Part shown: positions 1-64,000 of the stretch, piece after piece | How positions within the stretch are numbered: position 1 is the first letter of the stretch | How the letters are laid out: each line of letters opens with the position of its first letter | Origin: Coniferiporia sulphurascens | Lineage: Eukaryota > Basidiomycota > Agaricomycetes > Hymenochaetales > Hymenochaetaceae | NCBI GenBank assembly: GCA_002794785.1 | Contig: NBBA01000007.1 | Coordinates: forward strand, 1,550,001 to 1,614,000 | DNA: 64,000 nucleotides | Direction of reading: 5' to 3' | The notes under the pieces: generated by a model | Database searches by the model: none | The model's input: the letters and a program-made list of their open reading frames with translations, nothing else | What the model was told of the DNA's origin: nothing | Position numbers and translations under genes: made by a program

Positions 1-2493
1 TAGTAAAACTGGCAGTATGCACCCAATGTAGAGACGTCTGAGGTGGAGCGGGTCGAGGCCGCGTAAGGTGTTGCCGAGGAGTTCCAGGGTGCGGAGCGAG
101 GACATGGCTTTAAAGCACATGCGTTGGATGTGGACCATAAACAGTAATTGTGCGTCGAAGAAAATTCCCAACCAGCGCAAAGGCTGGGAGGGGACTATCC
201 GAAGGGGTGTGAGACCCCGTCGCGGCAGGTGTATAGGGTGGATAAGGGAGTCTTCGCGTAGGGCGTGTCGCCGGGTCCAGTGGATGAGCTCTGTTTTATC
301 ATCATCCAGTGAGAGCCCAAGGGCATGGCATGCTGCGGAGAAGGAGACGTATGCCTGTTCGAGGCGCGTGACGTTGGTTGTGATGGAGCTCGAAGAGGTG
401 GAAAGGAGGTGGTCGTCCACATAAGCACGGACGAAGACGAGGGGATCAGAGACCTGGAGAGAGGTAAGAAGGCTGGTCGCAAAGAGTGCAGACAGGATGG
501 GCGAGATGGGTGAGCCTTGGGGAACGCCCATATTAGGTATGGGGGTCAGAGTGTCGGTAAACCCATCAAAAGACAGGGCGACGCGGCGATCTGAGATGAA
601 GGAGAGGACCCATGAGACAGTGAGAGGGGGAAACCCTAGTTCTGTGAGGACGGCAAGTAGGCGGGGATGTTGGACTGAAGGGAAAAACCCAGCCACGTCG
701 ATGGCAAGGGCCGTCGTGACATGGTGTTTGGCCCAGGCAGCCTCAATTTCGTTTACGAGGTCCGAGGTGGCATCCAAAACGCCCGACTTTTGGCGGGTAC
801 TGAATTGGGAAGGGGGAAGTGCACCGAGTTCGTTGGCAATGAACTGGATGCGGTTAGCAATAATCTTCTCGAGGAGTTTGCCCATAGTTTCTTCGAGAGT
901 GATAGGGCAGTATGCGTTAAGGGCAGTAGGGTCTTTCTTATTGAGTTTGCGGAGCATCACCACCTTAGCGTCCTTCCAAGGACGGGGATGGTGTCCAGCA
1001 TTCAAGCACTCATTATAAAGTGCGAGAAGTGGAACACTATGGGCGGCATGCAGGCTTTTAAGGGCCTGGTAGCCAACACCCGTAATGCCCGGGGCACTTG
1101 AATTCGAAGTGAGATTGAGGGCGTGGTCAAGCTCCTCCATGAGGATAGGATGATCGCGCATAGGGCGGGCACCGACGAAGGAATACGTCGGGGGGAGGGC
1201 AGCGGACGGTTGGGTACCGAAGTACTTAGACCGGAAGGCAGAGGCCTTCTCCGCAGGGGAGTTCACGGTGGAGTGTCCCGTAACCAGGGAGGGGATGGGT
1301 GCACGTCTTGTGCCCATCACCCACTTCGCCATTGGCCAGATTTTGTCCGGTTTGACGGAGGCGGTAAACAAGTCAGCCCATGCGCGTTTAGCGCGGCGAA
1401 AGATACCGGCCGACTCTCGTCGGAGCGCGATACGGGTTGCCGGAGTTGCTCCACGCAAAGCGGCCATGTGAGCACGGCAGGAGGCATCCCACCACTTGAC
1501 CTTGTGGCCCCCTGCCTTCGAAGAGGCTGGGGGGTGAGAGGAATTGGTGGCGAGAACCAGCGCATCGTGAATGGTGGCGACTTTGACGTCCAGGAGTTGT
1601 GGAGTGGCGCCTGAGAGGGTGAAGGCGGCAGTGAGGGGTTCTTCGAGGGCTTCCAACCATTCAGTAGAGAGCGAGTCATCATACTTAGGGCGAAGGAAGG
1701 GGTCGATGAATGGATCAGAAGAGAGGGGGATGGACCAGGTGATAACAGCGTGGTCGGATCCGGAGGGGGTATCCCAGGACCGTGTCCAGGAATTGCCCAA
1801 AGCGAGGTCTTCCAGAGAAGGGGAAGCCCAGGCGAGGTCGATGACTGATTCGGTGAGTTGGGTAGAAGGGCGGCGCCGGGTATCGAAGCCCAGCTGATTG
1901 ATGAGGTGCATGGCGTGTGAGGCAGCCCAGTGCTCCAGTGGATGGGCTTTTTGTGCGTTGCTGGCAGAGTGGGTGCCATGGTCCCAGTGGATGGAGTGGA
2001 GGTTGAAATCCCCAGCAACCAGCCAGTGTGCACTCGGGGGTAGCTCGAGCAGAGCGAGAGAGGAGATGGTATCTTTTTTATTCGCATCGTGATTGTATAC
2101 ATTAGTGACAAAAAGTGGCCCAAGGCCAGTGTCAAAAATTAACGTGAGTATGTCCCGGGATGGGGAGCGCAAGGCATCCAAAATCACCTGAGACAGAGGG
2201 ATGGACTGGTGAACCAGTGTGACCACACGCGGGCGTGTTAGTTCAGTACCCCCCGAGGAGGGGGGTAAAAAGACATGGTAGTTGGGCATAGCGGGGAAGC
2301 CGAAAACAGGCATACCTGATGCTGCAAACATAGAGGGGGAGGCACCGATAGGGTACCAAGGGGGTTCCTGTAGAAGAATAACCGCAGGTGGAAGGGTGGC
2401 ACCGGGGGCGGACGAGAAGGAGTGGACGAGTGCTTCGATGTGCACTCGGGACGTTGCAACATTGTGTTGCATAAACGTCCAGGGACTACTCAT
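1..2493 (-). CDS. LINE ORF2: endonuclease-reverse transcriptase (partial, runs off the left edge)
   Basis: The frame is open for all 831 codons from the ATG at 2493 to base 1, without a stop or frameshift. Residues 1 to about 250 form an exonuclease-endonuclease-phosphatase fold: QEPPW near the start, AGDFNLHSIHWD in the middle, and the catalytic GSDHAVITW near residue 243. Reverse transcriptase follows from about residue 430: the APGITGVGY block, DVAGFFPSV with the first catalytic aspartate, GVPQGSPISPIL, and YVDD at about 691-694 with both aspartates. The ATG overlaps the ORF1 stop in the string ATGAGTAG, which suggests coupled termination-reinitiation. One odd point is YCPITL where YRPISL is usual. 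The catalytic residues look intact, so ORF2 may still be functional if its 3' end is complete. Confidence 0.9.
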   Translation of the reverse strand, partial: MSSPWTFMQHNVATSRVHIEALVHSFSSAPGATLPPAVILLQEPPWYPIGASPSMFAASGMPVFGFPAMPNYHVFLPPSSGGTELTRPRVVTLVHQSIPLSQVILDALRSPSRDILTLIFDTGLGPLFVTNVYNHDANKKDTISSLALLELPPSAHWLVAGDFNLHSIHWDHGTHSASNAQKAHPLEHWAASHAMHLINQLGFDTRRRPSTQLTESVIDLAWASPSLEDLALGNSWTRSWDTPSGSDHAVITWSIPLSSDPFIDPFLRPKYDDSLSTEWLEALEEPLTAAFTLSGATPQLLDVKVATIHDALVLATNSSHPPASSKAGGHKVKWWDASCRAHMAALRGATPATRIALRRESAGIFRRAKRAWADLFTASVKPDKIWPMAKWVMGTRRAPIPSLVTGHSTVNSPAEKASAFRSKYFGTQPSAALPPTYSFVGARPMRDHPILMEELDHALNLTSNSSAPGITGVGYQALKSLHAAHSVPLLALYNECLNAGHHPRPWKDAKVVMLRKLNKKDPTALNAYCPITLEETMGKLLEKIIANRIQFIANELGALPPSQFSTRQKSGVLDATSDLVNEIEAAWAKHHVTTALAIDVAGFFPSVQHPRLLAVLTELGFPPLTVSWVLSFISDRRVALSFDGFTDTLTPIPNMGVPQGSPISPILSALFATSLLTSLQVSDPLVFVRAYVDDHLLSTSSSSITTNVTRLEQAYVSFSAACHALGLSLDDDKTELIHWTRRHALREDSLIHPIHLPRRGLTPLRIVPSQPLRWLGIFFDAQLLFMVHIQRMCFKAMSSLRTLELLGNTLRGLDPLHLRRLYIGCILPVLL

Positions 2494-4283
2494 CAGCCGG
2501 GGGTGGGGCGAAAGAGGAACAGGCACGGCCACGCTGTTTGGGGCAGCTGGAAGAGTCGGCGCGGTGTTCGCCAGAGCAGTTTGAGCATTTGGGGGTGTGG
2601 GTGCAGGGGGAGGAGGCCGGAAGGGCGTCGTGAACACAGCCTGGGCAGCGCATGTGGTGGTCATCAGTACGGTGATGGCCAGCACAGATGAAGCACGACC
2701 ACAGGCGGTTCCTGCAGTTTTGAACGAGGTGGCCTAATGCTGCGCATTTAGTGCACTGCATGAGGCGAGGGAGGTCACGACGAGCCACCAGTTTGAGCCG
2801 GCGGCCGAACATGTAAACAACACGGTTCCTCGGGGTAGAGAGGATGGCCACAGAACGGGAGCCCGTTGGGTCCTCGAAGGAGAAAGCAATTGGGGCAGAC
2901 ATGACGTCCTCCCCCAGGAGTTCATAGGCCTGGGTCCAGTCGGGCTCTAGAGTCATGGGGAGAGAGAGGAGGTGAGGGTTGGCAGCACGGAACTCCGCTT
3001 GGAGGTCGGCCGCAGTGAAGGCGGGGAGGCCCGGCGCAGGACGCGTAGGGACTTCAGCAATTTGGAGGCAGGCCCAAGATACAAGTTGGGAGACTGTGGC
3101 AGGGTAGATGCTTTGCACGGCCGCCATCACAACTTCCTTCACACTGTTCATAGTAGGGACATGGGTGTTGTGAGCGAACATAACGAAGCAGTTGCCTCGT
3201 TCGTTCCAATGGGCAGCACGAACGACCAGTTTGGCCGCTGTGGGAAAGCGTGAGAGGGCGGTCCGGACGTTGATAGTCGTCTGGGAGTCGGTAGGGTGCG
3301 CTTCAGCAGGAGGTGGGGCCCCATGGAAGCGGATGGCGAGGGTCGGGTCCGTAATGGTACGGATAACCGGGAGGACTGCACGCTTCGGCTCTTGTTTCAC
3401 AGCGCTAGCAGTAGCGGGGGCCCCTGTCAACACTGGCGCTGCAGTAGCAGGGGCAGTGGCAGGGGTAGCCCCACCCGCAGCAAGACCTGGAGTGACAGGT
3501 GTCGGCAAGGTGGACCCAGTGGTGAGGTTAGAAGGGCCCAAAGGTCCTTGTGGTGGAGGAGGGGCAGTACTAGGGTTGGCTTTACCCTTCCCTTTCCTGT
3601 CTCTGGAGGGGGCAGACCCGACCCCTGAGGAGCGTGGGGGGGGGCGTTTGAGGGCGTCCATCCGCTGCATCATGAAGGCCATTTGGCGTGTAAGGTCAGA
3701 CATGACCTGCACCATCTGCTGTGGCAGGGAGGGAGGAGAGGGGAGGCCGGCCACAGTCTGGGGGGGCTGGGGGGGGGCTGAGATGGGGGCGGGGCCAGAG
3801 GCCATGCTGAGACGGGGGCCCGCCGCCGCCCTGAAGGCCTGCATCGTGGCTGACTGTGCGAGAGGATCCTCCTGGACCAGAGCACTGTTGAGAGAGTTGA
3901 CCGCGAAGGCAATCTCCCCGAGGAGGGCGGCAGTCGGGGCGGCCGAGCTAGAGGTCGTCTTTCCGAGTGCGAGAAGGTCATGGGAGGCGCACATAGCAGT
4001 GGTAGCGGCCAGCCTAAGAAGGGGAACCTGCAGCGCTTCCGCCCGGGGGGACAGAGGGGCTGGGGCGTTGGTGGATTTGCGCTTTTTCCGCGCAGAGGCC
4101 GTGGAGTCCTGGGCGTCATCGTTACCAGCCTCCAACATTTCTGAGTCGGAGTCAATGGACGAGATAGCAGCAGACATCGGGCGGGATGGGCCACGGGGGG
4201 TCTCGTCTACACGGGGGGCCACCCCACCACCACCAGGAGGCGTGATAGGGGGGGCAGGCACAATGAGGGCAGAGTCTGCATCA
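2486..4283 (-). pseudogene. LINE ORF1, 3' part: gag-like protein with three zinc knuckles
   Basis: This frame ends at the TAG at 2488-2486. The C-terminus carries CTKCAALGHLVQNC (a classic C-x2-C-x4-H-x4-C knuckle), then a cysteine/histidine-rich second finger and CSNCSGEHRADSSSC. Upstream is a proline/alanine-rich linker with a basic KKRKS patch and a serine/aspartate-rich stretch. The open frame continues to an ATG at 4381, but those first 31 codons are antisense Copia LTR, so that start is not ancestral. The true N-terminal part lies at 9719-10203 beyond the insertion, in the same frame once the Copia element and one target-site copy are removed. Confidence 0.85.
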
Positions 4284-4288
4284 GTGGG
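4284..4288. repeat. Target-site duplication of the Copia element, left copy (gtggg)
   Basis: The 5 bp gtggg immediately precedes the 5' LTR. The same 5 bp (9719-9723) immediately follows the 3' LTR. Five base pairs is the usual Ty1/Copia integrase stagger, and the pair fixes both element borders. Confidence 0.92.
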
Positions 4289-4544
4289 TATTAAATAAAT
4301 ATAACGAACGACATAAATATAGAACGTGGTCATATGAACAACCACCTTACTAAGTGAACGATAACGCAATGATAACGCCATACGATAAAAGCTAGTTAGT
4401 TATAGTAGTACTAGCCCATGGAACGTGTATATAAGGGGAGCTGGTCTCGCCCTAGAAATACATCGGTTTACGCTGATAACCCACCTTGCCTGAAGTCTCA
4501 CCACTGCACCTCATCGTCTACCACAAAGTGCGTAGATTTTAAGA
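4289..4544 (+). repeat. Copia 5' LTR (256 bp)
   Basis: It begins TATTAAAT and ends TTTTAAGA, so it lacks the usual TG...CA termini. A TATA box (TATATAAGG, 4428-4436) marks the U3 promoter. On the minus strand it contains an ATG at 4381 that opens in frame into the LINE ORF1 remnant. Confidence 0.93.
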
Positions 4545-4555
4545 GGTTATGAGCC
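4545..4555 (+). other. Primer-binding site complementary to the anticodon loop of initiator tRNA-Met
   Basis: The bases ggttatgagcc directly abut the 5' LTR. Their complement, GGCTCATAACC, is the anticodon-loop sequence of eukaryotic initiator tRNA-Met. That implies priming from an internal (half-tRNA) site, as known for Drosophila copia and yeast Ty5, rather than from a tRNA 3' end. Confidence 0.8.
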
Positions 4556-4613
4556 TTGACTCTAAACTAACGAAACGATTAACAAAAACTATACATCCTC
4601 ATATAACGAAATT

Positions 4614-7600
4614 ATGTCTGACGGACAGAAACCAAACACTCGTGAGCAAACACGTTTGCAAAAATTATCAGGATTACGAATAATAGCTAATGAACTAAAA
4701 ATAACGTACACACAGTCATCAACGATCGAAGAACTCGAAGAAAAAATTCAAAAAGCTAAAGATAGTAAAAGGTTAGTTGACCTAATACTTCAATGTAACC
4801 TAAGACAAATACCTATTAACGGAACTGAACAACAAATACAAGACCGAATAAACAGGTATGATAATTCTACCAAAGATGAAAAATCAAAAATAAGAACTGA
4901 TTATAAACTGGAACTAACGAATCACGCTAAAGATTTAGGAATATCAGATCAAGGAAAATCATCCGAAATCAGATACCGAATAAGTACGTATTTGGGCATA
5001 TCAGATCCAAATGAAAAAGCTCAATTTAAAATTGATAATCCTTATATTAAGCCAGAAGAAGAAAGCGATAAAAAAGAAGACGACGATAAAAAAGATAACG
5101 AAGAAGAAAACTCCGAAGAATCCAAAAATAACCCATCACGTGAGCCATCAGAGCCATCTGACCCTGACGATTCAGACGCTAACGATACCGAGGAAGATGA
5201 ACCGAGTATGGCAACTAAACTCGCGGAACTCCAGAAATTCTTCGACGGAATTGAGAAACTCGACGGGCACAGAAACTACAAACTCTGGAACTACAGAGTC
5301 CGAAGTGCAATCGAGAGTGCAGGTTACGGTAACCTGCTCACTAACTCCCCAGGAACTGGAGAGACTGGTATATCAAGCGCTTTATATAACGGCATTATGC
5401 GCACTATGCCCGACAAAATATTGGCTTATTATCTTAATTTCTCTAAAGATATTCCAGCGCTACTCAAAGCGCTTGACGGACGATATAACGTCCAGACAAC
5501 AATTACAAAGGGCTTTAACGAGGCTGCCCTTTTTGATATCCGAGGTCATGTCAGCCATTTCGATGGAACGCTCGATAACCTCAGCAATAAATACGAGGAA
5601 CTCATAGCCCAAGGGGTGAAAGTTTCAGAGTCGACATATATATCGGCTATTACGAGGGCAACGCCCGAACAATATCAATACGTACTCACACAGAGTGAGT
5701 TATATATAAAAACGATTAACGAAACAAATCCAGACAAAGATGAAATTGAACTAACCCCTCAATTTTTACTAACGGCACTGAGAAACGCCTTTGAGGGGTG
5801 GCGTAAAAATCACCAAAGAACAGGAGCGGCGGCTAATCACCTGCCCAAGGACGAGCGGAACCACCCCTATTTCAGGGGCCGCGGACGCGGTAACAGCCGC
5901 GGTGTACAACCACGAGGTCGCGGCTATAGAGGCCGTGGAGGATACATGCGAGGACGAGGTCGAGGGGGATATTCCCCTAACCAACAATCACACGTTATTA
6001 AGTGCTATAATTGTAACAAGCTAGGGCACTTTAGTCGAGATTGCTGGGCGCCAAAAACGGAATGGACGAAGGCAGCTCAGAAGAAAAAAGAGGACGCGAA
6101 CGACGAAAAAGGAAAAGGGAAGGAAACGGGTGCGTCAGCGGCACCGACAACGACTGGGGCAAGTGCGGCCCAGGCTAAACATACCGCAGCAGCAGCAGCA
6201 ACAAACATCGCATCGAGCTCTCGAATCGAATTAAGCGCCGTAATCGGCCAAGGCGAAATTGGCGCCTTCATAACCGAAGTCGACGATAACGATTTTGACA
6301 TGGGAGAATTCCCAATTTATTCGTACAACGACTTCCTTGACAAAATCGGAAATTACGACAGCTCCATGGAAGACGTGGATGATAACAATTTAAACGTAAG
6401 CATTAACGTTATTACAACTGAAAAAATTGCTAACAATATTTATTCCTCAATGGATATAATCGATACTGGTGCAACGATACATCTAACACCATATTTAAAT
6501 CGACTACGAAATACATATAAAACCGACACAATCACGATAACGGCCGCAAACAAAACAACGTTCATGGCAAATATAGTAGGGGATCTTAAGCTTTACATCC
6601 CCAACGGACACTCGGTAAGTGTCATAAAATTATCAAACGTATACTACAATCCTAAAATGAATATGACATTAGTCTCTCAAGGACTTCTATGTCAAGACGG
6701 TTACGAATTTATCTATAAACAAAATGAATGCATAATAAAGTATCCTAATGGATCTTTATGCGGAAAAATTAAAAATACAAATGGATTGTATAGTATATTT
6801 AACAATGATGTACAAGCGGCTACAAAAAATGTAACATTATTTGAACTTCACAAAAAACTCGGGCATATAAGTTATGCTTACATAAAACGATTACTAAAAG
6901 AAGATCAAATTACAAATCAAAAAATATCAAATTACGACGAAACTCAATGCACAATTTGTCTTGAAGCAAATATAAAAAGAATGCAAATCCCAAAATTACG
7001 TATTACAAAGTTAGCCGAAAAATTTGGCGATCATATACACATGGACATATGGGGTCCAGCATCCACACATGCTATAGGAGGATATAAATATCTTCTAACA
7101 CTTGTAGATGACGCTACAAGATGGATAAAAATGATTTTATTAAAAACAAAAAATGAGGGCTTAAATGCATATACGACATGGGCTACTATGCTCAATACAC
7201 AATTTAATATAAAAATAAAAATATTACAAAGCGATAATGACTCAGTGTTTTTAAGTAAACAATTCACTGAATATTTAGAAAAACACGGAACAATACGAAA
7301 GCTGACTGTTCACGATACGCCACAACAAAATGGTGTAGCAGAACGATCACATCAAACGATTTTAAACAATACACGAGTAAATCTGCTACAAGCAAAATTA
7401 CCACCCAGTCTATGGGGAGAAGCTGTAAAATACAGTACTTACGTATACAATAGAACGCCAAAGAGCGCTATTAATTTTAAAACACCATATTTCAAACGAT
7501 ATAACGAAAATTACAACATAGACGATTTAAAAGAATTCGGCCAATATTGCATAATAAAACAAGAAGACGTAAATAAATTACAACCAAAAGGAATATATGC

Positions 7601-9455
7601 ACAATGGTTAGGATTTGACGAAGAAAGTAAAGGTCACAGAACCTATCACAATAGAAAAATATCAGTCGAACGAAATCTACAATTTTTAGATTCTCCACCA
7701 TCTAAAATTGAAGGGGAGAATATAACAGAAAAACAAAACGAACAAATAAAAGAATTAAATGAAAGACCAATAAGAAATATTAAAGCAACGAAACGATCAT
7801 TAGGTCTAAACTTTGACGAACAAAACACAGTCGCTTATCTTACGGAATTTAATCAATTCAATACGGAATTAATAGGCGATCCGAATTCATATCAACAAGC
7901 GATCAATAGAATTGACGCAAATCAGTGGATCACGGCAATGAAAGAAGAAATAAAAACGTTAATCGAAAGATCTACATGGAAAATCATTGATCCACCAAAA
8001 GAAGCAAACATAATCGGAACAAGATTTGTTTACAAAACAAAAAGATTAGCAAACGGAGAAATCGAACGTTACAAAGCAAGATTAGTAGTTCAAGGATTTG
8101 CCCAGAAAGAAGGCATAGACTACTACTCAAACGACACATTCGCTCCAGTAGCACGATTAGCTACAGTAAGAACAATATTAAGTTGGAGCGCAACAAATGA
8201 TTACGAAATTCACCAAATCGATATAAAATCAGCTTACTTATACGGTGAATTAGAAAAAGACGAAAACATATACATAAAACCACCACCAGGAAATCTAATT
8301 GTAATAAAACCTGGACAAGTTTTAAAACTAAACAAAGCCTTATACGGACTAAAACAAGCAGGCAGACGATGGTATAAAAAATTATCAGAAATATTAATCG
8401 GAATAGGACTAACAAGAGCAGTCCAAGATAACGCAGTATTCCTAAGAAAAGATAAAGGAAAAACAATTCTAATACTTTTCATACATGTTGACGACATAAC
8501 AATATGTGGCTTAAATCTAAAAATAATAAAAGCCTTTAAAGAAGAAATTGGAAAACATGTAAAATTCACTGACGGAAACGATATACATTGGTTACTTGGT
8601 ATTGAAATTGAAAGAAACCGAGATGAAAAAATCATAAAACTAAGACAAAAACATTATATTGATAATATAATAGAAAAATACAAATTAAAAGACGCTGCAA
8701 CGGTACGAACACCAATGACACCAGGTCAAGTGTTAAAATCACTTGAAAATCCAACTAATGAAGAACTAAACTTCATGAACCAAATACCATATATGAACAT
8801 GGTTGGAGCATTACGATATGCAGCAGATTGTACGAGACCTGACATATCATTTGCAACAGGTCAATTTGCTAGGCATCTAAATAAACCTAGTATTGAACAT
8901 TACAATGCAGTAAAACACTGTTTTAAATATTTAAAAGGAACGAACGATTATTGGTTAATACTCGGAGGAAAAGAATCAATCGAGTTAACCGGATACACTG
9001 ACGCTGACGGAATGACACAAGAAGGACATAAAGCTATATCAGGATATATATTCCAAATAGGAAACGCAACGACATCCTGGTCAAGTAAAAAACAAGAATT
9101 AGTGTCATTATCAGTATGCGAAGCAGAATTACAAGCTTTAACTCATGGAGTAAAAGAAGCTATATGGCTACGAAGACTGGTTGAAGAGGTACTGCAGACC
9201 TTGGATACACCTACGAAGATATTATGTGATAATCAAGCAGCCATAACAATAGTAAACTCAACAGAACAAAAATATACGCAACGAACAAAACATATTGACA
9301 TACGAAAAGACTTCTTACGAGATTATATTGAAAATGAAACCATATCAGTTTCATATATTCCAACTGGACAGCAAAAGGCTGATATTATGACAAAAGCGCT
9401 AACGATAGAATTAATCAAACGTTTTACAAGTCTACTCCGCCTAGTAAAAGTTTGA
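4614..9455 (+). CDS. Copia Gag-Pol polyprotein, 1,613 aa, apparently intact
   Basis: Domains in order. Residues 1-130 are three helix-rich repeats resembling SAP/HeH DNA-binding modules, followed by an acidic lysine/glutamate linker. Next come the Gag core (about 195-400), an RGG-rich tract (about 420-460) and the zinc knuckle CYNCNKLGHFSRDC (about 464-477). Aspartic protease has DTGATIHL (about 617). Integrase has an HHCC finger (about 746-785) and the triad D (HMDIWG), D (LQSDND), E (GVAERSHQ). Reverse transcriptase has RLANGEIERYKARLV and the active site HVDD near residue 1291, where YVDD is commoner. RNase H has GYTDADG, CEAEL, LCDNQAA and KHIDIRKD. No stop, frameshift or lost catalytic residue is visible. 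Gag and Pol are one frame, so the Gag:Pol ratio must be set after translation. Confidence 0.97.
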   Translation: MSDGQKPNTREQTRLQKLSGLRIIANELKITYTQSSTIEELEEKIQKAKDSKRLVDLILQCNLRQIPINGTEQQIQDRINRYDNSTKDEKSKIRTDYKLELTNHAKDLGISDQGKSSEIRYRISTYLGISDPNEKAQFKIDNPYIKPEEESDKKEDDDKKDNEEENSEESKNNPSREPSEPSDPDDSDANDTEEDEPSMATKLAELQKFFDGIEKLDGHRNYKLWNYRVRSAIESAGYGNLLTNSPGTGETGISSALYNGIMRTMPDKILAYYLNFSKDIPALLKALDGRYNVQTTITKGFNEAALFDIRGHVSHFDGTLDNLSNKYEELIAQGVKVSESTYISAITRATPEQYQYVLTQSELYIKTINETNPDKDEIELTPQFLLTALRNAFEGWRKNHQRTGAAANHLPKDERNHPYFRGRGRGNSRGVQPRGRGYRGRGGYMRGRGRGGYSPNQQSHVIKCYNCNKLGHFSRDCWAPKTEWTKAAQKKKEDANDEKGKGKETGASAAPTTTGASAAQAKHTAAAAATNIASSSRIELSAVIGQGEIGAFITEVDDNDFDMGEFPIYSYNDFLDKIGNYDSSMEDVDDNNLNVSINVITTEKIANNIYSSMDIIDTGATIHLTPYLNRLRNTYKTDTITITAANKTTFMANIVGDLKLYIPNGHSVSVIKLSNVYYNPKMNMTLVSQGLLCQDGYEFIYKQNECIIKYPNGSLCGKIKNTNGLYSIFNNDVQAATKNVTLFELHKKLGHISYAYIKRLLKEDQITNQKISNYDETQCTICLEANIKRMQIPKLRITKLAEKFGDHIHMDIWGPASTHAIGGYKYLLTLVDDATRWIKMILLKTKNEGLNAYTTWATMLNTQFNIKIKILQSDNDSVFLSKQFTEYLEKHGTIRKLTVHDTPQQNGVAERSHQTILNNTRVNLLQAKLPPSLWGEAVKYSTYVYNRTPKSAINFKTPYFKRYNENYNIDDLKEFGQYCIIKQEDVNKLQPKGIYAQWLGFDEESKGHRTYHNRKISVERNLQFLDSPPSKIEGENITEKQNEQIKELNERPIRNIKATKRSLGLNFDEQNTVAYLTEFNQFNTELIGDPNSYQQAINRIDANQWITAMKEEIKTLIERSTWKIIDPPKEANIIGTRFVYKTKRLANGEIERYKARLVVQGFAQKEGIDYYSNDTFAPVARLATVRTILSWSATNDYEIHQIDIKSAYLYGELEKDENIYIKPPPGNLIVIKPGQVLKLNKALYGLKQAGRRWYKKLSEILIGIGLTRAVQDNAVFLRKDKGKTILILFIHVDDITICGLNLKIIKAFKEEIGKHVKFTDGNDIHWLLGIEIERNRDEKIIKLRQKHYIDNIIEKYKLKDAATVRTPMTPGQVLKSLENPTNEELNFMNQIPYMNMVGALRYAADCTRPDISFATGQFARHLNKPSIEHYNAVKHCFKYLKGTNDYWLILGGKESIELTGYTDADGMTQEGHKAISGYIFQIGNATTSWSSKKQELVSLSVCEAELQALTHGVKEAIWLRRLVEEVLQTLDTPTKILCDNQAAITIVNSTEQKYTQRTKHIDIRKDFLRDYIENETISVSYIPTGQQKADIMTKALTIELIKRFTSLLRLVKV

Positions 9456-9462
9456 AGGGGAG
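9451..9462 (+). other. Polypurine tract of the Copia element
   Basis: The purine-rich gaaggggag ends at the base before the 3' LTR start, the expected position for the plus-strand primer. The polyprotein TGA (9453-9455) overlaps it. Confidence 0.85.
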
Positions 9463-9718
9463 TATTAAATAAATATAACGAACGACATAAATATAGAACG
9501 TGGTCATATGAACAACCACCTTACTAAGTGAACGATAACGCAATGATAACGCCATACGATAAAAGCTAGTTAGTTATAGTAGTACTAGCCCACGGAACGT
9601 GTATATAAGGGGAGCTGGTCTCGCCCTAGAAATACATCGGTTTACGCTGATAACCCACCTTGCCTGAAGTCTCACCACTGCACCTCATCGTCTACCACAA
9701 AGTGCGTAGATTTTAAGA
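9463..9718 (+). repeat. Copia 3' LTR (256 bp)
   Basis: Same length as the 5' LTR with one mismatch over 256 bp. It is preceded by the polypurine tract and followed by the target duplication. Confidence 0.93.
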
Positions 9719-9723
9719 GTGGG
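9719..9723. repeat. Target-site duplication of the Copia element, right copy (gtggg)
   Basis: Matches 4284-4288 exactly. Removing the element plus one copy restores the LINE ORF1 reading frame. Confidence 0.92.
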
Positions 9724-10203
9724 GAGGTGTGTTGCCCAGATGGAGGCAGCGGTGGACTGGGGGACCTGCAGGGCAGGGGCCAGGAAGGAGGAAAGGCCTG
9801 GTTGACCCCCAAAGATGAGGGTTTTGCTGGAAATAGGCCCTGAGAGAGTAAGGCCCGGGGAGACCGGGCGCGATGTGTGCGCCATAACCTGGTCAGTTCC
9901 TCAATCACTCGCTGCTGAGACAGAGCGGGATGGGGGGTGAAAGGGTTGGCGAGATGTGATCTCCGCCGCCAGTGGGGAAACTGTGGGGATGATTTTGGGT
10001 GGTACCAGAGGCGCACGGGAAAAGCTCGCGATCAACCCCGAGAACGAGGAGGAGCGAGCTGCGACCGTTCCCCGAGGAAGCAGTGGGTCGACCCCACGTC
10101 CACGCTGAGACTGATGACTGCCCCGTGTAGATACAGCGGGGGCAGAGAAAGTCTCATCGATGGGGCGAGGGGGTTGTTGTTCTTGTTGCTGTTGTTCAGA
10201 CAT
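9719..10203 (-). pseudogene. LINE ORF1, 5' part, cut off by Copia, with an in-frame TGA
   Basis: It starts with the glutamine-rich MSEQQQQEQQPPRPIDE at 10203. The frame reads to an in-frame TGA at 9903-9901, then continues in the same frame (MAHTSRPVSPGL...) up to the target duplication at 9723-9719. Removing Copia gives 485 + 1798 = 2283 nt = 761 codons, so the two parts join in phase. The TGA is either a nonsense mutation or means that translation normally starts at the ATG at 9885; the matching frame on both sides favours nonsense. Confidence 0.75.
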
Positions 10204-10680
10204 AGAGGGCAGAGTGCTCGTAAAGACTACCTAGATGGTGGTGGTTAGAGGACAAGGAGGATGAGATGCCCTGTAGATGCCTTATAAAAATGTACAATAC
10301 ATGCCTCACGCATTTATTTATTTTCCAGCCTTTGCAATGCTTACATGCGCTCCGTTAGTGTGCCGGATTCCTTGTTTATTTATTATATTTGTGGACAGTG
10401 CTTGTTTCGCGTATACATCTACATCTACTTGGTCTACAACACTTGCGCAGCATTATCGCTCCTCCAGAGTACTTGCAACCGACCAACTACCGTCAAATAG
10501 ACTTCTTGAGTAATTGGAAGCGCATATCAACCCCGACAATATCTTCTCGAGGATTATGACGGACTTTGACATTGCACAGGCAATGAAGTCCGATACAGTA
10601 CTGAAGCGTTCCAGTGTCGCTAACTCCTGCTCGACGCACACATTTCGTCTACAGACGCCAGCCTGCAAAAAAAGACCGCT
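10204..10680. other. Flank of the LINE; no gene recognised
   Basis: The first roughly 50 bp may be LINE leader. The rest shows only short frames without family resemblance. Fragments in 10514-10680 may belong to the zinc-finger relic that follows. Confidence 0.4.
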
Positions 10681-11106
10681 CAGTGTACATGGTGTGAGTT
10701 CAACACACAGATCATCCTTTGGTCCTCGCACCTCGCTTTTCGCTGTGGACTCGGAAGTGCGAATGCGCCCGCGATACCTTCTACTGCCATGCATAAGGGC
10801 GGAAGCATTCGAAGGCTCGATGGAAACTCCGGGTCAGGATCCAATGACGAGTCTGGTATCGGATCTGGTGCAGTCGAACGAAATGCCGAAACGAAGGCGA
10901 TGACGAGGCTGAGGGTGTGATGGATAAGTTCGGTGTCTGTGGATGGGCAGCTCGGGGTTACTTGACCGTGGTTTTCCACTGCGACAGACTCCGTGGGGAA
11001 CGGTCACTTTAATGCGAAGACGGTTTGTACATTTTGCAGGTCGGCATATGTAGAGTACGCTGTCAAGTGCCATTTACGCGGATTCAGACCAGATGAAACG
11101 AAAACG
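10681..11106 (+). pseudogene. Relic of the local C2H2-like zinc-finger family
   Basis: Two zinc-finger-like pieces lie in order. The first starts at 10681 and reads CTWCEFNTQ followed by LWSSHLAFRC; its W-x2-H-L matches the W-x2-H-L-x3-H finger of the genes at 27.7, 30.3 and 56.2 kb, but the last histidine is replaced. The second, at about 11027-11106, reads VCTFCRSAY...CHLRGF and ends at a TAG. No start, consistent exon chain or N-terminal finger could be built, so it is probably a decayed copy. It could instead be an unrelated finger gene. Confidence 0.35.
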
Positions 11107-13049
11107 TAGGTTGAATACTGCTCACCCGTTCAAGCATGACTATATCGGTATAATCAACATCTCAGTCCAAGAGGACGATCCGCGAAGTGGTCAAAATGTG
11201 ACAAAATTGGGGCACTGTTTCTCAGCAGCCGCGAGAAGTGCAAGCAAAAAGTCTGTCAGTACTTGAAGCTGCACCTATTATAGAGGTAAGACTCACATAA
11301 TGTAGAAATGAGCTTTGCATATCCCAATCCTGTCCATGCACCAGCCAGTGACCGCGCAATCCATTGTGTTCGCCCTGCCATAGACATAGCAGGAAATTGA
11401 CAATGTAGGCAGATTGACAGGGCTAGACATCGCTCGTCCCGTATTCTTCATCCCGTGTCATCCTAGACCGAGGATTGTATGTAGTTACCACAGAGTGAAA
11501 AAGCTCCCCTGAAGAGCGACTTACGGCCTTGCGATCAACCGATCAGCGAACGTGTGAAAAGCGATGTCACAACGTCTATCGCAATATCATCGAAAACGAC
11601 CGATGGCGACTATGGTAGTGGAGTAGCGGAATGCTCTCTGTAGAAAATCTGTGAGCTTCTTGTCGTACAGTTCTACGAAACGAGCCGGGATCTTGCATTT
11701 CCCAAATGGCACTTACAGGTTATCCTGTTTACTCTGTAAAAAGAAGAAATCTTGTATGGAGCCGGTACATGAATGGAAGTAAGGATGGATTACGAGGAAA
11801 GAAATGCATGGTTACAGTGAAAGATCATAACAAATGAGTCAGGTAAACTTGTTAAAAGAAGGGAAAAAAAGAATCTAAGCAAAACGATACTTGGAAGGAC
11901 TACTCTACGGAAAGTGCATTCTTACAGGAAAGCCACGCGTCATGTGCAGCATGTCGAAGTATCCCGTATAATATGCTGGGCCCTGTAGAGTCCCAGGCCA
12001 GTAGTTTTAGTATTTAGAGAATAGAAGACGTGTGTGAATGACGAACCGTCTGCACATACGGAATGTGCCACATCTCCCAATACATGCGCATGCCGACCTA
12101 ATACCAGAACGTAACCGTCAAGTGCGTTCGCGAGTCCTTGGGGCTCTTGTGTAAGGTCGAACTTAGACCAAGGTTAGCGGGATAAAGGTAGAAAAACAGT
12201 AGATCATACCGGATATCTGCCTGTCTCAACAGATCGCCGTATATGAGTTTTCCAGTGCTCCAAGCATTTCTCTGACAAGTTATCTGGAAATCTTGATCGT
12301 TGATGTACGCAGATTTGACGAGCCAGATAACGTCCATATTAAGGTGGAGATAGCGACGTTGCAGAGGCTGGTAGAACGAGAGGTGATCCAGTTGATCCTA
12401 GCATCGATTAGTACGCAATTACCTTTTCACGCGCATGAAAATGCCGATGGCGCTGCACACGACACCAATGAAGTCGTGCATTCTTAGAATTTACCGGGCT
12501 ACATCTCGCCATGTATATTGGAGATCCTACAATAAGTCTGTGATGCAACCTTCGTGCACCTTGCTAGTATTCGGTCCTTACGTGTGGTTATATTACACTG
12601 TCAACAGAGCAAAATCAGCCTTTATAACAAAATAACATATTCAAATGTGCACGATATAGGACTTCGCGGAAGGCTCGTAGTACATCTACAAGCGAGATAC
12701 TTCACGCTCTTAAAGCTCAGGCTGACGCCCGGCACCCAGGCCGGACACTTTAATTCGACATTAAAGACAGCAATTTCAGTCGTCATTCCGAACTTCAGCC
12801 ATGCATTGCCTTCCGTACCATATATACCAGGACCAGATTTCGATGCGCTCATTTGCTACTCTTACAGTTGCCCCTTTTCGTCTACAGTGGCGATCCTAAA
12901 TGTTAGCCACGGACATCCGAAGAGCAAATAATGCAAATCAAAAAATGATCGACATGTTTCCGACCCTGAATGCGACCTTTGCACGGGTCATGTCGGTTGC
13001 CCTCTCTTATCATTGCTACCACTGCTGCGATATCGTCAAGGCATTGCAG
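11107..13049. other. About 1.9 kb without recognisable genes
   Basis: Only short frames in conflicting strands. This stretch should contain the left end of the Plavaka element, but I could not find a convincing terminal inverted repeat pairing with the 17.2-18.2 kb side. Confidence 0.4.
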
Positions 13050-16000
13050 ATGCCCCCATACATTTGCAAAGGCTGCTGCAAGACTTTCCGGACACCACGC
13101 GGACAAACATACCATGAGAATGGCTGCCATGAATTAAGAAATAGAAGTAATAGAATTTGCAAACAAGCAAGACATGCGTTAGAGGAACGCCAGAGAGCGA
13201 TTGAAGCTCTTCGTTTTGGGGATCAGGCGGAATTGGATAATGTGCGTGGCTTTCTAGTTATTCTCGGCTTTGCGTTGCTTACCTCCGATCAAGATCGATC
13301 CCATCGAAGATGACTCCGATAACATGGATGCCGAAGTACATTTTGAAGAGCCTGAGCCGCCCCCACCCCCGCCGCCCATTCTGTCCGCAGCGGGCCGCGT
13401 TGTGCGCCTGCATATCCTGCCCACGAGATACAGGGATATCCTCCCCGATATACCCGCACCGCCTGCACACCCCGTTACCGCATCCGAAACGCGTGGCGAT
13501 GCCGAAGGTATCGAGGCAGGGGCTGAACAGGTTGAAGAGGACGTTGATCAGCTTCGTCTCAAAATATATTGTTCAGAAATCAACAAATTCGGCCTTCTCC
13601 GCATACACAGAAATTTCCATCCGCCTCCGAGTCTCCCGATGGAGACAGGTGCAGACAGTGTGGAGACGACTGGCAACAACAACCATATGGATACCGACGA
13701 ATCCCCGCCATCTTCTGGACATCCTTCGTTGTACAGACCTCACCCAACCTCCGCAGCCTTCAGACTTAACAAGTGGTTCTGGTCAGGACCTCCTCGCAAG
13801 ACGGTTGACGATCTCGTCGAATTACAAAAGCTCTTGTTGGATAACTTCGACAATAATGAACTACTCAGCGTCAATTTCCATCGTATTAACAAAATATTAG
13901 GCAAAATAAACATGAACACAAACAAGATCGCTACGGACAGTTGGAAACTCACACCATTGAAAATCCCGGTTCCGCTTGGACATTTGGGACCGGACGCACC
14001 TGATAGCATGGACTACGAGATAGACACTTTCCGTCATCGCTCTCTCGTTGGCATCATACAATCTGTATTTTCGAGTAAGTCAGAGTCCAGAGGGTTTTGT
14101 TACGAGCCTTATGAGATGCGCTTCAAACCTCCTGTGGGGGGGGATGAAATGGGCATACATGGGGAGTTGTATTGGTCAAAAGAATTCAGGGACGCACACG
14201 AAGAAATCCAGCGACTCCCTCGAGACGAAGACAACAACCTTCCACAGGCCGTAGCAGCCATGCAGATATGGTCGGACGGGATGGCCGCTACCAACTTTGG
14301 TAACGTGAAGATTTGGCCGGCTTATCTACAATTCGGGAATCAGTCGAAGTATGAACGCAGCAAACCTGAGAAAAGGAACATACACCATGTTGCCCATATT
14401 CCATCGGTTCATGTGCCATCATAAACCTGTGATTGTGTATACTAACACCTGCAAAAATAAGCTTCCCAGTACCTTTCAAGACTTCGTCTGGAAACATGCC
14501 CAAGGGGCGAAAGCATCAAGCGATCTGATAACCCATTGTCACCAAGAGCTTATGCACAGCGTTTGGAAAGTCATGCTGGACGACGAATTCGTCCATGCAT
14601 GGCAGCATGGAATAGTCGTTATATGCGGGGATGGCATAAAACAACGACTTTTCCCTCGGATATTCACCTACTCTGCTGATTATCCAGGGAAGTGAGGTGT
14701 ATACACTTTCCTTTGGCCTGTGTACTCACCAATTTCGGCTTAGAGTCCTCCTAGCGACCATAAAACATCTAGGAAAGCACCCATGTCCACACTGCTTAGT
14801 GGAGACCAAGTACATCCATCGGCTGGGAAAAATAAGGGATGGGCGCGTTAGAATAACTAAAGTTCGTGTCGATGATAACAGCAGACAGCAAAAAGTGAAT
14901 GCTGCCCGAAAAATCATATTCAAACAACGAAAGTGGGTGACCTACTCAAAAGTGCAAGAGATTCTTGATGGACAATCCCTTACCCCTGTTGAGGTGTGTA
15001 GTCATAGTACAGAAAAAGTGGCCGACATAACGACTTTCCAATGTCTGATGCACTTTCTTCGTCAGAACGCCTTTTCAGCCCGTTTAAGCAGTGTCGGGTT
15101 TGACTACCACTCCATGCTGGTCGTTGATGTCATGCATGAGTGGGAGGTAGGAGTATGGCGTCAGCTTTTTACGCATCTAGCTCGCATTCTAGAATCATAT
15201 AAGTCAGATAAAGTTCACGAACTGAATAAGAGGTTTGTCATCTGTGCATCTCTTACTCTCCATTGACAATTATCGAATCCTGCGTTAGAGTCCGTTCTGT
15301 ACCCTCCTTCTGTAATGTGATACGGGGCTATCAAGGCAACATATCAGAAATGAAACAGATGACCGCATACAATTTTGAAGACTTACTACAGGCTAGTCCG
15401 CCTTTATCCTACGTTTTTCCTATGTAGCTTATTCCCTCCATGCTTATTAGTGTGCTTTGCCCGTGTTTGAGGGCCTCCTTCCGCAACCAGATGGAAAAAT
15501 AGTCCTGAACCTGTTGTACGTAGCCGCTTCGGTGCACGCATTGGCCAAACTCCACATACACACGGACGCCATGGTGGGATCTCTCCACGATATGACCAAA
15601 CGATTAGGACAAGCCCTTCGAGACTTCAACTCTAAGGTACACTTTGCTCATTCCATGACTGAGCTTGCGCAGGAAGCAAGCAAAAGAGTACACAGGGAAG
15701 TAACAACAGGGGCCTTGAACGAGGGCATTCCGGATCAAATTCGTTCCGCTGTCACGAAAAATTTCAATCTACATACTTCAAAAATACACGCTTTAGGTGA
15801 CTACGCACTGCAGATCCTCCGCTTCGGCATGACCGATTCGTATACAACGTCAATTGTACGTCGTCACCTATGTTAACACTAACCAACAGCTTAACATTCA
15901 CCTTTGGCAGGGTGAAGCCGAGCACAGACATTCCAAAGACAACTATAAACGGACGAACAAGGTTGACTTCGTCAAACAGCTCATGGAAGTGCAGCAACAA

Positions 16001-17210
16001 CAGACAAACCTAGCACATATTCAAGACAGGCTGGACGAGATCTCGGGTGAAAGTACTGTATCACCCGCTATCGATGAGGAAGAAGACAATGTGCCCGATG
16101 ACCCGGCATTGCGCTACGGTATTGGAAAGAGAGGCGTTTCCGTTCCCATCGCACCGTGGCTGCGAGAGTACAGGTATGATCCTGCCATCGAGGTAAGTCA
16201 ATGTCCACTTGTAGGGCCCTCACATGTCAGATGTCTTACCTCTCAAACCGTCTCCGTATACTCAGAATTTTCACCCAAATCTACTCAACCATTTGATCAC
16301 TCATTTAAAAGGCTTTGAGTATGACGATGAGATGGTTTTTTCTGCACAAGACAGGAACGTGGTCATCATTAAAAACGAAACAACGTTTTCCCATAAAGTT
16401 TTGTGCGTGAACTATACTACGTATGATCTCCAACGCGAGTACGACTCCATCAATCCGACTTCAGCTATGTCGGATGTTATGGTGCTGTCCTGGGACTCAG
16501 ACACTGCAGAGTGGGCGTCCAGGCCATTTTGGTATGCTCGCGTTATCGGAATCTTTCATGTCGACGTATTCTGGAACCACGAAGCCACGGTTCATCGCAT
16601 CGACGTTTTGTGGGTTCGTTGGTTCGGAAGCGATATGGACCAAGAATTTGGAGATAAAGCTAAACGGCTGGAACGAGTGCGATTTGTGTCGTCCACCGAT
16701 GGCTCGCCAATGTTCGGATTTATCGATCCAAGCATGGTCATCCGGGCAGTACACCTTATACCAGGCTTTCACTATGGGCGCACTCAGCTACGCCTCGGCC
16801 CATCTCGTCTAGCCCGTGTCAGGGAAGATGGTGTACTCGACGACTGGGAGTGCTTTTATGTGAACCGGTCAGCACTTCTCATAAGCTTATACAGGTCGCC
16901 TATCCTTACTTAACCGATAGTTATGTTTCTTCACTATACCAATTTTGCAGATCGAGACCTTTACATGCATCACCGTGGCGGAGGTATAGGACATACGACA
17001 AACATCAACGCTAGTGTCATTAACTGCATCCCAGACGATCTATTTGCATCAGTAGGGTTTGATGGCACCCGATATGCAGCCAGCGCAGATGACGATGAAA
17101 GCGATGGCGGAGAGGACGGCCCATCCGAGATCGAGGATGAGGATGAGGACTGGTTTGAGACCATCGACCAATTTGAGCATAGTGATTCTGGCAACGATAT
17201 CAATGAGTAG
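13050..17210 (+). CDS. Plavaka-type DDE transposase, about 1,220 aa, nine exons
   Basis: Exons by splice sites and family pattern: 13050-13241, 13294-14406, 14462-14691, 14744-15232, 15289-15391, 15451-15855, 15911-16192, 16266 to about 16867, and about 16951-17210. All but the last junction keep frame. The N-terminus is a C2H2-like finger (CKGCCKTFRTPRGQTYHENGC). Candidate acidic catalytic residues lie in WSDGMAATNFG, in FTYSADYPGK and in VDVMHEWEVGVW; the insert HPCPHC follows the second. The intron after DLLQ begins GC (GC-AG). The last junction (16.87-16.95 kb) does not keep frame with a standard splice pair, so the C-terminus may hold a 1-nt frameshift. The acidic tail ends at the TAG at 17210. 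Plavaka elements are CACTA-related cut-and-paste transposons expanded in Agaricomycetes. No stop interrupts the catalytic part. Confidence 0.85.
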
Positions 17211-17405
17211 AAGCAGGCTATTTATGGATTCATACCTTGTACCACTGTAGTATGCATGCTGCACTCCCATAATAACCAATATCCACTATGACCACTTCCA
17301 TGAACAGAGCTTGCGTACCGAAAGACGATGAAGGAGATCAGGGCAGCTTGCCCCAACATCGCCAATTGTTTCCAGGGCCATGGCCGGTCTCCACGCAATC
17401 ATGAG

Positions 17406-17516
17406 TCGCAGCTTTTGGTTGAGAGACCAAAAGCTAGTAGCACTATTGCCCCGACTCGAAGTCGTTGCAATGAGTGGTACTGACTGCGACGGTGATGAGA
17501 GTCGTCGTGCGGGTGG
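17406..17516 (+). repeat. Inverted repeat, left arm (111 bp)
   Basis: It pairs with the reverse complement of 17800-17910 at 107 of 111 positions by eye. The arm starts with an internal hairpin (AGCTTTTGGT and ACCAAAAGCT around gaga). Both arms stay open in one frame. Confidence 0.85.
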
Positions 17517-17799
17517 AGTTTCGGATAGATGACAAGTTACATAAACTCAATGCGAGGTTAGGGTGTCGCGGGCGAGAGGGTTGTGAGCGAGGGGGCGGCA
17601 CTACAATATGAGTAGTGGTACTTACCGAAGGGAAACAAGTTGGTTGACTTCAAAGCTGAAGTCTTAATTAGGAATTGCAACGAAACCGTACACAATGTTA
17701 CGCGGCATAACGTGATGACCTCATGATCCGAAATAATCCTGTTTTTCTCCAGCGCCACAGCCCCTGTCACCAACCCACCACCGCAACCCCATCAACTCA

Positions 17800-17910
17800 C
17801 CACCCGCACGACGACTCTCATCACCGTCACAGTCAGTACCACTCATTGCAATGACTTCGAGTCGGGGCAATAGTGCTACTAGCTCTTGGTCTCTCGACCA
17901 AAAGCTGCGA
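17800..17910 (-). repeat. Inverted repeat, right arm (111 bp)
   Basis: Reverse-complement copy of 17406-17516 with four substitutions, separated from it by 283 bp. It could be a foldback element or the remnant of a tail-to-tail duplication. Confidence 0.85.
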
Positions 17911-18244
17911 AAGTTCCTGATTGCGAGAAGACCAGTCATCCATGCGGCGGCATTCCTCGACGGAGACGGGGGTGTGCTATCCTGTGCGCTATATCGCCTT
18001 ACCGTAGGCAGACGTCTCGGTAGGTAGGAAGAAAACGGTACTTGATCTGCGAAGTTCGTGAACGAAACCATATCTTTCTGTCTCAACGAAGATGTGCGTT
18101 TCTAATTACATCGCGGAACAGTCAACAGCGACATTGGTCAACATGACCAGTCCTCCGATAATAAAGGCGAATGCAACAGTGACAAGTGAGTAAACTAATT
18201 TATTGCAATGAAAAGTCACTGGTAGGCTGAGCTTCTTTTGAGAT

Positions 18245-18589
18245 TCACCGCCGCTCATCCGCAGCGTTTTCAACGCCGTCAGTGCGGCCGTTATTCCATG
18301 GGGTGACACGTACCAAGTTATGTCTTCGCCCAACATGAGGTGGATACCTCAGTTTCCTGAGCTGGACAATGAAGACGGGTTCTGCCAGAGAACAGACGGC
18401 TCTTGGGGACCGCAGGAATATATGCGATGGCCACAACTGTACTCCCAATCGAATATACACCATGCATGTCTACCCACGAAACCTAAGGATGATGCAACAT
18501 CTTCGCCCTATGTAACATTACCGAGGGATTCTGTCGTATGGACAACCCCAAAGCCCGATGATTGGAAATGCGGCCGTACGGAACATCCC
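18245..18589 (+). pseudogene. Interrupted GIPVWIVR-family gene, N-terminal piece
   Basis: The frame is open from about 18245 through MRWIPQFPELDNEDGF to CGRTEHP at 18589, where an LTR begins. Joining it, minus the LTR and one atccc copy, to the reverse complement of 21619 downward keeps frame: CAT CCC then CCC CTT GGC, giving EHPPLGRLRKEL. A start at the ATG at 18320 is possible, though the frame is open further upstream and an earlier exon is likely. This is a dispersed Agaricomycete orphan family of unknown function (recognised from memory). Confidence 0.7.
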
Positions 18590-20054
18590 TGTTAGGACCA
18601 AGGGTAACTGTGGTTAGCCGATGGAACAAGTAGTCGAGATAGAGTTGAGGCATGTGATTGAGTCAAGAATAAGTCAGTAGATGTTGGTACTTCACTCAGG
18701 AGAAGTCTGAGAGAATTGAGAAGGTGAATTAAACTGGGGGTCTAGGCTGGTCTAGGCCCTCCTTATATACATGAAGAAGAAGCTCCACTTGAAAGCAGAT
18801 GCTCCACAAGGCTCTGCAGTTGGAGCTATGACGTCTCACAGTGCCATCATAAGCTCCCCTGACTTGGAGCTGTGTACCAGTGCAAATGACCTCATTAGAG
18901 GATCATATGAGAAATAACTATCTATGATTGGCCATTGGTGCTCCACTGAGCTCCACTGTGCATCATGCGCTCCACTAGGCTCCACTGAGCTCATAGTGAA
19001 GTCATAGGTGTCATAATGACTTCACCATGATGCTTAGGCTGTGCGCGTCGCCCCACTGTTCTGCACACTACCCTGTAGTCTTATGTGCCAGTGGCTTCCT
19101 GTTGAGATGCTGCCTAACAGCTTGATGATTGGTAAGTCGTTGACTTGTCTCGTTGGCCTCCTGTACTGGTTCCTCCATGTTATCCTGTTGACTTGGACAA
19201 TTGCCCTTTTAGAGTTTGTGGCTGGCTTCGGTAAGCACTTCGGTTCCTGCCGAGTGTGGCTTAATTGCGTAATGCGATATCGGCTAAAGGTCCATAGGCA
19301 GGTACCTTTCGGTTGGTGTCCTGTCATCGATCACATTGTCTAGTGGTTCGTTAATGTGGTTTATCCTAGCGATACATTGCGTGTATCCTGGAGGTGGTGC
19401 CAGGGGTGATCCATTTGATAACCATAGTGTTATCACGTAAAGATTAACATTGCCGATCTGTTGATCGGCAGTCGTTGATCCCTTTGCTGATAGATTCTCA
19501 AAGAGGGTGATTACCTTTGCGCGTAATCGGTGAGTGTTAGCTAGGAATGTGTTATCCTGCAACATCCTGTACAGGAAGGATCCTGAGACCACTTGTAGGT
19601 CACATTCCCTGTCATGTATGTGCGGGTTCACTATTGTCTGGACATGGACGTTGTGCAAAAACTCCTGTACATCAAAGATGTACATTTGTATCGTGTGCAT
19701 TACCCTGACCTCCGTGCCATCACCTATAGGGTCTACAGCATGATCTGTAGTTACCTGGCAGTTTGTGTACCCTGCCATGTAAAAGCATTCAGTTATTACT
19801 GTGTTAAATGCTTCCCATGATTGATTGTATGTGGTCCGGCATTGGTGGCAGAGTATTGACGGGTCAAGAGTCTTTAGCAGTCACTTGAGCATTGTGATTG
19901 GCCTGATGTTCCCAAGAAGTCCTGGTTTTCTAGTTAGTTCCATCCCCATGTTGAATGATCGCTGGATAGTCTCTGTGGGAGTCCCTTCCTGTATTGGTAG
20001 TCGCTGGTATCGTTGCCTAAGCTTGTAAGCAAGCTTATTCATCAATTCCTAACA
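18590..20054 (-). repeat. Solo LTR, 1,465 bp, minus orientation
   Basis: Termini are TGTTAGGA...TCCTAACA with TG/CA ends. It is the inverted twin of 21625-23089, with equal length and identical translations in every compared frame. U3 is very long; TATATAAGG is at about 18762-18770 (minus strand), leaving about 170 bp of R-U5. Outer flank is atccc and inner flank aggtc. These do not match each other, but each matches the reverse complement of a flank of the other LTR. Confidence 0.85.
19284..19778 (-). CDS. 164-codon ORF inside the LTR (minus copy), unknown
   Basis: Same protein as the frame at 21901-22395 in the twin LTR. It starts MAGYTNCQVTTDHAVDP and ends ERYLPMDL. No motif recognised, and no signal peptide or membrane segment. 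LTRs seldom carry frames this long, so it may be chance or an accessory ORF. Identity of the copies reflects recent duplication and is not evidence of selection. Confidence 0.3.
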   Translation of the reverse strand: MAGYTNCQVTTDHAVDPIGDGTEVRVMHTIQMYIFDVQEFLHNVHVQTIVNPHIHDRECDLQVVSGSFLYRMLQDNTFLANTHRLRAKVITLFENLSAKGSTTADQQIGNVNLYVITLWLSNGSPLAPPPGYTQCIARINHINEPLDNVIDDRTPTERYLPMDL

Positions 20055-21619
20055 AGGTCGGGTTGATTACTCCTGTCGACTGGAAACATACTTAGCTGGT
20101 GGGCATCATCAACGCCACCCCAGATCTTGGCGACTGCTATCTTGTGGTTTTCTATCTCTTCTGCCGACTTCCCAGCAAACATATCCGCCGTAAATTGTCT
20201 GTTGGTGGCGAGAAAATCCATCCGGTATTGACACTCGTGTATATCCCACAGTAAATACAACCTGAACGCGTCATTATCGAGGACACTCTTGCGCCGAATA
20301 GGCAGACCGAATATTTCTGGTGTCATCGTTTTTTCGTACAGCGGAAACTGACCCTGGGCGCCAAAGAAGGTGCAGATCGTGGCATGCTGTGCTCGCCTTT
20401 TTTTGCCCGCATTTGAACCACTTGTGTTATTCCCCTCATCTGGGGCCTTTCGCTTGGATGGAACAGGCAGCGAATCGTTAAGGTGTACCAAAGCTGGCGT
20501 CACGTGTGCCTCATCCACAGGAAGAGACTGAATGTAATTCCCGTTCAGCACATCTCTCCACTCTTGAATTTTTAGCCCACCCTGCGACAGTCCATATCGA
20601 TTGAGAGCACGGTCATGACAAAATTGCCTTATGCGTATCCAATTGTGAAAATAAGTTATAGACAGTTCTGTGTCTGAAGTGTAAAACACATATGGAGGGG
20701 GAAACTTGTATTGGGCCGCCACGGCCATATTCTCCGCAATAGGTGATACTCGTTGCAACACATGCACCCACACGGCAGGTATAACGGGGTGGTCGCCATT
20801 GCCCTTTAGGCCCTTCATCTCTTGGAATACGTGGGAGGGGGGATTCCTGCTGGACTCCCTGTTGTCCACCTTCGGCTGATTTCCATTCTTCACCTTTACA
20901 TTCAGTGGAGACGGATGTGCAGACGGTGCGCCATCGTTACCAAAAGTGGTCAAGTGCGTGAGTCCTAGGACAACACCTTTGTCACCTAGCACAGACACAT
21001 CGGACGGTTTTGTGCGTTGGTGCATGGTATGGATTAGATCATCCATCCCGATCTCCTTTACTAGACTCAATCGGCCTCCGCGCAGATTTAACCCTCTACT
21101 AGGATTCAAGGATTTCATCGGTTTGCCGGACGAATCCTTCCAGGGTTCTTTGCTGAGAATAGTCGACCATGGCATCGGCTCGACAATGTCATATAGAAAT
21201 ATGTCATGGGTTATGCTTTGTACAGACCGGACTATCCACACCGGTATTCCCATCTTATACATTTCGCTACCGAGCGTGAGATTGACGCATATTACACCAC
21301 GAAATGGCAAGACCTGGTCAGTGTAACTTGCTCGACCTGTAGTCGCAATGCATTTCGCGACGACATGCTTGAAGTTGTTGTAACCGACCATCTCGATAAT
21401 GCACCGTTTAATTTCGTGGAATATATTAAACGACGCCTGCTGATAGTGTTCGCATAGACGTAATTGATCCAGTGCAAGTCGGCCTTGATCTGCTATTATG
21501 TGCATCAACTATGCACCCATATCACTGGCCTTGTCTCCCTTCCCCAGCATGTCCGCAATGGTCAGCTCTAACAGGGACCCAATTTTGTCGATTAATTCCT
21601 TGCGTAGTCTGCCAAGGGG
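20055..21619 (-). pseudogene. Interrupted GIPVWIVR-family gene, middle piece, inverted
   Basis: Read on the minus strand from 21619 the frame runs PLGRLRKELIDKIG..., hits a TAG at 21511-21509, then continues in the same frame with LMHIIADQGRL. It passes the family hallmark GIPVWIVR and a lysine/arginine-rich KKRR patch and ends at DL, where the left LTR begins (the ORF stop at 20042 lies in the LTR). Its two ends join in frame to pieces at 18245-18589 and 23090-23332 only if this segment is flipped, which shows inversion after LTR insertion. The TAG looks like CAG to TAG. Function of the family is unknown. Confidence 0.8.
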
Positions 21620-21900
21620 GGGATTGTTAGGAATTGATGAATAAGCTTGCTTACAAGCTTAGGCAACGATACCAGCGACTACCAATACAGGAAGGGACTC
21701 CCACAGAGACTATCCAGCGATCATTCAACATGGGGATGGAACTAACTAGAAAACCAGGACTTCTTGGGAACATCAGGCCAATCACAATGCTCAAGTGACT
21801 GCTAAAGACTCTTGACCCGTCAATACTCTGCCACCAATGCCGGACCACATACAATCAATCATGGGAAGCATTTAACACAGTAATAACTGAATGCTTTTAC

Positions 21901-22395
21901 ATGGCAGGGTACACAAACTGCCAGGTAACTACAGATCATGCTGTAGACCCTATAGGTGATGGCACGGAGGTCAGGGTAATGCACACGATACAAATGTACA
22001 TCTTTGATGTACAGGAGTTTTTGCACAACGTCCATGTCCAGACAATAGTGAACCCGCACATACATGACAGGGAATGTGACCTACAAGTGGTCTCAGGATC
22101 CTTCCTGTACAGGATGTTGCAGGATAACACATTCCTAGCTAACACTCACCGATTACGCGCAAAGGTAATCACCCTCTTTGAGAATCTATCAGCAAAGGGA
22201 TCAACGACTGCCGATCAACAGATCGGCAATGTTAATCTTTACGTGATAACACTATGGTTATCAAATGGATCACCCCTGGCACCACCTCCAGGATACACGC
22301 AATGTATCGCTAGGATAAACCACATTAACGAACCACTAGACAATGTGATCGATGACAGGACACCAACCGAAAGGTACCTGCCTATGGACCTTTAG
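21901..22395 (+). CDS. 164-codon ORF inside the LTR (plus copy), unknown
   Basis: Identical in translation to 19284-19778. It lies in the long U3, upstream of the TATA box. No recognisable domain. Confidence 0.3.
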   Translation: MAGYTNCQVTTDHAVDPIGDGTEVRVMHTIQMYIFDVQEFLHNVHVQTIVNPHIHDRECDLQVVSGSFLYRMLQDNTFLANTHRLRAKVITLFENLSAKGSTTADQQIGNVNLYVITLWLSNGSPLAPPPGYTQCIARINHINEPLDNVIDDRTPTERYLPMDL

Positions 22396-22909
22396 CCGAT
22401 ATCGCATTACGCAATTAAGCCACACTCGGCAGGAACCGAAGTGCTTACCGAAGCCAGCCACAAACTCTAAAAGGGCAATTGTCCAAGTCAACAGGATAAC
22501 ATGGAGGAACCAGTACAGGAGGCCAACGAGACAAGTCAACGACTTACCAATCATCAAGCTGTTAGGCAGCATCTCAACAGGAAGCCACTGGCACATAAGA
22601 CTACAGGGTAGTGTGCAGAACAGTGGGGCGACGCGCACAGCCTAAGCATCATGGTGAAGTCATTATGACACCTATGACTTCACTATGAGCTCAGTGGAGC
22701 CTAGTGGAGCGCATGATGCACAGTGGAGCTCAGTGGAGCACCAATGGCCAATCATAGATAGTTATTTCTCATATGATCCTCTAATGAGGTCATTTGCACT
22801 GGTACACAGCTCCAAGTCAGGGGAGCTTATGATGGCACTGTGAGACGTCATAGCTCCAACTGCAGAGCCTTGTGGAGCATCTGCTTTCAAGTGGAGCTTC
22901 TTCTTCATG

Positions 22910-22918
22910 TATATAAGG
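22910..22918 (+). promoter_or_regulatory. TATA box of the 1,465-bp LTR
   Basis: TATATAAGG about 170 bp before the LTR end, the expected U3/R position. The mirror site is at about 18762-18770 in the minus copy. It orients the two LTRs and shows they point away from each other. Confidence 0.65.
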
Positions 22919-23089
22919 AGGGCCTAGACCAGCCTAGACCCCCAGTTTAATTCACCTTCTCAATTCTCTCAGACTTCTCCTGAGTGAAGTACCAACATCT
23001 ACTGACTTATTCTTGACTCAATCACATGCCTCAACTCTATCTCGACTACTTGTTCCATCGGCTAACCACAGTTACCCTTGGTCCTAACA

Positions 23090-23332
23090 GACCTGTGGAA
23101 GGAACCCATTGATCGGGCGATGCTTTCAAACCTAATGTTCATCTTGAAGGACTGGCCAAATGCACCACCCAAATTTAGCGCGTCCATCAAGGGATATACT
23201 GACAAAGAATGTGCTTGCACCTTGGCGGAGTGCGTGTCTTTCTTCATGAAAGTATTCTCATCGCATTTCTGCCGCTTACCCATCCTGCTGTGTCATCCGA
23301 GCAACAATGCCATTTTTTGCGAACTGGCATAG
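23090..23332 (+). pseudogene. Interrupted GIPVWIVR-family gene, C-terminal piece
   Basis: Begins with the target duplication gacct and reads DLWKEPIDRAMLSN..., including ILKDWPNAPPKF, to a TAG at 23332. It follows in frame from the flipped middle piece (GAC CTG TGG). The hydrophobic C-terminal part before the stop may be read-through of an intron. Confidence 0.7.
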
Positions 23333-24109
23333 GTACAATAGATGTCTGTCGAAACTATACCCAATCGATGCTACAACAATTCTCCATTCGACCGACGCGT
23401 ATTGTGTGATATTCAAGATCAACAATTCCAGCATTCTCGTAAAGAAGCACGGTGCCCGTGCTATGGGGGTTTTGGTCAAGCTTATACTACGTATACGAGA
23501 AGTAAGCACCACTTTCTTCCTGCTTCGCGAATACATTGTTTCTGCAGTATGCTTTGGAGACACGTTCGGGAATTCTAGGCGCTAGGATAATTTCGATCAT
23601 GCAAGAGTACAGGCGATGCCGACGGTACGGACGTGGGTCTATGGCAACGGGTTTGCTGGCACTGCGGAATGGAGAAAATTGCTGAGTCTCATCGTGTCGG
23701 GGAGTCTCGGAAGCTGACGTTTGACATTTGTTTCAGGATGTTAAGCCTCTTCTGGACACCGTAGGACGCAGTAGGAGTTCGGGTGACGCTGGCTTGCATG
23801 CCGGTGTTTCAGCTGGATATGAAACATCCTTGTAGCTCCACTTGCCAAAATTGAAGAAAATTGAATTGAAAAACGCGACCAGGTGCAGCATTAAAATGCG
23901 GGTGGTGGTTGTGTTGTGTTGCGAAATTTGCACAGCGGCCTGCCGAGTCACATTGATGACATGACGCATGAGCATGGACGACAGAAAATGCATATAAGCC
24001 CTCCAAAGTACGTCGTTTTCCTTCACCCCCCGACAGTGCTTTCCACTGCTCACCTATCCTACCTCTGCCTAAGCATCCATTGTCCCCTCACCGAGGCACT
24101 TACATCCCT
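23333..24109. other. Intergenic, promoter side of the DUF6698-like gene
   Basis: No gene supported in 23333-23980. A TATA-like TATAAG at 23993-23998 lies about 115 bp before the ATG at 24110, and a pyrimidine-rich leader follows it. Confidence 0.45.
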
Positions 24110-25624
24110 ATGTCCACTGTTTCATTGACACCTCCTTCCCCCTCCGGGAACAGCGACGCCCCTACTCGCAAGCGTTCCCCAGACGAAGAGCTCACCAAGG
24201 GCAGTAAAATGAAACCGTGAGACTTTTTTTGAATGAATGAACATACTTAATAATTTGGACTTTAGTCATAAGCTAGGTCCTTTTGTTGCTCTCAGCCGTC
24301 ATCTATGCCGTGCGTACACGATGTGGACGTCTCCATCTACAATCTTGAACGATGGCATCAAGCGCCATCACCTTACTGATTTCATGGCCGAGTGAGTTTT
24401 CCCTGCTCCTTATTTTCAGTGTTTGTCTGAAGGAGCCCTGTGCCCCAACCGTAACAGACAGGAGCGTAATTGGATCGCGTTCAAGGGCATAATCGGAGAG
24501 TTCACCCCACTATATGATCAAGTCACTCTTGCCGATGAGGATGAATTCAACGACATAGTATCTAGCATAAGTATTATAAGTTCATGCACTGCACCGGATT
24601 CTTTTATTGTATCTGCAATGTTCATAGCTGCGCATGGGTCAACGTATGGCCCGATCCGACGATACAAGCCTCCTAAAGAGATCCATGGTCGATTGGATTG
24701 CCTGGGGAACTGAGGCTCCTGTGAGCTGCACTTGCAAGGAGGAGAGGGGCTTTAACAACCTGACGATTGCTCGTCTGATCGCCCCAGTTGATATAGGCCC
24801 TCTCACTGAAGTGTAAGTGAAACGGTGTTGCATTTCTCTTGTGCTGTTTAATCTTTGTGATAATTTTAGGATGCTCACTCAGCTCAAGGTGGGGACGGCA
24901 ACAATTCCAGACGGCTTGGATTTGATCAGGCCCGTTGACGGCACTGAGTTCAAGCAATTCTATTACAAAGGTACATACGACCCACAGAACCCCCTGAAAG
25001 GACTCCTTAAGGGAGGTTTGCTAGTAAATGTACGCGCTTCATTTCACAATCATTTAATCTCATTGACATCATTGGCTCCAAGGCATACAAGGCCATATTT
25101 ACTTCTCCTTCGTCCGTGGACAGGGACTCTATTACTCCCTCAACGGCAATTGCGACACGTTCGGGCAATGCAGCACTGCATAACATGACAAATGTAACCC
25201 CTGGTTCAATTGCCTACGTGGCGTCACAGGTATCTTTTGCTAAATGGTTTGTCTCATTGATTTATACTGACTTTCACATATATCAGACATTCTTCGCTCT
25301 CTCTGCCAAGAGCTCATACACATGCACAGTCTGCAAGGAGATTGGAGAAATATACAAGAGTGTCTATGGCGTTTTCGAGTCCAATGTACCTGAAATCAAG
25401 GCGTATGTGAAGGAACTTCTGCAATGGTGGAATCGGTAAGTAAACACTATCCTATTTTATTTGACTGTTCTAAATGTTCTTGCAGTGTGATCTTCCCTGC
25501 TTTCATCGCTGTCACCAACATCAGTGCGAGGGGTTCGCTGGCCCGGCTCGAGGCCCTCTATATTGAGGCAGCTAGCGGCGATGAAGAGGAGGCGAATGGT
25601 CGGGCGATTGCGTATACAGCCTGA
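24110..25624 (+). CDS. DUF6698-like protein of unknown function, about eight exons
   Basis: Exons: 24110-24216 (MSTVSLTPPSPSGN...), 24296-24391, about 24423-24557, 24628-24812, 24870-25029, 25083-25229, 25287-25435, 25486-25624. Junctions from exon 3 onward keep frame; the exon 2-3 junction is unresolved. Family marks are MARSDDTSLLKRSMVDWI (compare the usual RADDTS.LK), the KAIFTSPSSVDRDS block, ATRSGNAALHNMTNVTPGSIAY and LLQWWNRVIFPAF. The acidic tail ends EEEANGRAIAYTA. These hallmarks are from memory of a very multi-copy Agaricomycete family; its function is unknown. A CCCH set (CTCKE, CTVCKE) is not a clear zinc site. The gene looks intact apart from the unresolved junction. Confidence 0.75.
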
Positions 25625-26599
25625 ATTGCCATTCGAGCATTGCCAGCGTATATTCTTGTGTTGCACAATAATTTTTTTCTGCTCTTATATGCACCGTTGA
25701 ATTACTGTTGAGCTTGTCGTATTTTAAACCAATTACATCCCCCCTCAGGAATGACAAGTATTGCATTGACTTTATAAGTGGAAATAAGTGAATAACTTGA
25801 GTGTGTTGACAAAGGATTAGGCCAATTCTTCTACTTGGATTATTTTTTTGGAGCCCACTTTTGAACCATTATAAGTACATCTAAGATGGCTACATGCCAG
25901 CCTTGGCTGGACAATAATTCTTCATCTTATGAAAGTCACAAGTGATCACATGTACAATGCAGATCTTACAAGGACTTAAAAGTAGGCGCAATGCTTGTTG
26001 TACTGCAGCAAAATTGTAGAAGTTTATAATACAGTCCAATACTTGTTGTTACAATCCTCCCTTTACTTTCCCTTATTGCGCGGACTCACTTCCCCTTCGC
26101 CATCATCAGTCAGTGCAACTCCCCCATTTCTCTGTCTTACTCATCCTTATTCGTCTTGCGCCATAAGACACCATGATGACGCCTTATTGCACCATCATGG
26201 CGTACCTTGCTTACTGATCACCGTACTTGTATTACCAAGGCCTTCCTTGAGTTTCCATGACCTTCCATAGTCTGGCAAACATACCTAACCAAGTTGCTAC
26301 AGTAGCAAACACATAGAGTAGCATATAAGCATGTAACTTCAGTAGCACAAGCCCTAAGCTTGTGCTCTTTGTTCATACAAGCCCATTATCTGCTACCACC
26401 AGTCTACCAAGTACCACTGAGCCAATAGTCGCTTCATCGTAACCCGACTCCTTTAAGAAGCTTCTCGCGTCCACATCGTCGATCAGGAAGCCCCCGCGAC
26501 GATCACCTTCGACTTACGACATCCAGGAGACCCTGTTGCCGTAACCATCAGCCTTGACGATCAGGAAGCCCCGATGTTGATCACCGCGTAACCGTTGAG
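25625..26599. other. Intergenic, AT-rich, no gene seen
   Basis: Short frames only. The segment 26400-26600 holds repeated GATCAGGAAGCCCC and CCGTAACC strings that introduce the tandem repeat. Confidence 0.5.
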
Positions 26600-26601
26600 C
26601 T

Positions 26602-27095
26602 TAACACTTGTAAAGCCTTACGAGAGCACACAGGAATGCCGGTGTGATATAATCAGCCATCAGGATTGCAAGTACCTTCCAAGTGTGTATGTTTCTTATC
26701 ACTTGGCACAGTACTTGTCAACACTGATAATGGCTGGCAATCCTTGGAAAAGGTTTACAATTCCACGCCTTACTTGTAGGGTCTTACAAGAGCATACAGG
26801 AATGACAGCGTGATATAATCTGCCATCAGGATTGTGAGTACCTTACAAGCATATACATTTCTTGTCACTTAGCACAGTACCTGTCAATGCTGATAAGGCT
26901 GGCAATCCTTGGTAGAGGTTTACAATACCATTCCTTACTTGTAGGGTCTTACAAGAGCATACAGTAATTACAGTGAGATACAATCTATTATAAGGCTTGC
27001 AGTACCTTACAACTGTGTAAATTTCTTATCACTCGGCACAGTACTTGTCAACACTGATAATGACAGACAATCCTTGTCAATTCTACCCAGTCTTG
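26602..27095. repeat. Tandem repeat, three diverged units of about 165 bp
   Basis: The string gagca(c/t)acaggaatg recurs at about 26624, 26790 and 26955. Each unit continues with a diverged copy of gatataatc...cagtac(t/c)tgtcaa(c/t)gctgata...caatccttgg. The third unit is most diverged (agtaattacagtgag). Confidence 0.8.
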
Positions 27096-27310
27096 TACAT
27101 CTTGTGAATCTCACAAGTGATCGCAATTACCTATAACCCCCCTGAAAAAAATTGTATGTCTTGTAGGTATTGTACATCTTATATATGATTATAAGCTCAT
27201 AAAAATTTTTGTCAAATTCCGTGATGTGGTTGTGAGGTAAGGGCCTGCTCATCTCGAGATGCCATCTTCCACATACGTTTTATTCAGACAAAGCCCATCT
27301 CTCAATCATG

Positions 27311-27381
27311 TCGGATATGGTGTAACGGCTAACATTGCCGCCTCTCACGCGGCAGCTCGGGGTTCGACTCCCCGTATCCGA
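27311..27381 (+). tRNA. tRNA-Glu (anticodon CUC)
   Basis: The acceptor stem TCGGATA pairs with TATCCGA. The anticodon stem GCCGC/GCGGC encloses the loop CTCTCAC, with CTC at 34-36. The T arm CGGGG-TTCGACT-CCCCG contains the B box GGTTCGACTCC. There is no intron. A T-rich pol III terminator lies just downstream (ttttcttagttttt). CUC reads the GAG codon. Confidence 0.95.
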
Positions 27382-27739
27382 ATTAAAATTTTCTTAGTTT
27401 TTATTCTCGCGTGTCATTCGACCGTAACTGTAGAAACGGATCAATAAGCGTCCAATGGCACAAGGTATCTAAAATGGAGTGAAAGGGTATATAGGAAAAG
27501 CGATGGCTCAAGATCGAAAATCGGAGACGTTGGTAGTAAACTCGAAGTGAAGCAGCGGTCGGTAAACTTGACTAAATGAAGCTGAGAAACAAAGTAGTGT
27601 CCGAACTTCTAGCCAAACAATGGCCAGGTGGGTCCTGTCTGTAATATGGTGTCCCTTCAGTAGAGAGTAGGTCTGTCAGGCTTTATGCGAAGGCAAGTCC
27701 TGCGGCTCGATACTCTCTCCTGGATCATGATATGGTTCC
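27382..27739. other. Intergenic between tRNA-Glu and a zinc-finger gene
   Basis: Contains the tRNA terminator and the 3' flank of the minus-strand gene; no frame worth calling. Confidence 0.5.
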
Positions 27740-28881
27740 TCATCTGGGCCTGTCATAAAAGGACGTGAGATGCACAATAGGCCTCTTGCCGCACATCTCC
27801 TCATCGTGCACTTCGCCCCATGCCTCATGTTCCCTGAAGCGTTCCCCGCAAAATCGACAGTTTTGCCGATGTAATATTTTCTTGTGATCGTTGTATAATG
27901 CTCTCTGGTCATGGAACATCTGTGGAAGTTGGCCTCTTTGATCTGGACATTCCCTACAGAAAAACACATCCGAAAGTCTACCGTGAGATGTCATAAGGTG
28001 ACGTGTCCAAGACTGTATATTGTAATGATCCTTGCGTTTTGAGGCGAAGCAATAAGACTTCGTCATTGGACACCTGACACGAATGGCACTTTTGGAAGAT
28101 CGTGCTCCTTTCATGGAGCCCGACGCGGAAGCGATGGGACCATCAGCGCTACCTCCAGGGGACTTCGAATTGGATGTAATGTGGTTCCATAGACGCACTA
28201 GCATCTCGGCTTGGCATGTGCAGTATACATGCGTCGCGATGGCAACATGCGTATTCGTGATCTCAATCCCGCAATCTTCGAAAGGACAAACTATGGTCAG
28301 AGCTGATTGGGCGGGGTAAGCTGATAAGGGTTGAGAAGAGCTCCCGGCTGGCGCGTATTCGGGTACAACTTGAGGTGTCGGCTCAGGCATATGAAGCTGA
28401 TGATCGGCGTATGTTACGGCTAGAGGTGGTATTAATGCCGTTGCGGTGGTAAGCATTTTAAAAGGGTATATGGTATTAGCGACCGCTGATGATGATGACG
28501 GGCCAGAATAAGAGCTATCGGTGAGTGGACGAGCTCTCTTCGCAGAACGTTCATTCCCATTATCTCGTTTTCGTTTGTGATCCTTCCGCGTATCCTCGGA
28601 TGTTGCGGTTAATTCAATTCCTGCACGGGCTGCGGGAGAGTATTCCTCCCACATTCGTTCGAAATTCCAAGTTTGAGTTTCAAAATCGCAATAAATGTTC
28701 AAGCGGTAGACAGCCTCTTGAAGCGTGTAAAACGCGGCCAGATTTTCCTCGCTGGAAATTGTCAAACGCTGCCACGCGTCCAATGCTTCGTAGAAACTGT
28801 CGCAAATATAGGAACTGTTATAAATCAGAAATGTTCTACACTGTAACAACGCCATACTCACCGCGATGGACTTTCCGTCAT
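27740..28881 (-). CDS. Zinc-finger protein of the local CPxxDC family (copy A), about 357 aa
   Basis: Start chosen at the ATG at 28881 (MTESPS). A 65-nt intron, 28861-28797 (GTGAGT...GACAG), then joins to FYEALDAWQRLTISSEEN; the unspliced frame from 28999 would translate the intron. After a basic segment (KDHKRKRDNGNERSAKRARP, probably a nuclear localisation signal) comes a serine-rich linker. The finger CPFEDC-x13-H-x4-C follows, then a second finger CPMTKSYC...SWTRHLMTSH, and CRECPDQ and CRFCGERFREHEAW further on. The same finger order occurs at 30.3, 51.7 and 56.2 kb. A nuclear DNA- or RNA-binding protein is likely (inference). I do not recognise a named family. Confidence 0.75.
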
Positions 28882-30303
28882 GTAAGTTTTCGAAACCTTT
28901 TGCGTTGAATACTCCGGCTTGGTATCGGCAGAGTAATATGAGACAGAAGTTTCCACCCCCAAAAATGATACAGGCCAAGAGGACAGGGTAAAATGGCATT
29001 CCCTAGTGACCCTGGCAAGGCTTTTAAAACTTACAGGTAAGGATTAGGCCCGTGACACAATCCCGAACCAGTGCGGGGCCGCGATTCATCGTCCCGAGTG
29101 CGCCCGCCTACTGACATTCAGAAAATCTGCGAGGCCTTGACCAGGAGGCACAGCTCAATGCATCGCTCGCGTAGAAAGCCAGACTCCTTGGAATTCCAAT
29201 AGGAGCTCTCGGAACGAGGCACTGTCCGTGTAAGCCAGTTTTCTAGATGATATAAGGAGATTAAAGACGCACAGTTGGCGGGTGGCACGCGCTGTGCATG
29301 AGCGCCACCTAACCCGATAACCCAAAATACACGTATGTATGTATGGGTTTGTCGTTCTAGTCCGTTGTCCAATCCGTCAGGTCTAGAATAGATCAACTTA
29401 GCTTAGTCTCTCGGAGATGCTCGACATATTCTCCTCGGGTTGAGTACTGTTTCGTGTACGTCGGTCTGGACGCATGATACAAGACGTCGGCCGAGCGAAA
29501 ACATAGATAGAGGCCTTAGCTGTCGGGCTGCGCAAGTTGGACGGAAGTGGAGCATGGGCCATAGCTGAACGCACAGGTTAATTGAAATGGAAAGAAATTA
29601 CATAATGTGTCGCATTGGCCTGGAATGCCTTATGAATAGTACAACAAAGGCTTATTTGGGAACAAGAGGTACTCACGAAGAAGATGTGGCAGGCTAGTCT
29701 GAGTTGCCGGGCCGACGACGTTAGATCTCTCATAGTTTCTGGTTACGTGTTCAAGCTGAGCTTATACGAGGATGATATTATCGGCGTGGTGATCATGACG
29801 GGCGGCAATAAATAGCGGGCCTGTAGGAATAAAGCCAAGGGATGCCAGACACGACTCTTTGAGGAATGGATGATGTGATGTGTGTAAGCGAATTTGATGT
29901 TACGTAAATGCGGACCCAAGCTCGATTTACTGTAAACTAACTACTGCACTGTGACGAATAATGAACAAAATAAGACTTTTTGTCCAGCACAAAATTACAT
30001 ACAATTTCTGGCCTCAAATATCGACCATTTGTACTACAGATACAAAACACTTCGGCTTTTACAGGGAGCGTCCAGTGTAATACAAGAAATTTCAAAAGCT
30101 CAGAGAGGGAATTTCCAATAGATGGCTCTACAGAAACCCCGATTCAGTAGACCACGCAGTACACGGCCACATACAAACTAAGGCTATGGACAAACTTGCT
30201 ATACTAGCTTAAGTTTAAATAGCCAATAAAGAAAATAAAAGTATGACCACGGTGTGCTTTTGTCTACATTGATCGTAAGGTAGCAAGCACCTCATCCTTC
30301 TTG
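28882..30303. other. About 1.4 kb between two zinc-finger genes, no gene supported
   Basis: Only short frames, with no exon chain. It contains the promoter of copy A and the 3' flank of copy B. Confidence 0.45.
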
Positions 30304-32875
30304 TCAACCTGACTGAAGAAGTACGCTGAAGCCTTGTCTATACATACAAACTGTCTCATGTTCGTCCCTCTCGTCCTTGGTTTTAGCAAGAAAATGGCAT
30401 AGATCAAATCTGCACGCAAAGTGTTCTTTACTAGAGTGTTCGTTTCGGGTTTCAACATGCTGGAAGGACGCACCGCACACATTGCATTTGTGCATTCCCC
30501 ACCCGCCATGAACGGTGCGCAGGTGCTTTTCCCAGTTGGCCAATGTTTTGTATCCTCTGTGACACTCGTCGCATTTGATACCGGGGCTAGCCCCGGCTTT
30601 TGAGACATTCCATTCGCGCAGGGAGACTACTTGGACTGAACGGCATTTCAGTTCGACATGGTTCTTTATGCGCCTTTGTGAGTTTTCTATGTCCTGACCG
30701 CAGTCACCCTGAGGGCAGCGAAGCCTGTCAGGCCTCCTTCTGGGGCTTCGTACCAGAGCAGTCGTCTCTATAACAAACTATCGCAGACGATTAGCGAATC
30801 CCGGAATTAAAACATGTGTAAAATGGCAGTACTGGCATGTCCCCCTCCACAATCCTGGTACGTGCGGTATGGGGCTGTCTGACAAGCTCTGATTCGTGGG
30901 CGTACAGCAAGGACTCGTTGACAGACGCTCGACCAGAAGACTCGAGCCTGCGAGCCTTCTTTGAATGAAAGGCAGACTCGTCTTCGTTTGCTTTTCTTTT
31001 CGTAAGCGCAATGCCTGATGGCTGTAGGGCGAGAGACTCATAGAGTGGATTTGGCTGGTGGACGTCTAATCTCCATGTCGTGATTGAATCCAAGAAAGGT
31101 GACAGATCCGCTGGATGCCCCGATATTTTCGCCGGGAGTGCCTTTTCCATGCTGGGAGCATCGAATGGACGCAGTGCATGGCCGTGTCCCCCTACCACGG
31201 GTGAGTAAACGCCGGAACCAAATTCCCGTGGCGTCTCAAGGGCGTTAGGAAAAACCGAAGGCGCTGAAAATGTGCTGTAAACCATGGAAGGTGGATATCC
31301 CCACACGGATGAACCCGGCGTATCCATATCACTAGGATAACATGTTGAAAAAAGTCAGATCTCGTGGAAGCATACCTTGAGAAATTGGGGCTCAGCGCCC
31401 CCCAAACCCCGGGTCCGTTATATCCCTCTTCTCCGGTCCTTGTGAGCCTATCCGTTATAAGTCGCGGCATGCGAGCTAGTAGAGACCAACTCACTCCAAA
31501 TTGGCACCCAGCCCCTTCTCCGGCCTCTTCTCGTCTTGCGTATCTTCAGCGACCGGTGCTTGACAAAAATCCGTCCTTGGAAAGAATGAGACCGCATTCA
31601 ACAGACGTAAAAGTAAACTCCTACAATGACGGCTGCTCTATGCCCATCCGACCACTGACACTTTCTGAGAAGTTGGGGATGCTCGTCAATTCAGGCGCAC
31701 CATATAATCAACGTAGTTACCCGGTCCGGAGAAGGCTTCTACCAGTCCCAGATTAAACGCCTTGTCTAATTCCTCCAATATTTTGGGGTCGAATTCGTCA
31801 ATGACCTGGTACTGCGGCGGTTTCCCAAGGAAAGCTGTTTCATCTACATGTACCGAAGCTCCCTCCGCCAACACCGATCCTGTAGCCTTTGCGGCATCTG
31901 GTCGCGGCATACCATCAGCGAAGGAGGCAGGGGCCAGCGGAACGCACGGAGGCGTGTCGTTTGGTCCTCGGCTCACAGATAGCCTATGATATGCATGTTG
32001 AAGAGACTGGGGGGCATCTCCCAGGAGGCTGAAACGACGTACTTGGGCTCATCGAAAGAGAGTGCATTCGTCAGGGAGTTCACATAGGAAGCTTGGGGAA
32101 TGTCTGCTCGAACTGCATCGAGGAATTCGTTGCGCACGCTATGAAAAGGGCGGGGTTAGAGGTTGGGTGTGTTGAATAGAGTGGACATGGCAACGAACTT
32201 GACAAGGTGTACATATGGATGGAAATGATGAGGCGCAGACTCCGTGGGTGCGTAGGGAAGCGGCCACAGCGTGCTGTGCGAGCGTTAACTATCACTGATG
32301 CATCCAAGTACAACACTTCGAAATACTCACCTTCTGATGTCTTCCCCGCTTCCTAAGCGGCTAAAAGAATCTTGGGCACCGCATACATAGCTTCAGGTCA
32401 AAATTCGCACATACCGTGCACCGCCAACATTCCTTTCACGCCGGTCACTCATAATACGCGGAGGGAGGAAGAAAACGCCGACTAAAGAAAGAAAGATTCA
32501 ACTTTCTTATAATCGGATATTTCCGAGGGGGCGGGCGTGTCTCAATGGTGATCCTAAAGTGAACAGAGAGACGGATTCGTCGAGGACCACTCTACTATGT
32601 CATGCGTGGGCCTCGGATCGTAGTGCCTCCCAGTGTCCATCTGTGCTACCACACGGGCGCCAAAGAGCTAAGAAAAGAATACAAGCATTAGACAATACCA
32701 CGCTTAGAAACATATCCCCGAGATCACTTCGGAGCCCGAGGCTATCGAATGGACAGGGAGGTTTCGAGCAATTGTCGTCTAATTTAGAAGTTGGATCCAA
32801 TGGGGGAGACTCTCGCTCCTCCGAATTTTTTTTGAGATCCAGTCCGACTCCTCCGGTATACAGCGCCATTGACAC
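30304..32875 (-). CDS. Zinc-finger protein of the CPxxDC family (copy B), multi-exon, 5' part uncertain
   Basis: Well-supported 3' exons are 31336 to about 30833 (SDMDTPGSSVWGY..., KRKANEDE, KKARRLE; a nuclear signal) and 30777-30304, joined in frame across a 55-nt intron (30832-30778). The last exon carries CPQGDC-x13-H-x4-C, then CDECHRGYKTLANWEKHLRTVH (a clean C2H2 finger), CNVCGASFQHVETRNEH and CRFDLCHF. A further exon at about 31494-31380 joins by an intron ending CCTAG. Plausible earlier exons lie at 31976-31690, 32131-31985 (VRNEFLDAVRADIPQASY) and 32875-32690 (MSMALYTGGVGLD). The chain in 31500-31690 shows in-frame TAG and TGA, so there are either extra introns or decay there. Confidence 0.6.
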
Positions 32876-34467
32876 GCCAACAGGTGCATTAATGAAATGT
32901 TAATTAGGCGAGTTAGCTTCGTTCAGAAATCAAGTAGGCCATCGCGCAAAGAGCAAGAGCGATTTAAAGGTCTGCGTTCGCGTGCGTCATACCGTAAGTA
33001 AATCAAGTTGCCAGAAAATTGTCAAAGAACTTGGATTCTTACCTCCAGGAGCACTGTTTGCCAGTGAAGGGTCAAATATTGCTCGTTCGTATATGATATG
33101 AATATGATGTTACTTCCATAATCCATCCCAGGAGTCTGGATCGGAATGACCGCGGGAGACTCAAGAGCGAGCGGAGTCGGCTAGGGTGTGGGCTCCTATG
33201 AGGATGTGACGATTCATGATCGGATCGACTTGGAATCAGTTGCCATAGAAGCCTAAGCTGGGATGGCGTAAATGAGGTTTTTTGGGGGAAGAGGTGCGCC
33301 ACAATCAGATGTAGACTTGAGAACAATAGAAGAGCAATTATCAGCAAACCAGAGTGCTAGAGAGCGGTTGTCCGCGTAGAAGGGAACAGGCGGGCAGTAG
33401 CCAAGGTCAAGCGGACCTTACAGCCATACCCCATAATTATGGTGGAAAAATGGGGAACAGGAGCACTCAGTTGAGGCCATTTGTTGTACAAGGGTAGACT
33501 TAAGACGTTGTCTCTCGAAAACGATTAAACAAAGGTGACCTATTGGGGAATTGTGTCCCTGTACGCCGAATACCAGAACCGAGTTAAAAACTTCAACCCA
33601 ACATGTCGTAGGTACTTGCCTCGCAAGTTGAAATCATAGGCTATACTTGGGCAATGTTCAGCTGTGCGGGATTTGTAAATATTTAGAACAGATCTAGAGG
33701 TCTTCAAAACCCAATATGCCGTCTGCTCTTTCTCTCCTTCGAGCTGTAACAGTCTTTTCGGATCATGAACGCGGGTGTGGGAGAGACCGCGCTTTTGTCC
33801 CTCGAACTTGACTGAAGCCTCACCCCCATGACACTTGCGCATGCATAGCAGCCGACCCAGGATGCTGTGAGATGTGAAACACAGCTCTCAGGCCGCGAGA
33901 GTTTCTATTCGATCGGCGCTGAGATGGAGATATGGAAAGGTGGCACGGCCGTGTACGAGGCTATGCAAACCTGTGAACAGTATTAGTGGCCGCAGCACTC
34001 ACGATGAACGTGCGCATAGGGGACTCAGCATCGTGTCAAGTAAGCATCCGTAACGCACGAAAGTAAAAGTTGTACTTCTACTTGACCCCGTGTCGGTTAA
34101 GAGCAAAGATGATGGAAAGGACTTTCGCCACTGTCGCTAGATGCTTGCCGGGGCGAAGGGTGATGTGGTAATTCGGTCCGTTGACGCTCGGATCAGATAG
34201 ATAATTCAGTGACCCCAGTTTAGGAGAAGATCAATCTACCAAGGAACAGAATATCGACGGAAATCAGCGCGGTCCCAATAGTCACGTATCTCAAATATTG
34301 CATTACGTTCGCGCGCATTCGTGCTTTCCAAATGTATAGCATAGTCATGGGCATGCACACAAGTGATACAAAACGACATACGGGCGTGAGACGAAAAGCA
34401 TTATGTATGGAGACATGCGCGCATGAAGGGAGGAGATAAATGTAACAAAAACCCTACGACGGGACGT
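32876..34467. other. About 1.6 kb intergenic, no gene supported
   Basis: Short frames only. The right end is the 3' flank of RPL23. Confidence 0.5.
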
Positions 34468-35206
34468 CTACACGACCGTGCCAGCGTTGGAGGCGATACG
34501 GGGCCACAAATCGGCCTGCGAGTCGAAGGGACCGGTAAGACAGGATATAACGGTTGGGTGGGAGAAAAGAGACGCACGCATTCTTTTGCGACGGGTCCAG
34601 TGATGGCAGAGCCCTTCATTTCACCCTTCGGGTTGACGATGACGCCGGCGTTGTCCTCGAAGTAGAGGAACACACCGTCCCGTCGGCGCCAAGCCTTGCG
34701 CTGGCGGACAACAACAATAGGCATCGCTAAAATGCGCGAAATACACATCAGTACACCCGTTTGGGCGCATCCGGTTGACTTTTGAACTTACTCTTCTTCC
34801 TGAGCTCAGGCTTTCCCTTCTTTACCGACGCGACAACCATGTCGCCGACACCGGCATCGGGGAGACGATTCAGGCGGGCACCGAAACCGAACGGCTCGAT
34901 GAGGTACAGCGACTTCGCGCCACTGTTGTCGGCGCAATTGAGCACGGCGCCAGTTGGCAGACCGAGCGTCATGCGGAATTTGTTTCCGGATGCTCCTGAG
35001 CCTGCTCAGTCCCAACCAGGCGTATCAACAAACCAGCCCATCGTCCCAGTCGATATAAATGACCAAGTCGAAATCCCCAAACGAACACAGGTCGAAAGTC
35101 GCCAGACACGGACCAAAAGGTATTAAAAAACAAGAAGCAAAACGAGTTCATCAGCAATTCCTTCGTTTACATCGTGCACGCAAGACGACTGACCGCGCTT
35201 CGACAT
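34468..35206 (-). CDS. RPL23: 60S ribosomal protein L23 (uL14), 139 aa, four exons
   Basis: Exons on the minus strand: 35206-35194 (MSKR plus one base), 35001-34792, 34726-34578 and 34515-34468. All junctions keep frame, giving 420 nt including the stop. The protein is recognisable throughout: [80 protein letters not shown], and the C-terminus [15 protein letters not shown]. Length matches the family (about 137-140 aa). It sits at the subunit interface of the 60S particle. The long first intron after a 13-nt coding exon is typical of fungal ribosomal-protein genes and often carries regulatory signals. It is a good syntenic anchor for this window. Confidence 0.97.
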
Positions 35207-36605
35207 TTTGAGATTCTTGAAGTCTTGAGGATTGTACCGAACGTCCTACTCGTCGTTTGGCTGGTTTTCGAGATGATTTCCGTTTCGGGAGCGGGACCCA
35301 AAACTGTACAGTTCAGGGGCATCCTTGCATCACGTGATGGCCGGTCAATTTATATCCGTCTTTGATGCGCCACCGCGCTAGCGCTTGAACTTGAACAACC
35401 TGAACTCCCATGGAACTCCGTTGTGCTAGGGGCTTTTCTCTCGGACGACTGACATCGGCTCTCTAAGCTTAATAGCCCATACCTTTCTCGTGCTTAAGCT
35501 AGTGCTTGCGAACGTCTACGCTCTCACCCTAGTCGTAGTGTTCGAAAGAAAAGCGTTCCTCGCGGGCTCCGGAAGAAAAACCACTCACTGGCCTAAGTGG
35601 CCCTAGATCGCGAGGGTACACGATCTCCTTACTTCGGTCCCGTACTTATACTACTGCTTGATTGACTGCTTTCTACAAGAAAGTATAACTCGCCAGAGAC
35701 TAAGCTACCTAGCGTTCGTGTGCCCCCCTTGCCTTGACACTCCACTAGACTTTTTCCACCATCTTGGTTCAAATCGCTTATGATCAACTTATCTGATGGC
35801 AAAGCCCGTGTCTACCTCTTTCCTTTCACAAATACATGCCTCCTCCCCACATACGAAGAATACATTAAGGTGCTCGAAAATTCTTCTGAAGACGCCGGTG
35901 CATCGTGCTCCTTCGACAATGTGCATATGTGAAGCTCAAGACCTGTGATAACAAAAAGTTGTCGTTTAAATGCGCTGTGTGTACGGTCAAGGCGCCCAAA
36001 CATCGCTTCTATTCCTCTTTCATATTAAGATGTGCTTTGCCGAAGCGAAAAACGTTGGGAGAACTTTTCCGCCCGTGTTCTCAATACGGCATCATTACGT
36101 CTTTGACGCGTTCTTTCTCTCTAGCGATTTTCCAATAGACGTTTATGCATTTGCCAAGACGTACGTGATACATCCGTTGAACTCCCTCGAAGGTCGCGAC
36201 AGCACGATTCGGCATGGCTTACAAGGTCGCAGAACCCATCTAATGTGTAAAACCAATCAAGACAGTGATCGAAGGATTCTGGCCAAATATCCAATAGATT
36301 ATCTCAATGATGTTGCACCGAGGAGAACCGCTCTCTCTGTCTTCTATTTACTTCAATTGGTCGATTTAATTTTTTTTCATCAAGGATCTTGCAGGGGTTC
36401 CGTGCTTCCAAGCCTCTCGCGCGCTCATCCAAGCCCAAAGGAACCCATTACCCGACACGCCGATGAGCCTCGATGCCTCTTAATTCCATTCTCACAGCCG
36501 AGGCCTAGGCGAAACATCGCGAAAATACCGCGTTCCGCTTGGCCAAAAATTGAAACGGCGTTCGCGCGACCTCGCCGACCTCCGTCCCGTGTTCAGCCCA
36601 TCCTG
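35207..36605. other. About 1.4 kb shared upstream region of RPL23 and a secreted-protein gene
   Basis: RPL23 (minus) and the gene at 36745 (plus) diverge from here. A pyrimidine-rich stretch runs through 35450-35780. A 216-codon frame at 35970-36620 has no domain and is treated as chance. Confidence 0.45.
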
Positions 36606-36613
36606 TATAAAAG
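36606..36613 (+). promoter_or_regulatory. TATA box of the secreted hydrophobic protein gene
   Basis: TATAAAAG 139 bp before the ATG at 36745, followed by a pyrimidine-rich leader (ctttttcccaagtcttttctttcctcc region) typical of strongly expressed fungal genes. Confidence 0.65.
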
Positions 36614-36744
36614 CCCTTGACCGAACGCACTTATTCTCCATCGACTTTTTCCCAAGTCTTTTCTTTCCTCCTTCCTTTATCCTCTTCCCAACTTCTCAAC
36701 TCCCCGACACTCGTTCAACCCGACCCCCTCCCCTACACATCACA

Positions 36745-37471
36745 ATGCGTTTCTTCACCTTCTTCGCTCTCGCCGCCGCGGCCGTCGCTCCCTTCGTCTC
36801 TGCGGCGCCCCTTGAGGTTGCTGCCGGTGCCAAAGCCGGTGTCGTCGCCCATGTTCGTGATCAGCCCAAGGGCTGCGCTGAGGTCCTCCTCGACCTCAAG
36901 GTCGACCTTGGTGTTCACATTACCGAGCTCGGTATGTCTTTTAACTGATTTTTTCATGGGTTGTGTTAATGTCGTTCTCTCCCAGGCTACCTGAACAAGG
37001 CGAACGCGACCACCGAAGTGATCGTGCCCATCCTGGCCGACATAGTTACCGTCGTCGCCGATGCTGTCGTCGACCTCAAGGTTCTCGTTGGTCTTGATGA
37101 CGGTGTCATCTTCGCCTCTGTTGATGGCTACGCCGTTGTCACTGTCTCGGTCATCGCTCACCTCCTTTCGGATGTTCTCTGCGTATGCATATTTCGTTAA
37201 TCTTCTAGTTAACAAGGCTAAATTTTCACTCTAAATTCAGCTTATTTTCGGAGCGCTCGCTATTGTCCTCTATGTCGTTGCGGACGTGTCGATTTTGGTC
37301 GAAGCAATTGTTTCTGTTGCGTTTGGCGATTGCTTGTGCGAGCTCATCAGCGCAGTTATTTGCATTGTTGATGGTCTCCTTGTCTGTCTCATCCCGCTTG
37401 TGTTGTTCCTCGTGAACCTCATTATTACTCTCGGCTTAACTACCGTTGGTAGCCTCCTTACCATTTGCTAG
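36745..37471 (+). CDS. Small secreted or membrane-inserted hydrophobic protein, 204 aa
   Basis: Three exons, 36745-36931, 36986-37182 and 37241-37471, keep frame. The ATG has a good context (cacaATG). Residues 1-20 are a signal peptide (MRFFTFFALAAAAVAPFVSA, likely cut near SAA-P). The rest is valine/leucine/isoleucine-rich, with few charged residues in its second half and several hydrophobic runs (LIFGALAIVLYVVADVSIL; LLVCLIPLVLFLVNLIITLG). A cluster of cysteines lies at about 160-175 (GDCLCELISAVIC). Length and composition recall hydrophobic secreted proteins of mushrooms. The eight-cysteine hydrophobin pattern is absent, so it is not a hydrophobin. No named family recognised. The TATA box and pyrimidine leader suggest strong expression. 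Confidence 0.85.
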
Positions 37472-37807
37472 TTGGGCATTCGTTTTATAGGATGATTGGT
37501 TTCTCGTTTACTTACATTAATATCATTTTCTATCTTTACGTCTCTTGTAATGAGGTTGCGTCGGTATCTCTAATGCAACAATTGGATTTGGCGTTCTTTG
37601 CGTGGTTTGATAATAGTCATCTGTTTATGGGAATGAAAGCTAATGCGGAAGTTATTTATCGGTAGGTGGTATCATGTGTTGTGTCTGGATAATCACTATT
37701 GTCACAGATAGACGGTTCTGATTTCTTGCAAGACAATGGGATGATTGCTATTTATGTTACAAAGGAATTATCATAATGTATTACGAGTCGGAGGCTTCCG
37801 CGAGTAA
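37472..37807. other. Convergent 3' flanks
   Basis: Space between the plus-strand secreted-protein gene and the minus-strand HSP12-like gene. AT-rich, nothing coding. Confidence 0.5.
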
Positions 37808-38250
37808 TTATTTCTGATTACCGCCGCCCATACCCATCGCACCCTTGGCCTTACCTAAAAGCGAATCCTACACATAGAGTAGCGTCTAGCTAATTGCAAG
37901 GGTATAAGTGAGGAGGTAAGCGTACATTATTCTCGTTCTGGTTGCCACTGAGAGAATCGCTGGCTTGCTGCATGTAGGATTTCTCGCCCTGCCGGAGCAA
38001 TCAGCGTTGTGGAAAAGCCTCAGGGAAACGGTCTACATACTTCCGGCTGCACAGATGATGCAGCGGAGTCGGCTTTGCCTTTCACGGTGTCACCCATGCG
38101 CTCTGTGGTGGACTTCTCATTCTCGGGCTTCGGGGAAGAGGAAGCCACTCAGACATTCGGGCGCGGCTACAGCGGACGGATGGAACGACAACATACCTTC
38201 ATCGCGTTGCCGGCCTTGTCAGTGAACGATTGGCGCATGTTGTCGGACAT
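37808..38250 (-). CDS. HSP9/HSP12-family stress protein, 87 aa, four exons
   Basis: Exons 38250-38197, 38127-38041, 37988-37926 and 37867-37808 each hold whole codons (18, 29, 21 and 20). The protein starts MSDNMRQSFTDKAGNAMK, then PENEKSTTERMGDTVKGKAD, GEKSYMQQASDSLSGNQNEN, and ends DSLLGKAKGAMGMGGGNQK. The N-terminal MSDxxRQSFTDKAxxAMKP and the Q/S-K-S-T-T repeats are the HSP9/HSP12 signature: a small, glycine- and lysine-rich, largely disordered protein that protects membranes under heat, osmotic or stationary stress in yeast. Introns are 69, 52 and 58 nt, all GT..AG and phase 0. Every exon is too short to appear as an ORF, so frame-based searches would miss it. Confidence 0.92.
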
Positions 38251-38940
38251 GTTGTATAAAGAGTAACTGATAAATCAGGTGCGGACTGCGTTTGTGTATG
38301 CGTGTACGGGGTGGATGGTGCAAGAGAGTAAGTTGCGATGGGGCATTTGGCTATCCGACGTCGCCTTTTATGCGTTCGGGGAGCCAGCAGCATCGGAATG
38401 ACGCATGGCCATCAAGGGACATGACGTCGGGCCCCGACGTGTCGTCATGAAATTGGCATTGGTAGGCGGGGCTACAATTCTGGCAGCAGCGGAGATCAGC
38501 GCCTCGTAGCGGATCAAATTTGTGATCGTCCAAAGAGGGCAGCCGACGCGCTGGTTCGGGAATTTTGTTTTGTACAGATTGTTCCGCACACTCTCAAGGT
38601 CTAGATGATGTCATTCCGCTCGGCTTTACAGACGGCCCGGTAGTACTCGGGCCGGTGGTGCGAATATTTACCGCAAACGGCTCACATAAAGTAGCTTGAG
38701 GCCGGGTTAATATTGTATGGCATACATGCTCCAGCTGAGTACTCAAACAACGTATAAGTAAAGAGAAGCTAGTCTGACCAAAAAAATCAAGTTGTACTAG
38801 TAAGCTCGAAAATTCACATTAATAAACGCTTACGAGCTCCCCGACACTGGCGCACTTACAAGGGAATCCAGATTCATTAATTATTGTTCAAGGTTTGGTT
38901 TCCTTATGTCTGATTAGTGCTGGTGATATTGATTACTTGA
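38251..38940. other. HSP12-like promoter region
   Basis: A TATA-like element (minus strand CATAAAAGG) lies at about 38367, some 115 bp upstream of the ATG. No gene. I did not find a clear AGGGG stress-element cluster. Confidence 0.4.
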
Positions 38941-39629
38941 TACAGTCGCGTGTGTACGTATATATATCATACCCTGTTGGAGAACATGGATTAAGTTAAA
39001 AGCTGGCTCCGATCAACGCCGTGTGAGTCACATTAATATTGAGCGCGGCTTCTGACTGTTCTTTGCCCTACCGACGCCGTATGCCGCTTATTGTGTAAAT
39101 CGACGTGGAGCCTATGGGCTACGGCATATTTGCCGGAATGGGCTAGGGACTTAGTAAGATGTGTAGAAAACACTACAGTCCGATCCGTCCGTGTCCTTCT
39201 GAAGCCGGAGCCGCCTGAGTCACCTCCTCTATCTTGCTGCTAAGTAATGCGGCGCGGGAATGCAACAACCGCAAAAACATGTGGCTGTGGTAGCTACGTA
39301 CCCCATTTCGGTCTCAACGGACGATAATCTAATGCAATACCGACTCACTGTGGCTACGCGCGCATTCACCGCCGGGTGAGGTAAGCAAACTCCGACCTTG
39401 ATTTTTGAAGCTGATTAAATATTCCCACGAGGCTTATCGGCCTCGAGCGGAAAAGTGCATCTTAGGCCAACCCTGACTAAGGCAACTTTCCAGGTGACAT
39501 TCGCTACACTATATAAAGGGAGCTAGTCGTGCTGTCTATCTCTATCTGCAGCTTCCACAAGCAAAACCCACAACACAAAAAACCACCATGCCTGCCATCT
39601 CCGCTCCAGCGAAAGTTCTTGTCTCCGGC
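38941..39629 (+). repeat. GRE2 promoter and first codons, original copy of a segmental duplication
   Basis: The stretch from cagtcgcgtg...tatatcatacc through the TATA box to codon 14 of the reductase has a diverged second copy. That copy is split into 44331-44537 and 50634-51047. Shared landmarks include gcgcggcttctgact, tacggcatatttgccggaatg, ccgatccgtccgtgtcctt and tataaagggagctagtc. Confidence 0.8.
39510..39518 (+). promoter_or_regulatory. TATA box of the GRE2-like gene
   Basis: TATATAAAG about 75 bp upstream of the ATG at 39588. The same element is preserved in the duplicated promoter at about 50928. Confidence 0.7.
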
Positions 39630-40973
39630 GCGAACGGTTTCATCGCCGTCTGGGTCGTACAGACCCTGCTTAAGCGCGGCTTCTCTGTTCGCGGTACTGT
39701 ACGTGCTGAGAGCAAGGCTACGCACCTTCGCTCCTTATTCAAGAACGAGGTCGAAAGCGGAGCGCTTGAACTCGTTATCGTACCGGATATCACGGTCCCC
39801 GGCGCATTCGACGATGCAGTGAAGGGTGTCGACGCGATTGAGCACACCGCGTCGCCCTTCCATTTCAGGGCCGACGATCCGAATGGTGCGTATATGCGCT
39901 GATTTCTCCCTAGTTTTTCTTTCTGAGCCCGTGATCTGATTTACTATTCCGCAGAGCTCATCGAGCCCGCGGTGAAGGGAACGTCCGGAATCCTCGAATC
40001 CGCAAGGAAATATGCGTATGTGTAATCTGTTATCCCTCTGAACATGAGCATCAATCTAACTCCCGCTCGTTTCAGGGGCCCGCAACTCAAGCGCATCGCA
40101 GTGACATCGTCATGCGCGGCTGTGTCGAACCCGACGTCCACGGGTGTGCTCAACGAGAGCAACTGGAACGAAGACAACATTGTCGAAGTGCGTGAGAAGG
40201 GACGCGAAGCGAGCCAAGCGGGGAAATACCGTGCATCCAAGACACTCGCGGAGAGAGGTACGCACTCCCCTGCATTGCATGGTATGCAATGCTGAATGAT
40301 ACACACCAGCCGCATGGGCCTTCGTGGAAGAGCACAAATCGGAAATCACCTGGGATCTCGCTGTGCTGAACCCGCCATTCGTGAGTTCCCATCTCCAACC
40401 TCATTTCCGATTGAATTCTCTCCCCACTACACACGTCCACGCCTACTAACCCAATTCTCCGCGCAGGTATTCGGCCCGATCCTACACGAGGTGCACTCGC
40501 CAGACGCGCTCAACAGCAGTGTCGCGAGCTTCTATGAGTCGATTCTTTCAAAAAGCAAGACGCCAGAGGAGCTTTCCGGATTTCAGAACGCATGGGTGGA
40601 CGTGCGCGACGTCGCGGAGGCACACGTACGCGCAATTGAGGTGCCAGAGGCCGGCGGCTCGCGCTTCATCATAGCCGGGGGTGATTTCATATGGCAGGAC
40701 TGGCGTATGTACCCCACCTTATTCATCCGATTCGATGTGATCTAATCTATTTTCCGATCCGGCGATATGCGATCACGTGCAGTCGACGCGGTTCGGGAAC
40801 TCAATATCCCGGGGGTCGACGCGCCGGTCGGCAAGCCAGGCGCAGGGAAGGATTTCAAGTTCAAAATGCACTACGACACGACAAAGGCGGAAACCGTACT
40901 CGGCATCAAATTCCACGACAAAATTACGACTGCGCGAGACAGCGTACAGGATTTGCGTGCGCGTGGGTGGTAA
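39588..40973 (+). CDS. NAD(P)-dependent short-chain reductase, GRE2-like, 346 aa, six exons
   Basis: Exons 39588-39885, 39955-40015, 40076-40257, 40310-40380, 40467-40704 and 40783-40973 join in frame to 1,041 nt. The N-terminal cofactor motif VLVSGANGFIA is the extended-SDR Rossmann loop (GxxGxxA form). Catalytic serine/tyrosine/lysine are in VTSSCAAV and YRASK. LNPPFVFGP is the substrate-loop motif of dihydroflavonol-reductase-like enzymes, and NAWVDVRDVAEAH follows. Length matches yeast Gre2 (342 aa), which reduces methylglyoxal and other aldehydes and ketones with NADPH. The exact substrate here is unknown. An aryl-alcohol dehydrogenase gene lies 1.5 kb away on the other strand, suggesting a small aldehyde-handling neighbourhood. 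Its promoter was duplicated to 44.3-51.0 kb. Confidence 0.92.
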
Positions 40974-42157
40974 ATCAGTTCAAAGACAAGTCAATATAAG
41001 CCGGATGTATGTATGACTATCACTCGCTAATGTCGAAGCTCGGAGAAGCGTTTTTATTTTTTGAAATCCTACTGAATGTAGTTGGTGACGTGTAGAAAGG
41101 GGTATATTAACGAAAAGCGACGTGAATATATGTTATCTTCAAAGCTAGGATCGGGTAACCCTGGGCCAGCCTGCCGTACGGGGGTCACCTATGCCTGTAC
41201 GGCCCGCTCATGACTCGAACAAACATTTCTGGAATCTCCTTACAAGCGTTCTTTAAATCCGAATTGGCTCAATCAACATTTTCTGGATCCGATCAAGCAT
41301 TTAATTGGCGCAATGATTTTTTCTAGTCATCCGATCACCTGTCTGACAAGAAGCGATCGAGCGCTTTCGCTCCGGTAATTGCCAAATCGGGGGCGTGTTT
41401 CCTACTATACATGTATATATTTTATGCAACTTGAAGTAGCATTTTTGGTTCGATATATTCTCAAACGCAGAGTGCGAGAAACGAGCTCAGTCTATGCAAA
41501 TAGCGAGTCCATATGCCATAATTTACCAAATCCTCTAATTTCGGAAGACCTGACTGACGCATTCAAATTGTAGCAAAGACCATCATATCAACCGAATTTA
41601 CCAAATCCAAGCAATAGAAAGCGATGAGTAAATGTAGTTACTATACTTAGAAGTAGATGTTTCAGCTCTCGTCGATCGTTCCTCCTCATTCGGTACAGAT
41701 TGTCCGTCGGTATTTATTTTTATTTTATTGCAGTAAGCCCATGCGAGCTAATTCTTCTTCGAAAAACCTGATTTACCTTCCACCACGCTGGAACTCGGAA
41801 GTCAATCCTATTTTCGTATTTTCTTTGCCCCCACCTTGTTTATGTTAGGACAAGCTCTCAATATCCCTCGCTTCGCCAGGGATATTTTCCAGGGGTTGAC
41901 CGGTCCATGGATAACCGAAGTGACATGTCACGCTAGAACCTGCCAAAAATGATCATCACAGGGGAAAATTACTTAAAAAAGCGATTTTGCCTCGGCAATC
42001 GCGAAAATTTGATTAGTAAAATTATTATTAACATTCTTACGGAAGCAGGTAGTGAGCATTTTTATTATATAGGATTACGTGTTACGTCAGCTTGAATGCG
42101 ATTACTAAACTAGTTTCCTATTCGAGGGCGCATATAGCCCGGTAAAATTTTCCTTTG
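40974..42157. other. Intergenic, about 1.2 kb, with one strong hairpin
   Basis: 3' flank of GRE2. AT-rich from 41250. A perfect 9-bp hairpin (AATATCCCT / AGGGATATT) lies at 41860-41886. No coding frame supported. Confidence 0.5.
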
Positions 42158-42193
42158 CACCTCAGTCCTGCATTTTTATTGTGGACTGAGGTG
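42158..42193. repeat. Hairpin repeat CACCTCAGTCC...GGACTGAGGTG
   Basis: An 11-bp perfect stem with a T-rich loop. The loop and half of the stem (gtcctgcatttttattgtgg) recur at about 42272-42297, next to a repeated tatattctatcag. A related hairpin (cacctcaatcc...ctgaggtg) occurs near 52685-52725. Confidence 0.7.
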
Positions 42194-42483
42194 AGTACCT
42201 TAGTTCTCCTTTATATGTTTATATCTGATTGGTCTTAGCATATATTCTATCAGGTAGTTTTAATAAAGGAGTCCTGCATTTTTATTGTGGACTGAGTATA
42301 TATTCTATCAGTTTATAAGTACGCTCATAGGACTTACTGGTCGGAGGCTTTACGCCTCTTCTGTTAAAGTAGTAAATCCCCTTTGGCGGTCGGTTTTCTC
42401 ATTCCCAGGAAGAATTAATTTTCTCCTTAAATGTGGCTACAAACGCGTTTACTCTACGACCTCCTATCGTACCGGACGTCAAT

Positions 42484-43793
42484 TTAGTTTCCCTGTGGTC
42501 GAATCACCTGCCTCAGTGGCCACCGGTCATCCTGCGCCGCGTTCAGGAGAGCCCAACTGGTCGATGTGCCGTCGCCCTAAGAACATGTTAGTCAGTCATT
42601 TACGCATAGACTAGTCATTTCACTTACGACAAAATTATTTGGGAATCCCGGGTCGAATGTATTGATGCCCTCGATATACTTAATCTGTTCGTCCGACAGC
42701 GATATCTTGAGTGCCTCGATATTCGCCATTAAATGCTCCACCTTGCGGCCCCCGATGATAGGGAACACGTAAGGTGTCTTCTGCATCACGTACGCAATAG
42801 CAACAGCCGCAATGTGTTCCGCTCCGACCTCTTTCGCTACCTTCTCCAAAGCGGCACACATTTTCTTCTCGTTATCATTGCGCATCCAGTCCGTACTCAT
42901 AAGCGTACGGCCTTTTTCACCCGTTTCAGCCCTTTTAGCCTCCTCTGCGTCCGTGCGTAAACGACCGCCAGCGAGTACATTAAAGGGTGCGAGTGCGAGG
43001 CTGTGAGTGCGCGCCATCGGGATGATATCACGTTCAAAGCTGCGCTCCATGACGTTCCATGCACCCTGGTATATAGCGAATGGCGTCTTTCCGTGATCCG
43101 CAGCATACCGATTACCAGAGGCTACAACCCACGCGGGTGAGTCGGATATACCGAGATAAAGAACTTTTCCTGAAGCGACGAGGTGATGTAGGTTGTTCAT
43201 GACCTCTTCGATAGAGGTGTCGTAGTCCCACCAGTGCACATAAAGGATGTCAATGTAACTCGTGCGCAGCTTCTTCAGACTCTCCTCGACGCTGACCTTG
43301 AGCGATTTTCCATTGTTTCCTGTGAAATTGACTTTAATGTTGATGTCGTCACGCCCGCGCTTGTAGTTTGTCGTGTACTATCCGGTACATCAGCTGAATC
43401 GCTCAAAACCAGTGTCATGGCTCACGCACCTTTGTCGCAATAACGAGCTGGTCTCGGATTCCGCGTTTCTCTGCCCACTCGCCTATGAACGCCTCAGACG
43501 TCTCATCTTGACTAGTACAAGCAAAGCATGAGCAAATCGGACGGAAATGAGGAAAATAGATCGTACTAGTTATTAGCGGTGTCAATAAAGTTTCCACCGG
43601 CGTCGTAGAATGCGTCAAGGAGCTTGAATGACGCCTCCTTGTCCATCTCGCCCAATCCTAGTTTTCCCCATTTATCACCGATGCTCATAGCACCGAGCTG
43701 GAGCGGCGAGACGCGCACACCGGCGAGTGGAGAGAGCACGCGGTAGCGGCCGAGGGGAGTGGTTGGCGGGGGAGCGGGAGCCCAAAGAGACAT
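42484..43793 (-). CDS. Aryl-alcohol dehydrogenase-type aldo-keto reductase, 383 aa, four exons
   Basis: Exons 43793-43567, 43511-43430, 43377-42628 and 42576-42484 keep frame (1,152 nt). The start at [10 protein letters not shown] is preferred over an in-frame ATG 78 nt upstream because that extension lacks family resemblance. The AKR catalytic tetrad is visible: D and Y in DTANN-YQDE, K in VIATK-YTT, H in [10 protein letters not shown]. Further marks are [33 protein letters not shown] and the C-terminal [11 protein letters not shown]. Length and motifs match fungal AAD enzymes (AKR9 family), which reduce aromatic aldehydes with NADPH and take part in lignin-related aromatic metabolism in white-rot fungi. 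Cytosolic; no targeting signal seen. Confidence 0.93.
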
Positions 43794-44330
43794 TTTAGCG
43801 AAATAACTTAGTAAGGAGTAAACAGCAGATGACTTGAAGTGAGTGCAGGGATGCAGACTTTTTATACGCATGATCTGAGAATGTTTTATACTGTTTACTT
43901 TGTCACGCCGGGAGCCGGTGACGACTCCCTTCGACCTGTGTTGTCGGGAGCTGGCACTTTACGCGCGTACGATTTCCTTCGGCACATCTGCACCTTGGTA
44001 AGCCCGAAACCGGAAATATTATTAAGGGGTTTCAGAGTAGAAACGAAACGCGTTTTCGTTTCTCATGTAATGTCAAACTTATTCAGCCTGTGTCAGTACG
44101 CAGTTACTTCGATGTGTTACAACCGATAGTTGATCGTGCAACACGCAGTGCTGAACGAGTACAGTTTTTTTTGTATTTCAATTATATTGCTTCCTTTCTT
44201 AGTCGTAGTTACAACTATACCCCCCTCCCTCTTAGTTTATGTCGCTCTGACCAGACCGAAACTTTGGCTTAGTGCTTTTTTAAGGGTTTATGTCTATGTA
44301 ACTTGACATAGACTGCCTGCGGGAAGTCAC
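43794..44330. other. AAD promoter region
   Basis: No gene. Upstream of the minus-strand AAD gene, bounded on the right by the duplicated GRE2 promoter. The sequence gtttatgtctatgtaacttgacatagac at 44287-44314 forms an imperfect inverted repeat. Confidence 0.45.
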
Positions 44331-44537
44331 TCAGTCGCGTGCGCACGTATATATCATACCCTGTCAGAGAACATGTATTTAGTTATAAGCGGTTCCGATG
44401 TGCGCCACATTGGGCGCGGCTTCTGACTATTCTTTGCCCTACCAATGCCGTATCACGCATATTATGCCTATGAGCTACGGCATATTTGCCGGAATGAACG
44501 CGCAAGCAAGTCCGATCCGTCCGTGTCCTTCCGACAT
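44331..44537 (+). repeat. Second copy of the GRE2 promoter, left half
   Basis: Similar to about 38942-39201 (cagtcgcgtg, gcgcggcttctgact, ccgatccgtccgtgtcctt), with a deletion relative to the original. It stops where the TIR element begins; the continuation is at 50634. Confidence 0.8.
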
Positions 44538-44554
44538 CAGCAAAAGGTCACAGG
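44538..44554 (+). repeat. Left terminal inverted repeat
   Basis: CAGCAAAAGGTCACAGG, a perfect inverted match to 50617-50633. Confidence 0.88.
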
Positions 44555-44910
44555 GTATGTATAGGATTGTGGCGAATGTAATCCCCAAAATGGAATGTAT
44601 GAGATTGTAGCCGATTTTGGTACACTATATGCTCCACCAGGATTGTCTGGGATTGTGAAGGCCCGGAAATAATTTTAGGTGATTGTATCACATTGTAGGG
44701 CATTATATTGGTGCTGCAATAATTTTATTCCCCATACCATGGTGGTAGATGGATTTTAAGGCTAGAAATAATTGTGTGGCTTGCAATGTCCCATGGTAAA
44801 TTGCCTCGGGATTATATTGGCAATCCCATGATCATAGCTTGCATTATGATCCTATCCAAGAATTGTATGCAGGATATAATGACCTGTAGTAATTGTCCCT
44901 AGATAAGTTC

Positions 44911-44950
44911 CCACGACCCACCTGTGATTCACAGGTCCTTATATTCTCAC
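44911..44950 (+). repeat. Inner inverted repeat, left arm (40 bp)
   Basis: Its reverse complement recurs at 47276-47315 with about three mismatches. The core acctgtgattcacaggt is itself a palindrome. Together they bracket a 2.4-kb inner module, perhaps a nested element. Confidence 0.75.
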
Positions 44951-46324
44951 GGCCACATGCATGCTGCAGCTGCCTTCCCAACGTCATCGACAACATCCTC
45001 AGCAAGCTCACACACATTCACCCTATCTTTGTTGGTCAATAGTTTCTCCCCGTGACAGCCCTCAAAATTTCTCCTCTGCATCAGTGGCACCTTGCAGTGG
45101 AAACACTAGTACTTGCTTAGTTCTTACCTTCATCTGCCGCATCAAATCCTTTTGACAATCCTGTTTCGGGTCAACATTACCTTAGGCCGGAAGACAGGAT
45201 GGAGGTCGAATTGACAGAACAGTTGTCGTCGACCGAAATTGCTGTGTACTTCTCATCCAGTACATGGCGCGACTCGGCATGACCGTGGATCGGTGGACGT
45301 CCTTCGTCAGCGACGTCTCTGATTACTCTCGGAACTTGACCAGGACACGCTCGCGAACACGCAGTCAGGAGATTTTCCAATGCACCAGTCTGCTGATGGG
45401 CTTGAGAGCAACGTTGGATGGTGTACCAGGCATGAGCTTGGCCACGGTGGAGGGGCTAATGAGGAATCAAGCGGGAATAGGCCCCCTCAGACTAACAGAT
45501 GCTCCATGCATCGCACAAAATCTGGAAATCCCGGACAGGACCTGCTGCAGCTGCTTTCTTCGAGCAACAAACGTCTGTCGGCACTGTCCACTAGTGAGCC
45601 ATCCCATCGGGAACGTCAGACCTTAAACCAGACTGGAACAGCGATTCAAATATGTTGCCACCAAACTGTCTACACCCGTGAGCTGGCCCCTCCGCCTTCC
45701 CAAGTTCCCACCTGCCCCGCACCAGCTGCGCATCGCTGACAGCCATGACGCCTGCGTGCTCTCCGGTGGCCCCGAAGTTGCCCAACCCTGCCCGCTCAAC
45801 TGTGGTCTCGAGATGTCGGAGAACGCTGTAAAGGCAATCCTCAGCACACTGAGCGAGCGGAAAGGTCAGCATACGTCGTCTAGTCTACTCTGCCTTGATA
45901 CCAGCTTTTTTACAATCTGCAAACCTTTCCCCCCTCCTTCTCTTGACTACAGAACCTGCGAAGACTTCGTTCACCTACTCCATACCTTAACAATAAACTT
46001 TACGGAGCTGGGGCGCTACATGCGGCCTGCGCGCAGCCTATGCTCGGGCCGCTTTTGCGCGTACCGTTTCGTCTTTCGCCTCGGCCCACCCACCTTCTGG
46101 TTCCCCGACGCTCAGTGGGAGCTCACCTCGCAGTGACGGGTTCAGGGATATCCCGAACTTGGCCGCACTACCCGCACCGATGGGCGCACCCACCGAAACG
46201 ACCGGGACTTCACCGCAGCTGTCAGGCCCTGGCGCGCACATCCATCGTCTGCGTCACGCTATTCGCGTGTGCTTCCCGCTAATGGTCAGCACTCGAACGT
46301 CTTCAGTGGGACGTCCTCTAGCCA

Positions 46325-46810
46325 TTATCGCCAGAACTCTGCGCACACGAGCGCATTCCACTCCCTGCCACTTCCCCCACCGCCCACAGCCTCTGGGCTC
46401 TCTGCAGTTGGAAGCAGCTTGCACACCGGCGCAAGCGCAACTATTCCTGCAAAGAGGGCGCACAACACCGGCACCGCCCACGTACCAATATCGACCGCTT
46501 GGCGCGCGTCGAACTTCATGACGTCGTACCGCCGACCGTGGCGGTTACGCGACACGAGACGGAACTCCTGGTAGCCCAACTCCGGCTTTGACTTTGCAGT
46601 GGGGTTCTGCGTTTGCGCCGTAACGGCTTGCATCAGCGGTGGCGTAGATGCGACAGAGAGTGAGGGCTTGATGTCCGGCGATGACGACTTCTTCACAGTG
46701 CGCGCGGGCGGCGTCAACGATGGTCCTGCGCCAGGTGCTGATTTCAGCCTGACTGTAGGCGACGGACGCACCGGAATCGCTGTTCTTGTCCCAGAAAGCG
46801 GCAAAGGCAT
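46325..46810 (-). pseudogene. Open frame with a possible TFIIF-alpha (RAP74) N-terminal fragment
   Basis: A proline/serine-rich leader ends in KSKPELGYQEFRLVS, followed by RRYDVMKFDARQAVDIGTW and then PV. The string YDVMKFDxRxxVDxxxWxxPV resembles the N-terminal domain of fungal TFIIF large subunits as I remember them. The match stops after PV and the downstream frame looks non-coding, so at best a captured fragment. Plus-strand frames overlap it. The call rests on one short block. Confidence 0.35.
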
Positions 46811-47275
46811 GTTTGCAGCCGCTGCAGTGCCGTTCGCAGCTTGGAAAGTACAATTCTCGACTGGTAAGTTTGCACTGTCTTGAGAAGAACTGGATCTGTC
46901 GAACGGTGTTCGTTTGTTAGGTCATCCTCCACCTGTAGGTCTGCGTTGCAAACCGCCAACTGTTTCACCATGCCAGATGCCTGTGGTCGCGACACCTGTT
47001 ACCGGCGCACCTTCTTTGTCCACTATGCACGGCAGTACTGTCAATCCAGCTACAAAGAAGGTGGGTTCAATGTACTCGCATTCTAGTCATGGTTCACACG
47101 GGAACGGTGTCACGACCGGTGTGAATGGGGGTACGTCCAATGGAAAGGCGTAGGTGCCTGCTACGCAACTTGTTATCATTCACGCAAGTAGTACTTGCGT
47201 GAACATGGAAGTCGCTGCAGGTGAAAACTGCACGTGATTGTGGGAATAAAAGGACCTGTGATTCGCAGGTTCATC

Positions 47276-47315
47276 GTGGGAATAAAAGGACCTGTGAATC
47301 ACAGGTGGGTCGTGA
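47276..47315 (-). repeat. Inner inverted repeat, right arm (40 bp)
   Basis: Inverse of 44911-44950. A direct partial copy (gtgggaataaaaggacctgtg) precedes it at about 47240-47275. Confidence 0.75.
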
Positions 47316-47758
47316 GAATATTTTAACATACCTGGCTGTGGAAACTTATTTGGTATGTTTCGTCATTACTGTCGTCATCATAACTGTCATGGCTGTAGCT
47401 GATTAGCTTTTAATACCATTCTGCCTCTTGTGGCCTCCCACGTCTCCCTCTTTCTTCTCCCCACTCCCGAGGTGCGTGTGTTGCACTGCCTGACCCAATA
47501 AACTCACCTATGACACAGTCCAGGTGCAGGATGGCAGGTTACTTGTGCTGGAGGTGTACTGTTGTGAGTATTGCTCATTTGAATCTGACATCTACTCTGT
47601 TGGTGTCATCTTCTATTCCAGTTAATATACACATACTGGAGCTTCTAAAAATGGTCTCAGATGAGACAGATCCATGGTTACTATTTCTGTGCGTCCGTAT
47701 TTCCACACTAGATTAACCTGAGTCGCGAACAATGAGCCTTTAGCAAGGCTTTACTTCT

Positions 47759-49026
47759 GAAGCGGTTAGCGGGTTAGCGCGAAGGGAAGAAGCCGTCGAG
47801 GCAGCAATACTTTCTATCAAAGGCTATCCTCGGAACTCGTTGGCATGGCTGCTCCTCGCTAGTCGTATGGGCAATCGGGATGAATTGAGTGATCCCCCCC
47901 CCTTCCCTTGACGTTGTTCTAGTCTTACCGACATGAAGGCACTACAAGCTTGGTGCCATCATCCCCCTCATAGATGTCCCATCAGATTGTCCGCTCATTG
48001 AGTTCTTCACGGCGAAAGTCATCGTCAACTTGCATGCTCCAGTTGAAGAAGATCTCATCGTGTGTGAATATTTCCTTGAGGCCAACTTCTTTCCGAAGAG
48101 TGCATGGCTCATGGGCCTGCGGGCGGTCAATCCATACCACTTGCACGGTATATTCGCTCATATTACTCGCTTGTATATGCATTGAAACTCACGCCCCGCC
48201 CCGGTCCCAGACATCCATCGCTCCGAGGCTCAGTTCGACGCGATAACGAAGATCGACCCGATGCGCTCGACGACATCGACGTCCCCTCAAATATCCTGTA
48301 CGTCGCAGAGAATCGTGTGAAGCCCTCTGAGCTTGCGCATTATCACCTGAGCATCGACAAGGACCGGCCCGAGGTGTGTTGCATGTTCGGAAACCACTAC
48401 TTGCTGCGCAGGGAGCCCAAAAGTGCCTCTAGTACTTCCGCCGCGCAACAGAGCTAGACCGGTCTTACCTTCCCGCGTGAACGCTTATGGGCCATGAGTA
48501 CGTGGAGATCAAGAACTCACAAGCGGCGATCGAGTCGTATCGAAGGGCGACTGGTGCTATTGAACCTCCGGAATACACGGCCCCTGACGTTTTTTCTCTC
48601 AGACGTCAACCGAAAGGTTTACAGGGCGTGGTACGGCCTCGGTCAGGCTTACAAGCTTCTTAATATGTATCAATAATCCTTGCATTACTATCAGCGAGCA
48701 ACTGCTTTACGGTATCTCAATTTCCTTCATATCAAAACTCCTCTAATCAAGTTGATAAAGACCGTACAATGTTTGCATCTGGCAAGCACAGGGGATGTGC
48801 TACAAGGAAATGGGACGGTACGTACACTCCTGAGCATCATTGTTCTTACAGCACCTGAGGTGCGGAGGTTCCGTCACACTTTTTTTTCTTGAAGACTCGG
48901 GGAAGCTATCGAGTTCCCCAAGTGCGCACGCCTCGGTGCGGACCCTAACGACACAGCCTTAGGCATGCGGCTTGCCAAGATTTTCGATGAGATCGAGGAC
49001 TACCGTTCTGCAGCAGGCTACCACCA
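47759..49026 (+). pseudogene. CDC23/APC8 (anaphase-promoting complex TPR subunit) pseudogene
   Basis: Pieces in the native order: RREEAVEAAILSIKGYPRNS (47790), LIEFFTAKVIVNLHAPVEED to GLRAVNPYHLH (to 48147), DDIDVPSNILYVAENRVKPS then AHYHLSIDKDRPEVCCMFGN, FRRATELDRSYLPA, LMGHEYVEIKNSQAAIESYR, YRAWYGLGQAYKLLNM, HYYQRATALR, and DPNDTALGMRLAKIFDEIED. These are the TPR array of CDC23/APC8. Breaks: in-frame TAG and TGA around the FRRATELDRSYLPA block, TAA after NMYQ, and frameshifts near 47890 and 48420. Introns are still present (for example GTACGTAC at 48820), so it was copied from genomic DNA rather than from mRNA. It lies in the Pack-type element. Confidence 0.8.
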
Positions 49027-49034
49027 GCACATAA

Positions 49035-50040
49035 TCAAAACTTCACTATGTGCATTCCCCACGCACCCTCTTCTCCTCTTCCTCTTCCACCCCATTGTAC
49101 TAGCACCCGTGCACTCAAACTGATTGCTCCACTGCAGACGAAAACAAGCCAACGTTCCAGTTCCTTGCAACAGGGGTCATGTGTCAAGCCCAGCCATAAG
49201 CTCATGTCGCACCCCGCGAACCCGCGCTTGTGGCGTAGTCGGGTGAGCAGGGTAGTATCCTGCGTGGCGATTGGCCTCGTCGACGCGGTGCTCTCTGCTT
49301 GCTTAGACCGCGCCACGGGCCGGGAAGGTGGCTCCCGGAGGAAGGAGTGGCCCAGCCTCAGTAAGCCACTCGTGACAAACAAGAAGGCTAACATATCCGC
49401 CACAGTTGCAACCCTTTTGAACGTGAGGGAGGTGCAGGCAGTGGAGAGGGTAGAGGTGGTTGAATGCCACGCAGGCATGGCATTCTCTGCCTTTGCCTGC
49501 TCCATTGTCCCTGTCGAGGAGTACGTGCCTACGGTCGTCCAGGAGCCGGTCTCGCCAGCGTCTCGGATTCCGCCTCGCCTGCAGATCGATACGCTCCCCG
49601 AGTCGCAGCCCGAGTTAATCCCCTCCGACGTCTGCCCCGACACTCGACCCGCCATGCGCCCGAACACCCGACGCGCTGCAACGTACCCCATGGCGATGTC
49701 AGTGGTCAAGTCCAAGCGCGCCAGGCTGAACCTCCTACACATCTCGACCACGCTCCCTGTCTGTCGGCTGTCAATGTTGTCGCCCTCGTCATCATCCGCC
49801 TCCAATGTATCGCTTGCCCTCACGCGGGCACTTGAGGAGGCAACACAGGGTTTGACACCACGAGCATGGGACGTCGTCCAGACTGTCCCGTCGCTCGCGG
49901 TGTCTAGGTCGACGCTGGCCCCGACGACCTGCCCTGTGACGCCGATTCGTGCGTCCTCATGCGGCCCAAGCGAAGGTAAAGTGTCTGACGGTGGTTTCGG
50001 GCTGGACCTGGAGGACATCAACGCGTGCGTGCAGGTTTAG
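49035..50040. other. GC-rich segment open on both strands, coding strand undecided
   Basis: A 330-codon frame (plus, 49048-50040) and a 328-codon frame (minus, 49035-50021) overlap almost completely. Neither shows a domain I recognise, and high GC with few stops can produce this by chance. It lies between the two CDC23 fragments and may be another captured exon. Confidence 0.3.
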
Positions 50041-50083
50041 GATCATGGATGGTGGCGGAGAGGGGAGGAGACAAGAAGTACTG

Positions 50084-50189
50084 GACCATCTGCTCATCGA
50101 GTTTTTCAAGATGAAAGTCATCGTCGACTTGCATGCTCTAGTTGAAGATCTCATTGTGTGTGGATATCTCCTTGGGGCCAACTTCTTTT
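50084..50189 (+). pseudogene. Second, short CDC23/APC8 exon fragment
   Basis: LLIEFFKMKVIVDLHALVED to LLGANFF repeats the 47990-48100 exon of the larger pseudogene with several substitutions. Two fragments of the same exon in one element imply two captures or an internal duplication. Confidence 0.75.
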
Positions 50190-50616
50190 TCTCCCCCTCC
50201 CCATCTGCCCCATTGTACTAGAATGCAGGTGCTAGTACAAGGTTTATATAATTATAAATTGCTTGTACTAGCTTAGTGTGAAATATATTATGTTACATTT
50301 ATTGAATGCTGATTAGAAGGATGACAATATCAAGGGCGAAATACGAGGAAGTAAAATACTGGTTAAGCTTTATAATGTCTTGCTAACAATAAAATCCTAG
50401 TGGCGAATAAAATTTCTGGTGGCGAATAAAATCCCGGTGGCTAATAAAATCCCCACAATCAAGATACAATCTCCTGCCAGATTTCTGGGGCCCACAATCC
50501 TGGTGTATGATTATAATGCAATTTTCATGAATAGATTACACAACAGTACAATTCTATGGTATTTTTACATTATCTCAGATTTTGGGGTATATATCACAAT
50601 GTGGGCCATTATATTG

Positions 50617-50633
50617 CCTGTGACCTTTTGCTG
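50617..50633 (-). repeat. Right terminal inverted repeat
   Basis: CCTGTGACCTTTTGCTG, the exact inverse of 44538-44554, directly followed by the resumed GRE2-promoter homology. Confidence 0.88.
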
Positions 50634-51047
50634 ATGGAAGCCGGATCCGCTGAGTCAATTTCCGCTATCTCGCTGCTAAGTCGTGCGTCGCGGGAATACA
50701 GTGGCGCCAAATATCTGTGGCTGTGATAACATACGTGCCCCATTTCGGTCTCGATAGACGTTAATAACAACTCACCGAGTGCTACGCACTCATTTGAATG
50801 AGGTAAGCGTTTCCGATCTTGCTTTGAAGCTGATAAATATATTCCCACGAACTTGAAGCTTATCGACCTCGAGCGGAAAAGTACATCTTAGGCCAAGGCA
50901 ACTTTCCAGATGACATTCGCCACACCATATAAAGGGAGCTAGTCATGCTGTATATCTACATCTGCAGCTTCCATTAGTAACACTCACAATATGGAAAGGC
51001 ACCATGCCCGCCATCTCCGATCCTGCGAAAATTCTTGTCTCCGGCTG
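50634..51047 (+). repeat. Second copy of the GRE2 promoter, right half plus 14 codons
   Basis: Resumes the homology broken at 44537: gaagccggatccgctgagtc, tggctgtgataac, ccccatttcggtctc, a TATA box near 50928 and an ATG at 51004. Fourteen codons (PAISDPAKILVSG) then diverge at about 51045, where a TGA follows. It is a truncated gene start, not a working gene. Confidence 0.8.
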
Positions 51048-51710
51048 AGGCTGCCTCCGCATGTACCCTACTTTTCTCACTGCAGGATCTATGATGTTAT
51101 CCTCGACATGTTCCTGGTTTTTGGCCGTTGGGGAAAGCGGTAGCGTGACCGAGGGGAGGCCATCATAGTGATGATAAAACTTGAAGGAAGTGACGGACGT
51201 TGAACGGTTGCCGATGCCCTTTATTCCAGGCAGCATCAAACCATACATAAAAAATCGGAATCTTTGGCTTTGCGCGACTGTCGGTGATGGTGGTACAAGT
51301 CGAGTGGCTTCCCACACAATTGTCTAATGTACAACACATTCCAAGTGACCCGAGTCCCGAATCCCGATCCGTGAGTGTATCTGTCTAAGTTCTGGTCATA
51401 GTTAACTTAGGTGTCTTTTTGTTCTCAACAGTTCTGCTAGCATCATTTTCTGCAAAAATACATAGTTCATTGCACAGAAACTCCATCCAGCTTCTTTGAA
51501 ATGTGGGCCACTTCAAGTTGGCCCACTGCTGTCTTGCCTTCCTCACAGAAACGCAGCCCTACTGCGCCGTTCTTCCCGTCCTTAAGATTATGGGGAATAT
51601 CTTTGGAAATCATTCTATTCGCCTCCGCATCTCATATGCTTCTTAGCCGAGTTGTCTTCGTTTCGTTGGTATTTTACGTGCAAAGTACCGCAAGACAACA
51701 CGTGCCGGCC
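51048..51710. other. Region between the truncated GRE2 copy and a zinc-finger relic
   Basis: No exon chain supported. Upstream exons of the decayed zinc-finger copy may lie here. Confidence 0.35.
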
Positions 51711-51853
51711 CGAATTTATTGTCCGCTCGAAGATTGCGCAATGGAGACTAGAAGCAGATGCGCAGAATCCAGGCATCACACTTTGGACAATTGCCAATCC
51801 CATTGTTTGCTTTCCCTGCGTGCGCAAACGCTCAAGGGTGGTTTCCTGAGTGA
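51711..51853 (+). pseudogene. Decayed zinc-finger copy C of the CPxxDC family
   Basis: RIYCPLEDC then 13 residues, H, 4 residues and C (the family spacing), continuing to LLSLRAQTLKGGF, closely like SLREQTLSGG of copy D at 57.5 kb. The second finger (W-x2-H-L-x3-H) is absent and downstream sequence loses the family, so this is a fragment. Confidence 0.65.
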
Positions 51854-53239
51854 AGACAGGTGTAGATGCATGGGTATTACACAACACCCGCTCGGTGGAC
51901 AGGCCACCTGTACGAGGAATACTGTAAATGTCGGTTGGAGTAGTGCATTTTGTGTTTGATATTGCCCTCTTTTCTGAGTCATTATTTCACTATGCCCTGT
52001 TTCTGTTAAGTCCTCCGATTAAGAAAAGCATTTTCTGCATCTTGCAGTCATCTTGCCCAAGAAAATACAGTATTGCTTGTACAGAACCTCCTCTTACTTG
52101 GGCTGCAGAAAATGTAAGCATGAGATTATTGCTCCTGACCATGATATAAACTATAAGTATTCGCTGACAATTTATGGAATGGCCTGTTACATACCGTTCA
52201 CTTTCAAGTACTCTTGGTCTTCTGAGACCGGCCCTAAGATATAGAGTTTTCGCACATAAATCCGCCCAGCGCTCTTTTTCGGCTCATCGGAGACTGAGCT
52301 CGATCGCACCACAGCTTCGGCTTTGGGCCCTTATTAGCTTCCCGGACATGATGAAAATTCTTTTATGGTGCAACGGAACGCGGTTTGTTTTATCCCCGAA
52401 AGAAATGTAAGTGGCAATAAAGTTAGGAAATGTATTTTTCTCATCACTTTCAAATGACGAAAGCAGCACAAAGGCAAGGGAAGCTCAAGACGGTGGCTGA
52501 TACTTTTTAAGGCTAGCTGCAAAGGCGGAGGCACTGGGCACCGGCAGATGGCGGAGATGTGATGTATGCGATTAGTAACCAGATGGTCAGCAAGTAAGCG
52601 GGTGATCAGCTCGTGGTGTATAGATTTTTTAAGTATTCCAGACCATAAACTGTACAGTCGGGTGCATACAGTTTGCGCCCGAGGAATCCAAGCACCTCAA
52701 TCCTTTTGACAAGGGCTGAGGTGAGCACTTCCATTCCTCTTTCATAGGCGCCCGTATATTAACAGTGACCTTGATACAGACATGAGGCGCGATCAGTCAT
52801 CATAAAACTTTTTAAACATGATAGGAGGAAAGATGAATAATAAGAAGAGATGGGGGAATTGTGTTGACCAGTGATGATGAAGAGGAAGTTAGTCAGCGCA
52901 ATAAGGGGGTAAAATAAGGAAAAATGTAACAGCGAAGTGGTGATCTGCAACTTGCTCGTGAACGGGAAAAGAGAAGCCGGACACCTTCGAAAAATGGGTC
53001 ACAACCGCATCAAATATTGAATGGGATATTAAGATTCACACTTGCCCGAAGGCCTAACTCAATAGTCCATCAACTCAGAACCGTCCCAGCACCACTACAA
53101 CGACCACACACACCAATCTATGCCATTAGGTACAGACGATAGAGGGGCTTGAGGGCGAAGCAGTTGATAGTAGGCATCGAAAGGGACTGGCAAGATTCCG
53201 GCGAAAAGGCGGCTATGAGTGGTAATAGTAAAAAAGCTC
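51854..53239. other. About 1.4 kb without a supported gene
   Basis: Contains a hairpin related to that at 42158 (cacctcaatcc...ctgaggtg, about 52690-52725) and AT-rich spacer. Short frames only. Confidence 0.45.
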
Positions 53240-54000
53240 CACAACGCTGTTGAAGCGCAACGGCGGAGATCGATTGAACTCGAGAGGGAGTCGGAGGATA
53301 TGAAGGTTATCATGGACAGGATTAACAAGAGGTGAAACTCCCTTACCATCTGTGGAACGAACGCGTTCACCGAACGCCGCTGTGAACGGTCTTCTTAACC
53401 AAAGTCTGGGCTTGGCTATGCTCAGCCCGATGCAGAAGAGTGTAAAGACGTTTATCGAGGTCTATGCGGTATATGGCAAGGTGCAAGGCGAGCTTATCAC
53501 GAAGACGCTTGAAATTGATAGGCTCGATAGGACTCTTACTGATGTCTTGGCTGAACTCGATAAAAGGGTATGTGGCCACTGGTAAGCTGTTGTGTCTGAT
53601 TCTAATCTTGTGTGCTCCAGACACCCGCTCTCATTCGACAGAAGATCGAGATTGAACGTATCCAAGAGGAATCTGGACAGCTCGCAACTCAACTTACGTA
53701 AGCATTGGCTGAGCGTGATGGTTTCTTGCCTCAAATGCAGGAAACCGACTAGAAGCACTCTAAAATCAAAAAGGAGAACCGGTTAATGCAGCAGCAGCTG
53801 AACGATCCCGGTCGACAACTGAAGACCCTCTTGAAACAGCTCAGTTGTTTGCACGATCCAACCCTCCCGACGGATGAAGATATGGAAGGCATACCGTCTG
53901 CAGATCGTTGTCGTCATTACGAACAACCTTGTCCTCTATCGTTCTATTCCGCAGTTACAAGAGCAGAGCCAGAAGCTTTTTAAGGATCATTCATGACTTG
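53240..54000 (+). pseudogene. MLP1/TPR nuclear-basket nucleoporin pseudogene fragment
   Basis: Coiled-coil pieces in native order: RSIELERESEDMKVIMDRIN, LSPMQKSVKTFIEVYAVYGK, LEIDRLDRTLTDVLAELDKR, an intron, then TPALIRQKIEIERIQEESGQ, QQQLNDPGRQLKTLL, and ITNNLVLYRSIPQLQEQSQK. The last block is a hallmark of fungal Mlp1/TPR proteins. Frame changes occur at about 53330, 53700 and 53900, and a TGA follows the last block. A GT..AG intron (about 53570-53623) is retained, so it is a genomic fragment. A full MLP1 protein is near 1,900 aa; only about 230 residues are represented. Confidence 0.68.
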
Positions 54001-56131
54001 GGCGCCAGATAAAGACAGGGGTGATTTGCTTTCCTTTTCCCTTTGGGAGGGGATATCGGAGGGGATATCGGAGGTGAAGAAATAAGCGAGAGGGATAAAG
54101 CCTTCGAATGATTCAAGACTGCGTGCTAATAGTACGTGACAAGTGATTTTGTTACTAACCTCTACTGCACTTCCTAATGAATTTGTAGTCCCTCCGTGAC
54201 CTCGGTCACACAACACGAAAAACTTTGCGTAGTGCGAAGCGTATGCCAACTCAGACGCAGCTGGCGGACCACTCACTTGTACTTGGCTTAAGTATATGGA
54301 ATTTTTTTTGTTACGAAGGGGGCACAAACTTTGGGGAGAGAACAATGGCGACACAAAGTCCCAGGCTTCAACGGTACAAAGTTCCCATTCAAGCTGGTTG
54401 TCACCATGGCGACGAATTAACCCGAAGCACCAGAGGGCCTTAGGTGGCTAGTGACAAACTGATTCTATGGTTCTCTCTCAGCATTATGAAAATACAACAG
54501 ACTGTCTCTCAAAATTCCGGCCTATGTATCTTTCGTTCGCTTAAGTACGCTCTTAGTTGGATCTGAGTGCACGAGGGTGGGATATCACCCCGACGCCGGT
54601 TAGGCGATGCTACCAACGCGCCAACTTCAGCAGACGCTCATTGGCCTTCTCAATTATCGTAAGTCTGCTCGCTATCGATCACCTGTCATGTCTATCTTCT
54701 GACCGTGAACCAGCAGAGCCCGCTTCTTGAATGCAGAAGACATAGAGTTATGATTTGTGTCCGAATCGCACCGAGCCGTGCCTCCTTTGCTTGCTTCTCC
54801 ATCTACACGAAATGATCGGTATCCAGTCTACGCGCACGTTCTGTATCTAGAGGAAGCAAGATAGGCGAATTATTCCAACGATGGCTCCCCTCGTTTTGCC
54901 TTCCTTCGCACTATCACAGGACAAATCCCCTCGTCAAGTGTGGCTATGTCCTCTGGAGCTACTAGTACTAGTCCGTGCTTCCCTTCCTTTTCGCCATCAT
55001 TTTCATTTTCATGCAACCAGCTCTCCGAGCCGAGAAGAGAGACAACGGTTTGTTGCATCTCGCTTCCTACATTAATAGTGAGATCGCTGGATTCAGAGAA
55101 GCAGATCTCAGAGAAAGTATGCCCCTGGCACATCATTCTAGTTGTGTCTCTAAGTAAATGGATTTTTCTAGAATCCCCTGCCGTTTGATTACTCATGTTC
55201 GGATCTTGCATTTCTTTCTGTACAGGTTACGATAGCCGAAGGTTGAGCAGCCAATTAAGGAGGATTAATAGGAAGTGATGGATCGCTTTCCTGGTTTCTG
55301 CGCCTCCAACACGTCGGTTGCACAGCCCTAGACTGTTTACATCACTTGAAAACGGACCACTTTCCAAGAACGGACATTTGCCGTGCTACCATCTGCTCTT
55401 CTCGCTATTCCATTTTCCCACACAATCTGTTCCACGGGCGAGTTGACTCCAGCCCAAGCAGCGGCTGTTCATGAACGGGATGGTCCGGCTGGACTGTGCG
55501 GACTGTGTATCAGAGTGTCAGGGGAGACCCGGATAACCACAGGAATACATCCGTTATTTTCCCCCTGTGACCTAGCTTCCCACACTGCCGTAAGCCGTGG
55601 CTCTTTATTTACCAGCGTAGCCCGTTCTGCCTCGCCGGGAGCTCGGCATGGGAGATAAGTGTATTGTCTATTAATTCCTGTGATGTGAGTTGATCTACAC
55701 AGTGCCTTTGTCCTTATTAGCAACGTTGAACTGGTTCAATTATCCGATGCTCGGTCTCGTGATGCAGTAGACATGGCCCATCAGGGGGTAACTTGCGGAC
55801 CAATTTGGGGACTTTGCGGAGTTTCAACTCTTGTTTGAATTGGTGTCTATACAGAACCTTCGTCGGAAAATCACTACTACTCTTGACCTGTGGTGTCTTC
55901 TATGAAACCAAAAAAAATCGCGCAACGCCACGTCCGTGTATTCAGTACCGATTTGTTCAGCTAGAAAAATTATGGATATCGACTCTCTGAACTAAAGCGG
56001 ACTTACGCTGTCTCTGACCGGTGCCGTCAACTATCGGGAGCATAGCCCACCACTCATAATCGAAGAATTTTTTTGCCTATGTTTCCAACTCTGGACATTA
56101 TCGCCTTCCTTTTCTTTAACAGTCTTTATCG
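54001..56131. other. About 2.1 kb without a supported gene
   Basis: Several 60-120-codon frames on both strands, none with a domain or splice chain. Includes a tRNA-like but rejected segment near 54560-54680. Confidence 0.45.
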
Positions 56132-56137
56132 TATAAA
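56132..56137 (+). promoter_or_regulatory. TATA box of zinc-finger gene D
   Basis: TATAAA 39 bp before the ATG at 56176, after a pyrimidine-rich stretch. Confidence 0.5.
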
Positions 56138-56175
56138 TTCACCAAGTTTCTCTCCCGTCTTGTTCTCATCCCAAC

Positions 56176-57688
56176 ATGAACCAACAGCCTTCAGGAAACG
56201 AAGGGCAATTCCCCCCACTTTACTTCCCTAGTGTGAACGACGACACTGCTGAGATCTACGATGAAGGCGGTACTCGAAGAGGGTAAGTGATATTTTGTGA
56301 CGATCAAAATCTTGGGGCACACGCTCAACCCAGGGCCAAACCAGCATCACGCCATGGTCATATCCCCACGACGCTCCTTATAGCCTGAACCAGGACTTTC
56401 TCGCTATGTTCCCTCTCTCACTCGAGTCAGTCGTCCTGCTAGCACCCTTCACTATCCATGTGTTCCTGAACATCCGTTTTGTTCAGCACGAGCCACGACT
56501 TTCCTTTCTTGGTCGGAGACGCAGATGGGTCGACAGCAGAGGTGTTTAGCCGTTCGAGCGAGCCCTTAGCGGGAATGATGGACGCTAGGGCGGACTTGTG
56601 AGCCTGTCCTTCCGCGGCCAGGAGTACTCTAACCGGAGAATGTCTTTCAGTCCGGCGATAAACCAGGGCAACGTGAATGAGGACGTACAAGCGCAGTATT
56701 TCAGCGAAGGTAGTACCAGTCGATACGACGATCGACTTGAAACAGGGCCAGAAGCAGGGTTTCACCCCGGGTTTAGCTTCTGGGTTCCATCCGACATTTT
56801 GGACAGCCTTCCGGTGCCGCATGCGTACGACATAGGCGCAGCTAGCATCCAAGTGGCGAATTCGTGAGTGTGCAAAGCTTGGTTTTCACGCCGCGTTATG
56901 GTTTAAATGGTATGACCTACCGTAGTATCCCCGTGCAAGTGGACATAACTGCCAGTACTCAAGGCGTGACCGGAGAGGATGGGAGGGTGGAGGAAAGTGT
57001 CTATATGTGAGTCTTTTCTGTGCTTTGATTTTTCGTTTATGCCGACGGCGTAGACAGTGCCGAACAGCAAAGCCCTATATCTCGGCCTTCTTTAACGCTA
57101 GCGATTCCGTACGTCTCTTTCTGCATCTTTATGATCAAATTTCCCACATATTTGTAACGTTAGGGCACCCTCCGGAAGAGGGTTGGAGACGGATTTTGCG
57201 GACGACGCTTCTACGCACACTACGGCATCGAATTTCTCCTGGCTATCTGAACTTGGGGTTGACACCGCTTCGTCCGCTCAATCCGACCCCATCGGGTACG
57301 TTCCCCTCTGCTAAATCTCTACGCTATGCCTTATACCTTATTTTTGTTCCACAGCCCGTCCGACAATTTGCAGCCTTCATCATCCCATGCGATCAGTACT
57401 GTATCTTCTTCTGGCAGGCCTGCCCATATCATTTGTCCTCTTGAGGATTGCAGAATGGAGATGGGAAACACTCATGCAGACATGAGGATCCACGTAACGA
57501 GCCACTGTTTGTCTGCCCATGTGCACAGCTTGCGCGAGCAGACGCTTAGCGGTGGGCATACTCTGATTGAAGGAAGAGCGGCGGCAGTACTGTCATGCCC
57601 TACTCCTCACCGTCCGGGGAGACGGTACCGTTACAAGACGCCCGCGCGGTGGGCAGACCATCTTTACAAAGAACACCGTAGAGGCTGA
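56176..57688 (+). CDS. Zinc-finger protein of the CPxxDC family (copy D), about eight exons
   Basis: Exons 56176-56282, 56345-56425, 56487-56597, 56651-56863, 56926-57006, 57054-57108, about 57165-57290 and 57355-57688. All junctions keep frame except that after 57108, which is unresolved. The N-terminal two thirds are acidic and serine-rich (MNQQPSGNEGQFPPLY..., FVPSDILDSLP-like stretch), suggesting a regulatory region. The last exon carries CPLEDC-x13-H-x4-C, then SLREQTLSGG, a second finger CPTPHRPGRR...RWADHLYKEH, and ends at 57688. It lacks the two extra fingers of copies A and B. A nuclear regulatory protein is plausible (inference). Confidence 0.72.
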
Positions 57689-60021
57689 CCGAGGTGACGC
57701 ACTATTCTCATCCCTAATCTCCGTTTTTCTATACCAACATACCTATACCATTCATTGGCCTTAACTCTCGTTTTGTTAGCTAAAAGTAAACCCTATATTC
57801 TTGGTCCTTGTCGTTTTCCCGTCACAATCTGCGTATTCGCATGATACCCTTCATCCCTTATTGATTTTTATTGCTCCATCCGGACTTTGAGTTATACCCG
57901 TGCTGCGAAAAGTTATTTTTTCTCTTTCCAGCGATATCTACTCTCATTTGTTGAATATATGTGCTATACATTTCAAAGTTTCGTTGACCATAGTCAACAT
58001 GACGACGATCACGGCAGACACCGACGAAAAACCATATTCAATAACAAAGTCCCCTAGTGAAATAAGACGTTATTGACTGTAGTAATTCTTGGCACCCGAG
58101 GAGATATCTGATGTACAACCATTCTGATTTTAATATTGGAGTAAGATCGCCTATAACGAGTTCGTCACAGGCCGTAAGTGTGTATTAGGTTGAAATTTGG
58201 TACCGTCGCCTCATCACCACATGCCATTGTTCCACAAATAAACGCCCGATATCCGCTGATATCACTTGGAACAGATTTCTATGATGAGAAGTCACTTCGG
58301 TGTTTGACGCTTCCCTTTCTCAGTAACAGGCTGACCATGAGGCACAATAACAGTGGGGTGCTACTAGGGCGGCGCACAGTGTCACTGCCAGTCCACACAG
58401 CTACCAATAATGTTTGCTTAGTGAAGGTTCCGGACTTGCCCTCATCGCCGTATCATTGAATCAATTTATGATCCGAGGTGAGTTCAGTCCCATTCAAGGA
58501 TAATAGGGCCCGTATTCTCGATCCAGAGCGGACATGCGCGCCGCCAATTGTTCTTCTCCCACCCGAAATGAAGAAGCGAGTAAGTACGGACTCTTCTTCT
58601 ACTCAAACAGTCGTACGATGGCAGCGAAGATACGCGTGTGCACGGCTCCTGCACTCCTGAAACCTCCCCGTCTCGTGAGGGCGCTTATAGACGTTTGTTT
58701 GCCGTAAGATACACTGCTAGTACCAGAAGCATTGGCAGCGAGGGTATCAGCTAGAAGCACATTCAGAGCTGATTTCTGTAGGAACAACCTTTATCATCCC
58801 TAGCCGGGCACATAAAGAAGTGCCATTTAATGTACGGATACACATTACAAAAATAATTAATACATGAGTCAGTTTTGAAAAGAAGCGTGGGAAAGGATGA
58901 GTTCATTCAAGTTGGTGGGCAATGAGCCCGCAATGCATCTAAACCTCATCAGAATCAAACTTCGCTTTCAAGAGTGGGGCGAAAGTATGAGAAGGCAGCA
59001 CAAGTTAACAATCGAGAAATAAGCCAGAGTGCAACTTGAACCAGTCGGGAGTCCCACGGTCAACTCTCGACGCGAAAGTTGTTATAGTCGATCCTATTTT
59101 TCTAGCTCCGACCCTGACACTCTGGTATCTTGAGCGAAAACGGACAAGTCTTCAGCACAGACTGTGTTCCCAGACTCGGTGAATGGAAAGTCCCTTAGGG
59201 GTGTACTATTCATTAACAGGCCCCGGTTAAACCTGAGTAAAGTAAATTCATTAATATTTGATATTAGGCGGCCTTGAACGCTTAAACTTGATATTAGACG
59301 ATCAACTTAATTTACACTCCGACTTTGCTTTGATGCATCTATGAACTGTGCAATCGAATTCATCGGAACGTCTGTCGATGAGATATTAACTCACTTGTAT
59401 TGGGATTATTAATGTATACAACTTTATTAAAAATGCATATTATATCACATCGAAGAAGAACTTTATAAGGCGCTCAGTATTCAGTCATTAACTCGGGAAT
59501 CCCCTTGCTCAGGGCTGGACCGCTCAGGATAGCATAAACAGTGGAAAAAATCACGCATGTGTATGGTCAAAAAGCTTCGATAAATCTTATGCTACTCATT
59601 TCTGCAGTCGAAAGAAGTACCTCACATTTATTCTTTCATCGCAGATGAAGTAAATCCACCGTCTGCTTACTCGTGGGACGAACAAGGACTCGGATTCGGC
59701 ACCATTATAAAACTCAGAAGGCTGGGACCGCCCATACATGACTACGTATGAACTAGTTATACTGCTGAACGTCGCTAGTCCCTGACTGATGAGTCGTACG
59801 GAGATGAACATGTGTACACGTATTTCGCGGCCCGAATAGACGTATAGTACATTGCACAATTGCAGCCTGAGCCTGAATTAGCAGATATGCGCATTCCGAA
59901 CCTGATGTCATCCCGAGACCAAAATGAAACGAAGTCGCACGAACATGGAAAGGAGGCTTTCCCCGGACCCCGACTACACACATTAACACGAATGAACACA
60001 AGAACACCAGCGCCTAGACCT
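57689..60021. other. About 2.3 kb intergenic, no gene supported
   Basis: Short frames on both strands without domains or splice chains. AT-rich in 57780-58160 and 59210-59470. Confidence 0.5.
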
Positions 60022-60353
60022 TAGTACCACCTCCGAATCAGTCATATTCCCCTGGGAATTGCACACTAACAGGGCCCATGACCGGCGGTATTAATTCCAT
60101 TAATTATACAGACATACATTAACTCACTTCTGCTCATGATTCCCTGGCTGCACCTCCACCCTTTCCCTTTGACGGAGGCGAGCCTGGTAACCACTCAAGT
60201 TGAACTCGTCCATCCACACGCGTAAGATACTCCAGTCCGGTGCGAAACGCGAAACAAGCAGTGTTTCTTTTCCTTTCCCTTTTTCTTTCTCTGAACCTTT
60301 CTCTTTCCTTCCTTATTCCTTTCGGTATAAATAACCGGCGGTATAGGCTACAC
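60022..60353 (+). repeat. Direct repeat, unit 1 (about 330 bp)
   Basis: Similar to 60931-61294: gaccggcggtattaat, gaggcgagcctg, cacacgcg, atactccagtccggtgcg, ccttattcctttcggtataaataaccggcggtata. Unit 1 is bracketed by two direct copies of accggcggtat (60081 and about 60333). Confidence 0.85.
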
Positions 60354-60930
60354 GTGTCTACCATAAATGACCGGTCACCCCATTCCGAGAGCACTCTGAT
60401 AATTCACAAATTTTCCCTCAACAAAGCATCCATTGCTTCTGGAATTAAAACGTGGATGCACAGGTCTAGCATACATGCTCCTGTGAAGTTATAATGGAAC
60501 AGAGTATACACTTCAACTGTGATGAAGAAACTTTGGGCTCGAAAACATGCATATAAATTGGTTTAATCTAAACATTATGATTGTCATTTAAATGCTAATG
60601 CAAGTGTGGCACCTGTAAGTGGCACCGGAAGTTTAATGCAGACCATAGATCACATCTAAGGATTTTTAGCTGATTCTGTGATACAGATGAGTTTCTATGA
60701 GGGAGAAGGAGGCTCAAATTCGCTTCTTTGAGCCATTCCTTGGAATAGGTCTTTACCAAATTACAATTGTAAAACTAGCTGTATTGCTCTCCAAACTTCT
60801 ATTTGTATGATTAATGTGTCTATACACATGATTGAATATTTTGGAAGGGAGAAAATGGGTTGATCAAGAGAAATTGTCGAAATACCTGATATTCACCGTG
60901 ACCGGTCACTTATGTTAGACACATGTAGAC
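60354..60930. other. Spacer between the direct repeats
   Basis: 577 bp, AT-rich, non-coding. Confidence 0.5.
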
Positions 60931-61294
60931 ATTAATACCACCTCCAAGTCAATCATATTCTCCTAGTAGGGACCGCACACTAGCAGGACCCTTGACCGGC
61001 GGTATTAATCCATTAATCTCAGACATATCTCACTCAGTCCCGCCTATGACTCCGCGCTCCAGTCCTTTCCCTTACGGAAACCCGTCGCAATGCATTCCTC
61101 ATTTGACAGAGGCGAGCCTGAAAACCGTTCGACCTGAACATGCCCGCCCACACGCGTGGAATACTCCAGTCCGGTGCGCCCGGTGCGAAACGCAAAACGG
61201 GCAGTGTTTCCTTTCCTTTCCTTTCCTTTTCTCTCTCTGAAACCTTCCTCTTTCCTTCCTTATTCCTTTCGGTATAAATAACCGGCGGTATAGA
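60931..61294 (+). repeat. Direct repeat, unit 2 (about 360 bp)
   Basis: Diverged copy of 60022-60353. Copies of accggcggtat lie at 60994 and 61281. A pyrimidine tract of repeated ttccttt differs in length between the units. Confidence 0.85.
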
Positions 61295-61623
61295 CTTGAG
61301 CAGAGAGGCACCAACTCAAGACTTCGCGGGAAGCCCGGGAGTCCCAGGCACCTACTACATCCATGTAAATGCCATACACTCCGCACCGGCGCCGGCGCTG
61401 GTGCCGGTTTGAGCAAATAACCACATACCACACCAAATCGCCATATGTACTTAAAAACTAAAATCGATGTGCGTCTACTTAAACAAAAATGTTACATACA
61501 TACAGAAAAGAAAAAGAAACGTCGTAAACAAACATCGTACAGTCCAAGCCTTCCGCATCCCACACCACCACACTACACAACATCGCGGGCCAACGACGAC
61601 CCGAACACACTCTAGCCTACACT

Positions 61624-61657
61624 ATCATCATCGTCATCATCATCATCATCATCATCA
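61624..61657. repeat. CAT microsatellite
   Basis: About eleven near-perfect atc/cat triplets. Confidence 0.9.
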
Positions 61658-61788
61658 CAATATTTACTTTATCAACGGGTTATTACGCTTCTCCCGTCCC
61701 TTACGCGTGGGAACAGACCGGGCGGACCGTCAACGGGTCCGAGAGGTGAAGCGCACACTTAAGGGGGTGCGGCGGGCCGACGATTAAC

Positions 61789-63381
61789 TCACGAGTCCCT
61801 GCGCGTCCAGTCGACGACGTTCTTAAGCTGCTCAAGCGTGAGGAAGATAAGGATCGTCGTCGGCTGGAGACGCGTCCATCTGCAGGCGGACCAGAGGCAA
61901 TCAGCATCCATTTCCAGTAGTTTCTGTTGGTGAACAGGAAGACGGAAGCTTACGCAGGCACCCAGCCTTTGAACATGAAGAGCGCGCCCTCGTTCTTCAA
62001 GGAATTCCTGATGACTTGCATCGTCGAGTTAGATCCCGGCCCTGATGCGTTCATAATCCGGCTCTGTGGTCGGAAGATGACGTAAAATTTACGATATCAG
62101 AAAAAGAAAATGGAAAAGATGATGGTTGGAGCGTACCTTGATGACGTCTGCGGGTGAGCAGACGGTCGTCGCTACCGTACCGGCGGCGAAGCTGGCGGTG
62201 AAGTGGCAGTAAATGTTATCGTTGAAATACGGCGTTTTGAGCAGCTCGGACTTGAAGTAGTCGTACCTGCGCACAGGAAACAGTCAACCATGGAGATCGG
62301 TTTGCTGAAGTGAGGCTACGCCACTTACGAGGCTAGTTGCGAAGCGTTCATTAGCACCGCACGGAAGACGTTTGGAACGACACCGCGTGCGAGCGAGGAG
62401 GCGCCTTCCTCGCGGACCATCTGGAAACGACACAGGCACCAATCAGAACACATCATTGTTTCGGACCGGCGATGAGCTAGAAAGACATACACGGAAGAGT
62501 CCATCGAAACAGTTCTTGTAGTTCAGCCTTTTCTCAGGAGGCTTCGCGAAGTCGCCTTGGAGTCGAACCTAGTGAAAGATGGATTATGTCTCATAGCATC
62601 GTTTCGCTTTGCACAATGTGCAAGTCAGACGAACCATGATGATCTCTGTTGATATGATTAATCTGAGTGTTTTGATGAAGGAGTGGTAGTAATCGTACCT
62701 CCGGGGTTGCCGACGAGCCCTGCTATTCCTCCAGCTTACCAGGCACACATTAACGTTTGATGCTAAGAAATCGTTCGGGAGATACCTACCCATACTACCG
62801 GCCGTCGCCAGCTTCCACGCAGGGGCGTTCGGACCTAATGTTCCAATGGCAAACGAGTTAGTAAACAGATTGCGGCCGCTGATCAAGATACAACAACACG
62901 CACCAGCACCGACGATCTTCTTGCTTTCGTCATATGCCCAGAACCGGCAGAGCGAGTAGCTCATCTGGCGGAGCCACGTGCCCGAGATTCCGTCGAACAG
63001 GCCGCGCGCGCCTGCGGTGCGCACAGTCTTCTGAATCGATGCGAGCATGCGTTTGTCCCCTGACGCCTGCAGGCGCACTTTCGTGAGGTCGAGCGGGCTG
63101 TACAGGGCCGGAGCGGAGGCGCGCATCGCGTCGTTTGTTCATTAGTCATTACGCTCAAGGCACGCATTTGGCGGCGCGGGAAGACGTACTGCGTAATGGA
63201 GGCCGCGATGGTCGCAGCGACACCTAGAGAGCGGTCAGGATCCGGCCGTACACGATGATACGGTGTGCCACGACGACGAACCTCCTAACCAGAATGGATA
63301 CGGCTGCTTCTTCTTCGGAGCGAGTAGCACGGTATCCTTGGTCTCAGGAGACTGCGCAGAGACGGCCTCGGTAATCGACAT
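61789..63381 (-). CDS. DIC1: Mitochondrial dicarboxylate carrier, 306 aa, eleven exons
   Basis: Exons 63381-63282, 63223-63190, 63097-62904, 62834-62790, 62734-62699, 62645-62635 (11 nt), 62568-62491, 62420-62329, 62266-62137, 62063-61954 and 61879-61789 total 921 nt and keep frame throughout. The three carrier-family repeats show the signature P-x-D/E-x-x-K/R: PLDLTKVRLQ, NPGEIIMVRLQGD (motif residue varied) and SPADVIKSRI. Other marks are KLATAGSMAGGIAGLVGN, RGVVPNVFRAVLMNASQLAS and TTILIFLTLEQLKNV. Length and motifs match fungal DIC1, which exchanges malate or succinate for phosphate across the inner mitochondrial membrane. The micro-exon encodes the end of GEIIM. Confidence 0.93.
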
Positions 63382-64000
63382 GATGGTATCGTCTCAGGTC
63401 GCTGTCGTTGGGATGGTGTGCGATGCAGGGATCGCAGCTGGGGTGGAGGACGAGATTAAGAGGATGGGAAAAGGAGAAAGTCCGGGTGAAGGGACGGAAC
63501 GGAGGAAGCTAGTGCATAGAAATGGAGTCCATTTATTTAATCTCGTCACGAGCCAGTTAGCACCCGTGTGACTATTTTTCCATTCTAGTTGCCCTCGGAT
63601 CTACCCCGCACCGGTCCCTGATTACCCCGCATTTTTTATCTTGGATTTTACCTGTCACTTGAGAGCTCACACATATCGATGTCTTTCTGGTGGAATGTCA
63701 GGCACGGTTGCGATGGAAAACAGCACAATTTTTGAGAGCTGAGGGATGAAAAAACGATATGATATGCACACACGGATAAAGCCTGTGATTATTCGGAGCT
63801 TCTTATGCATGTCACCCTTTCCCATTAAGTACACTTGCAGACACACCAAAACGAGGACACCTGATGATATACTAAGGTCCGGTTTAATCCGCAGGTCCAA
63901 ATCACACCAATCAACGCCATCCCGAAGCAGGACACAAATACACGATTCGTCCACCTTATCGGAAATATAGTTCATGGGTATCCTGAAACAAATAAGTCAA
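63382..64000. other. Upstream of DIC1 to the window edge
   Basis: Promoter side of DIC1; a pyrimidine-rich leader is evident on the minus strand just above the ATG. No other gene supported. Confidence 0.45.

Follow-up and report, generated by a model that had tools for sequence, protein, structure and literature searches.

How does a gene come to be cut by two opposed copies of one repeat, with the sequence between them reading on the other strand? This question is raised by a locus of Coniferiporia sulphurascens within the window, by which we mean the whole stretch of 64,000 nucleotides that was analysed.

Crossed duplications at the locus

Two LTR-like arms of 1,465 bp (18590-20054 and 21625-23089) are exact reverse complements with 0 differences (100%), and the match extends to 1,467 nt when the single outer bases (C/C and A/A) are counted too. 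The left unit is flanked by ATCCC outside and AGGTC inside, the right unit by GGGAT inside and GACCT outside. GGGAT is the reverse complement of ATCCC, and GACCT that of AGGTC; the 5-bp target duplications are thus crossed between the units. Assuming equal base frequencies, the chance of two such 5-bp matches is about one in a million. An earlier note on this DNA had described crossed 5-bp duplications around opposed 1,465-bp units, and on re-reading this description is exact to the base. The features of the locus are as follows.

18242..18589, plus strand: gene piece A, 116 codons of open stretch, ending ...GRTEHP at the left duplication
18585..18589, plus strand: target duplication 1, outer copy ATCCC (flank comparison)
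18590..20054, minus strand: left LTR-like unit, 1,465 bp, TG...CA, reverse complement of 21625-23089
19287-19880, minus strand: 198-codon open stretch, left-unit counterpart (ORF list)
20055..20059, plus strand: target duplication 2, inner copy AGGTC (GACCT on the minus strand; flank comparison)
20055..21624, minus strand: inverted middle segment, 1,570 bp (the gene runs on the minus strand here and on the plus strand in the two outer pieces)
20057..21508, minus strand: gene piece B2, 484 open codons (own-genome search)
21509..21511, minus strand: in-frame TAG inside the gene (translation)
21512..21622, minus strand: gene piece B1, 37 codons, PPLGRLRKEL...DMGA (paralogue comparison)
21620..21624, plus strand: target duplication 1, inner copy GGGAT (ATCCC on the minus strand; flank comparison)
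21625..23089, plus strand: right LTR-like unit, 1,465 bp (arm comparison, genome search)
21799..22392, plus strand: 198-codon open stretch within the right unit (ORF list)
23090..23094, plus strand: target duplication 2, outer copy GACCT (flank comparison)
23090..23329, plus strand: gene piece C, 80 codons, stop at 23330-23332 (paralogue comparison)

The broken gene and its paralogues

Codon phase agrees at both joins once the middle is flipped, as had been claimed. At the first join, piece A stops on the CCC codon that closes ATCCC, a codon which the middle, read on the minus strand, shares without a shift of phase; at the second, GAC of GACCT stands in the same phase on both sides. The further claim of a three-piece gene fused in frame holds for these joins but did not include an additional stop: the middle reads PPLGR...DMGA, meets the in-frame TAG at 21509-21511 and goes on as an open stretch of 484 codons (21508-20057). 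The gene therefore carries a nonsense codon besides its breaks.

When the three gene pieces are searched separately, they prove collinear and on one strand in all six fetched paralogous loci (some of the matches are weak), which shows that 20055-21624 is inverted relative to the paralogues. In 6/6 of these loci piece A lies upstream of the middle and shares its strand, its best paralogue reaching 50% identity in the genome search (E 4e-34). Piece C follows the middle, again on the same strand, in all six (E 3e-14 to 0.022, as obtained in this small set). Searched against the whole genome, the middle and piece A each find all six loci, and piece C finds three of them (E 7.5e-11, 2.2e-4 and 0.046). 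Piece B2 has 11 own-genome matches counting itself, the best paralogue being 49% identical over part of its length, and among the matches listed for piece B1 there is only one, a short one in locus L021 (19 residues, E 0.002).

Pfam gives no match for any of the three pieces, and for the gene family DUF7639 alone (E 0.015), found for one member out of five. A PDB profile search returned nothing meaningful (best E 0.15), and the protein collection gave no match for the middle, nor for an ORF taken from the best paralogue. Single-sequence folds (mean pLDDT 29.7 and 33.6) were set aside. The gene is a pseudogene in this assembly and belongs to a small unnamed paralogous family.

For what is seen in this one assembly, where neither an uninverted nor an empty allele turned up, the best explanation is very probably that independent opposed insertions were followed by homologous recombination, giving both inversion and gene conversion. 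One 1.47-kb LTR-like family would have contributed two independent insertions, opposed in orientation and about 1.57 kb apart in one gene, and each would have created a 5-bp target duplication of its own, as the flanks suggest. Homologous recombination between the inverted copies would then have turned the intervening segment round. Such an inversion would leave each copy flanked by half of each duplication, the arrangement seen in the crossed flanks and in the strand of the middle. Candidate routes are a crossover, in mitosis or meiosis, and a template switch at a replication fork.

Crossed flanks across the genome

For the unit family a first look across the genome gave 98 candidates, of which 40 were scored, and end patterns located 85 three-prime and 83 five-prime ends. 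Twelve three-mismatch matches of one end search were dropped, as they are likely due to chance (its backwards control gave 14). Two of the three three-mismatch matches of the other end search were dropped as well; C7:278709, part of a known copy, was kept. The resulting flank ledger comprises 77 copies with both flanks known and leaves out seven unpartnered three-prime ends, six unused five-prime ends and a second three-prime end at C2:894197. A perfect 5-bp duplication is present in 47 of the 77 copies, six have 4/5 matching bases and 24 have three or fewer.

Reciprocal crossed duplications (at least 9/10 bases) are found in five linked inverted pairs among the 77 copies, four of them independent; one of the five scores 9/10. 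When the flanks were shuffled, the mean number of crossed pairs was 0.17 against the four independent pairs observed, and none of 20,000 shuffles reached four. The own duplication is lost in 16 of 19 copies in linked inverted pairs (at most 30 kb apart) versus 8 of 58 others (Fisher p 3e-8); without contig C26 these counts are 14/17 versus 8/58. The eight copies that lack their own duplication with no inverted partner within 30 kb are unexplained. The ledger contains several inversions, which span 0.7 to 24.5 kb.

Five of the ten linked inverted pairs within 30 kb are crossed. The C1 pair has kept both of its own duplications and is uncrossed, the C27 pair has kept one and its arms (95.6% alike) are not homogenised, and the C2 and C18 pairs show neither own nor crossed duplications; for the C8 pair all flanks were scored except the outer flank of the second copy. 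Given these mixed outcomes over the ten linked inverted pairs, neither crossing nor homogenisation is universal. Still, the claim of an inversion between opposed repeats gains support from two sides, the collinearity of the six paralogues and the recurrence of crossed flanks elsewhere.

The same recurrence bears on the possibility of an assembly error, in which the identical repeats were left unbridged and the middle was placed backwards, making the crossed flanks an artefact. The arms are indeed identical over 1,465 bp, and a wrongly oriented middle would yield exactly such a pattern. However, neither the window nor the fetched loci contain any N, and in the four other crossed pairs 3 to 12 differences distinguish the two arms, so that these were assembled apart. 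The crossed order is shared by the C14 and C26 pairs, on two contigs that are about 97% alike, and the homogenised C1 pair is uncrossed, from which it follows that arm identity is not always accompanied by crossing. We thus regard a misassembly as improbable, and the homogenisation described below would stay real regardless.

Identity between the arms

Sequence identity was compared for 41 of about 85 copies. The 39 full-length copies give 741 pairs, leaving outside L071 and L072 (777 and 99 bp); an inverted pair on C1 whose copies lie 33 kb apart also falls outside the identity comparison. Identity exceeds 97% in 7 of the 741 full-copy pairs, all of them linked and inverted, and the other 733 have a median of 94.1% and a maximum of 96.2%. 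Ordinary family members thus differ by about 6%.

The C14 and C26 contigs share one crossed locus, three flanks of which are 97.0-97.8% alike. Their units are 96% alike between the loci and 99.8 and 99.7% within each. At 54 sites the arms agree within a locus and differ between the loci; at 0 sites has a left/right difference been retained. Over 803 bp the two C2 copies show no difference; past a 2.4-kb insertion in one of them they are 92.9% alike, which is the pattern expected if heterology had halted a conversion tract. Between the two C8 copies there is no difference in the 299 bp compared.

Could the paired arms simply be twins, inserted from one template in one burst, so that identity reflects youth and a single inversion took place with no ongoing recombination? 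Two identical copies in one gene, as in the window, would suit this idea. Nonetheless, only linked inverted pairs exceed 96.2% among the 39 full copies aligned, which leaves no sign of a recent burst in this sample (39 of about 85 copies). The C2 pair, moreover, is identical over only about half its length, and the C14 and C26 arms are alike within each locus despite the divergence of the loci (54 sites against 0). Taken with the restriction of identities above 97% to linked inverted pairs, these site patterns show arms that were homogenised rather than merely fresh twins, and we hold the twin scenario to be very unlikely.

Under the preferred explanation of recombination between independent insertions, inverted pairs would also undergo gene conversion or repeated flipping, and the arms would stay near-identical despite the family divergence. 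This is seen at C14/C26 and C2 and is presumed for the window pair. There, full identity against a family divergence of about 6% would record recent homogenisation of both arms, and as the arms carry no differences, an exchange between them would leave no chimeric trace. Arm identity had been presented as a third independent proof of the inversion; that reading has to be given up, because identity marks recent homogenisation instead.

Linked direct pairs provide a comparison: neither of the two full-length ones is homogenised (Fisher p 0.07), a third, partial pair is 88.5% alike, and a fourth offers just a 99-bp fragment (97%) and is uninformative. With so few linked direct pairs, a dependence of homogenisation on orientation is suggestive only.

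Nature of the repeat unit

The window units have TG...CA ends and 5-bp target duplications, which are the usual traits of LTRs. These traits make the label of solo LTR, used in the earlier note, plausible. It is nevertheless provisional, as no full-length element of the family was found among the 85 three-prime and 83 five-prime ends (end patterns with up to three mismatches, together with an ORF search). The full version of the unit's ORF has 254 codons and relatives at many places in the genome (26-31% protein identity among the matches listed); the protein collection gives no match for it.

Three copies of 9.1-9.7 kb, two with matching duplications and one with nearly matching ones, were considered as full-length parents and rejected as nested insertions in solo units. 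The unit is interrupted at 1458, 1298 and 1199, the listed unit-ORF matches amount to one for each candidate, and candidate L061 contains another TGTTAAG... terminus inside. The integrase match of the nested elements is opposite in strand to the unit in all three (150 of 248 candidates scored).

A second family is a relative of 1,340 bp; its end patterns occur at 153 and 206 places.

Alternatively, the unit might be no LTR but a short self-contained element that carries a gene of its own, in which case aberrant transposition using the ends of two copies would have made the inversions. The missing full-length element and the 254-codon frame with its relatives agree with this, but the ends and duplications are those usual for LTRs, and plain recombination yields both the reciprocal crossed duplications and the homogenised arms. 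In aberrant transposition as treated in the relevant part of PMC2775673 the hybrid element moves to a new site, which would not be expected to leave two old sites with reciprocal duplications, and we give this alternative very little credence.

Relation to known systems

The mechanism by which recombination between inverted copies produces inversions is already known, from Galileo in Drosophila and from human inverted-repeat inversions. According to the sections of PMC2775673 on inversion 2z3 of Drosophila buzzatii, opposed Galileo copies lie at both breakpoints with exchanged target duplications, from which ectopic recombination was deduced. Common to that case and the window are two opposed copies of one element at the breakpoints and the exchange of target duplications (PMC2775673). 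Differences concern the element and the outcome: in the part of PMC2775673 concerned, a DNA transposon with 7-bp duplications and chimeric copies accompanies a natural chromosomal inversion, whereas the window holds a 1.47-kb LTR-like unit with 5-bp duplications, a 1.57-kb intragenic flip and identical arms. In the fungus, unlike in the 2z3 account (PMC2775673), several loci are found within one genome. Among open-access papers, PMC2775673 was the only one found when inversion, LTRs and exchanged target duplications were looked for together.

Human inverted-repeat inversions show signs of inversion and re-inversion, and gene conversion is considered in the portion of PMC3961182 that deals with them. 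They share with the window an inversion between inverted repeats, but are known there from population genotypes, whereas the present repeats are dispersed mobile-element remnants in one assembly (PMC3961182, same portion). For yeast, the relevant text of PMC3778018 describes inverted Ty pairs, fragile site FS2 among them, as hotspots for mitotic recombination, with a hairpin or fork-collapse route proposed. The likeness to the present case lies in inverted retroelement pairs as recombination sites, although the events measured at FS2 are crossovers and break-induced replication between homologues, not inversions with crossed duplications (PMC3778018, in that text). Human LTRs undergo non-allelic gene conversion among dispersed copies, linked copies being favoured, in short tracts (the maximum tract averaging 99 bp) and from many donors, as the part of PMC4921805 on such conversion has it; here, by contrast, homogenisation covers entire arms of linked inverted pairs.

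Conclusions

Target duplications serve as base-level tags that assign each flank to its insertion, and by means of these tags one genome can yield a ledger of how dispersed repeats have recombined. Near-identity is confined to linked inverted pairs among the copies compared; as a caution, arm identity cannot be used for dating insertions in such pairs. A bolder reading is that every closely linked inverted pair acts as an active, reversible switch, which homologous recombination flips often enough to keep the arms identical while the family decays. We consider this possible but rather doubtful; if it were true, both orientations, and with them two forms of the enclosed genes, would segregate among nuclei or strains of the species. 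With the ledger, the rate and the orientation bias of dispersed-repeat recombination become directly measurable in a fungus.

A gene split by two opposed repeats

The window spans G000:C7:1550001-1614000. In it, two opposed copies of a 1.47-kb LTR-like repeat, here called the unit, split a gene into three pieces:

18242-18589, plus strand: gene piece A
18590-20054, minus strand: left unit, 1,465 bp, exact reverse complement of the right unit
21622-20057, minus strand: gene middle, with one in-frame TAG at 21509-21511
21625-23089, plus strand: right unit, 1,465 bp, exact reverse complement of the left unit
23090-23329, plus strand: gene piece C

Both units have the termini TGTTAGG...CCTAACA; their strand labels are our own choice, taken from the open frame inside the unit. 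The left unit is flanked by ATCCC (outer) and AGGTC (inner), the right one by GGGAT (inner) and GACCT (outer), each outer flank being the reverse complement of the other unit's inner flank. This confirms the crossed target duplications described in the earlier note. The window and the fetched loci that were checked contain no N. Because the two arms show 0 differences over 1,465 bp, their last exchange took place no more than about 0.2% divergence ago (95% limit), or roughly 3.5% of the median divergence within the family.

The three pieces were searched separately, in the organism's own genome (39.3 Mb, 31 contigs) and then in six fetched paralogous loci (L020-L025). The genome search with the middle matched these six loci; piece A likewise hit all six, and piece C hit three, the weakest at E 0.046. 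All six loci carry A, middle and C in this order on a single strand. With E-values that refer to this small six-locus set, L020 is the strongest (1e-36, 8e-73 and 3e-14 for the three pieces) and the weakest matches concern piece C (0.022 in L022, near 4e-4 in L021 and L025). Piece C begins 3 to 13 codons from the end of the middle's match in L020, L022, L023 and L024. The collinearity of the paralogues indicates that the middle has been turned round compared with the rest of the family, in agreement with the earlier proposal of a single gene with an inverted middle. The frame is kept at both joins, as had also been claimed: the reading phase runs on through both duplications, CCC of ATCCC and GAC of GACCT being in phase on either side. 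Pfam yielded no name for the gene's family.

Paralogue L020 is itself interrupted by a 1,340-bp TG...CA unit (L020:1221-2560, G000:C2:783220-784559) with duplication AGTTT. Its open frame resembles, by eye, a distant relative of the window unit's frame; blastn found no similarity between this unit and the window unit. The end patterns of the L020 unit are present at 153 and 206 places genome-wide. Immediately left of the broken gene lies an inverted repeat of 111 nt (17406-17516 / 17800-17910, 96% complementary). Elsewhere in the window, 4288-9719 is likely a young LTR element: its two direct 258-bp repeats are 100% identical and start 5,174 bp apart, and its 1,629-aa open frame has an integrase match at 7026-7304. 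Beside a tRNA-Glu(CTC) gene lies an imperfect tandem array of three copies, each about 165 bp long (26566-27076 and 27311-27382).

Crossed flanks at other loci

Genome-wide end-pattern searches retained 85 three-prime and 83 five-prime unit ends. Among 77 copies with both flanks, the unit's own duplication is a perfect 5 bp in 47, matches at 4/5 in 6 and at three or fewer in 24. Reciprocal crossed flanks occur in five linked inverted pairs.

Linked inverted pairs with crossed flanks
Window, 18590-20054 / 21625-23089
C7:750140+/752330-, 716 bp between, 9/10 bases
C14:82708-/108692+, 24.5 kb between
C26:109187-/129152+, 18.5 kb between, flanks same as C14
C23:385730+/395004-, 7.8 kb between

Since the C26 pair shares the flanks of C14, it represents a duplicated or allelic locus, and the two were counted as one for statistics. 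When 3' flanks were permuted among the 22 copies that lack their own duplication (20,000 rounds), the mean was 0.17 crossed pairs against the four seen, and four were reached in 0/20,000. The own duplication is lost in 16/19 copies with an inverted partner within 30 kb versus 8/58 copies that have no such partner. Two unlinked copies (C7:1339042-1340526 and C8:1483051-1484496) share a near-duplication CCGTC/CCATC, each one G/A off at a CpG, which is either coincidence or target preference.

Homogenised arms of linked inverted pairs

Identity was compared among 39 full copies (741 pairs). Ordinary pairs have a median identity of 94.1%; the 733 pairs other than the linked inverted ones have a maximum of 96.2%. 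Only 7/741 exceed 97%, and every one is a linked inverted pair: window 100%, C18 100%, C14 99.8%, C1 99.66%, C26 99.66%, C23 99.4% and C7:750k 99.3%. The eighth linked inverted pair among the full copies (C27) shows 95.6%.

Partial homogenisation is seen in two more linked inverted pairs. In C2 (G000:C2:524996-530532, 209 bp between) identity is complete over 803 bp and falls to 92.9% past a 2.4-kb insertion in one of the arms; in C8 (175 bp between) it is complete over the 299 bp compared. The C2 pair has neither own nor crossed duplications in the flank ledger. The C1 pair retains its own duplications, as expected from conversion without crossover or from an even number of flips. In the C18 pair (G000:C18:245572-254609) identity continues outward for 773 bp past the units, with one gap and no mismatch, perhaps a conversion tract overrunning the unit; this extended identity would explain why its duplications are unreadable.

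Linked direct pairs show 95.5% (C25), 89.8% (C7:277/283k), 88.5% over 774 bp (C1:443/463k) and 97% for a 99-bp fragment alone (C1:754/767k). No informative direct pair is homogenised in this small sample (the two full-length pairs give Fisher p 0.07); direct pairs that recombine would delete themselves.

Three flanks of the C14 locus match their C26 counterparts at 97.0-97.8%; the remaining one, on the inner right, is rearranged and matches at 87-91%. Between C14:82708-110167 and C26:109187-130637, the inner flank beside the right unit differs by a small inversion (L078 versus L057). Had the arms not recombined after the locus was duplicated, the two left arms would be expected to match each other, and likewise the two right arms. 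What is seen is the reverse: at 54 sites and in 12 gap columns the arms of one locus agree with each other but differ from those of the other locus, 0 sites still distinguish left from right, and 8 are singletons or of other types. The arms have therefore recombined since the duplication, and their likeness is conversion, not twinning. Within the five imperfect pairs, 28/32 single-base differences are CpG to TpG or CpA (our count from triplets). CpG observed/expected is 0.46-0.63 in the eight family copies listed versus 0.97 for the window.

Nature of the unit

The earlier note called the units solo LTRs. The TG...CA-type ends and 5-bp duplications agree with this, but the label stays provisional, as an open frame lies inside the unit and no common internal region adjoins the copies found. 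The latter follows from the listed end flanks, which differ from copy to copy except at the duplicated C14/C26 locus and on the outer side of the C18 pair. The frame, up to 254 codons, begins at unit position 7 (21631-22392, plus strand, and in the left unit) and may be an element gene inside the repeat itself. A Pfam search with it gave nothing above cut-off. Among the matches listed, its relatives occupy many more genome places at 26-31% protein identity, and their internal stops are mostly TGA. Retroelements of 7.6-8.2 kb are nested in three of the units (G000:C1:252889-261985, C14:35554-44656 and C14:1267601-1277276), and in 3/3 cases their integrase match is antisense to the unit.

Mechanism and precedents

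Crossed flanks, inverted middle, homogenised arms and recurrence at other loci are shown by the data. Two separate insertions of the unit would have come first, and recombination between them would have followed. This may have run through a crossover, template switching at a fork or a hairpin route of the sort that one report proposes for inverted Ty pairs (PMC3778018). Galileo in Drosophila, for which opposite copies with exchanged duplications are described (PMC2775673), is the direct precedent for this arrangement; recurrent inversions between inverted repeats are described in humans as well (PMC3961182). The window case is therefore a further example of an already known kind of inversion. 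What is unusual is that several cases, together with concerted evolution of linked inverted pairs, occur in one genome and are legible from the one assembly on which our evidence is based.
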